From Patescibacteria group bacterium (GTDB lineage: Bacteria; Patescibacteriota; Microgenomatia; UBA1406; GWC2-37-13): 64,000 nucleotides of DNA. Position 1 is the stretch's first letter. Each line of letters opens with the position of its first letter. The translations under genes and the position numbers were made by a program. Below are positions 1-64,000 of this stretch, in pieces. The stretch covers positions 124,001 to 188,000 of the forward strand of contig BPJD01000002.1 in assembly GCA_026004435.1 (NCBI GenBank). The letters are read 5' to 3'. The notes beneath the pieces are model-generated. The model worked only from the letters and a program-made list of their open reading frames with translations. It was not told the DNA's origin and ran no database searches.

Positions 1-566
1 TGGTTCTTTTAAAACCTGATGCTGTTAAAAGAGGTCTTATTGGAGAGATTATCAAAAGATTTGAGAGAGTTGGGTTAAAGATTGTTGCTTGTAAATTAGT
101 TAAACCAAGTAAAGACTTGGCAGATAAGCATTATCCTTTAGAAAGACAAGAATTTGTTGAAGGAATAGGTAAAAAAACTTTAGAAAACTATAAAGAGATG
201 GGAGTTGATCCTGTATCTGAGATTGGTTCATCAGATCCTTATGAGATTGGAAAGATTGTTAGAGGTTGGTTAGTTGAGATGATTACATCTGATCCTGTTT
301 TGGCAATTGTTTTAGAAGGTCCTAACGCTGTTGAGATCGTTCGGAAATTAGTAGGGCATACACTGCCTGTAAAAGCTGATCCCGGAACTATAAGAGGAGA
401 CTTTTCTTTTGACTCTGCTTTTTTTGCTAATGCAAAAAAAAGGCCTATCAAAAACTTAATACATGCGTCAGGAAATCCTGAAGAAGCTGAGTATGAGATC
501 TCTCTTTGGTTTACCAAAGACGAGATTCACAACTATAAAAGATCAGAGGAAGAAGTTATGTACTAA
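1..566 (+). CDS. ndk: Nucleoside diphosphate kinase, 5'-truncated by the window edge
   Basis: The frame is open from base 3 and begins VLLKPDAVKRGLIGEII, the canonical NDK N-terminus, so the start codon lies just left of the window. NDK transfers the gamma-phosphate of ATP to NDPs through a phospho-histidine; the active-site His is seen in NLIHASGNPEEAE. The PGTIRGDF loop is also present. Compared with the usual 140-150 residue enzyme there is an insertion of about 35 residues (around VEGIGKKTLENYKEMGVDP) between the Kpn-loop region and the core, a long form I associate with CPR bacteria and some archaea. It is followed after 7 bases by dut, so both act in nucleotide pool maintenance and may be cotranscribed. 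Confidence 0.93.
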   Translation, partial: VLLKPDAVKRGLIGEIIKRFERVGLKIVACKLVKPSKDLADKHYPLERQEFVEGIGKKTLENYKEMGVDPVSEIGSSDPYEIGKIVRGWLVEMITSDPVLAIVLEGPNAVEIVRKLVGHTLPVKADPGTIRGDFSFDSAFFANAKKRPIKNLIHASGNPEEAEYEISLWFTKDEIHNYKRSEEEVMY

Positions 567-573
567 ACTATTG

Positions 574-1002
574 ATGAATATAAAAATAAAGAGAATTGAT
601 AAAACTTTGCCATTGCCTGAGTATCAAACAAAAGGATCGGTTGGTTTTGATCTTTACGCTCGTGAGAAAACTGTTGTTCAGCCATTTGTTCCTTGTTTGA
701 TTCCTCTGAATATAATTGTTAAAGTACCTAAAGGTTATTTATTCTTATTGGCAAGTAGAAGTTCTTTGCCTATTAAAAAAGGTCTATTAATACCTAATGG
801 TGTTGGGATTATTGATCATGATTATTGTGGAGAAGAAGATGAGATAAAGCTTCAGGTACTTAATTTTACTGATAAGCCTGTTGTGGTAAATAAAGGAGAA
901 CGAATAGCACAAGGAATCATAGTAAGTATAAAATGTCCTAATTTTATTGAGGTAACTAAAATGTCGCAAAAAAGCAGGGGTGGGTTTGGATCTACTGGTT
1001 AA
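574..1002 (+). CDS. dut: dUTP diphosphatase (trimeric dUTPase)
   Basis: 142 residues starting MNIKIKRIDKTLPLPEY at an ATG 7 bases after the ndk stop. A longer reading from 463 would lie inside ndk and adds only non-homologous sequence, so I reject it. It hydrolyses dUTP to dUMP and PPi, keeping uracil out of DNA and feeding thymidylate synthase. The five dUTPase motifs can be followed: GSVGFDLYA (I), SRSSLP (II), GIIDHDYCGEEDE (III, with the uridine-binding Asp), GERIAQGI (IV) and the glycine-rich RGGFGSTG tail (V). dCTP deaminase shares the fold, but the order and the C-terminal motif favour dUTPase. Confidence 0.9.
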   Translation: MNIKIKRIDKTLPLPEYQTKGSVGFDLYAREKTVVQPFVPCLIPLNIIVKVPKGYLFLLASRSSLPIKKGLLIPNGVGIIDHDYCGEEDEIKLQVLNFTDKPVVVNKGERIAQGIIVSIKCPNFIEVTKMSQKSRGGFGSTG

Positions 1003-1165
1003 ACAATGATTCTTTTTAAACTCTATACTAAGCAACTAATGTAATCTTTGTGTTTTTGCTTTGTTTATTGTTAGTTAATAGTAACTTAATTTTTCTACTA
1101 TAATTTTTTGGTATCTGTGTGAAATAAGGTTTCAAAAATTTTTTAACATCTGATTGAAACAGGGG

Positions 1166-1195
1166 TTGACAATCTACTGAAAATAATTCTATAAT
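1166..1195 (+). promoter_or_regulatory. Sigma-70-type promoter for the 1224 gene
   Basis: TTGACA (1166-1171), 18-base spacer, TATAAT (1190-1195), about 28 bases ahead of the GTG start at 1224. Both hexamers match the consensus exactly, so this is a likely strong housekeeping promoter. Confidence 0.75.
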
Positions 1196-1223
1196 AAGTT
1201 GTAGTTAAAATTTTATATTTGTT

Positions 1224-2075
1224 GTGAAAAAGAATAAATATATTTTTCTTATTGGTTTTTTGATTTTGTTGATTTTTTCTTCTTATTTACTAAGCAGTAA
1301 TCTTTTAGCTCAAGAAAACAATCAAGAGGATATTAATACTGCAGTTTCTCCAAGTATTAATAAGAATCAGAGGCCGCTGATTCCTCCTATTAAAAAAGAT
1401 GTCATAGAGGAAAGACGGGAGGCTCAACAGGACAAACAAGCTCAAAAGCAGGAACAGATTGAACAAATGAGACAGCAAAAACAGGAGCAGATTGAGAGGA
1501 TGAGAGAAGAAAAACAAAAACGATTAGAAGAGTTAAAGCAAAAAAGACAGGAACAGATGCAACAAATAAGGGAAGATAAGCAAGCTAAGATGGAAGAGTT
1601 TAGACAAAAACTTCAGCAAATTAAAGATGAAAGAAAACAACAAATTGTAGAAAGAGTGTCAAACAGAGTAGCAGAGTTAAATGATAGACATGCTGAAACT
1701 GTTTTTAATTGGGTTGAGAAAATAAGCGATTTCTTGGCAAAATTAGAGGGTATTGTAAATAGATTGGCGGAAAATGGAGCAGATGTAGTAAATTTGCAGA
1801 CACAGATTTTAACAATAAAAGAGAATTTGGAAAGTTTAAAATCTGATGTGGAGATACAAAGAGAGAAAGAGTACATCATTGAGATTAATGATGAGCAGAC
1901 ATTAGGTTTGTCTTTATCTAAGGCTTACTCTCAGTTAAGGGCAGATTATGCTCAGCTAAGATCTAAAATTTCTGAAATCAAAGCAAGTATTAGGAATTTA
2001 GCTGTAAATATAAGGCAGACAGCCGAGAGTTTTAGGTTGCAGAATAACCAAGACCAGAATAATGCAATTGAGTAA
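1224..2075 (+). CDS. Secreted or membrane-anchored coiled-coil protein
   Basis: 283 residues from a GTG start. Residues 5-30 form a hydrophobic signal or anchor helix ending SNLLAQENN. Residues 65-140 are an almost uninterrupted charged helix with a repeating Q/E-x-x-R/K pattern (EQIEQMRQQKQEQIERMREEK and similar), the signature of a long coiled coil. Residues 140-283 are further amphipathic helix. It is probably anchored in or exported across the membrane with a rod outside. I recognise no enzymatic motif; such proteins are common hypothetical genes in CPR genomes. It has its own consensus promoter and is followed after 17 bases by another membrane protein. Confidence 0.8.
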   Translation: MKKNKYIFLIGFLILLIFSSYLLSSNLLAQENNQEDINTAVSPSINKNQRPLIPPIKKDVIEERREAQQDKQAQKQEQIEQMRQQKQEQIERMREEKQKRLEELKQKRQEQMQQIREDKQAKMEEFRQKLQQIKDERKQQIVERVSNRVAELNDRHAETVFNWVEKISDFLAKLEGIVNRLAENGADVVNLQTQILTIKENLESLKSDVEIQREKEYIIEINDEQTLGLSLSKAYSQLRADYAQLRSKISEIKASIRNLAVNIRQTAESFRLQNNQDQNNAIE

Positions 2076-2092
2076 TAGCAGTTTATAATTTT

Positions 2093-2569
2093 ATGGATCA
2101 AAATCAAAATTTAAATCAGTTCCAGGCAACAACAGCCAATTATAATCCACAGCAGAGTTTTGGTACAAGTAATTTTACTCCTTTAAATGTTGATCAAAAT
2201 AATGGTAAAAATGAGACTCATAACAGAGTCTATACAATGATTTTGATTCCTTTAATAGTTGTAATGGCAGTTATAGCTGTAGTATTAGGCATTTATATTT
2301 ACCAGATAGGTTTTGTTAATAATAGTTCAGTTGTTGAGGATGTTGCAACTACTGAAAATATTGACTTGATCACGCCTCAAGCTGCTGATCAAGCTTCTTC
2401 TGCGGTAGAAGATCAGCAGGCAACAGCTTCTTCAGAAATAGAGGATCAGAACAACAGTAGTCCAGAGGCAAGTATTAATGAAATTATAAATGAGTTAGAT
2501 ACAATAAATCCCAATGAGATAAATCCTCAAGACTCTCAGGTTGAGCAGGATATAAATGCATTACAGTAG
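2093..2569 (+). CDS. Single-pass membrane protein of unknown function
   Basis: 158 residues: an N-terminal Asn/Gln-rich cytoplasmic segment (1-45), one hydrophobic helix around residues 52-74 (ILIPLIVVMAVIAVVLGIY), then an acidic, Ser/Gln/Asn-rich outer tail of about 80 residues without Cys. No known domain is recognised; it looks like a low-complexity surface protein. It sits between the coiled-coil protein and an M20 peptidase on the same strand. Its TAG stop is in frame with the following ATG six bases on, but there is no reason to assume readthrough. Confidence 0.65.
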   Translation: MDQNQNLNQFQATTANYNPQQSFGTSNFTPLNVDQNNGKNETHNRVYTMILIPLIVVMAVIAVVLGIYIYQIGFVNNSSVVEDVATTENIDLITPQAADQASSAVEDQQATASSEIEDQNNSSPEASINEIINELDTINPNEINPQDSQVEQDINALQ

Positions 2570-2575
2570 TTTCTT

Positions 2576-3943
2576 ATGAATAAAGTATCAAGAGCTGAAG
2601 TTTTAGATTTTTTTACAAAGCTAACTGAGTTTAATTCAATATCTACATCTGAAGCATATAATAAGGATCTTGAAAATTGTGTATTGTTTATAAAGACCTT
2701 TTTTGAAAGAGAGTTTAAGAATAGTTTAGAGTTATGCCGATTAGTCAGATTAAAAAATTATAAACCTTTGCTTATAGTAAAGATAAAAAGTAGATCAGCA
2801 AAGGCAAAAACTATTGGCATTTATGGTCATTATGATGTTCAGCCAGAAGATCCGGTAACTGAATGGAACACAGATCCTTTTAGGTTAGTTAATCAGAATA
2901 AAAAATTTTACGGTCGTGGGACAGCAGACAACAAAGGCCATATAACCTTAAATATTTTTTCTGTTTTAGATTTGGTTAGGTCTGGAAAAAACAAAAATAA
3001 TTATATTTTTATTCTGGAAGGAGAAGAGGAATCTGGCAACGAAGAAGGTTTAGAGCAAATGTTGCGATCTCAAAAGAAAGTTTTATCAGATGTCTCTGCG
3101 TTTTTTTTAACAGATGTTGGAATGTTTGACAGAAATAAGCCTCAGATTTACTATGCCTTGAGAGGCATTGTTTGTTTTGAACTGGAGATTCAGGTTGGCA
3201 AAAGAGATCTGCATTCTGGCGTGTATGGCAACTTAGCTTTGAATCCGGCAAATATAATCTCAGACTATATAGCCAAGTTAAAAGATCCTTACACAAATAA
3301 AGTTGGGATAAAAGGGTTTTACAACGATGTTAAGAAGTTTTCAAAAACTGAGATCGAACAGCTCAAAGTTGCCTGCAGGACTAAAGATCAGTTATTAAAA
3401 GAAACAGGTTTGTTTACGATAGTTGATATAAACAAAGATAATCTTTATTTATCTTCGAAGATACTCCCGTCTTTAGATATAAATGGATTATGGTCTGGTT
3501 TTACTGGTTCTGGATTTAAAACAGTTATTCCTGCCAAGGCAGGAGTGAAATTTTCTTGTAGATTAGTAGAGTTTCAAAAGGCAGATAAAGTTGAGGGTTT
3601 AATACAGAACTTTACAGAGAATTATTTTAAAGAAAAAGATGGAATAAAATATCAACTAAGCTTATTAGCTAAAGCTGAGCCTTTTTATACAGATGTTAAT
3701 AATGAAGTTATCATAAAAACAGCTAAAGTGCTCAAACAAGTTTTTGGCAACAAAGTTATTTACAATCGTTCTGGAGGTTCAATCCCAGCTGCTGAGATAT
3801 TTCAACGATTGTTTAAAAAACCTATTGTTTTAACTGGTTTTACTTTACCTGACGATAATATTCATTCTCCGAACGAGAATTTTGATGAGGAGATGTTTTG
3901 GAAAGGTCTTGAGGCTTTAACAGAGATTTATCAGAATCTTTAA
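2576..3943 (+). CDS. M20-family metallopeptidase (dipeptidase/ArgE/DapE-like)
   Basis: 455 residues. Zinc-ligand motifs of clan MH peptidases are visible: GIYGHYDVQPEDP (first His/Asp pair), GRGTADNKG (bridging Asp), LEGEEESGNEEG (catalytic Glu-Glu), an Asp in FLTDVGMF and the C-terminal NIHSPNENF (His). A lid/dimerisation insertion lies at about 200-320 (RDLHSGVYGN, with the conserved His). The long form with YDVQP is typical of the M20 dipeptidase branch (PepV or carnosinase-like) rather than DapE. It is probably a cytoplasmic peptidase releasing amino acids from imported peptides. The exact substrate cannot be read from the sequence. Confidence 0.88.
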   Translation: MNKVSRAEVLDFFTKLTEFNSISTSEAYNKDLENCVLFIKTFFEREFKNSLELCRLVRLKNYKPLLIVKIKSRSAKAKTIGIYGHYDVQPEDPVTEWNTDPFRLVNQNKKFYGRGTADNKGHITLNIFSVLDLVRSGKNKNNYIFILEGEEESGNEEGLEQMLRSQKKVLSDVSAFFLTDVGMFDRNKPQIYYALRGIVCFELEIQVGKRDLHSGVYGNLALNPANIISDYIAKLKDPYTNKVGIKGFYNDVKKFSKTEIEQLKVACRTKDQLLKETGLFTIVDINKDNLYLSSKILPSLDINGLWSGFTGSGFKTVIPAKAGVKFSCRLVEFQKADKVEGLIQNFTENYFKEKDGIKYQLSLLAKAEPFYTDVNNEVIIKTAKVLKQVFGNKVIYNRSGGSIPAAEIFQRLFKKPIVLTGFTLPDDNIHSPNENFDEEMFWKGLEALTEIYQNL

Positions 3944-4458
3944 AAGACTTTCTTGTTTGCAATTTCTTCTATAAAATTAACTAACCAAGCAATGATAAGA
4001 CAGGTTAACAATAATAAACTGTAATTTTTGTTTAAAATTAATAATCCATTCTGGATCAGAAAGATATATGCCAATATAATAACAAAGATTATTACTGTAA
4101 AATTAATAAAGAATTTTTGAGTTTTTGAAGCAATTGCAGACAGGTCGTTGTCCTGTTAAATTAGGGGCTGTAATGGAGTAACTATATGTTGATCTATTTC
4201 CTCAGGTTTTAGAATCTCTATCTTTGAGTTTATGAAGCCTTGTTTAATCGCTAAAAGATTAATTGGTAGGAATCGTTTAAGGATTTTACTATTTGTCTTA
4301 ACTTCACCTAAAAGATTGCTTGTTTTTTTCGCTATAATATTGTTTTTATTGTCGTATATAAAAACCTTAGTTGTTTTAGTATTATTGATTTTGTGTCTAG
4401 TAGTTTTCGGTTGGGTTTTATATAATAAAGGTATATTTTCAGTATTTAATACTTCCAA
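3940..4458 (-). pseudogene. Possible remnant of a membrane-protein gene, interrupted by an in-frame stop
   Basis: Reading the minus strand, an open frame (polar part ending ILKPEEIDQHIVTPLQPLI) hits TAA at 4156-4158. It then continues in the same frame for about 70 codons with two convincing membrane helices (FFINFTVIIFVIILAYIFL and SLLLLTCLIIAWLVNF), ending at 3940-3942, tail-to-tail with the M20 gene. There is no start codon after the internal stop. The upstream part overlaps the plus-strand LytR_C-type pseudogene, so only one of the two can be real over 4232-4458. I read this as a decayed gene, but the 5' half could be an antisense shadow. No function is assigned. Confidence 0.25.
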
Positions 4459-5079
4459 AGAAGAGCAGCTTTTATCTAAATTAAAAAAACAGATTTTTAT
4501 AGATGAAGCTGATCTTCCTACGATAGCTACAGTAACAGATGAAAGTAAACTTAGAAATCAGGAGTTTTTAGGCGAGCAAAAAACGGTGATATTGTCTTTA
4601 TCTTTACTCAGTCAAAAAGGGCAGTTTTGTATAGACCTGCGATAGATAAAATTATTTAGGTTGCTCCAGTGAGAAATGTTGGGTAAGAAACAGATACAAC
4701 AACACAGTCTAGCAATGGTTTGGATTCTCAAATTAAACAAGATAATAATAACAGCCTAGAGATAACAACTAACCCTGACAGTGATAATAGAAAGGTAAAT
4801 CTGGCATTGTTGAACGGGTCTCAAAAAATTGGTGTGACAAACGACATAGAAGATAAGTTGGTTAACTATTTTAACGATAGCAATATTAATGTTGTGTATA
4901 AAGATTTTGCCGACTACCGTGAGTATAAAAATACTTTAGTTGTTGTTATGAATTCTGGCTTTGAAGATATAGCCAAACAGATAGCTCAACTTTTATCTGC
5001 AGATTTAACTACTACAATGCCAGAGTTTGAGTCTGCCAGTATCTCTGCTGATATAGCTATTATTGTTGGGGCTCAGTAA
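4232..5079 (+). pseudogene. Decayed LytR_C-domain membrane protein (one frameshift, two stops)
   Basis: The N-terminal frame has a membrane helix (LVVLVLLILCLVVFGWVLY) followed by DLPTIATVTDESKLRNQEFLG. It shifts frame at the A6 run 4578-4583. In the new frame the text continues KNGDIVFIFTQSKRAVLYRP, then AIDKII, stop TAG (4657-4659), VAPVRNVG, stop TAA (4684-4686), and an open LytR_C-like domain (VNLALLNGSQKIGVTNDIEDKL to SADIAIIVGAQ). From memory, CPR homologues read through this join with Glu where the TAG stands. Repairing the frameshift by one A gives 283 codons, but the two stops would remain, so this looks like genuine decay. The intact C-terminal 119-codon frame from 4720 could still be translated alone. 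LytR_C domains occur at the ends of cell-wall polymer transfer proteins. Confidence 0.7.
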
Positions 5080-5607
5080 TAATATATATCTTTTAATTAA
5101 ATAAATATTTACTAAATTATATTTTTAAATATCAATTATTCGTATATTTTATTGAAAAATATATTTTTAACAAAGCTCTAGATTAATAATTATATAATTT
5201 TAATTAAAAATTAGTTAATTATTTTTATTAAATTATTGAATTTTGAATTAAATTTGTTAATTAGATTAAGAGTTAATCCTAATCTTAATTATTGTTGACT
5301 ATTATTGTCAGAAGAATAAATAAAGTAATTACATATGCGATTTTTGCAAATTTTTATTTGCTTTTTAGGTTGCGGTTTGTTATATTGCAAAATTATTTTA
5401 ATTTAAGTAGCTTAAATCAGAGTAGTTTTATTTTACTTAATTTTATAATTTTATTTTTGAGCCAAGATTTATTAGATTAGAGTAAGTCTAAAAAAATTTT
5501 TTATTAACTTGAATTTTTTAGGTTTTGATCGATTTTAATGTTTTTGCGTAATATTGTTCAAATATTTTTGAGTTTTATGTGTTTTTATATAAATCTAAAT
5601 ATTGATT
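5080..5607. other. Very AT-rich intergenic stretch between convergent genes
   Basis: About 530 bases of almost pure A/T between the decayed LytR_C gene and the end of tyrA-pheA. There is a weak inverted repeat (ATTAAGA ... TCTTAAT near 5264-5287) and mixed A/T runs near 5490-5520 that may help termination. A 62-codon frame at 5292-5480 has no start context or recognisable content and I do not call it. I see no RNA gene here. Confidence 0.5.
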
Positions 5608-6951
5608 TTATCTATTCAGTTTTACAAGAAAAAAATATGTGAGGTTGTTTTTGTCGTCCTGCAGATCTGAGTCAATAATTTTTAGATTATATAACTTTGC
5701 TAAATTCTTAGGTCCAAGAATAGCAAAGTTTTTTGGTAGTTTTCCTTGATATAGAGCCTTAGCGCAAGCGGCTGTATCAATAAGATCTCCCTTGCCTGAT
5801 GTTGTTTTAAGTTCTGGATATTTTTTTGACAAATTCTCTTTACATTGTTTTATAACTTGTGGATGGGCTATTATTGTCGTTATATTCTTTAGTTGTGTGT
5901 CCTGCCTTATCATTAAAAAGTGTCTGATTTTAATAGGAAATTCTTTAACTATTTTTACTTTGTAATTTGCTAAAGCTCTGGCAGACTCCCAAACTATTCC
6001 TCCTCTGCTGTTGTGAACAGCAAAAAGGCCATAATCTATCTCCCCTCTATTTAAGGTTTTCAAAACTTTTTCAGTTGTGTAAAGATACTTTATTTTATAG
6101 TTTTTAATATTGTTTTCTTTTATATATTTTAGTATTGCTTCTTCATTAAAACTGCCTTTGCCTCCTTGTATGCCAAATACAGTGTGTTTTTTTGATACTC
6201 TTTTAGGTAGCAGTAGATTGTATAATTTGTCATAGGCTTTCCCTATCTTTATTCTTATCTCCTTGGTGTAAGGATTTAGGGTTTGAAGGTCATAAAAAAG
6301 CTCCCATTTATCGTTGCAGACTTGTTGCATAATCTCAGTTAGTTTTTCAGCTCCTAGTGTGTCTATTTTTGTAGGTTTAAACTCAATTTTTTCCAGCAGT
6401 CTGCCTATGAAGTGGGTAACTCCCTGGGATCTTGCTGCAAGATAATCATGTTCTTCTGGAGTTATTTCTATTATTTTACAGCCTTTTTTTTGAAAAAAAT
6501 TTTTCCAAAAACTGTAGGATCTTTTGTTTTGGAGAGAGTACATAACAAATCTTAATCCCTTTAACCCGTATTTGGCCGAGTCAGGTCCAAACATAGGATG
6601 GGTTAAAATTATTTCTGTCTTTGTAGTTTTAAAATGTTTTTTAAATATAGTGGCTGGATAAATTTTGATTGATAATACATCTATTAAGGTGTGCTGGTCT
6701 GTTATGTATTTTTTGTGTTCCTGAACGACTTTTTTAAATTTATTTATTGGAACTGCAAAAAAAATTGTATTGGATTTAGAATAAAACTCTTTTGGTTTTG
6801 TATAAACTTTTATAACATTGTCTGTTGGCTTGATTTTTGTTTTATGCTGCAGTACATTTACTTTAAAATCTGTTTTTAAAATATCTGCGAGCAGTTTTCC
6901 AAATCTGCCATAACCAATAATGCCCACAGTTTTTTTGTCTGTTGTTTTCAT
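5608..6951 (-). CDS. Bifunctional prephenate dehydrogenase / prephenate dehydratase fusion (TyrA-PheA)
   Basis: 447 residues. Residues 9-165 are a TyrA-type NAD(P) domain: G13-Y-G15-R-F-G18 fingerprint, THPMFGP at 117-123, then HDYLAARSQGVTHF (158-171), which carries the conserved Gln-Gly and Thr-His-Phe. Residues 171-250 are the helical dimerisation domain. Residues 258-447 are a PheA-type prephenate dehydratase: FGIQGGKGSFNEEA, AVHNSRGG (usual form ENSxxG), FPIKIRHFLMI, HPQVIKQC, and KNNLTYF where the family has N-x-TRF. The product would make both 4-hydroxyphenylpyruvate and phenylpyruvate from prephenate. There is no chorismate mutase segment and no C-terminal ACT domain, so Phe feedback inhibition is probably absent. 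The Arg of TRF is Tyr here, so dehydratase activity needs testing. It lies 5 bases after the small membrane-protein gene and downstream of tRNA-Phe. Confidence 0.85.
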   Translation of the reverse strand: MKTTDKKTVGIIGYGRFGKLLADILKTDFKVNVLQHKTKIKPTDNVIKVYTKPKEFYSKSNTIFFAVPINKFKKVVQEHKKYITDQHTLIDVLSIKIYPATIFKKHFKTTKTEIILTHPMFGPDSAKYGLKGLRFVMYSLQNKRSYSFWKNFFQKKGCKIIEITPEEHDYLAARSQGVTHFIGRLLEKIEFKPTKIDTLGAEKLTEIMQQVCNDKWELFYDLQTLNPYTKEIRIKIGKAYDKLYNLLLPKRVSKKHTVFGIQGGKGSFNEEAILKYIKENNIKNYKIKYLYTTEKVLKTLNRGEIDYGLFAVHNSRGGIVWESARALANYKVKIVKEFPIKIRHFLMIRQDTQLKNITTIIAHPQVIKQCKENLSKKYPELKTTSGKGDLIDTAACAKALYQGKLPKNFAILGPKNLAKLYNLKIIDSDLQDDKNNLTYFFLVKLNR

Positions 6952-6956
6952 TTTGA

Positions 6957-7385
6957 TTAGTAGTAAAACTCTTCTATTTGAATGATCAGGTAATAAAAAA
7001 CAGAGAAAACAATTACAGGAGTTATTATTCCAATAAAGTCAAGCAGTATAAAAGCAATAATACTTTCTTTTAGTGTAAGTATTATTCCAGCGTTAACAAG
7101 CGAGTCTAATCCTTGTTGTCTTTTTTCTTTTAGCTTAACAAGACTTTTAGTTAGTATTATTAGAACGATAATCATTGTTGTAAAGTCTATAAAATTAAGC
7201 AGCCAGTTATTGAAAAACTGAAGCCTTGTAGCAAAGATTAAGCTATATACAATATAAATACAAAAAATTATTGTTATGTAGTAAAGGTATTCTGAAATCA
7301 ATTTTTTGTACTCATTAGATAAAGGAGGCAGTTTTGTTAGGTAATCTCTAATTTGTGTTTTAAACTTGGCAAGAAAATCTATCAT
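6957..7385 (-). CDS. Small polytopic membrane protein of unknown function
   Basis: 142 residues with a 35-residue polar N-terminus, then three or four hydrophobic helices (YITIIFCIYIVYSLIF, FIDFTTMIIVLIILT, a shorter one near 100, and GIITPVIVFSVFYYLII). A basic cytoplasmic loop (KLKEKRQQG) separates the second and third. It starts only 7 bases downstream of tRNA-Phe and ends 5 bases before tyrA-pheA, so it is probably part of that transcript. No domain is recognised. Confidence 0.7.
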   Translation of the reverse strand: MIDFLAKFKTQIRDYLTKLPPLSNEYKKLISEYLYYITIIFCIYIVYSLIFATRLQFFNNWLLNFIDFTTMIIVLIILTKSLVKLKEKRQQGLDSLVNAGIILTLKESIIAFILLDFIGIITPVIVFSVFYYLIIQIEEFYY

Positions 7386-7392
7386 TTATCTG

Positions 7393-7465
7393 TGCCAGGG
7401 ATCGGAGTCGAACCGATATCCCAGGTTTTTCAGACCTGTGCCGTGACCACCTTGGCTACCCTGGC
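7393..7465 (-). tRNA. tRNA-Phe (GAA)
   Basis: On the minus strand: acceptor GCCAGGG/CCCTGGC, anticodon stem CAGGT/ACCTG with loop CTGAAAA (anticodon GAA), T arm ATCGG-TTCGACT-CCGAT and discriminator A. The encoded 3' end continues CA rather than CCA, so CCA must be added or completed. It is 11 bases downstream of tRNA-Gln and 7 bases upstream of a protein gene in the tyrA-pheA transcript. Confidence 0.95.
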
Positions 7466-7476
7466 AAAAGGTTAGG

Positions 7477-7547
7477 CTGCGGGGCTAGGACTCGAACCTA
7501 GACAAACTGCTCCAAAGGCAGTTGTGCTACCATTACACCACCCCGCA
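7477..7547 (-). tRNA. tRNA-Gln (TTG)
   Basis: On the minus strand: acceptor TGCGGGG/CCCCGCA, anticodon stem ACTGC/GCAGT with loop CTTTGGA (anticodon TTG), T arm CTAGG-TTCGAGT-CCTAG and discriminator G. The unusual U1-A72 pair is the normal tRNA-Gln identity element. CCA is not encoded in full (CCT follows). It is the first gene of the minus-strand transcript. Confidence 0.95.
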
Positions 7548-7553
7548 AACCGC

Positions 7554-7582
7554 TTGAATTATTTTAACATAAAATTTATAAT
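7554..7582 (+). promoter_or_regulatory. Promoter of the NUDIX gene
   Basis: TTGAAT (7554-7559), 17-base spacer, TATAAT (7577-7582), about 33 bases before the ATG at 7616. It is face-to-face with the tRNA promoter. Confidence 0.6.
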
Positions 7583-7590
7583 CTTGTTAA
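7561..7590 (-). promoter_or_regulatory. Promoter of the tRNA-Gln/tRNA-Phe/tyrA-pheA transcript
   Basis: Minus-strand TTAACA (7585-7590), 18-base spacer, TAAAAT (7561-7566), 13 bases before the first base of tRNA-Gln. It overlaps the plus-strand promoter of the NUDIX gene, so the two may compete. Confidence 0.55.
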
Positions 7591-7615
7591 AATATTAAGG
7601 TTCCTTAAGCTGTTA

Positions 7616-8122
7616 ATGGTTGCTTGTAAAGGTTTTACTCTTGCTGTTGTTGGTTATCTGGTTAAAGATAATCAAATAATTCTTGGTTTAAGGAAAAAAG
7701 TCTCCTTAGAGTTGGGCAAGGGGCTGATCTCAGGTATAGGAGGCAAACTTGATTTAATAGATAAAGACAGACTTGAAGATCCTGACTCTGCTCTTATCAG
7801 AGAATTTAAAGAGGAGGTTAAGGTTGTGCCTACAAAGTTTTATCAAAGAGGCGAGTTATACTTTATTTATCCTTATAAGACAGAGTGGAATCAAAGGGTT
7901 TTTGCTTACCTTATTGAAGATTGGTCAGGCAGTCCGACTGAGACAGAGGTAATTAAGCCAGTTCAGTATAAAATTGACGAGATTCCTTTTACCAGAATGT
8001 GGCCTGATAATAGATACTATTTATTAGATATTCTTCAGAATAAAAAAGTCTACGGAAAATTTATTTACGGCAGTGATAATAAAACTGTGGTTAAGGTTGA
8101 TCTAAAGATAGATGTTGTTTAA
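7616..8122 (+). CDS. NUDIX hydrolase, MTH1/MutT-like (oxidised purine dNTP sanitation)
   Basis: 168 residues. The NUDIX box is GGKLDL, a short insertion, then E-DPDSALI-REFKEEVKV; the final Gly of the usual EExGU is Lys here. The sequence recalls human MTH1/NUDT1 more than E. coli MutT. It opens with FTLAVVGYLVKDNQIILGLRKK, and near the C-terminus has MWPDNRYYLLDILQNKKVYGKFIYG, which matches MTH1's MWPD-x-YW and K-x-x-G-x-F pattern. Probable role: hydrolysis of 8-oxo-dGTP or 2-hydroxy-dATP to the monophosphate, preventing mutations. It is transcribed divergently from the tRNA cluster; the ilv promoter starts about 100 bases after its end. Confidence 0.85.
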   Translation: MVACKGFTLAVVGYLVKDNQIILGLRKKVSLELGKGLISGIGGKLDLIDKDRLEDPDSALIREFKEEVKVVPTKFYQRGELYFIYPYKTEWNQRVFAYLIEDWSGSPTETEVIKPVQYKIDEIPFTRMWPDNRYYLLDILQNKKVYGKFIYGSDNKTVVKVDLKIDVV

Positions 8123-8218
8123 AAGATTTGTTAGATATTAATCAAGAAATTTAATAGTATTGCATCAAGAGTACAGATATCATCTTGGAGGAGGAATATC
8201 TAGGCTGAAAATTAATTG

Positions 8219-8247
8219 TTGACTTTTTATTTTGTTTAATTTATAAT
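8219..8247 (+). promoter_or_regulatory. Promoter of the branched-chain amino acid operon
   Basis: TTGACT (8219-8224), 17-base spacer, TATAAT (8242-8247). The expected start site (8253-8256) falls on or just before the ATG of the leader peptide at 8256, so the leader peptide would be translated from a leaderless mRNA. Confidence 0.8.
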
Positions 8248-8255
8248 TGCAGATT

Positions 8256-8309
8256 ATGTTGGCTAAAGGTTTAGTTTTAGTTATTATTGTTCTTCTTATT
8301 ATCCCGTGA
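8256..8309 (+). CDS. ilvL: Attenuation leader peptide rich in Leu, Val and Ile
   Basis: A 17-codon frame encodes MLAKGLVLVIIVLLIIP and stops at TGA 8307-8309. Twelve of 17 residues are Leu (5), Val (3) or Ile (4), and nine of the codons run without a break from Leu-8 to Ile-16. It lies between a consensus promoter and an intrinsic terminator upstream of ilvE. This is the layout of the ilvL/ilvB leaders of enterobacteria: ribosomes starved for any of the three aminoacyl-tRNAs stall on these codons. There is no Shine-Dalgarno, and the ATG is at or within three bases of the predicted transcript start. The symbol is by analogy of function, not homology. Confidence 0.85.
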   Translation: MLAKGLVLVIIVLLIIP

Positions 8310-8357
8310 AGCGGGGAGGAGAGCTTTAATAGCTAAAACAACCTTAAACCCCGCTTC
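8308..8357 (+). promoter_or_regulatory. Antiterminator pairing of the ilv attenuator
   Basis: GAAGCGGGG (8308-8316) is perfectly complementary to CCCCGCTTC (8349-8357), the left arm and part of the loop of the terminator. The 5' arm begins inside the leader peptide stop codon. A ribosome finishing the leader would cover it and let the terminator form; a ribosome stalled on the upstream Leu/Val/Ile codons would leave it free to pair and block termination. Confidence 0.8.
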
Positions 8358-8374
8358 AAAGGCGGGGTTTTTTT
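8346..8374 (+). terminator. Intrinsic terminator of the ilv leader (attenuator)
   Basis: Perfect 9-bp stem AAACCCCGC (8346-8354) / GCGGGGTTT (8362-8370) with loop TTCAAAG, followed by an uninterrupted T run to 8374. It stands 25 bases before ilvE and would stop transcription when the antiterminator is not formed. Confidence 0.88.
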
Positions 8375-8399
8375 ATTTTATAAATTAATTTTTATTTAA

Positions 8400-9335
8400 A
8401 TGAAGTATAACTTTTTTCCTTTTTGTTTTTTTAATGGCAAGATTGTAGAGTTTGAGTCTGCTAAAGTGTCTGTTGCTACCAAGGCCTTACAGTATGGTAT
8501 GGCTGTTTTTGGAGGTATAAGAGGCTATTATAGAAAAGATCTGTCAGGAGTTTATGTTTTTAGAATCTCAGATCATTATAAAAGGTTTTTAAACTCCTTA
8601 AAGATTTTGGGAGTTAAGTTTCCTTATTCAGCTAAAGAATTAATTGATATTACAGTAAGTTTAATAAAGAAGAACTCTTCGAAAAGCAATTTTTATTTGC
8701 GTCCGTTTGCTTATGCTGATTCTTTAGGTTTATCTCCTAATTTTGCTGTTGATTCAGATTTTAACTTTACGCTTTATATGTTGCCGTTGGAGGAGTACTT
8801 GTCTATTAACAAGGGCTTGAGGGTAAAGGTTTCATCGTTTAGAAGGGTTGCAGACAATGCTATCCCATCAAGGGCAAAGATCTCAGGTGCTTATGTTAAC
8901 TCTGCTTTGGCTAGTAAAGAAGCCTATGATAACAACTGCGACGAGGCTATTTTCCTAACTGAGGATGGTCATATTGCAGAGGGTTCTGCTGAGAATCTGT
9001 TTATAGTTAGAAACAACAGGTTGATTACTCCGCCTGTGTCAGATGATGTGCTGGAAGGCATAACCAGAGACACTATCTTAACTTTAGCTCAAAGATTGGG
9101 CATTGAGGTAGAGGTCAGAAGCATTGATAGAACAGAACTTTATGTTTGTGATGAGGCTTTTTTCTGCGGAACCGGAGTTCAGGTCTCTTGGATAAAAGAG
9201 ATTGATAGAAGAGTAATTGGTAATGGGAAAATAGGCAAGATAACCAAAGCATTACAGGAGTTGTATTTTAATGTGGTTCAAGGTTTTGATGAAGAAGCAG
9301 AGTCTTGGAGAACCTTTGTAAGTCTTAAAAAATAA
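8400..9335 (+). CDS. ilvE: Branched-chain amino acid aminotransferase
   Basis: 311 residues, fold-type IV PLP enzyme. It transfers amino groups between glutamate and the 2-oxo acids of Val, Leu and Ile, the last step of all three pathways. The PLP lysine is K160 in [12 protein letters not shown]; the cofactor phosphate loop and substrate motifs EGSAENLF and GTGVQVSWI are intact, as is the N-terminal FFNGKIV. D-amino acid transaminase and ADC lyase share the fold, but length and motifs fit IlvE. First structural gene after the attenuator; ilvB starts 2 bases after its stop. The start has no Shine-Dalgarno, only an A/T-rich run. Confidence 0.93.
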
Positions 9336-9337
9336 TT

Positions 9338-11065
9338 ATGGCAGATAAAATAATAACTGGTGCAGATATATTGTTGGAAAAATTAATTGATCTGGGAGTT
9401 GATCTGGTCTTTGGCTATCCCGGCGGAGCTGTTATGCCTTTGCATGATGCTATATACAAGTACAGGCACAAAATTAGACATATATTAAGCAGACATGAGC
9501 AGGGAGCTGTTCATATGGCTGAGGGCTGGGCCAGAGCTAAATCTAAGGCTGGGGTTTGTTTTGTTACCTCAGGTCCCGGAGCTACTAATTTAGTAACAGG
9601 TATTGCAGATGCTATGATGGACTCAGTTCCTTTGGTCTGTTTTACCGGACAGGTTGCTTCTGCTTTTATTGGTACTGATGCTTTTCAAGAAACTGATGTA
9701 ATTGGCATAACAGCTCCTATTACTAAATGGAATTATCAGATTACAACCCCTGAAGAAATACCCTATATTGTTGAGAAAGCCTTTTATATAGCTGAGACAG
9801 GCAGGCCTGGACCTGTTGTTATTGATATTAGCAAAGATGCCCAACTTAAGACAGCAAAGGTTAATGATTTGTTGCATTTTAACAAAGAAGATCTAAAAAG
9901 TTACAGGCCAAATTATCTACCCAATATGAACCAGATAAGATCCGCAGTCAGGCTAATTGAGCAAAGTCAGAGACCTTTGGTTTTGGTCGGTCATGGTGTA
10001 ATAATTTCAGGTGCAGAGGTTGAGCTTAAGGAATTTGTTGAGAAAGCAAACTTACCTTTTGCCTGTACTTTGCATGGTTTATCTGCTTTAAGCAAAAAAC
10101 ATCCTAATTATGTTGGTTTTTTAGGCATGCATGGTAATTACGCTCCAAATAAACTAACTAATCAGGCTGATGTCTTGATTGCCTTAGGTATGCGGTTTGA
10201 TGATAGAGTTACCGGAAAGTTAGAAAAATATGCTCCTAATGCCAAAGTGATTCATATTGATATTGATCCTGCAGAGCTTAATAAAAATGTAAAGGCAGAG
10301 GTGCCCATAGTTGCAGATGTAAAGCTTGCCTTAAAAGAGATTAATAAACTCTTGAAAAAAAATAACCCGAGAAAAAAATGGTTTAATGAGTTTAAAAAAG
10401 GCTTTGATTTAGAAAAAGAAAAGGTTTATTCTCGTCAGTTAAGAAATAACTCAGATAGCATATTAATGGCTGAGGTTGTTTATACCTTGTCTAATCTAAC
10501 CCAAGGAAAAGCTAGTATTGTCTCTGATGTCGGACAGCATCAGATGGTTAGTGCAAGGTATTATGAGTTTGACAGATTTAACAGCTGGATTTCTTCTGGA
10601 GGCCTGGGCACTATGGGATTTGGTCTACCTGCTGGATTAGGTGTTAAGTTAGCCAGGCCAGATGAAACTGTAATTTCTGTTGTTGGTGACGGTGGTTTTC
10701 AGATGACAATGCAGGAGCTTGGTACTGCGGTTGAGTATAACATTGGACTTAAGACAATTATTTTAAATAATTCTTTTTTAGGTATGGTCAGGCAGTGGCA
10801 GGAACTGTTTTTTGACAAGCGTTATGCTTTTACTGAGATGAAAAACCCTGATTTTATAAAGATTGCCCAAGCCTATGGAATGCAGGCTGATAGAGTTACA
10901 AAAAAATCAGATCTAGAATCAGCTTTAAAAAAGATGTTAGAGGCTGCAGGTTCATATCTGCTAGAAGTTGTAGTTGAAAAAGAAGATAATGTTTTTCCAA
11001 TGGTTCCGGCAGGAGCTGGTTTAGATGAGATAATTTTAGAAGTTTCACAGGTAAAAAAACAGTGA
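9338..11065 (+). CDS. ilvB: Acetolactate synthase, catalytic large subunit
   Basis: 575 residues, ThDP/FAD enzyme. It condenses two pyruvates (Val/Leu route) or pyruvate with 2-oxobutyrate (Ile route). Domains in order: Pyr ([16 protein letters not shown]; catalytic Glu-54 in [17 protein letters not shown]), central FAD/Rossmann-like domain ([10 protein letters not shown]), PP domain with the ThDP motif [14 protein letters not shown] ... [17 protein letters not shown]. The LGMVRQWQ segment is characteristic of biosynthetic AHAS rather than pyruvate oxidase. Its TGA overlaps the GTG start of the next gene, which encodes its regulatory subunit, so the two are translationally coupled. Confidence 0.95.
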
Positions 11066-12726
11066 AAACTTTTTTAGTTTTAAGTGAAAACAAACCAGGT
11101 GTTTTGTATAAAGTAGCTGATGTTTTTTTAAAGAGAAAGATTAATGTGCAGTCTCTAACAGTAGCTGAGATTGATCAGAATATCTCAAGGTTTACAATAA
11201 CAGTTGAGTGTACTGATGCAAATGTTGAAAAGATAGAGAAGAATCTTTACAAAATTGTTGAGGTTTTAAAGGTGGTTTCAGCCTCAGATCAAGATCTGAT
11301 TTTTAAAGAATTGGCAATTGTTAAGGTAAATGTCTCCAGCCCAAACGTAATGCGGGATTTAGATGACTTGATTTATCTGCATAAAGCAGAGATTGCTTAT
11401 ACAGCAGAATCAGCTATTTATGTAGAGAAACAGGGAAGTGAAGATGATATTAACTCATTTATAAATTCTTTGCGTCCGTATGGCATTAAAGAAATTGTGC
11501 GTTCAGGCAGAGTAGGTATACTCAAGCCTAGAAACGGCAAAAAAAGCATTGATTTTAGTTTAAATTACCCTGATTATATTGAGCATCTTGATGTCTCAGC
11601 TATTAAAAAGATTGAGTACTATAGCAGAGAGTTTGATGATGTTGTCTCATTGGCACAAGGTACTCCTGCCTCTGCTTCTGATTCGGCAATTAGAGAGGCA
11701 GCAAAACTTGCTATTGATCAGGGCTTGGTTGATAAATACACATCTGGTTATGGCATAGATGAGCTTCGTCAGTTGCTGGTTGATAAACTAAGAAGAGAGA
11801 ATAACTTAACCAATGTAACTGAAAAAAATATAATTGTTACTCATGGAGCCGCAGAAGGTCTAATGGCAATATTTTTGGCTTTATTTAGAAGAAACGATGA
11901 GATTATTGTAATAACACCAGATTATGCTTCTCATCTAACTCAGATACGCATATCGGGCAAAGGCGGCAGGCCTGTTTTTTTGCCAATGCAGTTTGAGCAG
12001 GGGCAGTGGAGATTCAGTTTGGAAAAACTGGAGTCATCGATCACAGTTAACACCAGAGCAGTCTTAATCTGCAATCCATCTAATCCTACAGGAAAGGTTT
12101 TTAGTAAAGATGAGCTAATGGGTATACTTGATTTAGCAAAAAAATATAATTTATTTGTAATAACAGATGAGATCTATGAGAAGTTTGTTTATGATGAAAA
12201 AACTCATATAAGTTTTGCTTCTTTGCCGTCTGCTTTTGAGAGAACAGTTTCTATCTTTGGTTTTTCAAAATCATTTTCAATGACTGGTTGGAGAGTTGGG
12301 TATATAGTTGCAGAGGAACAGATAATTCGTAATATTTTCAAGGTTCATGATGCTTTGATAACCTGTCCTACAGCTGTAAGTCAGTATGCGGCAGTAGCAG
12401 CTCTAAAAAACAGCGATAGAATAACTCAAAGACTAAAACAGGAGTATGAGGAAAAAAGAGAGCTGTGTGTGTCTTTATTAAAAGAAAACCCAAAGATTGA
12501 GTTTGCTTATCCTGAAGGGGCTTATTATTTGTTTTTTAGAGTTCAGGGAGTTACTGATGATTTCAGCTTCGCGTTAAAGCTAATTGAGCAGGCTGGAGTT
12601 GCCATTGTGCCGGGATCTGCGTTTGGTTTGGGAGGTGAAGGGTTTTTTAGAATAGCTTTTTGCCGTGATAGAGAAGATATTATTAAAGGTATTACAAGGC
12701 TGAATGATTATTTAAGGAAAATTTAA
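11062..12726 (+). CDS. Fusion: acetolactate synthase regulatory subunit (IlvN) + class I/II aminotransferase
   Basis: 554 residues, GTG start in a GTGA overlap with ilvB. Residues 1-75 are an ACT domain ([29 protein letters not shown]), and 80-155 the C-terminal domain of AHAS small subunits ([12 protein letters not shown]). From about 170 to the end it is a fold-type I aminotransferase: [44 protein letters not shown] lysine K403 in [14 protein letters not shown], and the substrate carboxylate-binding Arg in [10 protein letters not shown]. The IlvN half should bind IlvB and the feedback ligand (usually Val). The transaminase half resembles the Asp/aromatic/alanine group. It could supply Tyr and Phe from the products of the TyrA-PheA fusion or exchange alanine and pyruvate; this is inference. 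No frameshift or linker scar joins the halves. Confidence 0.9.
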
Positions 12727-12749
12727 GTTAAAAGTTTATTTTTACTATT

Positions 12750-13865
12750 ATGACAAAACTAAATTTTGGTGGTATAGAAGAAAATGTTATAACCCGGGAA
12801 GAGTTTAGTTTAGATAAAGCCAGAGAGATTTTAAGAGATGAGGTTATTGCAGTAATTGGTTATGGTGTTCAAGGTCCTGCTCAGGCTTTAAACCTTAGGG
12901 ACAATGGTTTTAATGTTATTGTTGGCCAAAGGAAAGGCGGGTTTTCGTGGCAAAGAGCTGTTGAAGACAACTGGCGTGAAGGCAAGGATCTGTTTGAAAT
13001 AGATGAGGCAGTCAAAAGGGGTACAGTAATTGCTTATCTGTTGTCTGACGCAGGTCAGATTGAGGTCTGGCCGAGGATAAAACATTACTTAACTTCAGGC
13101 AAAGCTCTTTATTTTTCTCATGGTTTTGGAGTTGTTTACAAAGAACATACAGGCATTATTCCACCAGCAGATATCGATGTTATTTTAGTTGCTCCTAAAG
13201 GCGCAGGCAGGTCTGTTCGTGAGCATTTTTTAAAAGGAAAAGGTATAAATGCCAGTTATGCAGTTTTTCAAGATTATACCGGTAGGGCGCTGGAAAGGAC
13301 TTTGGCAATGGGGATTGGTATTGGAGCTGGCTATTTGTTTGAGACAACCTTTGAAAAAGAAGTCTACAGCGATCTTACAGGCGAAAGAGGCATTTTGCTT
13401 GGAGCTTTGGCAGGAGTTATGGAAGCTCAGTATAATCTGTTAAGAAAGTATGGCCATTCGCCTTCAGAGGCTTTTAATGAAACAGTTGAGGAGCTGACAG
13501 AAAGCTTAATACCTCTAATGGCTCAGAAAGGAGTTGACTGGATGATAGCCAACTGTTCTACTACTGCTCAAAGAGGAGCTTTGGACTGGAAGGATAAATT
13601 TAAAAAAGCTGTGGAACCTGTTTTTGAACAGCTATACCAAAGAGTTAAATCAGGAGAAGAAGCAAAAAGAGTAATTCAGGAAAACAGCAAGCCTGATTAT
13701 AGAGAAAAACTTAATAAAGAACTATCAGAGATTCACAACTCAGAAATGTGGCAGGCAGGAGCTGTTGTCAGGCAGTTAAGACCTGAAAATCAAGAAGTCA
13801 GAGCAATAACTAAGAATGAAAAAAAACAAATAGTAAAAGTTAGATCAAGAAAATCTAAAAGTTAA
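12750..13865 (+). CDS. ilvC: Ketol-acid reductoisomerase
   Basis: 371 residues. It performs NADPH-dependent isomerisation and reduction of acetolactate or acetohydroxybutyrate. Rossmann fingerprint G37-Y-G-V-Q-G42; knotted C-terminal domain with GERGILLGALAGVMEAQYNLL, GHSPSEAFNETVEELTESL, NCSTTAQRGALDW and RQLRPEN. The wording of the C-terminal half resembles the KARI of fungi (mitochondrial Ilv5) and Bacteroidetes much more than the common class I enzyme of most bacteria, judged from memory. The final 20 residues are Lys/Arg-rich and extend past the conserved domain. 23 bases after the fusion gene, 12 before leuA. Confidence 0.92.
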   Translation: MTKLNFGGIEENVITREEFSLDKAREILRDEVIAVIGYGVQGPAQALNLRDNGFNVIVGQRKGGFSWQRAVEDNWREGKDLFEIDEAVKRGTVIAYLLSDAGQIEVWPRIKHYLTSGKALYFSHGFGVVYKEHTGIIPPADIDVILVAPKGAGRSVREHFLKGKGINASYAVFQDYTGRALERTLAMGIGIGAGYLFETTFEKEVYSDLTGERGILLGALAGVMEAQYNLLRKYGHSPSEAFNETVEELTESLIPLMAQKGVDWMIANCSTTAQRGALDWKDKFKKAVEPVFEQLYQRVKSGEEAKRVIQENSKPDYREKLNKELSEIHNSEMWQAGAVVRQLRPENQEVRAITKNEKKQIVKVRSRKSKS

Positions 13866-13877
13866 ACTAATTGTATT

Positions 13878-15374
13878 ATGAAGAGGGTCTATATTTTTGA
13901 TACAACTTTGCGAGATGGAGAACAAGTTCCTGGTTGTCAGCTTAATATGGTGGAAAAACTTCAGATAGCTAAAGCTTTGCAGGAATTAGGAGTTGATGTT
14001 ATTGAGGCTGGGTTTCCTATATCATCGCCAGAAGACCACAACGCTGTTGTTGAGATCTCAAAGTCAGTTACTCAACCTGTAATCTGCGCTTTAACTAGAG
14101 CCAGAGAAGAAGATATAGAAGCTGCCAGATCAGCCTTAAGATTTGCCAAGAGAAGCAGAATTCACACAGGTATAGCTGTTTCTGATATTCATATAAAGCA
14201 CAAATTAAAAACTACTCGTCAGGAGGTTTTGCATATGGCTGAGTCTGCTGTAAAATTAGCTAAAAAGTATGCAGATGAGGTTGAGTTTTATGCAGAGGAT
14301 GCTGGAAGAGCTGATCTTGACTTTTTGGCTAAGGTCTTGCAGACAGCTATTAAAGCAGGCGCAGATGTTTTAAATATACCTGACACTACTGGTTATAACA
14401 CTCCTGCAGACTGGAGCAACAAAATTAAGTATATCTTTGAGACTGTATCAGGAATAGATAAGGTCATTGTTTCTGTTCATTGTCATAATGATTTGGGGTT
14501 GGCAACAGCCAATACATTAGCAGGAGTTTTAGCAGGAGCAAGACAGGTTGAGGTTACTGTCAATGGGGTTGGAGAAAGAGCAGGCAATAGTTCTTTAGAG
14601 GAGATAGTTATGATTTTTAAAACACATCCTGAGCTTGGCTTTGACACAGGAATTAATACTAAGAGAATTTATGAAACCAGCAGGCTGGTTTCAAGATTAA
14701 TGCATATGCCTGTTCAGCCAAATAAGGCAATAGTCGGCAGAAATGCTTTTGCCCATTCTTCAGGAATTCATCAGCATGGTGTTATTAACAAGCGTGAGAC
14801 TTATGAAATTATTAATCCAGAAGATGTGGGAGTGAAGTTGTCATCAATAGTATTGACTTCAAGAAGCGGAAGAACAGCTTTAATGTACAGGCTTAATATG
14901 TTGGGTTTTCAGGTTGATAAAAATAATATCGATGAGATTTATGCTAAGTTTTTACGACTGGCAGATAAAAAAAAGGAAGTAACAGATACAGATTTATATC
15001 TGCTTATGAAGCAGAGCAAAGATCAAGGCTTTTATTCATTAGAGTATCTTGAGGTATCTATTAAATTAACAAAATTAGCTCAAGCAAGAGTTGTATTATC
15101 TAAAGGCAGTAATAAGATTGAGACTTTTGCAGAGGGAAATGGTCCTGTCGATGCTGTGTATAAAGCTATAAATCAGGCATTAAAAATTGAGCCGCATCTT
15201 GAGGAATATCTGGTTCAGGCAATAACAGGCGGCAGTGATGATATTGGCAGAGTAAATGTTCAGATCTCTTACGATGACAGAGTTTTTTATGGTTCAGGTT
15301 CTGACACAGATATTATTGTAGCATCAGCTAAAGCATATTTAGATGCTGTTAATAAAATTTTAATAAAAAACTGA
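13878..15374 (+). CDS. leuA: 2-isopropylmalate synthase
   Basis: 498 residues. It condenses acetyl-CoA with 2-oxoisovalerate, the committed step to Leu. TIM-barrel start [17 protein letters not shown] (metal-binding Asp), [12 protein letters not shown], metal ligands in [19 protein letters not shown], and the flexible-loop motif [10 protein letters not shown]. From about 370 to 498 comes the LeuA allosteric domain (YLEVSIKL ... [16 protein letters not shown] ... [22 protein letters not shown]), so Leu feedback inhibition is probable. Full length compares with 500-520 residues in the family. Homocitrate or citramalate synthase are alternatives, but the context settles LeuA. Confidence 0.94.
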
Positions 15375-15375
15375 A

Positions 15376-16623
15376 ATGATAAATATAAACCTAATCCAAA
15401 AAGCTAAAGTTTTGCTTAACGGAGTTGTGATAAAATCTCCTTTGCAGTATGTCCCAAGGATTTCAGAGGAAATAAACAATAAAGTTTATTTAAAACGGGA
15501 AGACTTGCAGATAGTTCGTTCGTACAAAATAAGAGGAGCCTTTGCTAAAATATCTTTCTTAATTCAAGGAGGTTTTAAAAATGGTTTTGTCTGTTCTTCT
15601 GCCGGAAATCATGCTCAGGGATTTGCGTATGCTTGCTTTAAACACAAGGTAAAAGGCTATGTGTTTATGCCTGTCAGCACTCCGAGACAAAAGGTTGATA
15701 GAGTAGCTTATTTTGGCAAGGAATTTGTAGAAATAAAACTTGTGGGCGGCAGTTATGATGAAACCCAGGCAGAAGCATTAGCTTTTTGCCAGAAAAATAA
15801 GCTAAAGTTTGTTCATCCGTTTGATGATGAGGAGATTATCGCTGGTCAGGGAACAATAGGTTTGGAGTTAATTGAGGATTTGTCTGCCAATATAGACTAT
15901 ATCTTTGCTCCAATCGGTGGCGGAGGATTAATCAGCGGCATTGCTTCTGTAATAAAGCAAATAGACAGCAGAATCAAGATTATAGGAGTTGAGCCTAAAG
16001 GTGCAGATAGTATGTATCAATCCTTAAAAAAGAACAAACTAGTTGAGCTTAAGACATTAGATAAATTTGTAGACGGTACAGCAGTTAAAAAACCGGGCGA
16101 GTTGTGTTTTAAAATAATAAAGGAGGCAGTAGATGAAATAATAGTAGTAGATGAAGGCGCTGTGGCTGAAAAGGTTTTAGATCTTTATCAAAACGAAGGT
16201 ATAATCACTGAACCAGCAGGAGCGTTAGCCTTAACAGGAGCTTATAAATATATAAAAGACAATAATATACAGAACAAAACTATTGTTTGTATTGTCAGCG
16301 GAGGCAATAACGACCTGTTAAGATACCCTGAGATTATGGAAAGAGCCCTTATTTATCAAGGCAGAAAAAAATACTTTATTATTGAGTTTTATCAAAAGCC
16401 TGGGCAGTTAAGAAGATTCTTGAATGAAGTATTGGGAGATAACGATGATATAGTTTTGTTTGAGTATCTTAAGAAAAACAACAAAGAAAAAGGTCCTGCA
16501 TTGGTTGGTTTAGAGTTTACTGCAAAAGAAGATGCTGACAAAATTTATGATAAGCTAAAAAAAGCTGGTTTTAGTTTCAAGGAGGTTTATCCGGGCGATG
16601 ATAATTTTTATTTATTAGTTTAA
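15376..16623 (+). CDS. ilvA: Threonine dehydratase (biosynthetic, single ACT-like domain)
   Basis: 415 residues, fold-type II PLP enzyme. It deaminates Thr to 2-oxobutyrate for Ile. PLP lysine K51 in KREDLQIVRSYKIRGAF, PLP-phosphate loop GGGGLISG (about 181-188), SSAGNHAQGFAYA. Residues 330-415 form one ACT-like regulatory domain (FIIEFYQKPGQLRRFLNEVLG ... EVYPGDDNFYLLV), the B. subtilis-type short form rather than the two-domain E. coli form. It begins one base after the leuA stop. The 2-aminoacrylate/2-aminocrotonate released by this reaction explains ridA three genes later. Confidence 0.93.
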   Translation: MININLIQKAKVLLNGVVIKSPLQYVPRISEEINNKVYLKREDLQIVRSYKIRGAFAKISFLIQGGFKNGFVCSSAGNHAQGFAYACFKHKVKGYVFMPVSTPRQKVDRVAYFGKEFVEIKLVGGSYDETQAEALAFCQKNKLKFVHPFDDEEIIAGQGTIGLELIEDLSANIDYIFAPIGGGGLISGIASVIKQIDSRIKIIGVEPKGADSMYQSLKKNKLVELKTLDKFVDGTAVKKPGELCFKIIKEAVDEIIVVDEGAVAEKVLDLYQNEGIITEPAGALALTGAYKYIKDNNIQNKTIVCIVSGGNNDLLRYPEIMERALIYQGRKKYFIIEFYQKPGQLRRFLNEVLGDNDDIVLFEYLKKNNKEKGPALVGLEFTAKEDADKIYDKLKKAGFSFKEVYPGDDNFYLLV

Positions 16624-16635
16624 TCTCAACCAAAA

Positions 16636-18405
16636 ATGAAAAGAGTAAAGAACTTTATCAATGAAGGCATTCAGACAGTTAGAGATAAAGGACCTGATAT
16701 TTTTAGAAAAAGTTATCATATGTTGCCAAATATTTCTTTAATGATTGCAGCTGGAGTAATAAAGAAAGTTTCAGATGTTAACAAGCCTTTTATTACTGTA
16801 GTTAATTCTTACACAACTCATATCCCGGGGCATGCTCACCTTAATATTTTCGGCGAGTATCTAGTAAAGGCTTTGAAGAAAAAAGGTTTTAATGTCTGGT
16901 ACTGTAATATAGGTGGAGCAGTTGATGATGGCATTGCAATGGGACATTTTGGCATGAAGTATTCCTTGCCTTCAAGAGAATTGATTACAGATCAGATAGA
17001 GACTATTATAGGAGCTCATCCGCCTTCAGCTTGGATTGGTATTGGCAACTGCGATAAGATTGTTCCTGCGATGCTAAATGCAATGGTTAGAATTGATATT
17101 CCAGCGATTTATGTATCAGGAGGTCCTATGCTTGCTGGATCTGACAATACTGACTTAATTACAGTGTTTGAAGGAGTCGGCAAATTTTCAGCAGGGAAAA
17201 TGAAAAAAACAGAGCTGTTAAAACTTACAGAGTCAGCCTGCAGAACCTGCGGCAGTTGTGCAGGAATGTTTACAGCCAACTCAATGAACTGCTTAGCTGA
17301 AGCAGTAGGGTTAGCTCTGCCTGGCAATGGCACAATTCCAGCCGCAGAATGGGTTGATAAGAAAAGTTTCAAATGGAGACTGAATCCAAGAAGGTTTAAG
17401 TTGCTTGATAAAGTTGCAGACAGGATTGGTTATTTAATTGAGCATAAGATTACTCCGAGCAAAATAGTTGACAGGCAGGCAATAGATAATGCCTTTATTT
17501 TAGATATGGCAATGGGAGGTTCAACCAACACAGTACTGCACACATTAGCTTTGGCTTATGAAGCTGGAATTAAGTATGACTTAAAAAGAATCCAGCAGTT
17601 ATCTAAAAAAACTCCTAATGTTTGCAAGGTTTCACCCTCAAGACCAGATATCCATGTAGAAGATGTTGACAGAGTAGGAGGCATAATGGCTATTTTAAAA
17701 GCTGTATTAAACTACACAGAAGCTCCGTTTGATGCTAAAAAAACCACAGTAGCAGGAAAATTAATAGATTATATTAACACATCTCCTGATCCAGATGGTG
17801 ATGTGATTAGAGTTGGTGAAAAAGTTTTTTCTCAGGAAGGAGGACTAAGAATTTTATATGGAAATATAGCTCCAGACGGAGCTGTAGTTAAAACAGCAGG
17901 AGTTGATGCTGATATGATGGTCTTTGAGGGCAGAGCTGTTTGCTTTAATAGTCAAGAAGATGCGCTAAAAGCTATTTTAAAACGCAGAATAAAAGACGGA
18001 GATGTTGTTGTTATTAGATATGAAGGTCCTAAAGGAGGTCCTGGAATGCAGGAGATGTTGTCGCCGACATCAGCTTTAAAAGGACAAGGCATAAAGGCTG
18101 CTCTTATTACAGACGGAAGATTTTCTGGTGGAACCAGAGGGTTATGTATTGGTCATATTTCACCTGAAGCTGCCAGCAAGGGGCCAATAGCAGTTATAAA
18201 AGATGGTGAGAAAATCTTTATCGACGCCAATAAAGGAGTTTTAGAGCTTAAGGTAGCTGATAGAGAGATAAAAAAAAGACTTGCAAAACTGCCTGAGTTT
18301 GAACCAAAAGTAAAGCGCGGCTGGCTGTACAGATACAGCAAGAGTGTTACCAGCGCAAATTACGGAGCAGTTATGGAAGATGTTATAGCAAATATTACCA
18401 GTTAA
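16636..18405 (+). CDS. ilvD: Dihydroxy-acid dehydratase
   Basis: 589 residues. It dehydrates dihydroxyisovalerate and dihydroxymethylvalerate to the 2-oxo acids. Three Cys positions expected for the Fe-S cluster are visible: [13 protein letters not shown]-type region without Cys, [11 protein letters not shown], and [25 protein letters not shown] and [11 protein letters not shown] are intact, and the catalytic Ser loop is [11 protein letters not shown] near the C-terminus. The presence of GNCDK and CGSCAG fits either [2Fe-2S] or [4Fe-4S] IlvD; Edd (6-phosphogluconate dehydratase) is excluded by context. It lies 12 bases after ilvA and 8 before ridA. Confidence 0.94.
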
Positions 18406-18413
18406 ATTAATCT

Positions 18414-18782
18414 ATGAAAGCAGTCAACACAACAAAAGCACCAATGCCTGTAGGTCCTTACAGTCAGGCAGTGGTAGTTGAAAACTTAGTTTTTTGTTCA
18501 GGGCAGATAGGCATTAATCCTAAAACCAATCAGTTAGAGTCTGGTTTGCAGAGACAGGCAGAACAGATATTTAAAAATCTTAAGGCAATACTGGAGGCAG
18601 TTGGTTCTGGTTTAGATAAAACAATACGAACGAGCATATACCTAACAAACAGCAATGACTTTGAAACTGTAAATCAGATTTATGAAAAATATTTTCAGCA
18701 TAAGCCTGCCAGAACAACAGTAATAGTTAAGCAACTGCCAAAAAATGCTTTGTTAGAAGTTGATTTAATTGCATTATTATGA
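18414..18782 (+). CDS. ridA: RidA-family enamine/imine deaminase
   Basis: 122 residues with the whole YjgF/YER057c fold: APMPVGPYSQAV, VFCSGQIGINP, the catalytic Arg-100 (PARTTVIV) and Glu-115 (LLEVDLIA). It hydrolyses the reactive 2-aminoacrylate and 2-aminocrotonate intermediates made by threonine dehydratase, protecting PLP enzymes such as IlvE. The presence of both catalytic residues indicates the active RidA subgroup. Its stop overlaps the leuD-leuC start (ATGA), giving tight coupling. Confidence 0.93.
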   Translation: MKAVNTTKAPMPVGPYSQAVVVENLVFCSGQIGINPKTNQLESGLQRQAEQIFKNLKAILEAVGSGLDKTIRTSIYLTNSNDFETVNQIYEKYFQHKPARTTVIVKQLPKNALLEVDLIALL

Positions 18783-20686
18783 AAAACAAATTAATTTCAG
18801 GAAAGATAACATCAATTTTTCCAGACGATATTAATACAGATGATATTATTCCTGCTTGGACGCTTCAGGAATCAACAGATAGAGGTTTTTTTGCCAAGTA
18901 TGCTTTTGACAACTATGATCCAGAGTTTGTTAAGCGATCAGCTAAATCTAAAGCCAATATTGTTGTGGCAGGAAAGAACTTTGCCTGCGGATCATCGCGA
19001 GAGCAGGCGGTCTATGCTTTGCAAGGCAATAATGTTGTTGCAGTAATTGCAGAGACATATCCGGATATTTTTTATAGAAATGCCTTAAATAATGGTTTAG
19101 TATTAATAGTCTTGCCTGATACCTCTGTTTTTAACTTAGGCGATGATCTGCAGATTGATATCTTAAAAGGAGAGATTATAGTAAACAATAACAAAAAGAT
19201 TAAGTTTGAGATGAATGATGATGAAAAAAAGATCTTTGCTCAAGGAGGAGTTGTCGGCAGAGTTAGATCTGATTTAGAAGACAGGCTAACAGGTAGATTC
19301 AAAAAAGTCAGGTCTTATTATAAGGCAAAGGTCATATCTAAAAAAGGACAGACAATAGTTGAGAAAATAGTCTCGGATCACATTGGTAGGCCTGTTTATG
19401 CAGGCGATAAGGTTGAAAGACTGCCGATTGATATTCTGTTTTTTAATGAGGTTATAGCTCCTCCTGCAATAAAGGAGTTCCAGGAGTTTTTTACAGACAT
19501 TTTTAAAAAACATAATAAAAAAGCAGAGGTCTTTGATCCTAAAAAGATATTTTTTATTCCAGATCATACTGTTCCGTCGTCATCAGTAGCTGTATCAGAA
19601 GGGATTGATTTAATGGAGCGATTTGCCCAAGAGCAAGGTATTAAGTGCTATAAAGAAGGAGACGGCATTGAGCATGTAGTTTTAATTGAAGATGGTTATA
19701 TTTGTCCCGGACAGATTGTATTGGGGACAGACTCTCATACTGATACCAATGGTGCGTTAAACACTTTGGCGTTTGGTGTTGGCACAACCGATGCAACCTA
19801 TGCTATGGCAGTTGGTTTTTTATATGACTTTGTTGTTCCAGAGACTATTAGAATAAATCTAAAAGGAAAGTTTCAAAAAGGTGTTTACAGCAAAGATCTT
19901 ATACTTCATATAATAGGCAAATTGGGAGTAGATGGAGCTGTAAAAAAAGTTGTAGAGTTCGGCGGTACTGGTCTAAAAAACTTATCAATGGATGCCAGAA
20001 CAACAATTGCCAATATGTGTGTTGAGATGGGAGCAAGAACAGCTATCTTTGATTATGATAACACATTAGAGGAGTACCTAAAAGACAGAGCGCAGTTTGA
20101 GTATAGATCTTATCAACCAGATAAAGATGCAAAATATGCCAAGATTATGGAGGTTAATTTATCTAAGATTGAGCCTTGTGTTGCTTTTCCACATAAACCT
20201 TCCAATGTATCTGTGGTCACAAAACTGCGTCAGTATATGAAAAAAACTCAGAGATCAGACTCAGCTGATTTAGCCAAAGTTAATACCTTAAAAATCACTG
20301 ACGCGTTTTTAGGAGCCTGCACTAATGGCAGGTACGAGGATTTTGTGGAAGCCGCAAAGATTGTAAAAGGCAGAAAGGTGGCAGACCATGTAAACTTTGT
20401 GGTAATTCCAGCATCAAGAAAAGTGTATAATAGGCTTTTAAGAGAAGGCATACTTGAGATTTTTGCAGAGGCTGGAGCAAATATTGAGTCTTCCAATTGC
20501 GGACCTTGTTTTGGCAAACATATGGGAGTAGTAGGCAAAGGAGCTCAGATGATCTCATCGTCTAACAGAAACTATATAGGCAGAATGGGGTCAAAAGATG
20601 CTAAGATATTTTTGGCATCACCGGTTACTGTTGCGGCAAGCGCAGTAGCAGGAGAGATAACAGATCCAAGAAAGTATTTAAGGTAA
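18779..20686 (+). CDS. Fused 3-isopropylmalate dehydratase (small LeuD domain first, then large LeuC domain)
   Basis: 635 residues. Residues 1-165 are the swivelling small subunit (FPDDINTDDIIPAWTLQ, GKNFACGSSREQAVYAL, AETYPDIFYRNALNNG). Residues 180-635 are the large aconitase-like subunit (DHTVPSSSVAVSEG, TDSHTDTNGALNTLAFGVG, GACTNGRYEDF, SSNCGPCFGKHMGV), with the three cluster cysteines. It isomerises 2- to 3-isopropylmalate using a [4Fe-4S] cluster. In most bacteria these are two genes; fungal Leu1 is fused in the opposite order (large then small). The large domain has the compact archaeal/HacA-like style (about 420-450 residues) rather than the 470-residue enterobacterial LeuC. Homoaconitase is possible by motif, but the operon indicates leucine. 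Confidence 0.9.
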   Translation: MKNKLISGKITSIFPDDINTDDIIPAWTLQESTDRGFFAKYAFDNYDPEFVKRSAKSKANIVVAGKNFACGSSREQAVYALQGNNVVAVIAETYPDIFYRNALNNGLVLIVLPDTSVFNLGDDLQIDILKGEIIVNNNKKIKFEMNDDEKKIFAQGGVVGRVRSDLEDRLTGRFKKVRSYYKAKVISKKGQTIVEKIVSDHIGRPVYAGDKVERLPIDILFFNEVIAPPAIKEFQEFFTDIFKKHNKKAEVFDPKKIFFIPDHTVPSSSVAVSEGIDLMERFAQEQGIKCYKEGDGIEHVVLIEDGYICPGQIVLGTDSHTDTNGALNTLAFGVGTTDATYAMAVGFLYDFVVPETIRINLKGKFQKGVYSKDLILHIIGKLGVDGAVKKVVEFGGTGLKNLSMDARTTIANMCVEMGARTAIFDYDNTLEEYLKDRAQFEYRSYQPDKDAKYAKIMEVNLSKIEPCVAFPHKPSNVSVVTKLRQYMKKTQRSDSADLAKVNTLKITDAFLGACTNGRYEDFVEAAKIVKGRKVADHVNFVVIPASRKVYNRLLREGILEIFAEAGANIESSNCGPCFGKHMGVVGKGAQMISSSNRNYIGRMGSKDAKIFLASPVTVAASAVAGEITDPRKYLR

Positions 20687-20710
20687 GTTAAAAGTTGTAA
20701 ATATTAATTT

Positions 20711-21784
20711 ATGAAAACATACAAGATAGCTGTTCTGCCGGGTGATGGCATTGGCCCAGAAGTTACAAGGCAGAGTGTTAAAATCTTAAAAGAATTAGCT
20801 AAAAAGTATAAGATTAACTTTAAATTTCAACAAGGCTTGATCGGAGCTGCTGCAATAAAAAAGACAGGTAAGCCTTTGCCAGAAGAAACATTAAAGCTGT
20901 GCTTGTCTGCAGATGCAATTCTTTTTGGAGCAATAGGAGATCCTGAGTTTGATAAAAATCCTAAGCTAAAGGTAAGGCCGGAACAAGGCCTTTTAGCTTT
21001 AAGAAAAGCCTTAAATTTATATGCTAATATCAGACCTGTAAAAACCTATCCAAGTTTATACGAAAAATCTCCATTAAAAAAAGAGATTGTGTCAGGCGTG
21101 GATTTTGTAGTTGTCAGAGAGCTGACAGGAGGAATTTATTTTGGTCAGCCAAGAGGAAGAAGCGAAGATGGAGCAACAGCCTTTGATACCTGCAGTTACA
21201 GCAGAGAAGAGATAGAACGGGTTGCCAAAGTAGCATTTGAGTTGGCTTTGGAAAGAAATAAAAAAGTTACAGTCGTTGATAAAGCCAATGTATTGGCAAC
21301 ATCAAGGCTTTGGCGTGAAGTAATTTTGGAATTTTCAGCTGATTATAAATCAGTTGATCTTGAGTTTATGTATGTTGATAATGCCGCAATGCAGATAATA
21401 AGAAATCCAAAGCAGTTTGATGTGATCTTAACAGAGAATATGTTTGGAGATATTCTAACAGATGAAGCATCTGTCTTAACAGGTTCTTTAGGTATGCTTG
21501 CCTCAGCCTCTATAGGAGAGCTGGGTAACAAGACAAGAGGTCTGTTTGAGCCGATTCATGGTTCATACCCTCAGGCCGCTGGAAAAAACATTGCAAATCC
21601 GTCAGGATCTATTTTATCTGCGGCAGAAATGCTGAAGTTTTTAGGCGAGTCCCAGCTTGCGGAAAAAATTGAGAAAGCATTAGATAAAACCCTTGAGCAA
21701 GGAACAGCAACTCAGGATATAAATGAAGAGAATTATTCTACCTGCTCCGAGTTTGCAGAGCGAGTAATAAGAAATCTAATATAA
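20711..21784 (+). CDS. leuB: 3-isopropylmalate dehydrogenase
   Basis: 357 residues. NAD-dependent oxidative decarboxylation of 3-isopropylmalate to 2-oxoisocaproate. Motifs: LPGDGIGPEVTRQS, VRELTGGIYFGQPRG (substrate Arg/Tyr), DKANVLATSRLWREV (catalytic Lys), TENMFGDILTDEASVLTGSLGMLASAS (metal Asp residues) and the NAD-binding FEPIHGSYPQAAGKNIANPSGSILSAA. The family length matches. Last gene of the operon; a weak A/T hairpin near 21811-21834 (TTAAC ... GTTAA) may mark the end of transcription. Confidence 0.95.
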   Translation: MKTYKIAVLPGDGIGPEVTRQSVKILKELAKKYKINFKFQQGLIGAAAIKKTGKPLPEETLKLCLSADAILFGAIGDPEFDKNPKLKVRPEQGLLALRKALNLYANIRPVKTYPSLYEKSPLKKEIVSGVDFVVVRELTGGIYFGQPRGRSEDGATAFDTCSYSREEIERVAKVAFELALERNKKVTVVDKANVLATSRLWREVILEFSADYKSVDLEFMYVDNAAMQIIRNPKQFDVILTENMFGDILTDEASVLTGSLGMLASASIGELGNKTRGLFEPIHGSYPQAAGKNIANPSGSILSAAEMLKFLGESQLAEKIEKALDKTLEQGTATQDINEENYSTCSEFAERVIRNLI

Positions 21785-22011
21785 ATTAGTCATACATAGC
21801 TTTTTAAACATTAACTAAAAAGTTTAGCTGTTAATTTATTTATACTTAAGCATTGCCTCCACACTCAACTATTGTTTTTTATCTATTAAAAAACTAAAAA
21901 ATCAATATGAGGATTCTGATCAAAATATCAAAATACTGCTTATGCCTTTTATCTACTTGCTATTAATTCTGTTTTTAGTAGTAAAATAAGAACTTCTGTT
22001 ATGGTTTATTG

Positions 22012-23678
22012 CTACTGCCACCAATTAAAAAAAATGTGTCTAACCCCAAGCCCAATTCCAATTCCAGCTAATAATAATGCACCTCCTAGCACTGATGCTT
22101 TCGTTATTACCTTAGATTTTTTTGCTTTTTCTGGATCGTATCCAAGACTCTTGTACAACTCTTCAATATTTTGGAAATATTCTGTTACACGTTTTATTAG
22201 ATCTGGATTGCCATTCATAGCTATTCTTCTGATTACTGCCATAATTTCAGCCCTTGTTGCTATGTCTGGGGTTATTCTTGACAACGATCCCATTTTTGTT
22301 ACTTCTCTATCTGCTAATAACTTTAACTGTAAGATATAAGCCAAAACTTCTGATTGTACTTGTAAATAACCTTTGGAATTTAACTGTTTTAGCTTTTCTA
22401 TATGATCTTTTGTTGTAGTGTCTTTAATAATTTCTTCTATGTTGTGACCTGCAACAGCTCTAGCCCATAGACCTGTAATGTTGTTATAAATTCCTCTAAA
22501 AGCATTTCTTTTAGAAAGATTTTTATCATCATTAAACTTAATTGCATTTTCAATATCTTGTTTTGCATCTGCAATAATGTTATCTATGAATTCTTGGTTT
22601 TGATATAGTTTTTTTTCCTCCTCATCTTGTTTTTGTTGCAGTTCTTGTTGCTGTTTTTCTTCCTTCTTTTGTTTATGCTTTTCTTGTATTCCTCGTTCAA
22701 TTTCATCGATTTCTAAATCTACTGCGGCAGATACTAGTGAGACCCTAAATTTGTTTGCTATTTGTTGTTGTGCAGTATCAATTGAAGTTGTGGCTTCATT
22801 TATGGTATCTCTATGTTGTTGTTCTTTCCTATTAAGTTCATCATAATAGTTATTAAGATCATTAGTGTCTGTTATAGATTCTATATTACTTATATATTTA
22901 ATTAATTCTGAGTAATAGGTAAAATCTTGATTATTTATTTCCCCATTATTATGTAATTTCCTAATTTGTGTTAAGGCCGAACTGAATTTTTTTTTGTTTT
23001 TTGATTGAATTTTATTTGATTACTAGTATGTCTTTTATTAAATTCTTTTACAATTTCATCTAAGATTGCATCTTTTGCAGTATCTAATTGTTGCCCTGAA
23101 GTTAGACTATTTCTTAGTTTTTCTAGATAATTCCTTGTTGCAGTTATTAGTTCAATCTTAGTTTCTGCATCTCTTATTTTTTCTCTATTTTGTTGTATTT
23201 CTGTAGTTTTTATTAGTCCATCTGATGCAAGTTCACCAGCACTATTAATGACTGCTTGTCTAAAAGTTGGATGTAAGACCAATCTTTGGAGGTATTGTTT
23301 TTTTTCATCTTCATTATCTAACTTTTTGTAATGTTCTTTCAAAGAAGGTCGAGACATCACTATTTTTTCTAAGTCTGCTTTTCTCTGTTCTACAAATTCT
23401 TCTGCTTTTTTTTCTCCATTATAGACTTTTGTCAGTTCTAAAAGTAGCTCTACTTGGATTCTTGTGTCGCCTTCTAGTGAATTTACAAGCTGTTCCAATT
23501 GAGTTGTTCCTTGTGCCAATTGTGTAAGAGTTTCAACCTCTGCTCTTAATCTTTTTTTCTCATCTTCAAGTGCACTTTTTACTACATTCTCTATGTGATC
23601 TTTATCTGATTCATTTTGGTTAATTCTGTCAAATAATCTATCTATTGTATATTGGGAAACAAGTCTTGTTTCTGTCAT
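22012..23678 (-). pseudogene. Tail-anchored coiled-coil protein interrupted by a frameshift at a 9-A run
   Basis: Minus strand. The first 235 codons (MTETRLVSQYTIDRLFDRIN ...) are charged, helical, coiled-coil-like text. The frame then runs off at NSVRP just after nine consecutive A residues on the coding strand (T run 22987-22995). Adding one A restores a single 555-residue protein: KFSSALTQIRK, a Gln/Lys/Glu-rich helix (KHKQKKEEKQQQELQQKQ), then a C-terminal hydrophobic segment (SVLGGALLLAGIGIGLGV) ending FFNWWQ. The intact product would be a tail-anchored, mainly cytoplasmic coiled-coil protein. The downstream half has no good start of its own before 22344. No family recognised. Alternatives: true mutation, slippage-controlled gene, or assembly error. 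It follows the 104-residue gene at 24003 after 10 bases. Confidence 0.65.
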
Positions 23679-23688
23679 GTCTTATATA

Positions 23689-24003
23689 TTATAAAAACTG
23701 TTTTAACTTTGACATAATTTGTTGTTGTTTTTGTTCATCTTGAAATTTGTCTTTATACTTTTGATATATTGGTTCTGAAAAACTGTAGTCGCCAGCTAAA
23801 CTTTCAAGTTCAGCCAAAATCTCATCTTTTGTAGCCGCCAGTTCAAGAAAGTATAAAAACTCTGAGGCTATATCAGAGGCTTCTTCTTGTTTAATTTGGT
23901 CTTGATCAAGCGCGTTAAGAATGGCATTCTTTATATCATCATAAAGCTGGAACTTTAGTTTTAAAAACTCCTGGTCTATTGGAGTAAAATTAGTATTTTG
24001 CAT
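23689..24003 (-). CDS. Small acidic helical protein of unknown function
   Basis: 104 residues, no Cys, no membrane segment, rich in Asp/Glu/Lys/Gln: FLKLKFQLYDDIKNAILNALDQDQIKQEEASDIASEFLYFLELAATKDEILAELESL. Predicted as four or five helices. It lies directly upstream of the interrupted tail-anchored protein and is probably transcribed with it, so the two may form a complex. I recognise no named domain; similar small proteins occur in CPR genomes. Confidence 0.65.
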   Translation of the reverse strand: MQNTNFTPIDQEFLKLKFQLYDDIKNAILNALDQDQIKQEEASDIASEFLYFLELAATKDEILAELESLAGDYSFSEPIYQKYKDKFQDEQKQQQIMSKLKQFL

Positions 24004-24078
24004 ATTTTGAGAGTAGCAAATATTGGTAGTTTTGTCAACTTTCTAGGATAACATTATTTGTTGATTTTTTGAGTATCT

Positions 24079-24107
24079 TTGCAGTTTTTAAGACTTTAGT
24101 ATATAAT
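24079..24107 (+). promoter_or_regulatory. Promoter of the DedA/YqaA gene
   Basis: TTGCAG (24079-24084), 17-base spacer, TATAAT (24102-24107). The ATG at 24119 leaves a 5' leader of only about 5 bases. Confidence 0.65.
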
Positions 24108-24118
24108 TATCTTTCATT

Positions 24119-24703
24119 ATGAAAGAGATTGTTTATAGTTTTGTTGAGTCTATTGTTAATTCTCAGTACGCAGATATTGGCCTGCTTTTGACTGCTTTTG
24201 CTGAGTCTTCTTTTTTTCCTATTCCTCCTGATGCCTTGCTTATTCCGCTTGGCTTGCTTAATCCAGATAAGGCTTTGGTTTTATCTGCCTTAACAACTGT
24301 TGCTTCGGTATTAGGCGGAGGTTTTGGTTATTTTGTTGGCTACAAAGGCGGTAGGCCAATTGTATCTAAGTTTATATCAGATGAAAAGTTGTATAAGGTA
24401 AAACAGCTTTATAACAAATATGATGTCTGGGCTGTTGGTATAGCTGCCTTCACTCCTATTCCTTATAAGGTTTTTACTATTGCCGCAGGTCTGTTTGAGT
24501 TGGATTTTAAACGGTTTATGCTCGCTTCTTTGTTGGGTAGAGGCGGCAGGTTTTTTGCCATTGGTTTGAGTATACATATCTTTGGCCCTTCTATAAAACC
24601 GTTTTTAACAAACAACCTTGAGGTTTTTACAGTAGGTTTTGCTGTATTGCTTATCTTGGGGTTTTGGTTTATTAACTTTTTTTTAAAAAAGCATAAAGCC
24701 TGA
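24119..24703 (+). CDS. DedA/YqaA-family membrane protein (VTT/SNARE-associated domain)
   Basis: 194 residues, four or five membrane helices. Family features: FAESSFFPIPPDALLIPLGL near residues 25-45, GGGFGYFVGYKGGRP, TPIPYKVFTIAAGLF with the conserved re-entrant Pro, and LGRGGRFFAIG with the functional Arg. The short form with FPIPPD matches the YqaA branch rather than long DedA. DedA proteins include the lipid-carrier transporters UptA/PopT (undecaprenyl phosphate), so a role in membrane lipid recycling is plausible but not provable here. Confidence 0.87.
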   Translation: MKEIVYSFVESIVNSQYADIGLLLTAFAESSFFPIPPDALLIPLGLLNPDKALVLSALTTVASVLGGGFGYFVGYKGGRPIVSKFISDEKLYKVKQLYNKYDVWAVGIAAFTPIPYKVFTIAAGLFELDFKRFMLASLLGRGGRFFAIGLSIHIFGPSIKPFLTNNLEVFTVGFAVLLILGFWFINFFLKKHKA

Positions 24704-24746
24704 TAACTGCGATTAAATTTTTAAGAACAATTTTTAAAATTTTGTG

Positions 24747-24752
24747 TATAAT
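24747..24752 (+). promoter_or_regulatory. -10 box giving a leaderless rplS mRNA
   Basis: TATAAT at 24747-24752 is separated by 8 bases from the ATG at 24761, the same spacing as in the ilv leader. No convincing -35 and no Shine-Dalgarno. Confidence 0.55.
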
Positions 24753-24760
24753 ATCATTGT

Positions 24761-25102
24761 ATGTCAAGGTTTTTAAGATTTAATAACAAAACATATCAGG
24801 TTGGCGATACAGTAAAGGTCGGTTATAAAATTAAAGAGTTTGTTAAGGGTAAAGAGAAAGAAAGAGTTCAAGACTTTGAAGGGATTCTAACTAAGGTCAG
24901 AGGAATGGATGAGAACAAAACCTTTACTGTCAGAAAGGTATCTAAGTCCGGCATTGGAGTTGAGAGGATTTTCCCAGTTATGTCTCCATGGATTGCTTAT
25001 ATTAAGCTGACCAGAAAGTCTACTTATGCTCGTGCTAAAGCATTTTTTGTTAGAGACCTGTCTGATTCCAATATTAGGAGAAAATTATATAGATCAAAAT
25101 AA
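24761..25102 (+). CDS. rplS: 50S ribosomal protein L19
   Basis: 113 residues, the normal length. L19 signatures: FNNKTYQVGDTVKVGYKI at the N-terminus, VQDFEGILTKVRG, KTFTVRKVSKSGIGVERIFPVMSPWI, and the basic C-terminus RAKAFFVRDLS. It sits at the 30S-50S interface. yraN follows after 3 bases; the rplS-yraN adjacency is common in bacteria. Confidence 0.96.
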   Translation: MSRFLRFNNKTYQVGDTVKVGYKIKEFVKGKEKERVQDFEGILTKVRGMDENKTFTVRKVSKSGIGVERIFPVMSPWIAYIKLTRKSTYARAKAFFVRDLSDSNIRRKLYRSK

Positions 25103-25105
25103 TTT

Positions 25106-25462
25106 TTGAGAAGTCTAGGCAAAGTAGGAGAACAAATTGCTTTGGATTATTTGCAAAAGCAAGGATACAGTTTGGTTGAGCAGAATTTTTTTGCCAGATT
25201 TTCCGAGATAGACTTAATAGTAAAAAAGGAAAAAAAATTAGTTTTCTGCGAGGTTAAGTTAAGAACAAGTTTTGCTAAAGGCAAGCCGTTTGAAGCTGTA
25301 ACAGATTTAAAGATTAATAGATTGTTAAAGGCTGTAGATTTTTTTTTAAGTCAAAGACCTGAGTTTGCTGAGTTTGAAAAACATCTTTGGGTTATTAGTA
25401 TTGTTTTAACCAACAATAAGCCAGAGATTCAGGTTTTAGAGTTTGATGGTACTGGTTTTTAA
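25106..25462 (+). CDS. yraN: YraN/UPF0102 family endonuclease-like protein
   Basis: 118 residues from a TTG start (MRSLGKVGEQIALDYLQKQGY), the standard YraN opening. The PD-(D/E)XK core is visible: ARFSEIDLIVKKEKKLVFCEVKLRTS, with Asp, Glu-x-Lys. It resembles Holliday-junction resolvases; the in vivo role is unsettled. It is tightly linked to rplS. No upstream ATG exists in this frame, which supports the TTG start. Confidence 0.88.
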   Translation: MRSLGKVGEQIALDYLQKQGYSLVEQNFFARFSEIDLIVKKEKKLVFCEVKLRTSFAKGKPFEAVTDLKINRLLKAVDFFLSQRPEFAEFEKHLWVISIVLTNNKPEIQVLEFDGTGF

Positions 25463-25477
25463 AAATTTAGTAGACAA

Positions 25478-26677
25478 ATGTATAAACCTTCTCAACAAAT
25501 CTTGGAGAACTACGCTAAGGTTCTGATTAATTTTGCCTTAAACAGCGGAAAAGGTTTAAAGCCAAAGGAAGTAGTTTTTCTTGATTTTGAAGAGTCTGCA
25601 AAAGATCTTGGCCTTGAGGTTTACAAAAGAATTATCCTAACCGGCGGACACCCTATTGTCAGAATGTATGATGAAAACTTTAGCCGCGTGTTTTTTGAGT
25701 TGGCAAGCATTAATCAGATTGAGTTTGCGCCGAATGAGTATTATAAAGGGTTAGTTAAAACGATAGATCATAGAGTATCTATATTATCCAACAAAGATCC
25801 TCTTTATTTAAAAGGAGTGCCGGCTGAAAAATTAGTGGCTGCCAATAAATCTGTCTTATTGTTAAAAAGATTAATGTTTGAGAAAGAAGATGCCGGCAAG
25901 TTTACTTGGACATTAGGCTTATATGGAACTAAAAAGCAGGCTGATCAGGCTAAATTGAGTCTTGAAGACTACTGGAGCCAGATTATAAAAGCTTGTTTTT
26001 TAGATACTCCTAACCCTGTAGCTCATTGGAGAAAGGTTTTTGAAGATCTGGAAAGAATCAGAACAAAACTTAATAAATTAAATATTAAAACTATTAAAGT
26101 TACTGCCAAAGACACTGATTTAGTCATTGGCTTGGGTGAAAAAAGATTGTTTGCAGGCGGAAGCGGCAGAAACATTCCATCTTTTGAGCTATTTACATCT
26201 CCAGATTGGCGGTTGGTTGAGGGCAGGGTTTATTTTGATCAGCCATTATACAGGTTTGGCAATCTTCTGCAGGGAGTATACCTTGAGTTTAAAAAAGGAA
26301 GAGTGGTAAAGGCTAAGGCTAAAAAAAATGAAAAGCTGTTACAGCAGATGATTAAGCAAAAAAACGCAGATAAAGTAGGCGAGTTTTCCTTAACAGATAA
26401 AAGGTTTTCTAAAATTGATAAATTTATGGCAAATACTTTGTACGATGAAAACTTCGGCGGCAGTTTTGGCAATATGCATTTAGCTTTGGGCTCATCGTAC
26501 CATGATTGCTTTGCAGGCAATCCTAAAAATCTAAAAGACAAAGATTGGCAAAAACTTGGTTTTAACGACTCTGTTGAGCATACAGACATTGTCCAGTCTC
26601 TTGACAGGGTTGTAGAAGCTGAATTAAACAATGGATCCAAGATATTTTTGTATAAAAATGGGCAGTTTTTAATTTAA
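25478..26677 (+). CDS. M29-family leucyl aminopeptidase (AmpS/PepS type)
   Basis: 399 residues, close to the 400-410 of thermophilic aminopeptidases AmpS/T. The C-terminal metal site can be followed: LFTSPDWRLVEGRVYF (Glu), TLYDENFGGSFGNMHLALGSSY (Glu, His, Tyr) and NDSVEHTDIV (His-x-Asp). N-terminal opening LENYAKVLINFALNSGKGLKPKEVVF is typical. It cleaves N-terminal residues from short peptides in the cytoplasm. Its end overlaps by a few bases the end of the minus-strand antiporter remnant. Confidence 0.88.
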   Translation: MYKPSQQILENYAKVLINFALNSGKGLKPKEVVFLDFEESAKDLGLEVYKRIILTGGHPIVRMYDENFSRVFFELASINQIEFAPNEYYKGLVKTIDHRVSILSNKDPLYLKGVPAEKLVAANKSVLLLKRLMFEKEDAGKFTWTLGLYGTKKQADQAKLSLEDYWSQIIKACFLDTPNPVAHWRKVFEDLERIRTKLNKLNIKTIKVTAKDTDLVIGLGEKRLFAGGSGRNIPSFELFTSPDWRLVEGRVYFDQPLYRFGNLLQGVYLEFKKGRVVKAKAKKNEKLLQQMIKQKNADKVGEFSLTDKRFSKIDKFMANTLYDENFGGSFGNMHLALGSSYHDCFAGNPKNLKDKDWQKLGFNDSVEHTDIVQSLDRVVEAELNNGSKIFLYKNGQFLI

Positions 26678-27711
26678 GATAAGGTATAGCAAATAGCATA
26701 AATAAACAAATATTAAGAATGCTCCTGATCTTTTTTTGGTTTTCCACTTTTGAATTAAAAAGACAAATAAAATAAAGAGCGCAGAAAAAAATAACAAGGC
26801 TATGCTGGCATTAATATTTTCATTGGCTACATAAATGCTTTTGCTGATGCCGTTGAGTAAAAAATAGATTGAATAAGGAAAGTCTATGCCAATTAGAATA
26901 TCAAAAATATTTGAGCCAATGCAATTGGTTATTGCCATATCAGCATAACCTCTTTTTGCCGCTGATATAGATGATAAAAGATCTGGAATCGATGTTCCTA
27001 TTGCCAGTATTGTTAATCCTATGATTGCAGGTGAGATCTGAAGTGCTTTTGCCAAAACAAGAGCTGACTCAATCATAAAATGGGTTAATAGAGTAATTAA
27101 TCCAATTGCTACTGCAAACTTATAAAACAAATTTGGGTACAAATTAACAATTTTATTAAATAAGGCTGAAAGTTTTTTTGATAAGACCGATGTGTCTGCT
27201 GATGTTTCTATTTCTTCTAGTTTAAGTTCTTTAGTTTTATACTTAAATAGTTTTTCCCACACCTTGACTAGGTAGAGATAAACAAGATAAATAAGTATTA
27301 ATATTACTGTTTCCAGGCCAGTTAATCTGTTGTCTTTAAACATAAAGTAAAGCAGTGATATTGTGATTAAATAAAACCCTGTGTCGCGAAGTATAGGGTA
27401 ATTTATTAGTTTTACTCTTCGGATAACTAGGCTGGCGCCTGTAATAACTAAAATATTAAAGATTGCAGAGCCGACAATAGTGCTTATGCCTAAACTGGGA
27501 TTTTGTCTGTCCTTAAAACTGTAAGTAGTGATGTCAACAGCTCTGGCATACTACTGCCTATTGCTATTAAGGTAGAGCCAACTGCCTCTGATGATAGATT
27601 AAGTTTTCTACCTAGTTGTTCAAGTATTGGAACAAAATAATAATCTGTTACAAACGAAAGCAGTTAAAAAATTATGATAAGCTCAATGGTTTTTGCAGCT
27701 ATGATCTGCAT
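26669..27711 (-). pseudogene. Broken Ca2+/cation antiporter (CaCA family)
   Basis: Minus strand, from ATG at 27711. After 15 codons TAA (27664-27666) interrupts the first helix. The frame then continues SSEAVGSTLIAIGSSMPELLTSLLTVLRTDK, which is the alpha-1 repeat. A one-base frameshift at the A4 run (T run 27501-27504) separates it from NPSLGISTIVGSAIFNILVITGAS. Adding one A restores the join. The remainder is open and holds alpha-2 (GLTILAIGTSIPDLLSSISAAKRGYAD ... CIGSNIFDILIG). The two alpha repeats with GSS-x-PE and GTSIPD identify a CaCA (YrbG/NCKX-like) exchanger. With an internal stop plus a frameshift, this is probably a real pseudogene; the 224-codon 3' half may still be translated. 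Confidence 0.8.
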
Positions 27712-27725
27712 CGTTTTAACTTACT

Positions 27726-28733
27726 TTAAAGACTTATAATTTCTTTGTCAACTTTAATGAGCTTTATTTTAATAATTTTAAGTTGCAACAGCAACTTAAA
27801 GACAATATAGACAATTGGCAGTGCAAAATAATAAATAATCTTAGTAATTATTGCTATTGTGAAATAAACTATTAATGAGGTTATTAGAGAGATTATTAAT
27901 CTGTACTTAACTGATAAGTTGTTTAGTCTTTGAATAATCTCTGAAATTATATACTCAATGGCAGGGTAGATATCTATATCCCCTGTTTCTGATAAAGAGA
28001 TTTTCTCAAGAGGAATTACCAGTTTGTTTGTGCCGTAGTTTTGTCTAATCTGTCCTTCTAGTAAGGTTTCTATAGTTTCTTCAAGCAACAGCTTTGAGGC
28101 TTGCTTGCGGTCTTGGATATCTAATCTTTGCTGGAGATCTTTTTCTATTGTGTTGTTTAATATTTGGTTGAATTGTTGATTTATAACAGGTCTTAGGGGT
28201 TGAAGTATTGTCTTTAACGAATCTTCAGTCACCAAATTCCTTTCTGCTGTGTAGAGATTTGTTTGGTAAAAAATTATTAATGTTATTAAGGCCAAAAGTA
28301 TATTAAAACTTAAGTTAAGCAAAGGAGAAACTGTCTCAATTATATTAATCTTGACATAATTGCTGGCTCTGTTTTTTAGTTGTCTATTAATTATATTTAA
28401 TAAATAGTAAAATAGTATAAATAAAATAGCTGAAAGAGTAATTGATCTAGTTTTTATCAAAAAAGGAGTAGAGAATAAAGCCGCGGCCAAACCAAAAGAT
28501 AGTTGTTTGTTTTTCTTTAAACCAAAATCTAAGATTAGCACACAGATCATAAAAGCGATCCAGATCAATAAAGCTGAGATAATCAGCCAGCTATTATTAA
28601 TAATCAGAGTTTTGCTTAATGGGTAAAGATTAAGATGAGACAAAATTAATCCTTCTGCTAATGCAAAAATACTTAAAAATAAAGTTAGTATGTACTTCTT
28701 TAATTTTTCCTGCTGGTAATTGATAGCAAACAT
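27726..28733 (-). CDS. Polytopic membrane protein of unknown function
   Basis: 335 residues: four N-terminal hydrophobic helices (to about residue 110), one helix near 150, a soluble central segment of about 100 residues with helical, Gln/Glu-rich text (LRPVINQQFNQILNNTIEKDLQQRLDIQDRK), then two more helices and a Lys-rich C-terminus. The central part looks extracellular. No motif recognised; similar hypothetical proteins recur in CPR genomes. It lies 14 bases upstream of the antiporter remnant on the same strand. Confidence 0.7.
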   Translation of the reverse strand: MFAINYQQEKLKKYILTLFLSIFALAEGLILSHLNLYPLSKTLIINNSWLIISALLIWIAFMICVLILDFGLKKNKQLSFGLAAALFSTPFLIKTRSITLSAILFILFYYLLNIINRQLKNRASNYVKINIIETVSPLLNLSFNILLALITLIIFYQTNLYTAERNLVTEDSLKTILQPLRPVINQQFNQILNNTIEKDLQQRLDIQDRKQASKLLLEETIETLLEGQIRQNYGTNKLVIPLEKISLSETGDIDIYPAIEYIISEIIQRLNNLSVKYRLIISLITSLIVYFTIAIITKIIYYFALPIVYIVFKLLLQLKIIKIKLIKVDKEIISL

Positions 28734-29062
28734 ATAAAACCAATTTTATCAGAAATGCATTAAAAACTTGATTAGTTCCATTTGGTTTGTTATTGTAATA
28801 ATTAATAGATAAGCATAAAGATGAAATTTTGTTAAATAAAGTTTAACACGGCTGTTTTTTTGTTATAGGATAGGTGTTTGTTTTTGGTTTTAAGATTTTT
28901 AAGGTATTAATGTTTGTTTTGCTGGTTGCCTTAGAGCCTTAAACTATTAGTTTTATTTTTGAGTAAATGTTTTTTGTTTTAGTTGCGACAAAAATATCAA
29001 AATTAAGTTTGAGTCTGCTTGAATTGCGGTTGAGTTTTGGGTAGACTATATGAGTTTAAATT
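28734..29062. other. Intergenic region between divergent genes
   Basis: About 330 bases, T-rich, no open frame worth reporting. The region must carry the divergent promoters of the flanking genes. A weak candidate (TTGCGG, 17 bases, TATATG) ends just before the CBS gene. I see no RNA structure. Confidence 0.4.
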
Positions 29063-30127
29063 ATGAAGGTTAAAGAAATTTTAAAAACAACAGGAATCAT
29101 TAGGACAACAGCAGATGAGACTTTAGCGGCTGTATTGGCAAATCTGCCCTCATCGCACTCTGCGGCGTTTGTTTTTGATTCAGAGGATTATAAAAATTAC
29201 TTAGGAGTAGTAAGTCCTTATTACACAATGATCCGTACTACATATCCGCCGGAAACCAAAGTTGAGACTGTACTTTTTCATTGTCCCAAGCTGTCTTTGA
29301 CCGATGATTTAACTGAGGCAGTCAGACTGATGAATGAGTCAAAGATTCATTATTTGCCTGTGTTTGATGCTAAAAGAGCTTTTGTTGGCATTGCTACAGC
29401 AAGGAGAATAATGCGTAAATTATTAGATGAGAATCTGCTTAATATAAGTGTAGCAGATGTTCTTGCTAAAAAAAAGCAGTTAATAACAATAAATGAAAAT
29501 CAACAGGTCTCTGAGGCATTATCTGTTTTTAAAACCAATAAAGTCTCAAAGCTGGTTTGCGTTGATGATCATAGTCATTTAAGAGGAGTTCTAACCTATT
29601 ATGATCTTATCGCTTTAAGCCTCAGTCCTAAATTTAGAATCAGTTATGGAGACAGGGCAGGCAATAGGCATAAGGACTGGCAAATGCCTGTAAAGAATTT
29701 TATGAAAACATATGTGTTAACTCTTAAGCCAACAGACACTCTATCTTTGGCCGCATCAATGATTTTAGATAAAGAGATAGGCAGTGTTGTTGTTTTGGAC
29801 AACAACAAAAAACCTATTGGTATTATCACTACTAAAGATATTATCTCAGTAATTTTGGAAAATGAGGTTAATTCTTATTCTGACATTGACATTAAAAACA
29901 TTAAAGGCAAAGAATTAGTATCTATTGAGCTGTTTTTAAAAAGATTGTTTAGAAAAACTCAAAAAAAAGATTTTGCTGTAAAGTTTTTTGCAGAAAAAGA
30001 CGGCAAGGTGTTTAAGCTAAGGTTAGATATCAAGATAAAAGATCAGTCTTATCATTTTGACAGAGAGGGAAAAAATTTGTCAGAGCTTATAGCTAAGTTA
30101 GATAAAGCCATTGAAGAAGTGGTTTAA
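29063..30127 (+). CDS. CBS-domain protein with a C-terminal HPF-like segment
   Basis: 354 residues. Four CBS motifs in order (about 1-60, 70-125, 130-190, 210-270), e.g. VEDIL-type KVKEILKTTGIIRTTADETLAAVLANL, LTDDLTEAVRLMNESKIHYLPVFD, ENQQVSEALSVFKTNKVSKLVCVD, PTDTLSLAASMILDKEIGSVVVLD. CBS pairs usually bind AMP/ADP/ATP or similar ligands. Residues 285-354 (KKDFAVKFFAEKDGKVFKLRLDIKI ... YHFDREGKNLSELIAKLDKAIEEV) read like the beta-beta-alpha end of S30AE/HPF ribosome hibernation factors. A ligand-sensing ribosome-associated factor is my inference. The stop overlaps by 4 bases that of the convergent flippase-like gene. Confidence 0.8.
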   Translation: MKVKEILKTTGIIRTTADETLAAVLANLPSSHSAAFVFDSEDYKNYLGVVSPYYTMIRTTYPPETKVETVLFHCPKLSLTDDLTEAVRLMNESKIHYLPVFDAKRAFVGIATARRIMRKLLDENLLNISVADVLAKKKQLITINENQQVSEALSVFKTNKVSKLVCVDDHSHLRGVLTYYDLIALSLSPKFRISYGDRAGNRHKDWQMPVKNFMKTYVLTLKPTDTLSLAASMILDKEIGSVVVLDNNKKPIGIITTKDIISVILENEVNSYSDIDIKNIKGKELVSIELFLKRLFRKTQKKDFAVKFFAEKDGKVFKLRLDIKIKDQSYHFDREGKNLSELIAKLDKAIEEVV

Positions 30128-31113
30128 ACAGTCTTGTTTTTCAGCTTATTAAAGACAAAGTTATAGAAAAAGATTATTCCAAGAATTACTCCAAACCAGA
30201 GGGTTATTAACCTAAATAATAATGTAGCAAATCCTGCGATTGTTGTATCTGTTTTAAGAAAAACTGTTATAAATGATAGCAGAGAGCCTTCTGCAACGCC
30301 AACTCCTCCGGGTATTAGAACAAAGAAGCCTGCGATTGAAGAAAAAGAAAAGATAAATAAAGAAAAAGCCAGAATTTTAAGTCCGCTGAAGCCAAAGTAG
30401 CTTAAAATAAGATATAAAGCATAAGCCTCAAAAAACCAAGCAAAAAGAGATAAAATTAAGGAAACTGTTATTACCTTAAATGTAATAAGTTTTTCAGAGT
30501 TTGAGAAAAAAATTAAAAGCGAGTCTAACACTTTAATATTAGGAAGTTTGTGTTCATATTTTTCAACTAATTTAACTATTTTTTTTCTGTAATGAAAGAC
30601 CAAGTAAAGCAGTAATAAAGGAGCTATAGAAAATATGAATAAAACAGGCACACTGCCTAGAAAATAATAAACTCCAATACAGCCTAAGATCAACATTGCG
30701 ATTCCATCCATAAATCTTTCTAAGATCAAGACAGGAATAAATTTAAATAATCTTTCTCCTGTCTCTTTTTTAAGCAGATATGCTTTTAAAATCTCTCCAG
30801 TTTTGCCCGGAGTTAAGGTCATTGATAAAGTTGACAAAAAAATTATTAGGCTTTGTCTGAAACTAACAGATGTATTGATAACTTTTAGGAAATAAAAGAA
30901 GCGTGCTGATCTGAAGATGTAATTAATAAAAGAAAGCAAAAGCAGAATAATAATAAGCATCCAGTTAAACTCTGCGCTGATCTGAAACAGTTTTTTGATA
31001 TCTAAAAACAAAGTGCCTACAGAGTAAACTGCAATTGCCAAAACAGTAAAAAAAAGTATTTTTCTCTCCTGTTTTACTGGATCAAACTTTCTGATAATAT
31101 CAATTTTTGACAT
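30124..31113 (-). CDS. LPG-synthase TM-region family protein (UPF0104, flippase-like)
   Basis: 329 residues with about eight membrane helices. Family motifs: LSMTLTPGKTGEILKAYLLKKETGE (Pro-Gly and Glu) and LERFMDGIAMLILGCIG near the centre, PGGVGVAEGSLLSF near residue 280. This is the integral part of MprF/AglD-type proteins without the catalytic soluble domain; relatives flip or transfer lipid-linked groups. The neighbouring epimerase and GT39 genes suggest a role in envelope polysaccharide or lipid glycosylation. Confidence 0.85.
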   Translation of the reverse strand: MSKIDIIRKFDPVKQERKILFFTVLAIAVYSVGTLFLDIKKLFQISAEFNWMLIIILLLLSFINYIFRSARFFYFLKVINTSVSFRQSLIIFLSTLSMTLTPGKTGEILKAYLLKKETGERLFKFIPVLILERFMDGIAMLILGCIGVYYFLGSVPVLFIFSIAPLLLLYLVFHYRKKIVKLVEKYEHKLPNIKVLDSLLIFFSNSEKLITFKVITVSLILSLFAWFFEAYALYLILSYFGFSGLKILAFSLFIFSFSSIAGFFVLIPGGVGVAEGSLLSFITVFLKTDTTIAGFATLLFRLITLWFGVILGIIFFYNFVFNKLKNKTV

Positions 31114-31157
31114 TATTTGATATTATATTAAATTGTTATTAAAAACAAGAAAAACTT

Positions 31158-32207
31158 ATGAAGGTTTTAATTACAGGAGCAGCAGGTTTTTTGGGGCTTC
31201 ATCTTGCCAGATACGCTGATAAACTTGATTGGGCAGACAGGCTTTATTTATACGATATTGCTGATTTTGACAAGCAGGATTATCCTAAAAAATCTGTTTT
31301 TATAAAAGGAGATGTTAGAGACAGGGAGTTGTTAAAGTATTATATCTGCAGATCTGATTTTGTGATTCACTCTGCCGCAGCTTTGCCTTTATGGAAAAGA
31401 GCAGAGATAGTTGATGTTAATATTAATGGCACAGAGAATGTACTAAGCCTGAGTTTTGAGCATAAAATAAAGAGAGTAATTCAGATTTCATCTACAGCTG
31501 TCTATGGCGTACCTGAGAAACACCCAATATACGAAGATGATCCTTTAGTAGGAGTTGGTGATTATGGCATCTCAAAAATTGAAGCAGAAAAGCTTTGCCA
31601 GAGTTTTATACAAAAGGGGCTTAACTGTACTATAGTCAGGCCTAAGACATTTGTTGGACCTTTTAGGTTAGGTGTTTTTGAGATACTGTTTGACTGGATC
31701 TATGAAGGCAAAAAAATACCAATGATTGGCAATGGTAAAAATAAGTATCAGTTGTTGGATGTTGCAGATTTGGTTGAGGCTGTTTATCTTTTCTTAAAAG
31801 ACTGGCAGAAAAAAGACTATAATGATGTGTTTAACATCGGAGCTAAAAAATTCTCAACTGTAGCAGATGATCTGAATGCTTTATTTGAGTTTGCCGGTAC
31901 TGGTTCAAGACTTTTGCCTTTTCCAGCAGGATTTGTAAAGTTTTTTTTAGCTTTTTTTTACAACTTAAAGTTGTCTCCGCTTTATCCTTGGGTTTATGCA
32001 ACAGCAGACAAAGATTCCTTTGTTTCAATAGAAAAGATTGAAGAAGTATTGAACTGGTCGCCTAAATACTCTAACTCATCGGCTTTGATCAGAGCTTATA
32101 AATGGTATCTAAAGCATAGAGATGAAATCAAAAATAAAGGTGCTGGAGTAACTCATAGAGTTGGCTGGAAACAAGGGGTGCTGGCTTTGTTTAAAAAGTT
32201 TCTATGA
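31158..32207 (+). CDS. NAD-dependent sugar epimerase/dehydratase (extended SDR)
   Basis: 349 residues. Rossmann fingerprint VLITGAAGFLGLHLARY, acidic residue after strand 2 (YDIADFD), VIHSAAALPLW, catalytic Ser/Thr in QISSTAVYG, and Y-x-x-x-K in GDYGISKIEAEKL. The C-terminal half (VGVFEILFDWIYEGKKIPMIGNGKNKYQLLDVADLVEAV) is the substrate domain. It probably modifies a nucleotide sugar, or is a 3-beta-HSD-like relative. It overlaps the following glycosyltransferase by ATGA, so the two act together. Confidence 0.85.
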   Translation: MKVLITGAAGFLGLHLARYADKLDWADRLYLYDIADFDKQDYPKKSVFIKGDVRDRELLKYYICRSDFVIHSAAALPLWKRAEIVDVNINGTENVLSLSFEHKIKRVIQISSTAVYGVPEKHPIYEDDPLVGVGDYGISKIEAEKLCQSFIQKGLNCTIVRPKTFVGPFRLGVFEILFDWIYEGKKIPMIGNGKNKYQLLDVADLVEAVYLFLKDWQKKDYNDVFNIGAKKFSTVADDLNALFEFAGTGSRLLPFPAGFVKFFLAFFYNLKLSPLYPWVYATADKDSFVSIEKIEEVLNWSPKYSNSSALIRAYKWYLKHRDEIKNKGAGVTHRVGWKQGVLALFKKFL

Positions 32208-33754
32208 AGAAACATCTGGTTTTGTTAAAAAAATTTATACTTGCCAAAAATAGTCTTTGGCTGTTCTTAATTATTCTTTTGGTATCTACTTTTTTTAGAG
32301 TCTGGAATTTAGGTGAAAATCCACTAGGTTTTTTTGCTGATGAGGCGGAAATAGGGTATCTGGGCTACTTGGTTTTGCATAATCCAGAGTTTAGCAAGTT
32401 TCAGATTTTGTTCAGAAATATTGATGGAACAGTTAGGTTGCCTGTTATGGTTTATTCTCAACTGCCTTTTATAGCCTTGTTTGGTCTGTCGGTCTGGTCT
32501 GTAAGATTAACAGCCGCTGTTTATGGCATTTTAACAGTAGTTGTGTTTTATTTTATAGGAAAAGAGATCTTTAAAACCAAACAAGCTGGTTTGGCAACAA
32601 TGTTGGTTATTGGTTTGATGCCTTGGCACATTCATTTATCAAGAATAAATTTTGAGTTAATCAGTTTTATCTTTTGGTCAAGTGTAAGTCTTTGGCTGAT
32701 TCTTAAGTTTAAAAACTCAAAATCTGAACTGCTAATCTTTTTTATGATTGCTTTATGTTTGTTGTTAGTATTTCTAAGTTATCACACTGGACTGCTTCAG
32801 TCTTGGGTTTTTTTTCCGCTTATTTTTATTGTCAAACCAAGAAAAAAAACATTTTATTTGTTGTTAATCTATTGCTTGTTTTTGTCTTGGTTATTTTTAG
32901 AGTTAATTAAGTTAGGTTTGCTTTCCAGATTTTTTCAGGTCAACAGCGCTGAGACTAATCTTAATCTAGGCTCTTTAATAAAGGCTTATTTTAATCATTT
33001 TTCCTTGGAGTTTTTGTTTTTAAAAGGTGATATTGACTTTCCGGGTCAGTTTATTACGCGGCACTCGATGAGAGGTCTGGGTGAACTGCCTATTTTTTAT
33101 TTAATCTTTATTGTTTTGGGATTTGTTTATTTTATGCAACATAAAAAATTGTTTAATTATTTTATAGTTGTTTTGCTAATGCTATTTGTTTATCCGTTCG
33201 GCTCAATGCTTTTGACAGAGAACCCTTTTGCTACAAGATCTTCTTTTGGTATTATTCCATTTACAGTATTGACCTCATCTGGTATTTTATATCTGTTTTC
33301 AATTGTTAAGAAAAAACAATTAAGGTTAAGTCTGGCTGTTTTTCTTGCTGTTGTGTTTTGCTTTTACTCTGTATTTCTTTTTAAAAAGCTAAGAGATTAT
33401 CCTTTATACTCATCTGATTTTTGGGGGTTTCAGTATGGTTTTCAGCAGGGGCTGGAGATCTTAAAACAAAACGAGGACAAATATGATGCTTTATATATAA
33501 CGCATTTTTTCAATAATCCTCTAATTTTGTTTTCGTTTTTTAATGAATCAATTAAATGTAGTAAATGCAAAATAGCCTCAAATCCAGTTGCTGTAAATCT
33601 TGACAAAAAAGAGTTATTTGTGATCAGACCTGTTGATCTATCTGCTGTCATCAGTAATAATAATCTAAACTATAAAATCATAGATTCAATACTGCTTCCT
33701 AACCGACAGGTTGAGTTGGTTGTTGTTGAGTTTTCCCAAAAACAAGCAATGTAG
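32204..33754 (+). CDS. GT39-type membrane glycosyltransferase (PMT/ArnT-like)
   Basis: 516 residues with an N-terminal helix, FFADEAEIGYLGYLVL (the acidic DE motif of the first outer loop), then ten or more membrane helices and a soluble outer C-terminal segment of about 90 residues. Motif LMPWHIHLSRINFE is typical of the family. It would transfer a sugar from a polyprenyl phosphate carrier to an acceptor on the outer face. It is coupled to the upstream epimerase by a 4-base overlap. The exact acceptor is unknown. Confidence 0.85.
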   Translation: MKKHLVLLKKFILAKNSLWLFLIILLVSTFFRVWNLGENPLGFFADEAEIGYLGYLVLHNPEFSKFQILFRNIDGTVRLPVMVYSQLPFIALFGLSVWSVRLTAAVYGILTVVVFYFIGKEIFKTKQAGLATMLVIGLMPWHIHLSRINFELISFIFWSSVSLWLILKFKNSKSELLIFFMIALCLLLVFLSYHTGLLQSWVFFPLIFIVKPRKKTFYLLLIYCLFLSWLFLELIKLGLLSRFFQVNSAETNLNLGSLIKAYFNHFSLEFLFLKGDIDFPGQFITRHSMRGLGELPIFYLIFIVLGFVYFMQHKKLFNYFIVVLLMLFVYPFGSMLLTENPFATRSSFGIIPFTVLTSSGILYLFSIVKKKQLRLSLAVFLAVVFCFYSVFLFKKLRDYPLYSSDFWGFQYGFQQGLEILKQNEDKYDALYITHFFNNPLILFSFFNESIKCSKCKIASNPVAVNLDKKELFVIRPVDLSAVISNNNLNYKIIDSILLPNRQVELVVVEFSQKQAM

Positions 33755-33985
33755 TTTGTCAGCAATTTTTAACCACAGGATTAGTCTTATTTGTCCCTGT
33801 ATGTTTAAAAGTTTATTATAGTCTTGAAGGCTTGAACAGATTATCAGCAAAGTTAAAGTTTAAATTTTTATTTTCAAGAAAGGCATATTTTTAACTGGTC
33901 GTATTATATAGAGTCAAGTATATTAGTAAAACTCTGTTTAAATCTAAAAAAACAACTTGTGCAACTTGAGTGGTAGTTTTGAAGT

Positions 33986-35752
33986 TTACTTATTGATTTT
34001 GAAAATAACAATTCTTGGATGGTCATAGACTGTAAATGACTCGTCTGCTGATTGATCGTTTAAAACCAGTTGGGTTTGGGTAAAAGGAATTTTCCATTTA
34101 GGATAATTGGCAAACTCTGCCGCGAGCTGAAACTCAATACTTTCAGACGGAAGAAATACTTTATTCGTTGTAAACAACTGGGTATAGTACTCAGCTGTTT
34201 TAGGGTAGCATTTAATGTGTTTTTGGCAGTCTGACAGTTTTAATAAAGGTGTGTACAATCTGTTTGAAGCTAAAATAAGGTAATCTGATCTTTTAAGCTG
34301 CTGTTCAATTACTCTCCATTTTCTTGTGTTGTCTGGAAGATCGTAGATCTGCAGTTGCTCAAAGTTGTATCTTCCAGAGTTATAGCTGGGCAGGAGGTCG
34401 TCCCAGTGTTCAACTGCCAATGTTGCATTATCAGGAATATTTTTATGAATCCAGTCGCTGGCTAAAAGTCTTGTATTAGGTTGTTGATAAATTGAGAGAA
34501 AACCTGATAAAAAAACTGTGTGAAAAAAGATAAAGATTAAAAAAAGATACTTTGCCCAGACAGAGAATTTTTTATCTTTATAAACAATTGCTGTAAAAGA
34601 AAAAACAGCAGTTATTGCCAGAAAAGGATATATAGGCAGCATATATCTCATAAACTTAACAGCAGATCTGCCGATTAGCGCAAAAAATACAGTATAAAAC
34701 AACAAAAATACGAGTTCTTTTAATCTTATTTTGTTGTTTTTTTTTCTGAAAGAGTAAATCAAAAATAAAATTGTTCCAATAAAGGAAAAACTTGATAATA
34801 AAGGGCCAACTCCCCAGTAGAAAATATTTTTAAGGTAATACAAATAAGGTTTAGTGTCAACATACTGGAGTGTATAAGGAAAAATATAAGCATCAGAGTT
34901 CATTTTGATCTGAGTTAAGGTATCAGCTAAAAATTTTTGGTAGTCTAAAAAAGCAAAAGGCATAAACAAAAAAGCGCTGGAGGTAAATACAGCAAACACA
35001 AATAAAAGCCTTATTAGGATAAACTTAGGATTGTTTTTATAATAGTAGGTTAAACTAAAAACTATTAGAACAACAGATACAGCCACAAAAATTATGCCAG
35101 AGATTTTAGTTGTTAAGACAGCAGACCAGACTACTGGTAAAAGATAAAAAGAAGGTTTTTGACTACTGCTTTTGTTAAGGTTGTTTAAGGTAAGGTAAAC
35201 AGTTAAAGCGCAAAACAGAGTTAAAAACACATCTGAGATAAAAAAATGTGAGTTTTGGATGCTAAAGAAAAACAGAGCATAGGTTAATCCTGCTGCAGAA
35301 GCCCAAAAATCTGTGTCTTTTATAGCTTTAATATTTTTAAATATCAGAAAACTAATCTTATAAATGACAATTACAGTAATAGTATCTGCTATAGTAGACA
35401 TTATTCTGGCTAAGAGAACCAAATTAGACAGATTATTAAAATTTATGCCAGTAAGCAGGTTCAGTGCGTCAGCTGTGAATCTAAGCAAGTAAATAGGCAG
35501 TGAGCCGTAGTTAAAAAAATTTGGATTCCAGTTATCAAATGCTTTTAAACCTGCAGTTACAAACATCAGCATTCGTTCATCAGGATGAAACAAAAAGCCA
35601 TAATCCCAGTTAATCTGAGGTAGTCTTGTGACTAAAGCTACTGCAATTACAGCAGTTAACCTTATTGAAATGAGCTTTTCTTTTGATCTCGTCTTGTGTA
35701 TTTTGTGGTATATTCTTTGGATTAATTTTTTAAACAGATTTATTCTTGCCAT
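33986..35752 (-). CDS. GT39-type membrane glycosyltransferase
   Basis: 588 residues starting MARINLFKKLIQRI at 35752. A longer start at 35767 would lie inside the -10 box, so I chose the shorter one. First helix then LFHPDERMLMFVTAG (acidic catalytic motif), about eleven helices, and a soluble C-terminal domain of about 170 residues (ASDWIHKNIPDNATLAVEHWDDLLPSY). It belongs to the protein O-mannosyltransferase/ArnT superfamily, using a polyprenyl-linked sugar. The 230-base gap to the preceding gene shows nothing clear. Confidence 0.85.
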   Translation of the reverse strand: MARINLFKKLIQRIYHKIHKTRSKEKLISIRLTAVIAVALVTRLPQINWDYGFLFHPDERMLMFVTAGLKAFDNWNPNFFNYGSLPIYLLRFTADALNLLTGINFNNLSNLVLLARIMSTIADTITVIVIYKISFLIFKNIKAIKDTDFWASAAGLTYALFFFSIQNSHFFISDVFLTLFCALTVYLTLNNLNKSSSQKPSFYLLPVVWSAVLTTKISGIIFVAVSVVLIVFSLTYYYKNNPKFILIRLLFVFAVFTSSAFLFMPFAFLDYQKFLADTLTQIKMNSDAYIFPYTLQYVDTKPYLYYLKNIFYWGVGPLLSSFSFIGTILFLIYSFRKKNNKIRLKELVFLLFYTVFFALIGRSAVKFMRYMLPIYPFLAITAVFSFTAIVYKDKKFSVWAKYLFLIFIFFHTVFLSGFLSIYQQPNTRLLASDWIHKNIPDNATLAVEHWDDLLPSYNSGRYNFEQLQIYDLPDNTRKWRVIEQQLKRSDYLILASNRLYTPLLKLSDCQKHIKCYPKTAEYYTQLFTTNKVFLPSESIEFQLAAEFANYPKWKIPFTQTQLVLNDQSADESFTVYDHPRIVIFKINK

Positions 35753-35758
35753 AATTAG

Positions 35759-35764
35759 ATTATA
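35759..35764 (-). promoter_or_regulatory. -10 box of the GT39 gene (leaderless)
   Basis: Minus-strand TATAAT lies 6 bases from the ATG at 35752; no clear -35. It decides between two possible starts. Confidence 0.5.
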
Positions 35765-35823
35765 CACATCTTATCAATATAATAGTTTAACTTGTTTTTG
35801 TATCATATTTAAGTAAATAAATA

Positions 35824-35829
35824 TATAAT
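35824..35829 (+). promoter_or_regulatory. -10 box of the lgt-like gene (leaderless)
   Basis: TATAAT is separated by 7 bases from the ATG at 35837; no good -35 at 16-18 bases. Another predicted leaderless transcript. Confidence 0.45.
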
Positions 35830-35836
35830 AATAGTT

Positions 35837-36670
35837 ATGGTTCCAGTATTTTTTAGTTTTGGCAATTTGCAGATCTTTACCCAAGGAGTATTTATTGTTC
35901 TGGGTTTGCTGTGGGGCTTTTTTTTTGTCTGGCAGTTGATTGCCTTAACCTCATACTCTGAGGAAAAAGTCTTTGATCTTGTGTTTCTAAGTATTTTCTC
36001 AGGATTATTCTGGGGGAGAGTTTTTTACTTTATTTTTAGTCAAGAAGCAGTATTTGACTTGTTAAGATTTATCTTGATTAATGGATACCCTGGCTTTTCT
36101 TTTTATGGAGCATTGTTCGGCGGTATTTTAACAGCCTATGTTTACTGTGTTGTAAAAGGTTTTAACTTTTTTGAGGTTCTAGATTATCTTTCAGTTGGTT
36201 TTCTTACAGCAATTGGTTTTTTAATTTGGGGCAGGGGCTTGTCTGGAGAACTAGATCTTTCAGGTTTTGACAAAGTTGTTTCAGATAGTTTTTATGCTGT
36301 AGTTAACAACCTAATTCCTTTGTATGTATTGCTTGGTGTATCAGCCTTTGTTTTTGCATTTGTCAGTTATAAAATCTTAATGAGTATTAGAAAAGAAGTC
36401 TTTCCTGTTGGAATGGCATTTATCTTTTCTTTATGGTCTGTGTCTCTGATAAATTATTTTATCTCTTTTTTTGATAACAGCAGTTTGTATTTGGGTAAGG
36501 ATTTAAAGTTCAATCAGATAATTTCATTGTTTTTAGTCTTGACAACCAGTATAATATTTGGTTATTATTTTAGGAGTAAAATATTTGAGGTTTTAAGTTT
36601 TATTTTTGATTATGCCAAAAACAAATTTCAGTCAAGCAGAACTGGAGAAAATAAAGAAGAGACTGCTTGA
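35837..36670 (+). CDS. Divergent prolipoprotein diacylglyceryl transferase (Lgt-like)
   Basis: 277 residues, seven membrane helices. N-terminus FFSFGNLQIFTQGVFIVLGLLWGFF, GRVFYFIF, GFSFYGALFGGILTAY (the HGG region of Lgt, but with Phe-Tyr-Gly instead of His-Gly), and WGRGLSGELDLSGF where Lgt has GRxGNFINGE. The fold, length and order fit Lgt, which attaches diacylglycerol to the lipobox Cys. The lack of the essential His and the altered Asn region leave activity in doubt. The 3' end overlaps dksA by 59 bases. Confidence 0.65.
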   Translation: MVPVFFSFGNLQIFTQGVFIVLGLLWGFFFVWQLIALTSYSEEKVFDLVFLSIFSGLFWGRVFYFIFSQEAVFDLLRFILINGYPGFSFYGALFGGILTAYVYCVVKGFNFFEVLDYLSVGFLTAIGFLIWGRGLSGELDLSGFDKVVSDSFYAVVNNLIPLYVLLGVSAFVFAFVSYKILMSIRKEVFPVGMAFIFSLWSVSLINYFISFFDNSSLYLGKDLKFNQIISLFLVLTTSIIFGYYFRSKIFEVLSFIFDYAKNKFQSSRTGENKEETA

Positions 36671-36977
36671 AGAAGAAAAAAGGGTTTCTGAGGATATTAA
36701 AGATCTTGAAAAGGCTGATCCTTTTGCTGACCCGAATAGATTGCTGGAAAACGAGGCTGATGAAGATGCCAGAGAAGAGTTAGAGCATGAGAATATTGAG
36801 GCGCAGATTAAACAGCTTAAATCATTGCAGAGAGATATAAAATCAGCTTTGGAGCTGATAGAAAAAGGTGAGTATGGCATCTGTCAGATGTGCGGCAAAC
36901 CTATCGGCAAGCAGAGGCTGGAGCTTATTCCTTATGCGAAGCTATGCGTAGACTGTATGAATAAGCTGGAAGACTAA
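36612..36977 (+). CDS. TraR/DksA-family zinc-finger protein
   Basis: 121 residues from MPKTNFSQAELEKIKKRL; another Met two codons upstream is possible. Residues 1-85 form a long coiled-coil hairpin with Asp/Glu-rich tip; residues 85-121 hold the four-Cys zinc finger C-Q-M-C-GKPIGKQRLELIPYAKL-C-V-D-C. It has the size of short DksA/YocK relatives, which bind the RNA polymerase secondary channel or act as general regulators. The start lies inside the end of the lgt-like gene. Confidence 0.88.
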   Translation: MPKTNFSQAELEKIKKRLLEEEKRVSEDIKDLEKADPFADPNRLLENEADEDAREELEHENIEAQIKQLKSLQRDIKSALELIEKGEYGICQMCGKPIGKQRLELIPYAKLCVDCMNKLED

Positions 36978-37018
36978 CTGGAAAGACTTTCAACTAATTG
37001 CTATAATGGGATTATTTA

Positions 37019-38734
37019 ATGTCTGAACTGCAAACTGTAAATATATTTGGTGTGCTTTTATTTTTAAGTCTGCCTTTATTGGGTGGAGTGGTTGCTGTTA
37101 GATTAAAAACAACCCCTATTTTAGGTTATATTTTAGGCGGGTTCGCCTTGGCTCATATTATTAATCGTTTTTTTCCTGTTGATAATCTTGAGTTCTTGGG
37201 CAATATTGGTTTAATTCTGCTGTTGTTTGCAATTGGTTTGGAGGTTAATCTTGGTTTTATTGCAAGGTATGGAAAAAAGATTGTTCTGATTGGACTTACG
37301 CAGATTTGTTTGTCATTTTTAGTGTTTTTTGTCTTGTTTAGTTTATTTTTTGGTTTCTCGGTTATATTGTCTCTGCTTTTAGCCTCAGCCTTTAGTATCT
37401 CCTCAACAGCTGTGGTTGCGAAGTTGTTGCAGGAAAAAGGAGAAGAAACTTCTTTATTAGGCAGTTTAAGCATTGGTGTACTAATAATGCAGGATCTGGC
37501 TTTAATACCTTTGCTGATTTTAAGCCAGTCTTTAGCTGAAAACATTAGTTTGACAGCTGTTTTTCAGCAGGTGTTTCTGCAGATGCTTAAAGCTGTGTTA
37601 GTGATAATCTTGATTTATTACTTAGGTCAGAAAATTGTTCCTAAGATTTTTGATTATTTTGCTCAGTTGAATAGAGAGATATTAAATTTATTTACAATTA
37701 CCTTTGTTGTGTTTAATCTTTACTTATTTACTTGGTTGCATTTGCCAGCTTTAGTTGCTGCGTTTTTGGCAGGAGTGCTTTTGGCTCAGACTTTAGAACA
37801 TCAGCATATTTTTTCTGAGATAAGGCCGTTTAGAGATTTTTTTTCTATTATCTTTTTTTCTCTGTTAGGGATTAGTTTCTCATTTAGCGGGTTCTCTGAG
37901 ATTATTTTGACAGCTTTGCTGCTGGCTTTGGTTATTTTTATAGTTAAAACAGCAGTTCTTTTAGTCTCTGGATTTTTGTTTAAGTTCCATTCCAAGACAG
38001 CTTTTGGTTTGGCTATGAACTTATTTCAGGTTGGAGAGGGAGCTTTTATAATTTTAAGTTCAGCTAAAATACTTCCTGAGACTTTATACTCATCAGCAGT
38101 TTTAAGTGTTATAATACTGCTGGTAATAACTCCTTTCTTAATTAACAATCGGGATTTTGCTTATCTAAGGATTAAGATATTTCTGCAGAGAAATTTTAAA
38201 TCACTTTATAACTTTATTTCTGTCAGACTGGATAGAGAGATCCCTAATATCGATTTGCTTGAGCTTAATAATCATATTGTTTTATGTGGTTATGGCCGTA
38301 TTGGCTCTTATGTTGGAAGAGCACTGCAGTTGATTGGTCAGGATTTTATAGCTGTTGATTCTGATATCTCTGTTGTAAAGCAGGCAAGAGCTAAAGGAGT
38401 AAATATAATTTATGGAGATCCTACTAATCCGGATGTTTTAGATTATCTTCAAATTGAAACAGCTAAAGTGTTAATTGTGGCTGTGCCTAGCAGATTTGAT
38501 CAAGAAACTATTATTACTACTGCAAAAAAAATCAATCCTAAAATTAGAGTGTTTAGCCGGGTGCACTCAGAAAAAGATATGCATAGAATTAGACAACTTG
38601 GCGCTGATGTCATAATTCATTCAGAGTTTGAGGCTTCATTATCAATAGTTAGGCGAATTTTGCTGATGATGAATTTATCAAAAGAAGCTATTAAACACAA
38701 AATGGTTAGACTCAAGATCGAACACTGGTTATAA
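37019..38734 (+). CDS. Kef/CPA2-type cation:proton antiporter with TrkA-N domain
   Basis: 571 residues. Twelve or thirteen membrane helices (1-385) with LLFAIGLEVNL, SAFSISSTAVVAKLL and MQDLALIPLLIL typical of CPA2 exchangers. Then a cytoplasmic RCK/TrkA-N Rossmann domain (HIVLCGYGRIGSYVGRALQLIGQDFIAVDSD, residues 420-540). It exchanges K+ or Na+ for H+, gated by NAD(H). TATAAT at 37002-37007 leaves only a few bases of leader. Confidence 0.9.
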   Translation: MSELQTVNIFGVLLFLSLPLLGGVVAVRLKTTPILGYILGGFALAHIINRFFPVDNLEFLGNIGLILLLFAIGLEVNLGFIARYGKKIVLIGLTQICLSFLVFFVLFSLFFGFSVILSLLLASAFSISSTAVVAKLLQEKGEETSLLGSLSIGVLIMQDLALIPLLILSQSLAENISLTAVFQQVFLQMLKAVLVIILIYYLGQKIVPKIFDYFAQLNREILNLFTITFVVFNLYLFTWLHLPALVAAFLAGVLLAQTLEHQHIFSEIRPFRDFFSIIFFSLLGISFSFSGFSEIILTALLLALVIFIVKTAVLLVSGFLFKFHSKTAFGLAMNLFQVGEGAFIILSSAKILPETLYSSAVLSVIILLVITPFLINNRDFAYLRIKIFLQRNFKSLYNFISVRLDREIPNIDLLELNNHIVLCGYGRIGSYVGRALQLIGQDFIAVDSDISVVKQARAKGVNIIYGDPTNPDVLDYLQIETAKVLIVAVPSRFDQETIITTAKKINPKIRVFSRVHSEKDMHRIRQLGADVIIHSEFEASLSIVRRILLMMNLSKEAIKHKMVRLKIEHWL

Positions 38735-38745
38735 TCAATTATATA

Positions 38746-39615
38746 ATGAGAAAATTATTGCTGTCTTTATCAACAATTACGATTGTTCTGTTATCGTTTT
38801 TTATTTTAAAACTTAAGCAGATTGACAATTTTTACAAGACTAAAGGCAGGTTGAATTTTATAGTATACAGCCCGCAGTTTTATGTATACAGCTATGACCT
38901 TGTAAATAATGTTGATTATTTGATTAAACTTGAGACTAATTTAAAGTTTGATGTAGCCGGAGGTTTTGGAGTTTATGAGGTTGGGTCAGTGGGTAAAATA
39001 GCTTATCTTGAAAAAAACAACAATATTTTGATAACTTCGTTTTCAGGCTTATTAGGATTGCCGATTGATTATTATTTTTATAACGATATTAACCAGGTTT
39101 ATAGGAACTTTCCCCAAGAAAAGATCTCTGTTTTGGGACTTTGGGATGTTATTGCCTTAAAGTCTAACTTAGGGTTTGCTCAGAGAATTTATTTTTTAAG
39201 CAAACTAGTTGATATAAATAAGAGAAATTTAAAGTTTTTGTCTTTGAATAGGTTTGTTAACGAAGAAGGTGTCATTGAAGATGATCTGTTAGCCAATGAT
39301 TTGCAGGGAATTTTTTATAGTTCAAATCTATCCTATGAAGATAAATTAATAGTTATTTACAGTTGGAATTATTTAGCAGGTCAAAGAATCAGTAAAGTTC
39401 TTGAGGGAATTGGACTTAATGTTTTTTCAGTGAATAAATCAGTTGAAAACTCTGGCAGTTGCCTAGTTGTTGACAATGGAGTAGAGGAGAGGTCAAAAAC
39501 AGCAGATTTCTTGGTTAAGTACTTTAACTGTGATTATGAGCTTGATCTGCAAAATAAAGATGATTTTGTTGAGATTGAGTTTTATTTAAATAATTTAGTA
39601 GAGCAATGGAGATAG
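38746..39615 (+). CDS. Membrane-anchored protein with a possible LytR_C-like C-terminus
   Basis: 289 residues: N-terminal helix (LLLSLSTITIVLLSFFIL), then an outer domain. Residues 200-275 (DKLIVIYSWNYLAGQRISKVLEGIGLNVFSVNKS ... RSKTADFLVKYFNCDYELD) follow the pattern of LytR_C domains (a short strand, GxA-x-x-V, then a second strand). The central part recalls LytR/CpsA family proteins without their catalytic residues. Function unknown; perhaps a wall-polymer-associated protein. Follows the Kef gene at 11 bases. Confidence 0.65.
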   Translation: MRKLLLSLSTITIVLLSFFILKLKQIDNFYKTKGRLNFIVYSPQFYVYSYDLVNNVDYLIKLETNLKFDVAGGFGVYEVGSVGKIAYLEKNNNILITSFSGLLGLPIDYYFYNDINQVYRNFPQEKISVLGLWDVIALKSNLGFAQRIYFLSKLVDINKRNLKFLSLNRFVNEEGVIEDDLLANDLQGIFYSSNLSYEDKLIVIYSWNYLAGQRISKVLEGIGLNVFSVNKSVENSGSCLVVDNGVEERSKTADFLVKYFNCDYELDLQNKDDFVEIEFYLNNLVEQWR

Positions 39616-39845
39616 CTGGAACAATAAAGATTATAGCAGTCTCATTGGGGATTGCGTTTTTGACAGCTGTGATTGAAGTTACCAGAGAGGTCTACAAAGA
39701 CGAGAAAAAACTAAAAAGTATAAAAAAGTTCATTGCCAGAATTGTGTTTTTTAAAGATGGAATTAGGATCTATTCATCGTCATCGTCAGAATCAAGATCT
39801 GATTTTAAAGACAAAGTAGAGGATAAATCCTCATTTTCTTCATAG
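39606..39845 (+). CDS. Small membrane protein, uncertain
   Basis: 79 residues: hydrophobic helix 5-25 (AGTIKIIAVSLGIAFLTAVI), basic middle, Ser-rich tail. It overlaps the previous gene by 10 bases. Its 3' 76 bases are antisense to the acidic tail of the TPR gene, which explains the Ser run. The first 50 residues look real; the tail may be an accident. Confidence 0.45.
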   Translation: MEIAGTIKIIAVSLGIAFLTAVIEVTREVYKDEKKLKSIKKFIARIVFFKDGIRIYSSSSSESRSDFKDKVEDKSSFSS

Positions 39846-40621
39846 CTCTCAAGTTCTTCTACCATCTCATCAATTTCATCAGGTGTTTCTGCTTCGTCAA
39901 ACTCCTCATCATCTTCATCATTGTCTTCCATAGCATTATCATCATTGTTATCAGTAGTATTTCTGGTAGAGATTCTTTCCAAACTATCTATATTTTTGTG
40001 CAGGTCTTCAGGAAAAGATATGAATCTTTCTATTTTTTTTCCTTTTGAGATCTCTTTTATAAAAACAGTGACATCTTTGAGGTTGGCCTCTTTTATATAT
40101 ACCTCATAAACAGAGTCTGCGTTTAAAAACAAAATTAACCTTTTTGATAAATCGTCAGGTAAGGCTCCAACATACTCGTCTTCGTTATTTCTAAGCTCAA
40201 CTCGTCTTTTTCTTATGTTTATATTAAGTTTTTCACCTGTGTTAAGTTTGGCCAGAACATTTTTTTGCCCTAAGTTGATTAGTTTGATCGTTTTAGTCTT
40301 GCCCGGTACATCTGTAAACATATTTGGGTCAAGTTTGAGATTATTGGATGAAATTGATTTTTTTTCTTTGATCAGAATATTGATCTGTTTTAGTTTTTCT
40401 TTTGCAATTGGGTTATGAGGTCTTAACTCCAGAATTTTTTTGTAAGCGGACTTGGCTTTATTAAGATCGTTTGCTTGAAATGCAGCAAATCCTAGTCTTA
40501 ATAAAGCATCAAGATTATTCGGATCAGTATTTAGAATTTGTTCATTATACTCTATGGCTTTGTTCCAGTTGTTTTCCAAGGCTGACTGTATTGCCAATTG
40601 TTCTAATTGTTGAGTTGTCAT
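39770..40621 (-). CDS. TPR protein with acidic C-terminal tail
   Basis: 283 residues. TPR repeats at 1-80 (NNWNKAIEYNEQILNTDPNNLDALLRLGFAAFQANDLNKAKSAYKKIL), a beta-rich middle domain at 110-205 (KTIKLINLGQKNVLAKLNTGEKLNINIRKRRVELRNNEDEYVGALPDDLSKRL) with some resemblance to HIRAN-type folds, then a tail with about 30 Asp/Glu in the last 65 residues. Cytoplasmic, probably an adaptor. CPR genomes often carry such TPR plus acidic-tail proteins; the role is unknown. Confidence 0.75.
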   Translation of the reverse strand: MTTQQLEQLAIQSALENNWNKAIEYNEQILNTDPNNLDALLRLGFAAFQANDLNKAKSAYKKILELRPHNPIAKEKLKQINILIKEKKSISSNNLKLDPNMFTDVPGKTKTIKLINLGQKNVLAKLNTGEKLNINIRKRRVELRNNEDEYVGALPDDLSKRLILFLNADSVYEVYIKEANLKDVTVFIKEISKGKKIERFISFPEDLHKNIDSLERISTRNTTDNNDDNAMEDNDEDDEEFDEAETPDEIDEMVEELESYEENEDLSSTLSLKSDLDSDDDDE

Positions 40622-40900
40622 AGGCTAATTAATTTTATGAGTTTAAGTATATTTTTTTTGTCTAAGATGTCAAGTGAAAATTAGGTAGTAGTTATTGCTG
40701 ATTTTGACAAAAGTTATAATATAATAATAGGAGCAAGATATAATTAACCTGAGTTAATAATTAGAGGTTAAAGAGATTAAAATTTAATTATATTGATTTA
40801 AAGACAATAAAATCTGATTTGGAAATTGTTAATTAATTCTTAATTAGCAATTTATATATTCACATTGATTAAAAATTAAAAACTAGTAATTATTCTAATT

Positions 40901-41626
40901 ATGGCAGGTCATTCTAAATGGGCACAAATTAAAAGAAAAAAATCAGCAAATGATCAAAAAAAAGGTCAGATTTTCTCAAAATTAGCAAGGGAGATTAGTT
41001 TAGCTGTTGTTCAGGGCGGAGGAGTAGGAGATCCTGATAAGAATATTAAGCTAAGAATGGCAATTGAGAAAGCCAAGCAGAATCGTATGCCTAAAGAAAA
41101 TATCCAAAGAGCCATAGATAAGGCATTAGGTAGATCAGACTCAGAGGTTTCTGAAGTATTTTATGAGGGTTTTGGACCTTATGGCGTAGGGTTTATAATC
41201 TACTCATTAACAGATAACAAAAACAGGACAATAAACGAGATTAGAAAGACTTTAGAAAAGTATGGAGGCAAATTAGGCGTTACAGGATCTGTTGATTATC
41301 TGTTTGCCAAAAAATCAGCTGTATTTTTGCCAAAAGAAAGTATTACAGAAGAAGATTTGTTTAAATTGGCAGAAAAGGTTAAGGCAGATGATATTATTAC
41401 AGAAGATGACGGCTATATTGTTGTTTATCCGCTTGAGGAGATGGAGATTAGCCTGCAAGAGTTGTCAAGATTGGGTATAAATGATTGTATTCCAGAATTG
41501 TTTTATATGCCTTTAACCACAATTAGTCTGACTTCAGAACAGGAAAAGACAATAGAGAGCTTGACTGAAGAGTTAGACAATCTTGATGATGTTCAGAAAG
41601 TATTTAACAATGCTGTTTCAATTTAA
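40901..41626 (+). CDS. YebC/PmpR family regulatory/translation factor
   Basis: 241 residues, full-length. Family opening MAGHSKWAQIKRKKSANDQKKGQIFSKLAREI, then GGGVGDPDKNIKLRMAIEKAKQNRMPKENIQRAI and YEGFGPYGVGFIIYSLTDNKNRTINEIR. YebC proteins were described as transcriptional regulators and more recently as factors relieving ribosome stalling at proline stretches. The upstream 280 bases are A/T-rich with several TATAAT-like boxes. Confidence 0.94.
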   Translation: MAGHSKWAQIKRKKSANDQKKGQIFSKLAREISLAVVQGGGVGDPDKNIKLRMAIEKAKQNRMPKENIQRAIDKALGRSDSEVSEVFYEGFGPYGVGFIIYSLTDNKNRTINEIRKTLEKYGGKLGVTGSVDYLFAKKSAVFLPKESITEEDLFKLAEKVKADDIITEDDGYIVVYPLEEMEISLQELSRLGINDCIPELFYMPLTTISLTSEQEKTIESLTEELDNLDDVQKVFNNAVSI

Positions 41627-41628
41627 AT

Positions 41629-42447
41629 ATGATTAAATATTTTAGCCTATTTTTTAGTTTAATTTATAAAAATCTTTTAAAGATTAGAAAAAGGTACAGG
41701 GTTGTTATTTCTTCTGTTTTATTAACTTTGATATTTTTGTACTCAACCTTTTATCAGAGAGAGTATTATCTGTTTTTTTTATTTATATTTTTAGTTTCAG
41801 CGTATTTGCTAACATTTTTTGCTATTTTAGAGTCTATTAATGGAATAGAGTGGTTTATGTTGTTTTTAATGCCAGTAATGATAAGTCTAAGTTTTTATCT
41901 ATTTTACTTTTTATTTCCCGGCAGGTGGTTAACAAGGTTTCCTTTTATGGTGATATTTGGGTTGTCAATATATGCTATTCTTTTGGCTAATAATATCTTA
42001 AACACAACAGTTGAGAAAAATATCCAATTATATCGCGCAGGATTTGCGATTAACTTTTTGTTGATTAATGTTGTTGCTTTTTTGTGTGGAGTTATAATCT
42101 ACTCATTATATAGAGGACCTTTGTTTATTGCTACAGCTGTGTTTCTGTTAAGTTTTGTATTAGCTTATCAATTCGTTTGGAGTGTTCAGCTTGGAGATAA
42201 CTTTGGTTTAGGACAATTGTTAACTGCTCTAATTATTGCTGTTCTAACTACTGAGGTTGCTGTGTTGGCTAGTCTCATACCTATATCTGAGGTGTTTTTT
42301 GGGATATTTCTTAGCTCATTTTTATACTTTATAGCAGGGCATATTTATCTGTTGCTTGAGCAAAAGTTATACCCAGAGACTACCAGAGAGTTTAAAATTG
42401 TTATCTTTCTGCTTTTGATAATTTTGTTTTTGGCTGTAAAGTATTAA
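41629..42447 (+). CDS. Polytopic membrane protein of unknown function
   Basis: 272 residues with eight predicted hydrophobic helices in about 250 residues and little polar loop text; it starts 2 bases after the yebC stop and is probably cotranscribed. No motif recognised. Hydrophobic pattern FFLFIFLVSAYLLTFFAILESINGIEWFMLFLMPVM. Similar proteins lie next to yebC or ruvC genes in CPR genomes as far as I recall. Confidence 0.7.
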   Translation: MIKYFSLFFSLIYKNLLKIRKRYRVVISSVLLTLIFLYSTFYQREYYLFFLFIFLVSAYLLTFFAILESINGIEWFMLFLMPVMISLSFYLFYFLFPGRWLTRFPFMVIFGLSIYAILLANNILNTTVEKNIQLYRAGFAINFLLINVVAFLCGVIIYSLYRGPLFIATAVFLLSFVLAYQFVWSVQLGDNFGLGQLLTALIIAVLTTEVAVLASLIPISEVFFGIFLSSFLYFIAGHIYLLLEQKLYPETTREFKIVIFLLLIILFLAVKY

Positions 42448-42554
42448 AAAATTAAAACCTCTAAAACACTTTAGATCGATACAGCAAGTAGAGAATAGGG
42501 TAGAGGGAGTTGTTGTACGGTCGTGAGTTTTAATTTAAATTAACAATCGTGAAT

Positions 42555-42580
42555 ATTATAGGATAAATAATTATAGGATA
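42555..42580. repeat. 11-base direct repeat
   Basis: ATTATAGGATA occurs at 42555-42565 and 42570-42580, a 15-base period, inside an A/T-rich stretch flanked by TCGTGA hexamers. Confidence 0.6.
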
Positions 42581-42676
42581 TTATTTTTACTCGTTCGTGA
42601 ATTTTTTTATTTTTGTGAGGTTTTGGATTGTTGCATCGAGCTAAATATGTATGCAGGTTGTGTTTATTAGGTTGAT

Positions 42677-42698
42677 TTAGATTGTCGTGACAGTCTAA
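42677..42698. repeat. 22-base palindrome
   Basis: TTAGATTGTC (42677-42686), GT, GACAGTCTAA (42689-42698): ten pairs with one G-T wobble. Could be a regulator site or RNA hairpin; no T run follows, so not a clear terminator. Confidence 0.55.
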
Positions 42699-42927
42699 AA
42701 TTAATAAGAGACATGATCTGAAGAAGAGGTCAGGTTTTGTGGATAACTCGGCTGAAGACTAAAATATCTTAACAGAATTATAGATTGTTTATGAGAAATA
42801 TAAAAATATTTTTTCAATTAATAGTAAAGCAAATAACTTAGGTAATAAAATTATTAGACAATAACAGTCCTCTGAAGTTATTCTGCTTAAAAATATAAAA
42901 ATCCTTAAGAGAATAGATATTTATATA

Positions 42928-42951
42928 GTCGTAAATTGTATCTTTTACGAC
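42928..42951. repeat. 8-bp hairpin
   Basis: GTCGTAAA (42928-42935) pairs with TTTACGAC (42944-42951) across an 8-base loop. No T run follows. Confidence 0.5.
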
Positions 42952-43357
42952 ATAATGTTTATTTTGCGCTAGGGGAGAATCTTTTTGTTCAATTTTAATC
43001 ATCAGCTATTTTTTTATTAATTTTATTTTTTTTCTTAATCAGAGCCTTTATTTTATTAATATAAATAAGTTTTACTTCTCTATAACTAATGTCCTGTTTT
43101 AGATAATGTCGTACTTTTAATTTATATTGTTATAAAAACCTTATTTAAATTAACTCTGCTCTAGTCTGTTTTCTGGTTTTTTTGCGCAAGTTGTCCTTGT
43201 TCTTTTATCAATTAATTCTGTTATAATTAGTACTTAGTACTGTGAAAGTATTAGTTGTTCGTAATAGTTTGGTATAGCTTAAGTTATAAAAGTCTCTTAA
43301 AATGCGAATTTTGGGCATTTTTAGTTTTAGGTTGTTTTGATAGTCTATATAATAAAT

Positions 43358-43936
43358 ATGTTTATTCCTGGAAAAAAATTAGATCAAATTTTGCTTAAGG
43401 ATACAGAGTTAGTTACTATTAGGTATCCAAGATGGCAGGATCTGGATAAACTTTTGGAGTATACAAATAACTTGGCGCAGGAGGATACTTATATTGCTTT
43501 AGATAATAGAGCTATTTCAAGAGATGAAGAAATTGAGTACTTGAGCAGTACTTTTAAAGCAATTGAACAAGGAAATAAAGTGTTATTAATAGCTGAGTTA
43601 AATAACAAGATAATCTCTGTAGCTGATATTAAAAGAAAAAGTAATTTTGCAAAAGAAAAACATATCGGAATATTGGGGATCTCTGTTAGTAAGGATTATC
43701 GTGGTTTAGGTTTGGGCAAAGTTATGCTGTCAAGTGTTATAAAAGAAGCAAGTAATGTAATATCAGGTTTAAAGATGATTGTTTTAGAAGTTTTTTCTGA
43801 AAATGAGGTTGCTGTTAATTTATACAAAAGATTTGGTTTTGTAGAGTTTGGAAGACTTAAGAAAGGTCTTTATTATAAAGATAGTTATATAGACTGTATA
43901 AAAATGGTATATTATCTTTCTGATGAGTCAAATTAA
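43358..43936 (+). CDS. GNAT-family N-acetyltransferase
   Basis: 192 residues from MFIPGKKLDQILL; a longer TTG start at 43337 would overlap the -10-like TATAAT at 43348. Acetyl-CoA motif A: ISVSKDYRGLGLGKVMLSSVIKEA (R-G-L-G-L-G-K), motif B: LEVFSENEVAVNLYKRFGFVEFGRL. This is the RimJ/RimL or PhnO-like layout; the substrate is not determinable. It overlaps tgt by 14 bases. Confidence 0.88.
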   Translation: MFIPGKKLDQILLKDTELVTIRYPRWQDLDKLLEYTNNLAQEDTYIALDNRAISRDEEIEYLSSTFKAIEQGNKVLLIAELNNKIISVADIKRKSNFAKEKHIGILGISVSKDYRGLGLGKVMLSSVIKEASNVISGLKMIVLEVFSENEVAVNLYKRFGFVEFGRLKKGLYYKDSYIDCIKMVYYLSDESN

Positions 43937-45005
43937 GATTAGGAATAAAATCCTTAACCTGCCAGTTTATTTTCCTGATGCCACCAGAGGTGTTGTCAGG
44001 TCAGTGGATTCTGTTGATCTTGCAGGTTGTGGACTTGAGGGTGTTTTGGTGAACACTTATCATCTTCATCAATTTCCCGGAGATAAGTATATTGCAGAGT
44101 TTGGCGGAGTTTCAAGGTTTATGAACTTTGACGGTGTTTTTGTGTCAGACTCTGGCGGTTTTCAGATTATGAGTTTGATTTACAAAACAGGCAAAGGTAA
44201 AATTACATCAGAAGGAGTTAAGTTTGGCAATACTTTATTGACTCCTGAAAAATCAATTGAGATTCAGTTTAATTTGGGCACTGATATTATTATTGCTTTA
44301 GATTATTTTACAGATCCAAAAGCAAATTTAGATGAGGTTGAAACTAGTGTTAAAATAACAACAGAGTGGGCAAAACGGTGCAAGCAGGAGTATGAAAAAC
44401 AAATAGAATGTCGTAAATTAGAAGAAGGAAATAGGCCTTTGTTTTTGGCTGTAATTCAAGGCGGCAGAAACAAAAAGATGAGAGAAAAATCTGCAAAAGA
44501 GTTGTTAAAGATTGGTTTTGATGGTTATGGTTTTGGTGGTTGGATTATAGATGAAAACGGTAGATTGGATTATGATATCAGCAAGTTTAATGCTGAGCTG
44601 ACTCCTGACTCCAGTTTAAGATTTGCTTTAGGTGTCGGCAAACCTGAAGATTTAGTTAAGTGTGTTGGCTTTGGCTACCATATGTTTGACTGTGTCTTGC
44701 CCACACGAGATGCCAGACATAAAAGGTTGTATGTTTACAAAACCAATGATTTGGAAAAAATTTTATCGGGTCAAGATGATTTTTATGGGTTTTATTATTT
44801 GCAAAGAGCCAAATATCTTAGTCAGAACCTGAAGAACAGACAAATAGATAATTTTTGCGATTGTTTTACCTGCAGGACCTATTCTCTACCCTACCTAAGC
44901 TATCTAGTTAAAATTAATGAGACTTTAGCTTTTAGATTAGCAACGATTCATAATTTAAGGTTTTATACAAGATTAATTGGTTATCTTAGGCAGATTAATT
45001 GCTAA
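43923..45005 (+). CDS. tgt: tRNA-guanine transglycosylase
   Basis: 360 residues, TIM barrel. Catalytic/substrate Asp in FVSDSGGFQIMS, LGVGKPEDLVKCVGFGYHMFDCVLPTRDARH with the nucleophilic Asp, and zinc site CDCFTCRTYSLPYL ... IHN near the C-terminus. It exchanges guanine 34 for preQ1/queuine in GUN anticodons. It is slightly shorter than the 370-380 residue bacterial enzyme, and the text YKTGKGKITSEGVKFG is standard. Confidence 0.9.
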   Translation: MSQIKIRNKILNLPVYFPDATRGVVRSVDSVDLAGCGLEGVLVNTYHLHQFPGDKYIAEFGGVSRFMNFDGVFVSDSGGFQIMSLIYKTGKGKITSEGVKFGNTLLTPEKSIEIQFNLGTDIIIALDYFTDPKANLDEVETSVKITTEWAKRCKQEYEKQIECRKLEEGNRPLFLAVIQGGRNKKMREKSAKELLKIGFDGYGFGGWIIDENGRLDYDISKFNAELTPDSSLRFALGVGKPEDLVKCVGFGYHMFDCVLPTRDARHKRLYVYKTNDLEKILSGQDDFYGFYYLQRAKYLSQNLKNRQIDNFCDCFTCRTYSLPYLSYLVKINETLAFRLATIHNLRFYTRLIGYLRQINC

Positions 45006-45432
45006 AGGTTCTTTTTCTCTCCACTAAATCTTTTATTTGTTCTTTATCTATTTGTGTTATTGTTACAGTAATTATTGTAGTTGCTTTTATTGGATTTTTT
45101 GGTTCAATATTAAGACTAAATTGAATAACGATGTAAAGACATTCTGCTGCTTTAGAGTTTGTTGTAACATTTTCAAAAATTTCTGCATAAATTGGTGTTT
45201 TAAGGTATGATAAAGCCTCACTTAGTAATCTTTTTAAGTTGTAAATAACTTTTGCTTTTTGAATCCCACTAAAGATGTACATTATTTGCGTTGTTTTACT
45301 TTGTTGGCCTGATGTATCAAGGACAACTTTTTCAACTTGGTAATTTATTATAATTCCATCGATAATTTCTATTATTTCTGCTATTTGCTGATCTCTGCTT
45401 GCTGCAGATCTCTGATCATTGTTTATGATCAT
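44995..45432 (-). CDS. Hypothetical protein
   Basis: 145 residues, mixed alpha/beta, no membrane helix or Cys-rich motif: MIINNDQRSAASRDQQIAEIIEIIDGIIINYQVEKVVLDTS ... SLNIEPKNPIKATTIITVTITQIDKEQIKDLVERKR. Alternating hydrophobic strands near 95-130 suggest a beta sheet. It is third of a minus-strand set with the 45449 and 46077 genes and overlaps the tgt end by 11 bases. No family recognised. Confidence 0.6.
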   Translation of the reverse strand: MIINNDQRSAASRDQQIAEIIEIIDGIIINYQVEKVVLDTSGQQSKTTQIMYIFSGIQKAKVIYNLKRLLSEALSYLKTPIYAEIFENVTTNSKAAECLYIVIQFSLNIEPKNPIKATTIITVTITQIDKEQIKDLVERKRTFSN

Positions 45433-45448
45433 TGTTATTAGTAGGTTT

Positions 45449-46039
45449 TTAAGTTATTGACTCTATTTCTTGAGTAGTGTTTACAAAGGCTAATAATAAG
45501 TATAAAAGAGTCTTAAGTTGTTCAATAATTTCTTCTGTTCTTGCCTTGGTTTCTTCCAGTGTTCTAATTTGATTTCGCATAGTTTTAAAGCTGTCAGTTA
45601 TTTTTCTAATATTATCTGATGCTTGGTTAATATTTTTTATCTTAGGGTTAAAGCCTTGTTGTTTTGCTTGCGTTAATTCTTCATCACTAGGATTTTGACT
45701 ATTAAAATACAGTAAGTTAAGAAGATCAGAAAGCATGCTTAACTTTTGGTTTAGGACATAATCTGCTGTCTCAGGAGAAATTTCTTGTGTTAATGAATTA
45801 TTATGGCAGTAGGAAAGATAATCTCTAATTGTTTGAATAATAGCTCCTTTGACTTCATTAAGGCTATCAAAAAACTCTCCCAAATGAGCAAATAGCTGCT
45901 CAATTCCTTGATCACTAATTAAATAATTTAAGTATTCAGGTTGATCTGGAAGTTTTGCTAAAACATCTGCAAATGGAATTCCTTTATTAGCATCGTATTG
46001 TTTCTTTAGCGATAGAACTTCATTAATTCTGTCAACCAT
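45449..46039 (-). CDS. Hypothetical helical protein
   Basis: 196 residues, all-helical, with a coiled-coil C-terminal third (KNINQASDNIRKITDSFKTMRNQIRTLEETKARTEEIIEQLKTLLYLLLAF). No signal peptide, no known motif. It lies between the APH-like gene (37 bases upstream) and the 145-residue protein (16 bases downstream), so the three probably form one operon. Confidence 0.65.
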   Translation of the reverse strand: MVDRINEVLSLKKQYDANKGIPFADVLAKLPDQPEYLNYLISDQGIEQLFAHLGEFFDSLNEVKGAIIQTIRDYLSYCHNNSLTQEISPETADYVLNQKLSMLSDLLNLLYFNSQNPSDEELTQAKQQGFNPKIKNINQASDNIRKITDSFKTMRNQIRTLEETKARTEEIIEQLKTLLYLLLAFVNTTQEIESIT

Positions 46040-46076
46040 CTGTTGTATACTGATATTTTTGTCAGCAATTCTATTT

Positions 46077-46975
46077 TTATTCTAAGGTAATGTTTAATAA
46101 AGTCAAGTAAGCATCAAGCCAGTTATTTAAGATTGCTTGCATTTTTTTTATTTTGTTGGGGTCTTTTATTTCCAAGATATCCAAATTTAGGGCTGCGCAG
46201 AGTCTCTCAGCTACTGAGATGTTGTGCAGTTGCTCAATGTCTTTTTGGTATAACCCTTGAGTTGTTTTATTGGATTTGACTGATAATAGTATTGTCTTAG
46301 TCCATTTTTGCAGTTGGTTTTCAATTTCTTTTTTCGAGTAATCTGACAATCCTAGTATATACCACTCAAAGGCAAAGACTGAGTCATATAAAGGGTATGA
46401 CCAGCCATAAAATAGATTTGAAAAAATATAGTAATACTCGCCCTTTTTCTTAATGTCGTAAATTGATAGGTGTTTGTGGCAGAACTCTAAGTTTTTGATT
46501 GTTATTAATCGATCAAGTTTTTTTGCAACTTTTTTCAGTTTTTCGTCTTGTTCTATGGTTAATAAATCCTTTAGTTTATGGTTTAGTCGTATTGTTCTCC
46601 ATTTGTTGAATCTCTGCCAGTAGGAATCATATACTTTAGGTTTGGGAAAAATGGCTGGTACAAAACTTTTTTTAAGTTCTTGCCAGATTGAAAAAAACTC
46701 CAAAATCTTTTTTTCTGATGTAAGTTTATAGGGCTCAATGATCGGATCAGCTTCAATTTTTTCAAAGATATAATACTCAAGTTTCAGGTGGTTGTCCCAG
46801 TCTGACTGGTAAAAAGTTTGAGGCACTTTTAGGATTTTGCTTTTATTCTGCTGACTAAATTTAGCAATTAAATCTGGCTCTCTATAATAAGGTATTTTAT
46901 TATAATTTTGATTTTGTCTTTAATATCAATGTTTTTAAAGTAGTCGTCTGTTGGTGATACTCCACTGTATGACAT
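46077..46975 (-). pseudogene. Degenerate APH/kinase-fold protein, frameshifted near its start
   Basis: Minus strand. ATG at 46975 gives MSYSGVSPTDDYFKNIDIKDK, then a one-base loss in an A4 run (T run 46912-46915). Adding one A gives NQNYNKIPYYREPDLIAKFSQQNKS and a continuous 299-residue protein. The segment FCHKHLSIYDIKKKGEYYYIFSNLFYGWSYPLYDSVFAFEWYIL resembles the catalytic/metal region of aminoglycoside-phosphotransferase-like kinases (HGDLHxxN ... IDW). However, the catalytic Asp is replaced (CHKHLSIYD), so a pseudokinase is likely. The 249-codon portion from 46826 can be translated alone. Function unknown. Confidence 0.55.
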
Positions 46976-46977
46976 AA

Positions 46978-48126
46978 TTAATTATTGATAAGCAATGTTT
47001 TGTTAATTTTTATTAATTTGTCGTCATTCTCTTTGGGATCTCCTCTACCGTCTGTATTGCTTGTTAGAATATAAAAATTTTCTTCAATGTCTACTGCTAT
47101 AGTTCTTATTCTACCAAGCTGATTTTTATAAAATTCTTTAAGTTGCTTGGTTTCAAGATTGAGTCTGTAAATTGCTGATCCTCTAAGACCTGCAAAAAAC
47201 AGATAGTTGTTGACAATAACTGCTCCTGAAGGAGCCCAGGTGTCTTCTGATCCAGAGTGTATGAAAGGTTTCATCATTCCTGGTTTTTCTTCGTCTCCTT
47301 TTATTTCAGGCCAGCCGTAGTTGCCTGCTTTTATAATTTTGTTTACTTCATCAAATCCAGATTGCAGTCCTGAAGGACCGTGTTCAGTTATCCAGAGCTG
47401 TTTATTGCTATCCCATGCTAAACCTTGTGGATTCCTGTGCCCATAGGAGAAAACAGCATTATTAAATGGGTTATCTTCTGGAATTGATCCCTCATCTGTT
47501 AATCTTAATATTTTGCCGCTTAATCGGTTGATATCTTGCGCTGATTGAGCATTGCCGGCATCTCCTGTTGTAATATATAGATAATTGTCTGGTCCAAACT
47601 TAATTCTGCCGCCATCATGAAATACTGCTCCGGGTATGTTGTCTATAATAGTCTTGTTAAACTGAAGTTTGTTGTTTGTTAGTTTGTATCTGTCAACTTT
47701 ATTAAGGATACTTGTGCCTTTTTTGTAGGTTAAGTAAAAGTATAGATACTGGTTGTGTTCAAAGTCTGGATGCTTTTCTGCTCCAAGCAGTCCTCCTTCG
47801 CCAATATGAAATACCTCAGATAATTTATACTCATTTGATAATTGATTCTTTGAGTATAGCTTTACTCTTCCCGGTCTTTCTGTAATAAGAAAACTGTCTT
47901 TGGTCAGGAATACAATTTCCCAAGGTATATTAAGTTTTGTTAAAATAACTTGAATATCTTGATTGTTCTCTGGTTTGCTGTCTGGCGGCTCAACCTCTCT
48001 TGGTGTGTTTTGGGGCTCTAGAAAAATTCTTGATTTCTGGATGTCTAGAAAAAATAAACTGATAAAAGCTAAAATTAAGATTAAAATTAAGATGAATTTT
48101 GTTCTTTTGTTTGTTGGTATTTTCAT
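46978..48126 (-). CDS. PQQ-dependent sugar dehydrogenase-like protein (GSDH family)
   Basis: 382 residues with an N-terminal signal/anchor (FILILILILAFISLFFLDI). Six-bladed beta-propeller text: LNIPWEIVFLTKDSFLITERPGRVKLY, HIGEGGLLGAEKHPDF, HDGGRIKFGPDNYLYITTGDAG, SYGHRNPQGLAWD, TEHGPSG and DTWAPSGAVI. These are the conserved glucose/sorbosone dehydrogenase motifs, including the catalytic His in HDGGR and the PQQ-contacting residues. Exported sugar oxidation is expected if PQQ is available. No PQQ synthesis genes are seen here, so it may use scavenged cofactor or only bind sugars. Confidence 0.88.
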   Translation of the reverse strand: MKIPTNKRTKFILILILILAFISLFFLDIQKSRIFLEPQNTPREVEPPDSKPENNQDIQVILTKLNIPWEIVFLTKDSFLITERPGRVKLYSKNQLSNEYKLSEVFHIGEGGLLGAEKHPDFEHNQYLYFYLTYKKGTSILNKVDRYKLTNNKLQFNKTIIDNIPGAVFHDGGRIKFGPDNYLYITTGDAGNAQSAQDINRLSGKILRLTDEGSIPEDNPFNNAVFSYGHRNPQGLAWDSNKQLWITEHGPSGLQSGFDEVNKIIKAGNYGWPEIKGDEEKPGMMKPFIHSGSEDTWAPSGAVIVNNYLFFAGLRGSAIYRLNLETKQLKEFYKNQLGRIRTIAVDIEENFYILTSNTDGRGDPKENDDKLIKINKTLLINN

Positions 48127-48197
48127 AAATATTGTAGTTTAAAATAGTTGTACAGAACTATAGATATTGACTGTTGTATAAATGCTATAAATATCGG

Positions 48198-48518
48198 TTA
48201 AATTACTCTTATTCCTGTTTTTGTCTTTGTTTCAGGTGCTATTAATACAATTCTGCCTTTATTATTGGCTGCCAGCAGCATACCTTGACTTTCAATATTG
48301 GCAATTGTTTTCGGTTCTAAATTTTTTACAACAACTATTTGTTTCTCAATCAGCTCCTCTGGTTTGTAATCCTTAGCAATACCTGAAACTATCTGAATTG
48401 TTTTATCACCTATATCAACAGCAAGTTTTAGAAGTTTGTCATAGCCCGGTATTTTCTCAGCAGAGATTATCCTGCCTATAACTAACTCAATTTTTGAAAA
48501 CTCAGTTATTGAGATCAT
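48198..48518 (-). CDS. tRNA-binding OB-fold protein (MetG C-terminal/Trbp111-like)
   Basis: 106 residues: FSKIELVIGRIISAEKIPGYDKLLKLAVDIGDKTIQIVSGIAKDYKPEELIEKQIVVVKNLEPKTIANIESQGMLLAA. This is the EMAP-II/Trbp111 domain found at the C-terminus of methionyl-tRNA synthetase and as stand-alone CsaA or Trbp111. No catalytic synthetase domain nearby. Probably a dimeric tRNA-structure-binding chaperone or a split MetG subunit. Confidence 0.85.
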   Translation of the reverse strand: MISITEFSKIELVIGRIISAEKIPGYDKLLKLAVDIGDKTIQIVSGIAKDYKPEELIEKQIVVVKNLEPKTIANIESQGMLLAANNKGRIVLIAPETKTKTGIRVI

Positions 48519-48548
48519 AGGTTGTTATCAAAATAATTTACAAAATAG

Positions 48549-48578
48549 TTGCATTTCTTGTTAAAGATTACATATAAT
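48549..48578 (+). promoter_or_regulatory. Promoter of thyA-folA
   Basis: TTGCAT (48549-48554), 18-base spacer, TATAAT (48573-48578), with a second overlapping TATAAT at 48579-48584. This places the transcript start about 9 bases before the ATG at 48594 and excludes the upstream in-frame start at 48549. Confidence 0.6.
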
Positions 48579-48593
48579 TATAATTGTTTTTTT

Positions 48594-49493
48594 ATGAAAA
48601 TATATTTAAATTTGCTTAAGGATGTTTTGGACAATGGCGTAAAGGAGCTAAATGATAGGACTGGCGTTGGAACATTAAAGGTTTTTGGCAGAATGCTTAG
48701 GTTTGACCTTAGCAAGGGTTTTCCTCTGCTTACTACAAAAAAGATGTTTGTTAAAGGTATTATTTATGAGTTGCTGTGGTTTTTAAATGGAGACTCCAAT
48801 ATTAAATTTTTAGTTAGAAATGGTGTCAATATTTGGAATGAATGGCCTTTTCAAAATTATCTTAAGGCTAATAACTTAGATTCTAAATATCCTATTTATT
48901 CTTCTGGTTGGAAAAAACAATTGAAACTGTTTATAGAAAAAATTAAAACCGATGATGAGTTTGCTGATAAATGGGGTGATTGTGGACCAATTTATGGAGT
49001 TCAGTGGCGTAATTTTTATGGTTTTGATCAGTTAGATTGGGTTGTCAATGAGATTAGAGCAAACCCATCAAGTAGAAGGTTAATAGTTAGCGCTTGGAAT
49101 CCTCCTTTAATTTCTAAGATGGCTTTGCCTCCTTGTCATGTGTTATACCAGTTTCAGGTTTCACAAGATAAGCTAAACTGTTTGATGTATCAACGGTCTG
49201 TTGATGTTTTTTTGGGTTTGCCTTTTAATATAGCTTCATATTCGTTATTAACAATGATGGTTGCACAGGTTACTGGATATAAAGTTGGTGATTTAGTTAT
49301 GGCTTTAGGAGACACTCATATATATCTTAATCATTTAAATCAGGTTAAACTTCAGTTGAGTCGCAAGCCTTATAAACTGCCAAAGATGCAGTTAAATCCT
49401 AATGTGAAAGATCTTTTCTCTTTTCAGTATTCGGATTTTAAATTAGTTGGTTATAAATCTCATCCGCCTATAAAAGCGCCTATTGCAGTATGA
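48594..49493 (+). CDS. thyA: Thymidylate synthase
   Basis: 299 residues starting [15 protein letters not shown]. Converts dUMP to dTMP with methylene-tetrahydrofolate. Motifs: [40 protein letters not shown], catalytic Cys-181 in [30 protein letters not shown] and [12 protein letters not shown]. Between 80 and 120 there is a lineage-specific insertion ([24 protein letters not shown]). It overlaps folA by ATGA; the two act together since ThyA produces dihydrofolate. dut at the left edge supplies dUMP. Confidence 0.95.
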
Positions 49494-49972
49494 TAATCTC
49501 AATTATTGCGGCTGTTGCTGAAAAAAATTATGTTATTGGCGACAATAATAAACTGATCTGGCATATTCCGGCTGATCTTAAAAGGTTTAAGTCTTTAACC
49601 TATGGTCATCATATCATTATGGGTAGAAAAACCTATGAGTCGTTAGGAAAACCTTTGCCTGGAAGAACTAATATTGTTTTAACTAGAGACAAGCACTACT
49701 CTGTTGAAGGAGGTTTAGTTTTTAATTCTTTAGAGTCAGCATTGGATTATTGCAGAGATGAAAACGAATCTGAAGTTTTTATAATTGGAGGAGCAGAAAT
49801 TTATAAACAATCTTTGAATTTGGCTGATAGATTGTATATAACTTGGGTTAAAGGAGATTATAAAGGCGATTCTTATTTTCCTAACTTTGATCTTAATAAC
49901 TGGAGTTTGGTAAGTAATGAAGACTTTGATTCATATAGGTTTTCGATCTATGAAAAAAAGATTAAATCTTGA
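49490..49972 (+). CDS. folA: Dihydrofolate reductase
   Basis: 160 residues. [33 protein letters not shown] (Trp-22 and Asp-27 region), [24 protein letters not shown] and [24 protein letters not shown]. Reduces dihydrofolate with NADPH; it closes the thymidylate cycle with ThyA. Translationally coupled to thyA by a 4-base overlap. Confidence 0.95.
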
Positions 49973-50019
49973 GTACTTCTCTACTCTATTTTCAAATAAT
50001 ATTCTATTATTAAAATAGA

Positions 50020-51281
50020 ATGCAAAAAAATTACAACAACTATTCGTTATCTGATCTTATAAAGATTATTTCAAGTGATCAGAACAGATTTGAGGTTTTT
50101 AATCAGCTTAATGATAATCTTCAGGCTGAGGTGTTGTCTAAACTTAATAAAAAGATTCAAAAACAGATTATTAAAAAATTATCTGATGACCAGTTGTATG
50201 AAATATTTAAATCACTTGATCCTGTTATTCTTTATGACTTTATTAAATTTTTAGATGCTGGCAGAAGGAATAAAGTTCTGAGCAGATTTGATAATCATAT
50301 TCAGAAGTCTTTGAAAATGTTAAATAAACTTTCAAAGGATTCCGCAATAGGTTTGATGAGTTTTGATTATATCCAAGTTAATGTTAATGATAGAATTGCA
50401 GATGTATCTGATAGGATAAAACTTCATGAAAAACGAACTGGCAAAATTCCAGTAATCTTTGTGATGGATAAGGGTAAGCTAAAAGGGTATCTTCCTATTG
50501 ATAAGTTGGTTTTGGCTCATCCTAAAAAGAGTGTATTTTTTTTTATGAAAAAAATAATTACTATTAAGCCTCATACGCCAGCTGAGAAGATAATCAGGTA
50601 TTTTAAAAACTTTCCTCATAGCAAGGCGGCAGTGGTTGATGAAACTGGAGATATATTAGGTGTTATTTATGCAGATGATATTTTGGATTATATTATTAAA
50701 AAAGATTCAATTACTTTATATAATCTGGCTGGAGTTGATAATGAGGAATCTGTTTTAGATTCTGCTCTTACCAAGGTTAGGTATAGGTATAAGTGGCTGA
50801 TTTTGAATTTAGCAACAGCTTTTTTAGCGGCATTTACAGTAAAGTTGTTTGATAATGTAATCTCTAAGTATGTTTTATTAGCTGTTTATATGCCAATAGT
50901 AGCAGGTATGGGAGGAAACTCTGCTACTCAGACTCTTGCTGTTATAGTTAGAGCTTTAGTCTTAAAACAATAAACTTGAAGATGTTTTCTAATGTTGTTA
51001 GACAAGAGGTGTTGGCAGGTTTAATCAATGGTTTGGTCAATGGAGCTATTGTCTTTGCTGTAGTAATGCTGGTTAATAATGATCTTAAAATTGGGTTGTT
51101 ATTGGCTTGCGCTTTGGTTTTTAATCTGATTATTGCTGGATTTTTTGGCACTTTGATTCCTCTGGTAATGAAAAGTTTAGGTAAAGACCCTGCCAGCTCT
51201 GCAACTATCTTTATAACTACAGCAACAGATGTCTTTGGATTTTTTTTCTTTTTGGGCTTAGCTAAATTATTTTTAAGTTAA
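50020..51281 (+). pseudogene. mgtE: MgtE-type Mg2+ transporter split by a one-base frameshift
   Basis: The first frame (50020-50973, 317 residues) carries MgtE-N helical repeats, two CBS domains (about 130-245) and the first two membrane helices ending MGGNSATQTLAVIVRALVLKQ. It stops at TAA 50971-50973. The second frame (from about 50970, ending 51281) gives INLKMFSNVVRQEVLAGLINGLVNGAI and the remaining helices with LGKDPASSATIFITTATDVFGFFFF. Adding one A beside 50969-50970 joins them into a 420-residue protein of normal MgtE length. The two pieces could also be made separately from TTG 50976, but a split MgtE would be unusual. This is either a recent mutation or a sequence error. Confidence 0.8.
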
Positions 51282-51288
51282 CAGCTGA

Positions 51289-51987
51289 ATGGATAGCCTA
51301 GAAAATAATCAATCATTTAATGAGCAGCCATTAAGAAGTGAGACAGAGCTGGAGCTTTTAAGAAACTATGGCGAAAGTCTTAAGAGGTTATATGATTAGA
51401 TTGAGTATCATATAAATATTTTAAAACAAGGTCAAAATCAAGATGCTTACAACAAGGTAAAGAAAGACCTATTGAGGTTTGTTAAATTTTTAGGTGATTT
51501 CATTTTGACTCCTCTTCCAATGTCTTTATTAACAAGGTTTCTTGATCAATCAAAAAAGTTGCAGGTTTTTGATTTAGATGGTTTAATTGATTTCATCAGA
51601 TTCTTAAGGCTTGCTGGTTATGCCTTAATTAATAGTTCCTTATCTCAATCTTTAGGCAATGAAGTTTATTTAAGGTCGTTATTAATCTATTTTGATTTAA
51701 AACAAAACAGTTTAGATGTCTTAAAAGACTGTAATTTATTACCTTATGTGGTTGATGCCTCAGACAAGTTTAAGGTGGAGGTCTTTCAAAAGTTGGATAA
51801 TTTATATGGCGATACTTCTATTGAGAATGATTTTGATTTTAATTTTAATTTATCAGCAGTTTTGGAAAGTAATATGCCTTTTTTATATAACATTGGCTTT
51901 TTAATTAGTTTATCTTATGTGTATCTTCATTGTGTGTTTATATATAAAGTTATAGCTTTACTTGGCGAAGTTTATCTGTCTTATTAA
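51289..51987 (+). pseudogene. Hypothetical gene with an in-frame amber stop
   Basis: Starts ATG 51289, 7 bases after the mgtE frame: MDSLENNQSFNEQPLRSETE, then TAG at 51397-51399 (codon 37), then open in the same frame to 51987 (232 codons in total). A TTG at 51472 could start the 171-residue C-terminal part (MRFVKFLGDFILTPLPMSLLTRF). The text is helical, with a hydrophobic C-terminus (NIGFLISLSYVYLHCVFIYKVIAL). Its last 38 bases overlap the convergent MFS gene. No family recognised. Confidence 0.5.
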
Positions 51988-53155
51988 GTTGCAGTTTTAG
52001 GAATATTAAATTGGCAAAAATCAAGCCTGAGGCTAAGTAAAAAGGTGTGTTCTGACCCAGTGTCTGAAAAGCCTCTCCTGCAATTATTGGACCTAATATT
52101 CTTCCTAATGATCCAGCAGACTGCAGTACTCCCAATGTTTGTCCGTACTCAGACTGATCTGTATTTTCAGATGCGAGTGCTTGAATAGTTGGGTTTGCCA
52201 AGCCATTGCCTAATGGTAAAAAGAATAATGGAATAAGCAGTTGCCAAGGGGTTTTGGTTAATGGAATTAAGACTAGGCCTGTACTCATTGCCAGTAAAGC
52301 AAAGTACAGAATATTTTTTTCTTTTAACTTGTTTGTTGCATAAGGTAGTAGCTGAGTTTGAAAGATAACAGCAAGAATCCCTATATAAGTAAAAAACCAG
52401 CCATTTTCAGACGGTGTAAGGTGAAAGGTTTTTTCTGTCCAAAGAGGAAATATGCCTGTATGAATTGAAAAAGTAGTGTTGAGTATGAAGAATGAAATTA
52501 TCAAAATTATTAGTGTGGGTTGGGTCAAAACGCTTTTTAAGTGCAGCCAAAAATTTTTTTCGGTTTTAAGATTAGAATCTTGGTTGGTTGATACTGTTTC
52601 TTTAAGGGTCAAATAAGTTGTTGCTACAGTGATTAAAGCTAATAGACAAGCAAAGTATGCAGGAAGGCTAAATGAGATGTTAGACAGCAAACCTCCTATT
52701 GCAGGTCCGAATATAAAGCCTAAACCAAATGCAGCTCCTATTAGTCCCATTCCTTTGGCTCTGTCTTTTTTTGAGGTAACATCTGCAATATAGGCTTGGG
52801 CTATTGAGATGTTTCCTCCTGTTATGCCGTCAATGATTCTTGAGAGAAACAGAAGTTGCAAATTATTGGCTATACCCAGCAGAAAAAATCCAACTGCAGA
52901 ACCAAATTGCGAGATCATTAACAGTTTTTTTCTGCCGTACTTGTCTGATAATCTTCCTAAAATCGGAGAACTTATGAACTGAAATAATGAGTAGACAGAT
53001 GTTAATAGACCTATCTGAAGAGGTGAGGCCTGAAATTTCTCTGCAATGTAAGGCAGTAAAGGCAAAATTAGGCTAAAACCTAAAAGATCGATAAAGACTA
53101 TTAAGAAAATATTAGCTAATGATTTGTTCTTCACAGTTTCAAGAGCAACTGACAA
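51950..53155 (-). CDS. MFS transporter (drug:H+ antiporter-like)
   Basis: 401 residues, twelve membrane helices. MFS motif A GRLSDKYGRKKLL between helices 2 and 3; motif FIFGPAIGGLLS at helix 5 and LGRILGPIIAGEAFQ later, characteristic of the TetA/Bmr DHA1 group. Probably exports a small drug-like or metabolite molecule; substrate unknown. Confidence 0.87.
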   Translation of the reverse strand: MSVALETVKNKSLANIFLIVFIDLLGFSLILPLLPYIAEKFQASPLQIGLLTSVYSLFQFISSPILGRLSDKYGRKKLLMISQFGSAVGFFLLGIANNLQLLFLSRIIDGITGGNISIAQAYIADVTSKKDRAKGMGLIGAAFGLGFIFGPAIGGLLSNISFSLPAYFACLLALITVATTYLTLKETVSTNQDSNLKTEKNFWLHLKSVLTQPTLIILIISFFILNTTFSIHTGIFPLWTEKTFHLTPSENGWFFTYIGILAVIFQTQLLPYATNKLKEKNILYFALLAMSTGLVLIPLTKTPWQLLIPLFFLPLGNGLANPTIQALASENTDQSEYGQTLGVLQSAGSLGRILGPIIAGEAFQTLGQNTPFYLASGLIFANLIFLKLQLNKTDKLRQVKL

Positions 53156-53208
53156 AAACTATATTTTACACCTTTTTATGAGTTTTAAAGCAGTATTTTT
53201 GTTTTTTT

Positions 53209-53754
53209 TTATTGTTTAAAATAATCTCTATGGCAAATTCTCAATTTTATTATTCTTTTTCTTGATCCTGGTAGAGTTGCAACTGTAATTTCTTTGCTTT
53301 TGCTGGGGTCTAACCATATTGTTTGTATACTTCCATCTGAAGTAGAAGTTATAGCTGTATGCGGATTGAAAAAACCTTCATAATTTGCTCCTGTCTCAAC
53401 TATTAATGCATATGGTTCTCGTTGATAGATACAATTGTACATATCTGTTAGATCTTTTTCTGATTTATTGAAAGCATCTTTTAAAAAGTCTAATAAGGTG
53501 ATTTTGGTTGGATCTTGGAAAAAGCTTGGGTCATATTGGTTGGGTAAGATATTGATCTCTACTAGTTTAGATCCTATTTCATATTGGGCATAATGAGGTG
53601 TTGGAAAAGGAATTTCTACTAGTGTAAGTCTTGGGTTTTTAAAGGAAGGCAGTAAGGTTTGTTTCTCAGGATTATAGAAGTTAAAGGGTGATGCTAGAAT
53701 GTTTAAATTTAGCATATCAGGATGTATTATTCTTATTTCTCTATTTCTTGACAT
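53209..53754 (-). CDS. Hypothetical protein
   Basis: 181 residues, no membrane helix. Opens MSRNREIRIIHPDMLNLNILASPFNFY; Pro- and Asn-rich first half (PTPHYAQYEIGSKLVEINILPNQYD), then mixed alpha/beta text ending HRDYFKQ. I recognise no domain. It is divergent from the GNAT gene at 53793 across about 40 bases. Confidence 0.55.
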   Translation of the reverse strand: MSRNREIRIIHPDMLNLNILASPFNFYNPEKQTLLPSFKNPRLTLVEIPFPTPHYAQYEIGSKLVEINILPNQYDPSFFQDPTKITLLDFLKDAFNKSEKDLTDMYNCIYQREPYALIVETGANYEGFFNPHTAITSTSDGSIQTIWLDPSKSKEITVATLPGSRKRIIKLRICHRDYFKQ

Positions 53755-53792
53755 ATTTTTATTATAAAATTAAATATAAGTTATTTCTCTTA

Positions 53793-54227
53793 ATGTCTGT
53801 TATTAGGGTAAAAAACAGTTTAGGCTCTTTTGATTTGCTAACAATTAATAAACTGCTTAAGCAGTTGAGTTCTCAAGACAAGTCTGTTGATCTGCAAGGA
53901 CTCAGATCTATTTTGTCTCAGGATAATGTTTTTATGTTTGTTTTTAGACAAGATCAGAGTTCACCTATCTTGGGTATAGTTTTTCTGGTTAAGTATCAGA
54001 CCATTACTGGTATTCATTGCAGATTAGAAGATCTTGTTGTCGATGAGGCCTGTAGAGGCAGGGGTATTGGAACAGCTTTAGTTTTATCCTGTATAAAGTT
54101 TGCCAAGTCATTGTCTGCTGAGTATTTAGATTTAACCTCAAATCCAACTAGAATTTATGCTAATAAGTTATATCAAAAATTAGGATTTCAGAAACGCAAG
54201 ACTAATGTTTACAGACTTAAACTCTAA
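53793..54227 (+). CDS. GNAT-family N-acetyltransferase
   Basis: 144 residues from MSVIRVKNSLGS; sequence upstream of this Met in the same frame overlaps the divergent gene and is not GNAT-like. Acetyl-CoA motif A LEDLVVDEACRGRGIGTALVLSCIKFA (R-G-R-G-I-G), motif B LTSNPTRIYANKLYQKLGFQKRKTNVYRL. The ANxLYxKLGF ending resembles RimI/YhbS-type enzymes. Substrate unknown. Convergent with the copper operon, two bases between stops. Confidence 0.87.
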   Translation: MSVIRVKNSLGSFDLLTINKLLKQLSSQDKSVDLQGLRSILSQDNVFMFVFRQDQSSPILGIVFLVKYQTITGIHCRLEDLVVDEACRGRGIGTALVLSCIKFAKSLSAEYLDLTSNPTRIYANKLYQKLGFQKRKTNVYRLKL

Positions 54228-54229
54228 TT

Positions 54230-54742
54230 TTACAGTTCAATAAATTGCTCTATTGTTTTATCTTGTGTAAATGAGAAGATCTTAAATGGTTCTTGTTTGA
54301 ATCCTCCCATTCCCGGTGAACCTGCGGGCATTCCGGGTAAAGATATACCCAAAACATTAGGTTTTTCTTTTAATAATTTCTCTATAGCAGGTACAGGAAT
54401 ATGTCCTTCTACAATATAGTTGGCAATAACTGCTGTGTGGCAGGATCTTAGATTTTGAGGAATATTAAACCTATCTTTTAGTTGTTCTATATTTGTTGTT
54501 GTCTCAACCTTTACTTTATAGCCATTTTGTTTTAAATAAGCTATCCAGCCACCACAGCATTGACAGGTTGGCTCTTTATAGACCAGTATTTCTTTTTGAT
54601 TGTAGGAGCTTGGGTTTGCATTTTTATGTTCGGATTCTATTCTGTTTTTTTCGTAAACTGCAATTGTGTAATACATAAAAGTTGTTAAAGATACAGCTAA
54701 AAATATGTAGATAATATTTTTTATCTTAAATTTGATTTTCAT
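54230..54742 (-). CDS. DUF411 copper-associated protein (CopG-like), membrane-anchored
   Basis: 170 residues: N-terminal helix (IIYIFLAVSLTTFMYYTIAV), then EILVYKEPTCQCCGGWIAYLKQNGYKV with the C-x-C-C thiol motif, LRSCHTAVIANYIVEGHIPVPAI and LPGMPAGSPGM. These are the DUF411 signatures; members sit in copper/silver resistance operons and bind Cu(I) in the periplasm. Last gene of the csoR-led minus-strand operon, 3 bases after the ATPase gene. Confidence 0.88.
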   Translation of the reverse strand: MKIKFKIKNIIYIFLAVSLTTFMYYTIAVYEKNRIESEHKNANPSSYNQKEILVYKEPTCQCCGGWIAYLKQNGYKVKVETTTNIEQLKDRFNIPQNLRSCHTAVIANYIVEGHIPVPAIEKLLKEKPNVLGISLPGMPAGSPGMGGFKQEPFKIFSFTQDKTIEQFIEL

Positions 54743-54745
54743 AGG

Positions 54746-56779
54746 TTAGGTTTTAAAACTTTTAAGTCTTAAGGCATTAATTACTACTATTACCGATGAT
54801 AGACTCATTAACAGAGCCGCGATTTCGGGTTTTAGTTTTATGCCTAAAGGTAAAAATGCGCCTGCCGCAGTTGGTATTGCTATAATGTTGTAGCCTAAAG
54901 CCCAGAATAAATTCTCAACCATTTTTTTGTATACAGCTTTAGCTAATTTAATTAAGGTTACAGCATCTTTTGGGTTGTTTCTGGTAAGGACTACATCGCC
55001 TGCAGAAACTGCTAGATCAGTTCCTGATGCCACAGCAAGACCAATATCTGCCTGCATCAAGGCTGGAGCATCATTGATGCCATCGCCAACCATCATAACT
55101 TTGTAGCCTTGATGTTGCAGTGTTTTTATGTATTTGTATTTATCCTCTGGTTTTACTTCTGCAAAAACATTGTCTATATTTAGTTCTTTGGCAATCTCTT
55201 TTGCTATGTTTTGGTTATCTCCAGTAAGCATAGCTGTTTTAATTTTTAATTTGTGTATTTCCTGAATGGCTGTGTAAGCTTCTTTTCTGATTTTATCTCC
55301 TAATAGCAAAATGGCTAAGATCTCTTTGTTGTTGAATAATACAGCCCTTGTTTTTGTTGTTGTTTGATCTGACAGCTGTGGTAATTTTTTAGATTTTAAA
55401 ATCTCTTTGGCAAAATTTGGACTGCCTAAATAATAAACTTGATTGTTGATTTTGGCTTTAACTCCTTTTCCAGCTAAGACTTTAAACTCTTCTGCTTTAG
55501 TGATCTTCACTGATCTTTTTTTGGCTTCATTCAGTATTGCTTGAGCTATAGGATGAGTAGAACCCTGCTCTAGGCTGGCTGAGATTGCCAAGGCTTTATT
55601 TTCTTTAATTTGATTGCTGGTAATTATAATTTGCTCAAGTTGAAATTTGCCTTCGGTTAATGTTCCTGTTTTATCAAAGACTATGTAATTGATATCTTTG
55701 GCTGTCTCAAGTTTGCTCAAGTCTTTAATAAAAAAGCCATTTTTTACAGCCAGTGAAGTTGCTATTGTTGTAACAGTTGGTATTGCCAACCCCAGAGCAT
55801 GAGGACAGGCAATGACTAAGACAGTTATGGCTAAGGTAAGACTGAAAATAAACGGCTTTCCTATACCAAAACTCCAGATTAGCACAGTTGCTAATGCTGT
55901 TGTTAAGGCTGTTAAAGTAAGAACTGATGCTGCTTTGTCTGCAAGTCTTTGCGTCTTGGGTTTAGACTCGCTGGCTTTCTCTATCAGTTTTTTTATCTGA
56001 CCTATTGTTGAGCTCTCACCTACTTGGGTAAGTTTAATAATAAGCTGTGCATCAAGACAGATTGATCCTGCAATAACCTTATCATTTGTTCTTTTCTCAA
56101 CTGGTTTTGACTCTCCTGTTGATAATGACTCATCTACATAAGCTGATCCATCAACTACAATACCATCTGCTGGGATCTTTTCGCCTGAGTTTACTAAGAC
56201 CAGATCCCCTTTTTTCAACTCCTGTATGCTAATCTCCTTGGTGTCTTTATTATTATTTATGACAAGATGAGCAGTTTTAGGCAGTAATTTCTCTACTTCC
56301 TGCAGTGCTGAGTGAGCAGATATTGATGATTTGGCTTCCAGATAATGTCCAAATAACAACACCCAGATTAAGGTTGAGATCTCAAGATAAAACTCTGCTG
56401 TTGACAGTTGAGGGAAAAAGGTTGAAAAGGCTGAAAAAAAGTATCCTGCTGAAATAGCCAAAGAGACTAGTGTCATCATTCCTAAATTTTTTGACTTCAC
56501 TTCATGCCAGGCGTGTTGATAAAAAACTAAACTAAAATAAAAAACAGCTGAAGCAAAAACAAACTGAATATATTTTCTTAAGTAGAAATCAGGAATACCT
56601 AGTATATTTAAGCCTTTCTCAGTAAGTATAAATAAAGGAATTAGAAAAAAAGTGACGATCCAAAACCTTTTTAAAAAATCTTGGGCCTGACCATGAGACA
56701 TATTATGATTGTGATTGTGTTTATGCTGATGTCTATGAATGCAATGTATATTTTGTTTATGAGATTTATAGTTTTTCAT
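54746..56779 (-). CDS. Copper-exporting P1B-type ATPase, CPH (CopB-like) subclass
   Basis: 677 residues. A His-rich N-terminus (HCIHRHQHKHNHNHNMSHG) replaces the usual CxxC metal-binding domains. Helices 1-4, TGES loop in LSTGESKPVEK, the intramembrane CPH metal site in LVIACPHALGLAIPT, phosphorylation DKTGTLTEG, MLTGDNQ and GDGINDAPALMQADIGLAV, and MSLSSVIVVINALRL in the last helix. CPH with His-rich N-terminus marks the CopB/P1B-3-like group (Cu+/Cu2+/Ag+ export) rather than CopA (CPC). It lies in an operon under CsoR control. Confidence 0.92.
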   Translation of the reverse strand: MKNYKSHKQNIHCIHRHQHKHNHNHNMSHGQAQDFLKRFWIVTFFLIPLFILTEKGLNILGIPDFYLRKYIQFVFASAVFYFSLVFYQHAWHEVKSKNLGMMTLVSLAISAGYFFSAFSTFFPQLSTAEFYLEISTLIWVLLFGHYLEAKSSISAHSALQEVEKLLPKTAHLVINNNKDTKEISIQELKKGDLVLVNSGEKIPADGIVVDGSAYVDESLSTGESKPVEKRTNDKVIAGSICLDAQLIIKLTQVGESSTIGQIKKLIEKASESKPKTQRLADKAASVLTLTALTTALATVLIWSFGIGKPFIFSLTLAITVLVIACPHALGLAIPTVTTIATSLAVKNGFFIKDLSKLETAKDINYIVFDKTGTLTEGKFQLEQIIITSNQIKENKALAISASLEQGSTHPIAQAILNEAKKRSVKITKAEEFKVLAGKGVKAKINNQVYYLGSPNFAKEILKSKKLPQLSDQTTTKTRAVLFNNKEILAILLLGDKIRKEAYTAIQEIHKLKIKTAMLTGDNQNIAKEIAKELNIDNVFAEVKPEDKYKYIKTLQHQGYKVMMVGDGINDAPALMQADIGLAVASGTDLAVSAGDVVLTRNNPKDAVTLIKLAKAVYKKMVENLFWALGYNIIAIPTAAGAFLPLGIKLKPEIAALLMSLSSVIVVINALRLKSFKT

Positions 56780-56806
56780 ATTTATATAAAAGTCTTTTTT
56801 ATACTT

Positions 56807-57394
56807 TTATTTCTTTTTATTAATTTCTTTCCAAAAATAAATGCTGCCAAGCACTAAAAAGATAATTATTATCACCCAGGTTAAGAAAGATAAAAAGCCA
56901 AAGATACTTGGACCTGAGTGCATTCCCATGCCAAATCCCATCATATTGCTCCACCCCCTTTCTGTCTCCGTCAAATTGTTATAGTTGTCTTTTTTTAGAT
57001 CATTGTCTGCTGCGTTTTTCATCAGATCCATCATACCTATAAACCTAGGCAGACTATCACAGCCTAAGTATCTTTTTCCCATTTGAATATGAGCCTGACT
57101 TAAACTCTCAGAACCTTCGCCTCCCATCATTTTATCCATTGCTTGGTGTTCTTCTTGATCAGGATGCATATAATCCATTAATGCCTCTCCTAAAGCCTCA
57201 AACTCTTGGTCTGTTACTTTTGTGCAGTCAATTTGGTTAATATTATCTATATTTTGATTTTCTAAAATTAGAGAGACAATATCGTCAACACTGGCACCTG
57301 CTGTATCGCTGTGGGCTAAAGCAGGTTTTGTGCTCATTATTAAGGTTGTTATTAATGCTCCAGTTATGATTGACAAAAATATTTTTTTGATCAC
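56807..57394 (-). CDS. Exported Met/His-rich protein of the copper operon
   Basis: 195 residues, GTG start overlapping the csoR stop. Signal peptide at 1-28 (IFLSIITGALITTLIMSTKPALAHS). The mature part is Met-, His- and Asp-rich (ALMDYMHPDQEEHQAMDKMMGG, MGKRYLGCD, MMDLMKNA, MMGFGMGMHSGP), then one membrane helix near the C-terminus (LTWVIIIIFLVLGSIYFW). Met and His clusters outside the membrane suggest a Cu(I)/Cu(II)-binding role handing metal to or from the ATPase; this is inference from composition and context. No named family recognised. Confidence 0.8.
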   Translation of the reverse strand: MIKKIFLSIITGALITTLIMSTKPALAHSDTAGASVDDIVSLILENQNIDNINQIDCTKVTDQEFEALGEALMDYMHPDQEEHQAMDKMMGGEGSESLSQAHIQMGKRYLGCDSLPRFIGMMDLMKNAADNDLKKDNYNNLTETERGWSNMMGFGMGMHSGPSIFGFLSFLTWVIIIIFLVLGSIYFWKEINKKK

Positions 57395-57678
57395 TTTCTG
57401 TTATAAAGTTCAACAACTTTTAATATTTCAAGAATCATTTTTTCTTGTTTGTTTTCGTCCTCTGTTTTTGCAGCTGTTATAAAACAGCCTTTTAGGTGTT
57501 TGGACATAAGTTGTCTGTGCATAGATTTTAATAAGCCGATGCCAGCCAAGATTTGCTGCATAATATCTGGACAGTACTTATCATCAATAATCATTTTCTC
57601 TATGGTGTTGGTTAATGTTTTAATTTTTTTTAAGGTTGTCAGCAGTTGTTTTTGTTTATTTGTTAGTTTGTAATTCAT
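57391..57678 (-). CDS. csoR: Copper-sensing repressor CsoR
   Basis: 95 residues, four-helix CsoR/RcnR fold. Cu(I) ligands fit the Cys-His-Cys set: C36 (DKYCPDIM), H61 and C65 (SKHLKGCF), with the second helix QQILAGIGLLKSMHRQLM. It binds DNA in the apo form and is released by Cu(I). First gene of the operon; a perfect inverted repeat sits at the expected start site, so autoregulation is likely. Confidence 0.92.
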   Translation of the reverse strand: MNYKLTNKQKQLLTTLKKIKTLTNTIEKMIIDDKYCPDIMQQILAGIGLLKSMHRQLMSKHLKGCFITAAKTEDENKQEKMILEILKVVELYNRK

Positions 57679-57714
57679 TCTTAAGTTGATTGAATTTTTA
57701 GTTCGCTTAGACTG

Positions 57715-57735
57715 ACCTATACCATAGGTATAGGT
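57715..57735. promoter_or_regulatory. CsoR-like operator
   Basis: Perfect 9-bp inverted repeat: ACCTATACC, spacer ATA, GGTATAGGT. It begins at the predicted +1 of the csoR transcript. The TATACC/GGTATA core resembles known CsoR sites (G/C-rich centre flanked by TA), though it has fewer G/C than most. Confidence 0.75.
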
Positions 57736-57742
57736 TAGCTAT

Positions 57743-57771
57743 ATAATAATGCTCTTCTCTTAAATTGTCAA
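57743..57771 (-). promoter_or_regulatory. Promoter of the copper operon
   Basis: Minus-strand TTGACA (57766-57771), 17-base spacer, TATTAT (57743-57748). The operator lies immediately downstream, so a bound repressor would block polymerase. Confidence 0.8.
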
Positions 57772-57890
57772 GTTAAATTTTGTCAGTGCTTAATTTTCAA
57801 AAAAATTAGTGTTTGATTATTAAATTTGTTTTGTTGATTAGTCAGATTTCAGATTTCCTGTATAATTAGTTTAGAGTTTCTTAATCTGCA

Positions 57891-58870
57891 ATGGAAGATA
57901 AGCAACAGGTTCTAATGTTGAGCAAGCGAATCAAGTATTTTTAACATCTGAGCAGTATTTATCTTGGTTAAAAACAGACTTTTTTAACAAACTAAGATCA
58001 TCTGCTAAAAAACTTAGGCCAAACTTAACTACAGGTTTTATTACAAATAAAAACGGGATTATTGCAGTTTCAGGCAAAGTTCCGCCTGAGATTGCCAATG
58101 ATTTTGATTGGCAGGCTGTTGTAACATTTTGGAGTTCTTCAGATGTGTTTGTTACAGGTATGAAGTATTTATCAAGAGTTTGTCAAGCAATCAGACAAAG
58201 AAAGGCTTTTCAAAACATTCTTTTTCCTTATGATGATTATAGTTCCTTAAGTTTTTTAAATCAGTTGAGGAGTTTAGGTGTTAATTTCTATCCTCAACTG
58301 GCAAAATTAAGATTAAAGAACGGTTTGTCAGCTTCTCCTGATATCTTTATAGCTACTACAGATTTAATTAAGTATGCATCTTTACTTAACATCAGTACTA
58401 TTAGGAAAATAATAAGGCAGTTAAAAAGTTTAGGCAGAGATATTGTTGTTATTAAGAACAGTCTTTTTTCTAAAAAAGAAAGAGATTTAGCTTATAGTGT
58501 TGGTCTGAATACTGTCAGCTACATATCAGCAGGCAAGATGGAAGGTTGCTCGTTTATAAAGGCAATAATAGATTATGGCAGGCAAAATAATAAAGATTAT
58601 TTAGTTATAGCAAACACAACAGGCCCTTCTATAAAAAAACTCTTTGAAGAAGTAGCTGGGTCTGGTTTGAGTTTTTATCTTGAGGTTGTGGTTGTTGATG
58701 TTCAGCTTCAAGCTGATGAAAATTCAGTAACACGGTTTTGTTTGGGCGACCCTGTTGAGTATCTTAAAACTAATCAGTACAAATATTTTATAAAAACACC
58801 ATATCTGCCTGCTGTGAATGTAAAAGGCGAACAAATAAGGCAGTCTTTTAATATTTTTAAAAAAAATTAG
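57891..58870 (+). pseudogene. Hypothetical gene with a frameshift near its start
   Basis: TATAAT at 57861-57866 precedes ATG 57891 (MEDK). One A added at 57900-57901 joins this to ATGSNVEQANQVFLTSEQYLSWLKTDFF and a long open frame to 58870 (326 residues). Without repair the only start in the long frame is GTG 58145, which would cut through conserved-looking text (KNGIIAVSGKVPPEIANDFDWQAVVTFWSSSD). Mixed alpha/beta; the middle part (PDIFIATTDLIKYASLLNISTIRKIIRQL) is soluble. No family recognised. Confidence 0.55.
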
Positions 58871-58943
58871 ATTTAGATCTTTGGTTTAATCAGTTTGCTG
58901 TTTAGTTGGATAATCAACTGAACAGTAAAGGGTTAAATTATTT

Positions 58944-58975
58944 GATGTGAACTTAAGAAGATGTGAACTTAAGAA
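58944..58975. repeat. Tandem duplication, 16-base unit
   Basis: GATGTGAACTTAAGAA occurs twice, head to tail and exact, within a 254-base gap between convergent genes. Probably a recent replication-slippage duplication. Confidence 0.8.
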
Positions 58976-59124
58976 ATTGTTAAAAAATCATTAGCTAATT
59001 GGGTAAGATACATCCTTAATTATGGTTTTTTATTAAGTAAATTACCACAAAGAGACAAATTAAAGTAGCTAAAGATAAATTATCCTTTAAGATAATTTAA
59101 TTTTGAAAAATATAAGAATTTATT

Positions 59125-60621
59125 TTAGACTCCGCAACTGCCTCCTGTTTGAGGCGGCTGTTGGACTATACCGTTATCTTGCAGCCATTTCTTTGCTCTT
59201 TGCCAACCTGAGGCTGATGAGAATTCAGCTGAAAGCAATGTTTTATTATTTATCTGTCTGAATGTTTTTCCTTCTTTGTTTTTAAAGTATAAAGCTAGGT
59301 CATAATAATTTTGTGGAAACCAAAAAGCATTAAAGTATTTTGCCGCTTCATACATTTGGTTTTCTGTGGCTCCATTGGCAGCCATAAGTTGAAGCACAGC
59401 CAGCAAAGCCATGCCATGATTGCAGTCTGGGAAAGCTGTTGAGTTGTTGCAACAAGGTCTATATATATTTGAAGCTACTTTCTCTACTAAAATTTCTTGA
59501 TCAGGCGTTAGGGGTATTAATCTTTCTTTAGCATAGTAATTCATAGGTTCTGTTTTAGATAACGACCAGCCGCCAGTTGAGGCAAAGTAGCCTAGCTGAT
59601 CTTGGCCGTATTTGGTTATTTCTCCTTCTGTCAAGACCTTGCTTTTATTAGCCAACCCCGCCGCCCAGAAAAAATTAAGCAGAAAGTAGGCAGAGTTGCG
59701 ATCTATTTTAACTTTTTGATTGCTTCCTTTAGTTAAAATATCAATCTGTTCTTGAGTTAATGGTTGTCCTGATCTTTCGTAGACATTTTTAAATTTTTCC
59801 AAATCAATTACTCCTAGTTCAATCATTTTTGGTCCTAGATTACCAAACTCAGCATTGATTTCATAACCTTGTTGTGGATTTATCTCTGACAATACTTCAT
59901 CATCGGTTGCTTGTTGTTTGTTTTCATTTGAGTTTAATGCATTAGTTGCGCTTTTTTTACTAAAATTGATTTTAAGATTGTTGGGTAGTTTCGGCAAAAG
60001 ATAAATCGTTAATAAAAAAATCAGTATCACTGCCAAAGGTTTTAAATCAGATAAAGTCTCTTTCTTAATATTCAACTCTAAATTGTTGTTTGTTATAGAG
60101 ATTAATCTTTCTTTTTTTACAACGCATAAACCAAGAATATTTTTGCTGTATTCATAGATAGCATAAATTAACAATAGTATGCTTAATATTTTTATTTCAA
60201 GACCACCTAATGGCAGAGCAGATAACGATGCGGCAATGCCAAGAGTTGGTAAAAGTATAGCTCCACAAACTGTGCAACCAGTGGCGGCTGATGAGTAGAT
60301 TAGAGATCCTAATATTTCTAAAAAACTTGTTGTTTGGTTTTTATTGTCTAATATAAATGCAAACATTGATATGGCAATTCCGATTAATATGCTGTTTATA
60401 ATGCTTAAAATTATTTGCAACCAATTGTAAATATCTATATTCGATTGCCAAAATAATTCCCAAGTAGTTGTTTGAAGAAAAATCAAGTAATAGATAAAAA
60501 TAATATTTAATGCAATAGATATTGTTAATAGATAATAAGTTTTTTTAGCAAAGACTTTTTTAAAACTAGATGTAAAAATTGAAAAAATGCTAGATTTTTT
60601 GCTTATTTGATCTTTGGTCAT
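59125..60621 (-). CDS. Membrane protein with an outer Cys/His motif domain
   Basis: 498 residues. N-terminal half: six membrane helices, one with SSAATGCTVCGAILLPTLG (C-x-x-C inside the membrane). Then a soluble domain from about residue 220: QQGYEINAEFGNLGPKMIELGVIDLEKF, and the striking CCNNSTAFPDCNHGMALLAVLQLMAANGATENQMYEAA, ending GGSCGV at the C-terminus. The Cys-Cys ... Cys-Asn-His cluster is probably metal- or redox-active. I have an impression of related proteins in metagenomes, but no named family. Close to, but not in, the copper operon. Confidence 0.7.
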   Translation of the reverse strand: MTKDQISKKSSIFSIFTSSFKKVFAKKTYYLLTISIALNIIFIYYLIFLQTTTWELFWQSNIDIYNWLQIILSIINSILIGIAISMFAFILDNKNQTTSFLEILGSLIYSSAATGCTVCGAILLPTLGIAASLSALPLGGLEIKILSILLLIYAIYEYSKNILGLCVVKKERLISITNNNLELNIKKETLSDLKPLAVILIFLLTIYLLPKLPNNLKINFSKKSATNALNSNENKQQATDDEVLSEINPQQGYEINAEFGNLGPKMIELGVIDLEKFKNVYERSGQPLTQEQIDILTKGSNQKVKIDRNSAYFLLNFFWAAGLANKSKVLTEGEITKYGQDQLGYFASTGGWSLSKTEPMNYYAKERLIPLTPDQEILVEKVASNIYRPCCNNSTAFPDCNHGMALLAVLQLMAANGATENQMYEAAKYFNAFWFPQNYYDLALYFKNKEGKTFRQINNKTLLSAEFSSASGWQRAKKWLQDNGIVQQPPQTGGSCGV

Positions 60622-60645
60622 GATAATATTTTAAGTATAATTTTA

Positions 60646-61792
60646 TTATTTGCAAGGATTTTGATAGAGTTTTTTTAATTTTTTATAGATACTTTTAAGT
60701 TCTTCTTCATCTATATCAATAAGAGGTTCGTACATAAATGCATTTAGATGAATATTCTCTGCAGTAGCTAAGATTACATTTTTTAGAATTTCTATTTCCT
60801 TTTTCTTTGATCTGGGAATTCTTGAATAAATTTATTTAATAAGACAGCAGAATAGTTGCGTTTATTTTCTATAATTCTTTTGAATTTCTGGTCTTTAATT
60901 TTATTAAACATAAATTCCTCTGCTTTTAATCTGCTGGCTATAGATAGGACTATCTTATTTTCAAGTTTTATCTGAGAGTTTTTATTACTTTTTAAAATTT
61001 GATCTGCTTGTTGAATTATCAAGAAGAAAACCTTTTTGTTTAAAACACTTTTTTTAATTTTTAAACTTGAAAAAGAGATAAACTTTTCATAAACCTTTAT
61101 TAAGTCTTTTACTAGGATTTTTTTTGTTTCTGATTTATAGTGCATACAGTTAGTTAATTTAATAAAGTCTTCGTTTTTACTGCTTCTGAAAATTCTATTA
61201 AGTTTCTGACAAAAGCTATTGAAGCTATGAGTTTTTTGTTGTCTGTTAAATGATTTTTCCATTGCAAAAAGGGGTTTCTTGTTTTGTAGGCCTTTATTAG
61301 ATTTATTCCTTCAGTTGTTTTTTGCGCAAATAAACATTGTCTATAGCTGGCAACACCTCTGGTTATTAGAGTTCTAAAAAAATCAAAATTAGCTGTCATT
61401 ATTATAAAATTAAAGTTTTTATTTGTGCTTAGTTGTCTTAGATAATCTACAATCGCATATTTATTTTTATAATTGTAGTAATTGGCTATATCATCAATGA
61501 TTATGAGAGTTTTTTTATTTGTCTCTTTCAATCTTTCTAATTCATAAATAATATTTAGAAAGTATATTGATCTTTTTTTTTCAGAAGTTAACTTATAGGT
61601 TATATCTTTTTTAGCTATAAAAACTAAGTTATTTATTGTTTTATTAATGAGAAAGTGTTTATTTTGTCTAAAGGTTAGGTAATAGTTTTGTCTTGCAAAC
61701 TGATTATTAAATATTTTAATGGCTTTTTCCCAGATTGGAAGTTCTTTGTTTGATAGGTTTAGTGTTGATGTTATAATTTTTTTAGCCTGCAA
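60646..61792 (-). pseudogene. Remnant of an ABC/AAA_13-type ATPase with two frameshifts
   Basis: Minus strand, starting at 61792. The first frame has an ABC-like signature (YKLTSEKKRSIYFLNIIYELERL), Walker B (KTLIIIDDIANYY) and a switch-like TANFDFF. One A added at the A5 run (T run 61174-61178) joins it to NEDFIKLTNCMHYKSETKK. A second at T run 60800-60804 joins KKEIEILKNVILATAENIHLNAF to a stop at 60646. Both repairs give 382 residues. The Walker A part of an AAA_13/RloC-like protein is absent upstream, where the GC-rich element starts, so this is a 3' fragment of a larger defence-type ATPase. Confidence 0.6.
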
Positions 61793-61865
61793 GTGTTGGT
61801 CTATGAAAATATCAATTTTTATTTTATAAAAATTTTATTTTTAGTATAAAAGGTCAGCGGTGCCT

Positions 61866-62041
61866 GTTCGAAAAAATTCGAACCGATTTCGTCCAAAACC
61901 GATAAAACTCGCGGGGCGGGCGGCATTCCCCCCAGACCCCCCTTCCGCCCGCCCCGCGGAAGGCGACCTTTTCGGATTGGACGATTTCAAGTTTTTCTAA
62001 TCCGCCAAGGGCGGATTGCTCGGCTCTGCCGAGCTTGGCGG
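61866..62041. other. GC-rich multi-hairpin element
   Basis: Unlike the rest of the window. In order: GTTCGAA-AAAA-TTCGAAC (61866-61883). An outer stem TCGTCCAA ... TTGGACGA plus CCGA/TCGG (61889-61902 with 61972-61984) encloses a perfect 14-bp stem CGCGGGGCGGGCGG / CCGCCCGCCCCGCG (61910-61923, 61945-61958). Then AATCCGCC/GGCGGATT (61999-62006, 62010-62017) and GCTCGGC/GCCGAGC (62018-62024, 62028-62034). The last two can be replaced by CCGCCAAG/CTTGGCGG (62002-62009, 62034-62041). It sits between the ATPase fragment and the nuclease gene. It may be a mobile or repeated intergenic element, a structured RNA, or a strong two-way terminator. Confidence 0.75.
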
Positions 62042-62050
62042 CAAATTCTT

Positions 62051-62815
62051 TTAAACTCGTTTCATCTGCTTCAAAATCGCGTCAGCCAATTCTCTTTTGT
62101 CTATTAAGTATTCATCCCACTTATTACTGTCTTTTTTGCCTGTTCCGGCAACAAAACCTAATCGCTTACCACCTTCTAGTTTATTAGCAAGTTTTATAAA
62201 ATCAGGCGCAGGCACGAACCAAAGATAATCCCATAGATCGCCCTCACATGTATCAAAAAAGCAAAATACTAATGCCATAGAATAATGATCAAAAACTGTT
62301 TGCGCTTTAACTGTTGCGGTATAAATCGATTTAGGATTATCCCCAAAACGGCTTTTAATCTGCAGATACATCGTTTTTAGACTATCCTTTTTCTTGACAA
62401 TCAAATCAATACCCTCATCATCAGATATCGGCTTATAACAGGAAAGGCTTGTTTCTCCATACAGAGTAACCAACTCTGCAATGCGTGCCTCGGCAATATC
62501 ACCTTTTTGTTTGGTGGAAACATTGAGGGAGATGCTAAATTGTTGTTCCTGTTTTGTTGTTTTTTGTGCTTTCTTGTTGATTGTTTCTTTATAATCCGGA
62601 TTAATGTCAAAAGTAGAAGGACCAACCTTAATAAATCGCGACTTTTCGCCCAAACGATTAATATCCAGAATCAGCTGGGCATTCATTGTTGCCTCTGGCG
62701 TTTTACCTTCTGTTACAAGCCCCATCTGCAAAGCGCGTTTAGTTATCTCTTTTGTATGCAAAGGTTTACCAGCTTGTTTTAGTATTTCAAATGCTAGGTC
62801 TTTGAAGGTTTTCAT
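62051..62815 (-). CDS. Restriction-type endonuclease with N-terminal HARE-HTH domain
   Basis: 254 residues. Residues 1-70 match a HARE-HTH winged helix (FKDLAFEILKQAGKPLHTKEI ... NRLGEKSRFIKVGPSTFDIN). Residues 105-165 look like a PD-(D/E)XK nuclease: KGDIAEARIAELVTLYGETS, DEGIDLIVKKKDSLKTMYLQIKSRFGD, with Asp and the Q-x-K pair. The HARE-HTH plus nuclease pairing is known in restriction enzymes and modification-sensing nucleases. Codon use is visibly more G/C than in neighbours (for example GCG, CGC, GGC codons), which suggests transfer. It starts 3 bases after the HsdS stop. Confidence 0.8.
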   Translation of the reverse strand: MKTFKDLAFEILKQAGKPLHTKEITKRALQMGLVTEGKTPEATMNAQLILDINRLGEKSRFIKVGPSTFDINPDYKETINKKAQKTTKQEQQFSISLNVSTKQKGDIAEARIAELVTLYGETSLSCYKPISDDEGIDLIVKKKDSLKTMYLQIKSRFGDNPKSIYTATVKAQTVFDHYSMALVFCFFDTCEGDLWDYLWFVPAPDFIKLANKLEGGKRLGFVAGTGKKDSNKWDEYLIDKRELADAILKQMKRV

Positions 62816-62818
62816 AGG

Positions 62819-64000
62819 CTAATTTTGAATTGCTTTTTCAATAATTTGATCAATTTCATCTCTTAATTTTTGAATCTTTGCCTTTATTCTTTCTTGCTCG
62901 TCAAGTTCAGCTTTTATTTCATCTACAATTTGTTGTTGTTTTGTTAGAGAAATATTAGGAATTTTAAAATTAGAAATTTGATCCCAATATAGGTGAATTT
63001 GATTTGTTGTGCCTGTATAGTCTCTTTCAATTTGGAAATAACCTAAGATACTTCTAAAAAAATAAGTAAAAAACAAAGGATTGTAATTATTTTTTAATGT
63101 TAAAATATAATTATCGACTGTGGTTATAGCTTTTTGTTCATATTCATAATAATCTATTTTTCCCAAGGATACTTTACCAGTAACACATATAATAATATCG
63201 TTTTTCTTCAATTTCTTTTTTTCACTTAAGCTATTGTAATATTCTTTTGTTACAAATTCTGTTTCAGAAAAATCGATAAAACCATTTTTAAGGTTAGAAA
63301 TTTTTATAACGGGTATTTCTCCATTTGAATTATATTTTGGCTGTATTCCCTTTTCGTAACTTTGGATTACATTTTTTACTTTTATAGTGTTGATATTGTT
63401 TAAAATATTCATTAGTTTTTTAGTAGGAGGATTATGAAATCTTGTAGAGAATCTTAATATATTGCTTTTAGCAAATTCCTTAAAATCAGTTTCAAAAACT
63501 CTTAATTTTCTACTAGGAGCAATCTGCGTGCCCGAAGTCATTCCTTTTCCAAATTCTTTATACAAATATTCGTCAAACCCAAACTCTCTTGCAAAAACTT
63601 TGTTGATAATCTCCTGCGGGTCTTTGAGTTGGCTTTTTAGTTGTTTTATTTCTTTTTCAATAGGCTCAATTTGGGCAACGATGGCGTCTTGTTGGGGTTT
63701 GGGGATTAGGGGAATTTTAATTTTGAGCAAATCTTCTTTTTTATATGCAGAGATCCCAATGCCTCTATAGATATGATTATCTAAAACATTTTTTAACCTT
63801 TTTGTTCGAAGAATGTATAACACAAATTTTTTATTCCAATTTATGTCAACTTTAAAAATATAAAAGCCATTAGAAAAAACATATTTAGATAAATCTTTAT
63901 TTTCAAAATATAAAGCTGGGGATTTTGCTAATCTTAGACTAGATAACAAAATATTTTTATTAGAAACTTTATATTTTAATCGTTTTGGATGATCGTCTTT
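62819..64000 (-). CDS. hsdS: Type I restriction specificity subunit (HsdS), 5' end beyond the window
   Basis: The frame is open through the right edge (about 393 codons visible). The first target-recognition domain ends with the conserved KIKIPLIPKPQQDAIVAQIEPIEKEIKQL coiled coil. A second domain follows (RFHNPPTKKLMNILNNINTIKVKNVIQSYEKGIQPKYNSNGEIPVIKISNLK) and the second coiled coil (NISLTKQQQIVDEIKAELDEQERIKAKIQKLRDEIDQII). HsdS selects the DNA site for HsdM and HsdR, presumably to the right of the window. The nuclease gene directly behind it belongs to the same transcript. Confidence 0.88.
   Translation of the reverse strand, partial: KDDHPKRLKYKVSNKNILLSSLRLAKSPALYFENKDLSKYVFSNGFYIFKVDINWNKKFVLYILRTKRLKNVLDNHIYRGIGISAYKKEDLLKIKIPLIPKPQQDAIVAQIEPIEKEIKQLKSQLKDPQEIINKVFAREFGFDEYLYKEFGKGMTSGTQIAPSRKLRVFETDFKEFAKSNILRFSTRFHNPPTKKLMNILNNINTIKVKNVIQSYEKGIQPKYNSNGEIPVIKISNLKNGFIDFSETEFVTKEYYNSLSEKKKLKKNDIIICVTGKVSLGKIDYYEYEQKAITTVDNYILTLKNNYNPLFFTYFFRSILGYFQIERDYTGTTNQIHLYWDQISNFKIPNISLTKQQQIVDEIKAELDEQERIKAKIQKLRDEIDQIIEKAIQN

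Follow-up and report, generated by a model that had tools for sequence, protein, structure and literature searches.

Results and Discussion

The DNA between positions 8219 and 8374 of the window, by which we mean the whole 64-kb stretch analysed here, is very probably a ribosome-mediated transcription attenuator of the trp/ilv type, a reading to which we assign a probability of about 0.92 on sequence evidence. The source is an 885-kb genome of the Patescibacteria (CPR); the label 'CPR-like' that a preliminary description had given this DNA is correct, as the genus mate is Patescibacteria bacterium KatS3mg090 and the class also includes Gottesmanbacteria. Very little is known of how the ultrasmall, mostly host-dependent CPR bacteria regulate their genes, and an attenuator would offer them a specific means of control that works without a regulator protein.

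Anatomy of the leader element and its operon

All parts of the element lie on the + strand. A sigma-70-type promoter, TTGACT-17-TATAAT (8219-8247), matches the consensus at 11 of 12 positions, with the -35 box at 8219-8224, the -10 box at 8242-8247 and a spacer of 17 nt. It is the best promoter-like site within 7300-9000 and has a counterpart in relatives. The ORF of the leader peptide MLAKGLVLVIIVLLIIP (8256-8309, ATG at 8256, stop codon TGA at 8307-8309) likewise has orthologs. Of its 17 residues 12 are Leu, Val or Ile, and control codons make up 12 of the 16 codons after the start codon; those at positions 6-16 (L V L V I I V L L I I; 8271-8303) were examined by stall simulation. Arm 2, the left arm of the antiterminator (GAAGCGGGG, 8308-8316), overlaps the leader stop codon and is fully complementary to its partner, arm 3 (CCCCGCTTC, 8349-8357). 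Arm 4 pairs with 8346-8356, and sequence and arm pairing together identify a predicted intrinsic terminator (8346-8374), composed of a stem of 11 pairs, including A-T ends and one G-U pair (8346-8370), and a T run. This terminator stands upstream of ilvE (start at 8400), with which the structural genes of the matching pathway begin.

In the minimum free energy (MFE) structure of the ribosome-free RNA, a long protector hairpin, P1 (8266-8345), sequesters arm 2 and the terminator forms; a similar long stem is found in most orthologs. For 8253-8376 the MFE amounts to -53.9 kcal/mol, compared with -27.3 ± 3.7 kcal/mol in 200 shuffles (z = -7.2). The preliminary description had located the promoter, the 17-codon leader with 12 Leu/Val/Ile residues, the arm at 8308-8316, the terminator and ilvE, and each is where it had placed them. 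It had also put the ATG at the predicted +1. Because 8 nt separate the -10 box from the ATG, the predicted 5′ UTR is about 0-3 nt long, so that a leaderless or nearly leaderless transcript still stands as the prediction while the exact +1 does not.

The operon behind the leader (8400-21784) encodes the complete branched-chain pathway in one co-directional run on the + strand. It consists of ilvE, the branched-chain transaminase (8400-9335; NCBIfam TIGR01122); ilvB, the large subunit of acetolactate synthase (9338-11065; TIGR00118); a fusion (11062-12726) of the acetolactate synthase small subunit (ACT and ALS_ss_C, residues 5-154; Pfam PF22629 and PF10369) with a class I/II aminotransferase (residues 193-546; PF00155); ilvC, ketol-acid reductoisomerase (12750-13865; TIGR00465); leuA, 2-isopropylmalate synthase (13878-15374; TIGR00973); ilvA, threonine ammonia-lyase (15376-16623; TIGR02079); ilvD, dihydroxy-acid dehydratase (16636-18405; TIGR00110); ridA, a Rid-family enamine/imine deaminase (18414-18782; TIGR00004); a leuD-leuC fusion, isopropylmalate dehydratase (18779-20686; NF001614 and TIGR02087, with Aconitase and Aconitase_C domains); and, as the final gene, leuB, 3-isopropylmalate dehydrogenase (20711-21784; TIGR00169). 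All the NCBIfam-type matches (TIGR and NF) are above cut-off. Because ilvE-like genes occur in only 23 of the 144 relatives searched, the pathway is a minority trait, which bears out the earlier remark that it is uncommon in CPR bacteria.

Proposed mechanism

From these parts, their conservation, the lineage-matched pairing described below and the choice of codons, we infer how start site, translation, stalling, termination and antitermination may be linked. RNA polymerase would initiate near 8253, and a ribosome would load onto the 5′ ATG of the leaderless transcript. With ample charged Leu-, Val- and Ile-tRNAs, the ribosome should get to the stop codon at 8307 and mask arm 2, whereupon arm 3 would pair with arm 4 and transcription would end near 8374, yielding an RNA of about 120 nt. 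If any one of Leu, Val or Ile were short, the ribosome would be expected to stall at codons 6-14, opening P1, so that arm 2 could pair with arm 3 (8349-8357) ahead of the synthesis of arm 4, with read-through into ilvE and the whole branched-chain operon. If the leader were not translated at all, arm 2 would stay hidden in P1 and the terminator would form.

Conservation in related genomes

Orthologous leaders were located through a protein search for ilvE, independently of leader sequence similarity, in the 16 family genomes that have a close ilvE and intact upstream DNA. An Ile/Leu/Val leader, predicted to be leaderless or nearly so, and a terminator lie upstream of ilvE in 14 of the 16; the other two (G053 and G008) have a close ilvE with no leader directly in front. 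The 14 leaders are 13-19 codons long and contain a Val/Leu/Ile cluster, with the stop codon at arm 2 or at most 12 nt from it; examples from relatives are MFSKSIVLVIIVILIFP, MKALNLALIVVLLIIAP, MVKRNNIIVLLIKPA, MKNLMSFVLIVLLINRA and MKHNGSILVLLITR. A TATAAT-type box precedes the leader ATG by 5-13 nt in all 14, placing the predicted length of the 5′ UTR at about 0-6 nt, and the genus mate has TTGACA-17-TAAAAT at the corresponding promoter position. In family f25, which has Gottesmanbacteria among its members, ilvE is internal to the operon at the three loci concerned. The ilvE region of the genus mate itself is present on three contigs (C3, C8 and C10 of G001, loci L002, L024 and L025; BPJC01000003, 08 and 10), one of which differs in the DNA upstream of the promoter; strain variants, a duplication or an assembly artefact could account for the three copies.

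Ile/Leu/Val codons make up 105 of the 213 codons in the 14 leaders, compared with 61.2 ± 6.4 in stop-free shuffles, and their share in the other two frames is 34% and 12%. AT-rich hydrophobic short ORFs also tend toward Ile/Leu/Val codons, a bias for which the frame and shuffle tests control. The comparison across related genomes that the preliminary description had proposed came out in its favour: hairpin and Ile/Leu/Val codons are both kept, the three arms covary and the promoter position is conserved, and none of the 14 leaders keeps the hairpin while losing the codons, the pattern it had named as contrary evidence.

Similar GC-rich terminators are common in these genomes, so one might suspect an ordinary inter-operon terminator next to a chance short ORF. 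However, a promoter and an ORF lie upstream of this terminator, and the operon begins only behind it; in 885 kb the arm-arm-arm pattern is confined to four sites, all with codon-rich leaders; the scanner described below finds no candidate in shuffled windows; and conservation of the set in 14 of 16 family genomes refutes this explanation, to which we attach practically no probability.

In part of the family the V-L-L-I core shows good conservation, a point in favour of nascent-peptide arrest or a ligand-dependent stall, instead of a shortage of charged tRNA, as what halts the ribosome. Pairing explains this conservation, however, because the V-L-L-I nucleotides also pair in P1. Residues beyond codon type are not conserved, and the residue type follows the downstream pathway (F/Y, L, W, T or C), as tRNA sensing predicts and arrest does not. 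Peptide arrest is very unlikely on these grounds, although it is the least improbable of the alternatives to attenuation by charged-tRNA shortage.

Arm pairing and stall positions

Arm sets vary by lineage (GCGGGG, GGGGAG, GGAGGG, GGGAGA and others), and arms 2, 3 and 4 match within each. RNAalifold on MAFFT alignments gave a weak consensus (-3.95 kcal/mol), since the arms differ in length and are misaligned by MAFFT, and we used a permutation of partners in its place. In a set of 47 leaders, arm 2 pairs with the arm 3 of the same leader at a mean duplex energy of -13.3 kcal/mol, compared with -11.1 ± 0.27 kcal/mol with permuted partners, and none of 20,000 permutations matched the observed pairing energy.

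In most leaders arm 2 starts within 7 nt past the stop codon; in the remaining minority it spans the stop codon or lies shortly before it. The stall model, in which the ribosome is assumed to cover 12 nt downstream of the A-site codon, predicts for the window leader that the antiterminator forms with stalling at codons 6-14, is weakened at codons 15-16 and does not form at codon 17 or the stop codon. In the same model, a ribosome at the stop codon covers at least half of arm 2 in all 47 leaders, and stalls at two or more cognate codons leave arm 2 free in 46 of the 47. Lineage-matched pairing, together with the Ile/Leu/Val codons and the promoter position kept in relatives, supports the attenuator reading.

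Candidates of this kind are rare by chance. We used a scanner that takes no account of amino-acid identity and looks for an ATG with a -10 box 4-14 nt upstream of it, an ORF of 10-32 codons, a terminator no more than 75 nt away and stable pairing between arms 2 and 3. On both strands of the window it returned a single candidate, the leader at 8256, and on the + strand of six shuffled windows it returned none. Its background is also low in the 30 upstream regions of pheS, with four candidates. The window further contains a prephenate dehydrogenase-type N-terminal domain fused to prephenate dehydratase (5608-6951, - strand), before which the scanner detected no leader.

Probable leaderless initiation

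A Shine-Dalgarno-like sequence is present at only 3 of the 54 genes in the window, and at 17 of them a -10 box lies 4-13 nt upstream of the start codon, so leaderless initiation is probably the ordinary mode in this genome; the anti-Shine-Dalgarno end of the 16S rRNA, GGATCACCTCCTTTC, is intact. The leaderless start had been presented as a special demand of this leader, which does not seem to hold, because it is probably the genome default. Nor is it unusual for leader peptides: precedents exist in Streptomyces (PMC8079986), in mycobacteria (as cited in PMC13236596) and in Sinorhizobium (PMC7298713).

A GGAGG adjoins arm 2, about 80 nt from the ilvE start. It could hint at translation attenuation, in which translation of the leader would govern access to the ilvE start and not termination. 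However, arm 2 and ilvE are separated by a strong terminator with a T run, and both the distance of the GGAGG and the scarcity of Shine-Dalgarno sequences in the window speak against such a role, which is extremely improbable. Because leaderless initiation appears ordinary here, the GGAGG is best read as a pairing element of the transcription attenuator.

Relation to known regulatory systems

Amino-acid attenuators of enterobacteria comprise the trp, his, thr, leu, ilvGMEDA, ilvBN, pheA and pheST leaders. The element described here shares with them a leader rich in codons for the end product, mutually exclusive 1:2, 2:3 and 3:4 hairpins and a terminator before the first structural gene. As in enterobacterial ilv leaders, sensing would be multivalent for Ile, Leu and Val, and the logic that the preliminary description had likened to these leaders is indeed that of the classical trp/ilv type; a Phe leader before pheS-pheT in one relative (G240) resembles enterobacterial pheST. 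Unlike the enterobacterial leaders, that of the window lacks a Shine-Dalgarno sequence, has its ATG at most a few nucleotides from the predicted start site, is embedded in a P1 that spans nearly the entire leader ORF, and belongs to a patescibacterial lineage.

Outside the enterobacteria, Ile/Leu/Val attenuators are established or proposed for the ilvB-II motif of Corynebacterium (PMC10272879), for M. tuberculosis ilvB1 (PMC13236596) and for Streptomyces (PMC1262725), and Streptomyces lividans has leaderless versions (PMC8079986). The actinobacterial ilvB attenuators resemble the window leader in having a short Ile/Leu/Val leader, a terminator and an antiterminator, and Streptomyces ilvL, leuL and trpL are leaderless as well (PMC8079986, PMC1262725). 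In contrast, the window operon begins with ilvE and contains all branched-chain genes, its leader matches no Rfam family, and it has 12 control codons among 16, whereas M. tuberculosis ilvB1 is reported to have four (LVVI; PMC13236596). The ilvB-OMG and Leptospira ilvB motifs are described as Ile/Leu/Val-rich uORFs upstream of ilvB; they share this kind of uORF with the window, which nevertheless has no Rfam match to either at the gathering threshold. The ilvB-OMG motif is reported from various phyla, among which the passage concerned does not name Patescibacteria (PMC10272879). The trpL transcript of Sinorhizobium meliloti starts at its own ATG (PMC7298713), and mycobacterial poly-Cys leaderless uORFs are described as translation attenuation (Canestrari 2020, as cited in PMC13236596). 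As portrayed there, both are attenuator-type leaders whose transcript begins at the ATG, as predicted here, but they serve other amino acids in other phyla.

We found no report of attenuation in CPR/Patescibacteria in the open-access literature, which, because the search was limited to open access, is only weak evidence of absence. What is new is the presence and extent of attenuation in CPR bacteria; the mechanism itself and leaderless leader peptides are already known elsewhere. Classical attenuation would be extended to a deep branch for which the open-access literature searched describes no cases. The mechanism leads to testable expectations there, namely that translation is coupled to transcription, that genes normally start leaderless and that charged tRNAs are sensed individually.

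A riboswitch or T-box could instead sense the amino acid or the tRNA directly, with the ORF incidental. T-box-like matches do exist in the class, in 172 of 329 genomes at E ≤ 0.001, 18 of them above the Rfam cut-off. Against the whole of Rfam at the gathering threshold, however, the window matches two tRNAs only, with neither an ilvB-type leader motif nor a T-box (RF00230), and the T-box covariance model has no match in the genome of the window or in that of the genus mate. Moreover, there are only about 90 nt of leader before the terminator, and codon content tracks the pathway. We consider direct sensing highly improbable, more so than peptide arrest, and retain the attenuator. One of the T-box-like matches in the class, for example, lies at 19080-19364 of contig C34 in G099, near pheS (17546-18256). 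The idea that attenuators replace T-boxes throughout the class was rejected, since about half of the class has T-box-like matches. Judged by these predictions, the class has two tRNA-sensing layers, T-boxes and leader-peptide attenuation, of which only the latter was detected in the genome of the window.

Putative attenuators for other amino acids

The preliminary description had treated the leader as a single case. It is the sole scanner candidate in the window, but that view missed a genome-wide and class-wide set. The four sites of the pattern GCGG-CCGC-GCGGKNTTTT in this genome (none in a reversed control) are all preceded by short ORFs predicted to be leaderless, the ilv leader with its Ile/Leu/Val codons being one. 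The others precede a second leu operon, leuA-leuDC-leuB (Leu-codon leader MVLQIDNQSLALLLSAGFRR), the genes for a PfkB-family protein and DAHP synthase (Phe/Tyr leader MIKNQVFEFVFGFFYFTPAEAG), and the genes for a 618-aa protein and an M20-like peptidase (leader MKSKLVLSLIVLFILVLA). The 618-aa protein has no Pfam match above cut-off, and its one homolog in the family is likewise preceded by a leader. Within one genome, the codons follow the pathway.

For relatives, gene identities at the loci were read from translations by eye unless a family search is cited. Upstream of DAHP synthase, the scanner detected a leader at 15 of 21 family loci, all 15 rich in Phe/Tyr (for example MTATNSHRWFYFYFIFTALGGVGGNV and MSKKPFHRFYFYFYFTASGGVESYV), and leaders with two or three Trp codons precede trpE at 4 of 14 loci; like the ilvE-anchored set, these two are free of Ile/Leu/Val seeding bias. 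In the family, cysK is preceded by MNKKILVSICTCTSS. Because only 2 of the 30 upstream regions of pheS contain an FFF leader, attenuators of aminoacyl-tRNA synthetases are sporadic and not a rule.

A covariance model was built from ten ilv leaders; the resulting catalogue is biased to Ile/Leu/Val, and some of the leaders in it may be false. At E ≤ 0.001 it matches 56 of 373 genomes of the class, 32 of them in the family of the window. Matches outside the family include MLNFNLNNTTTTA before thrS, MKRFLSFLLLNFA before leuS, the Phe leader MTGKLALTSFFFFSHC before pheS-pheT and Ile/Leu/Val leaders before ilvB. Phylum-wide, only 5 of 380 genomes match, which also bounds the false-positive rate of the model. 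Two of the five are outside the class: G752 has a convincing leader, MYNNNSFIIILFTNR, and the match in G743, a terminator beside rpsO, was discarded as a false positive.

Taken together, we lean towards a class-wide layer in which one architecture, with a leaderless ORF, arm 2 at the stop codon and a GC-rich terminator, has had its codons exchanged to serve Ile/Leu/Val, Leu, Phe/Tyr, Trp, Thr and Cys genes, some tRNA synthetases, pyruvate kinase and many uncharacterised families, such that the amino-acid supply derived from a host would gate biosynthesis and lifestyle genes. Because the codon content of a leader names the amino acid sensed, leaders before uncharacterised genes are clues to when these genes are used.

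Several further loci were observed. Leaders of the MKxxVLSIxxVLFILITA type with the same arms occur in the genome of the window (G000:C1:165665-165772, L122) and in relatives (L126, L127, L129, L131, L132, L134, L135 and L140). Behind them lie varied uncharacterised proteins of 300-620 aa, mostly with no Pfam match above cut-off and one of them aminotransferase class III-like, followed at some loci by M20-like peptidases. Two tandem pairs of Phe/Tyr attenuators each precede one aromatic-pathway gene (G060:C61:47816-48156 and G016:C36:765-1142; L171 and L172), an arrangement that might give an AND-gated or a steeper response. In each of two separate families, a pyruvate kinase gene follows a Val/Leu/Ile-rich leader (MVVNNKAVAVVAVLLP, L217 in G242; MKNQVLSIVVLITPLTAVSCNN, L156 in G046), which suggests amino-acid control of pyruvate supply. 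Finally, a leader with four Thr codons, MKMNLNINGTTTTLV (L166, G041:C11:7941), precedes an epimerase of the threonine-dehydrogenase type and a kbl-like gene.
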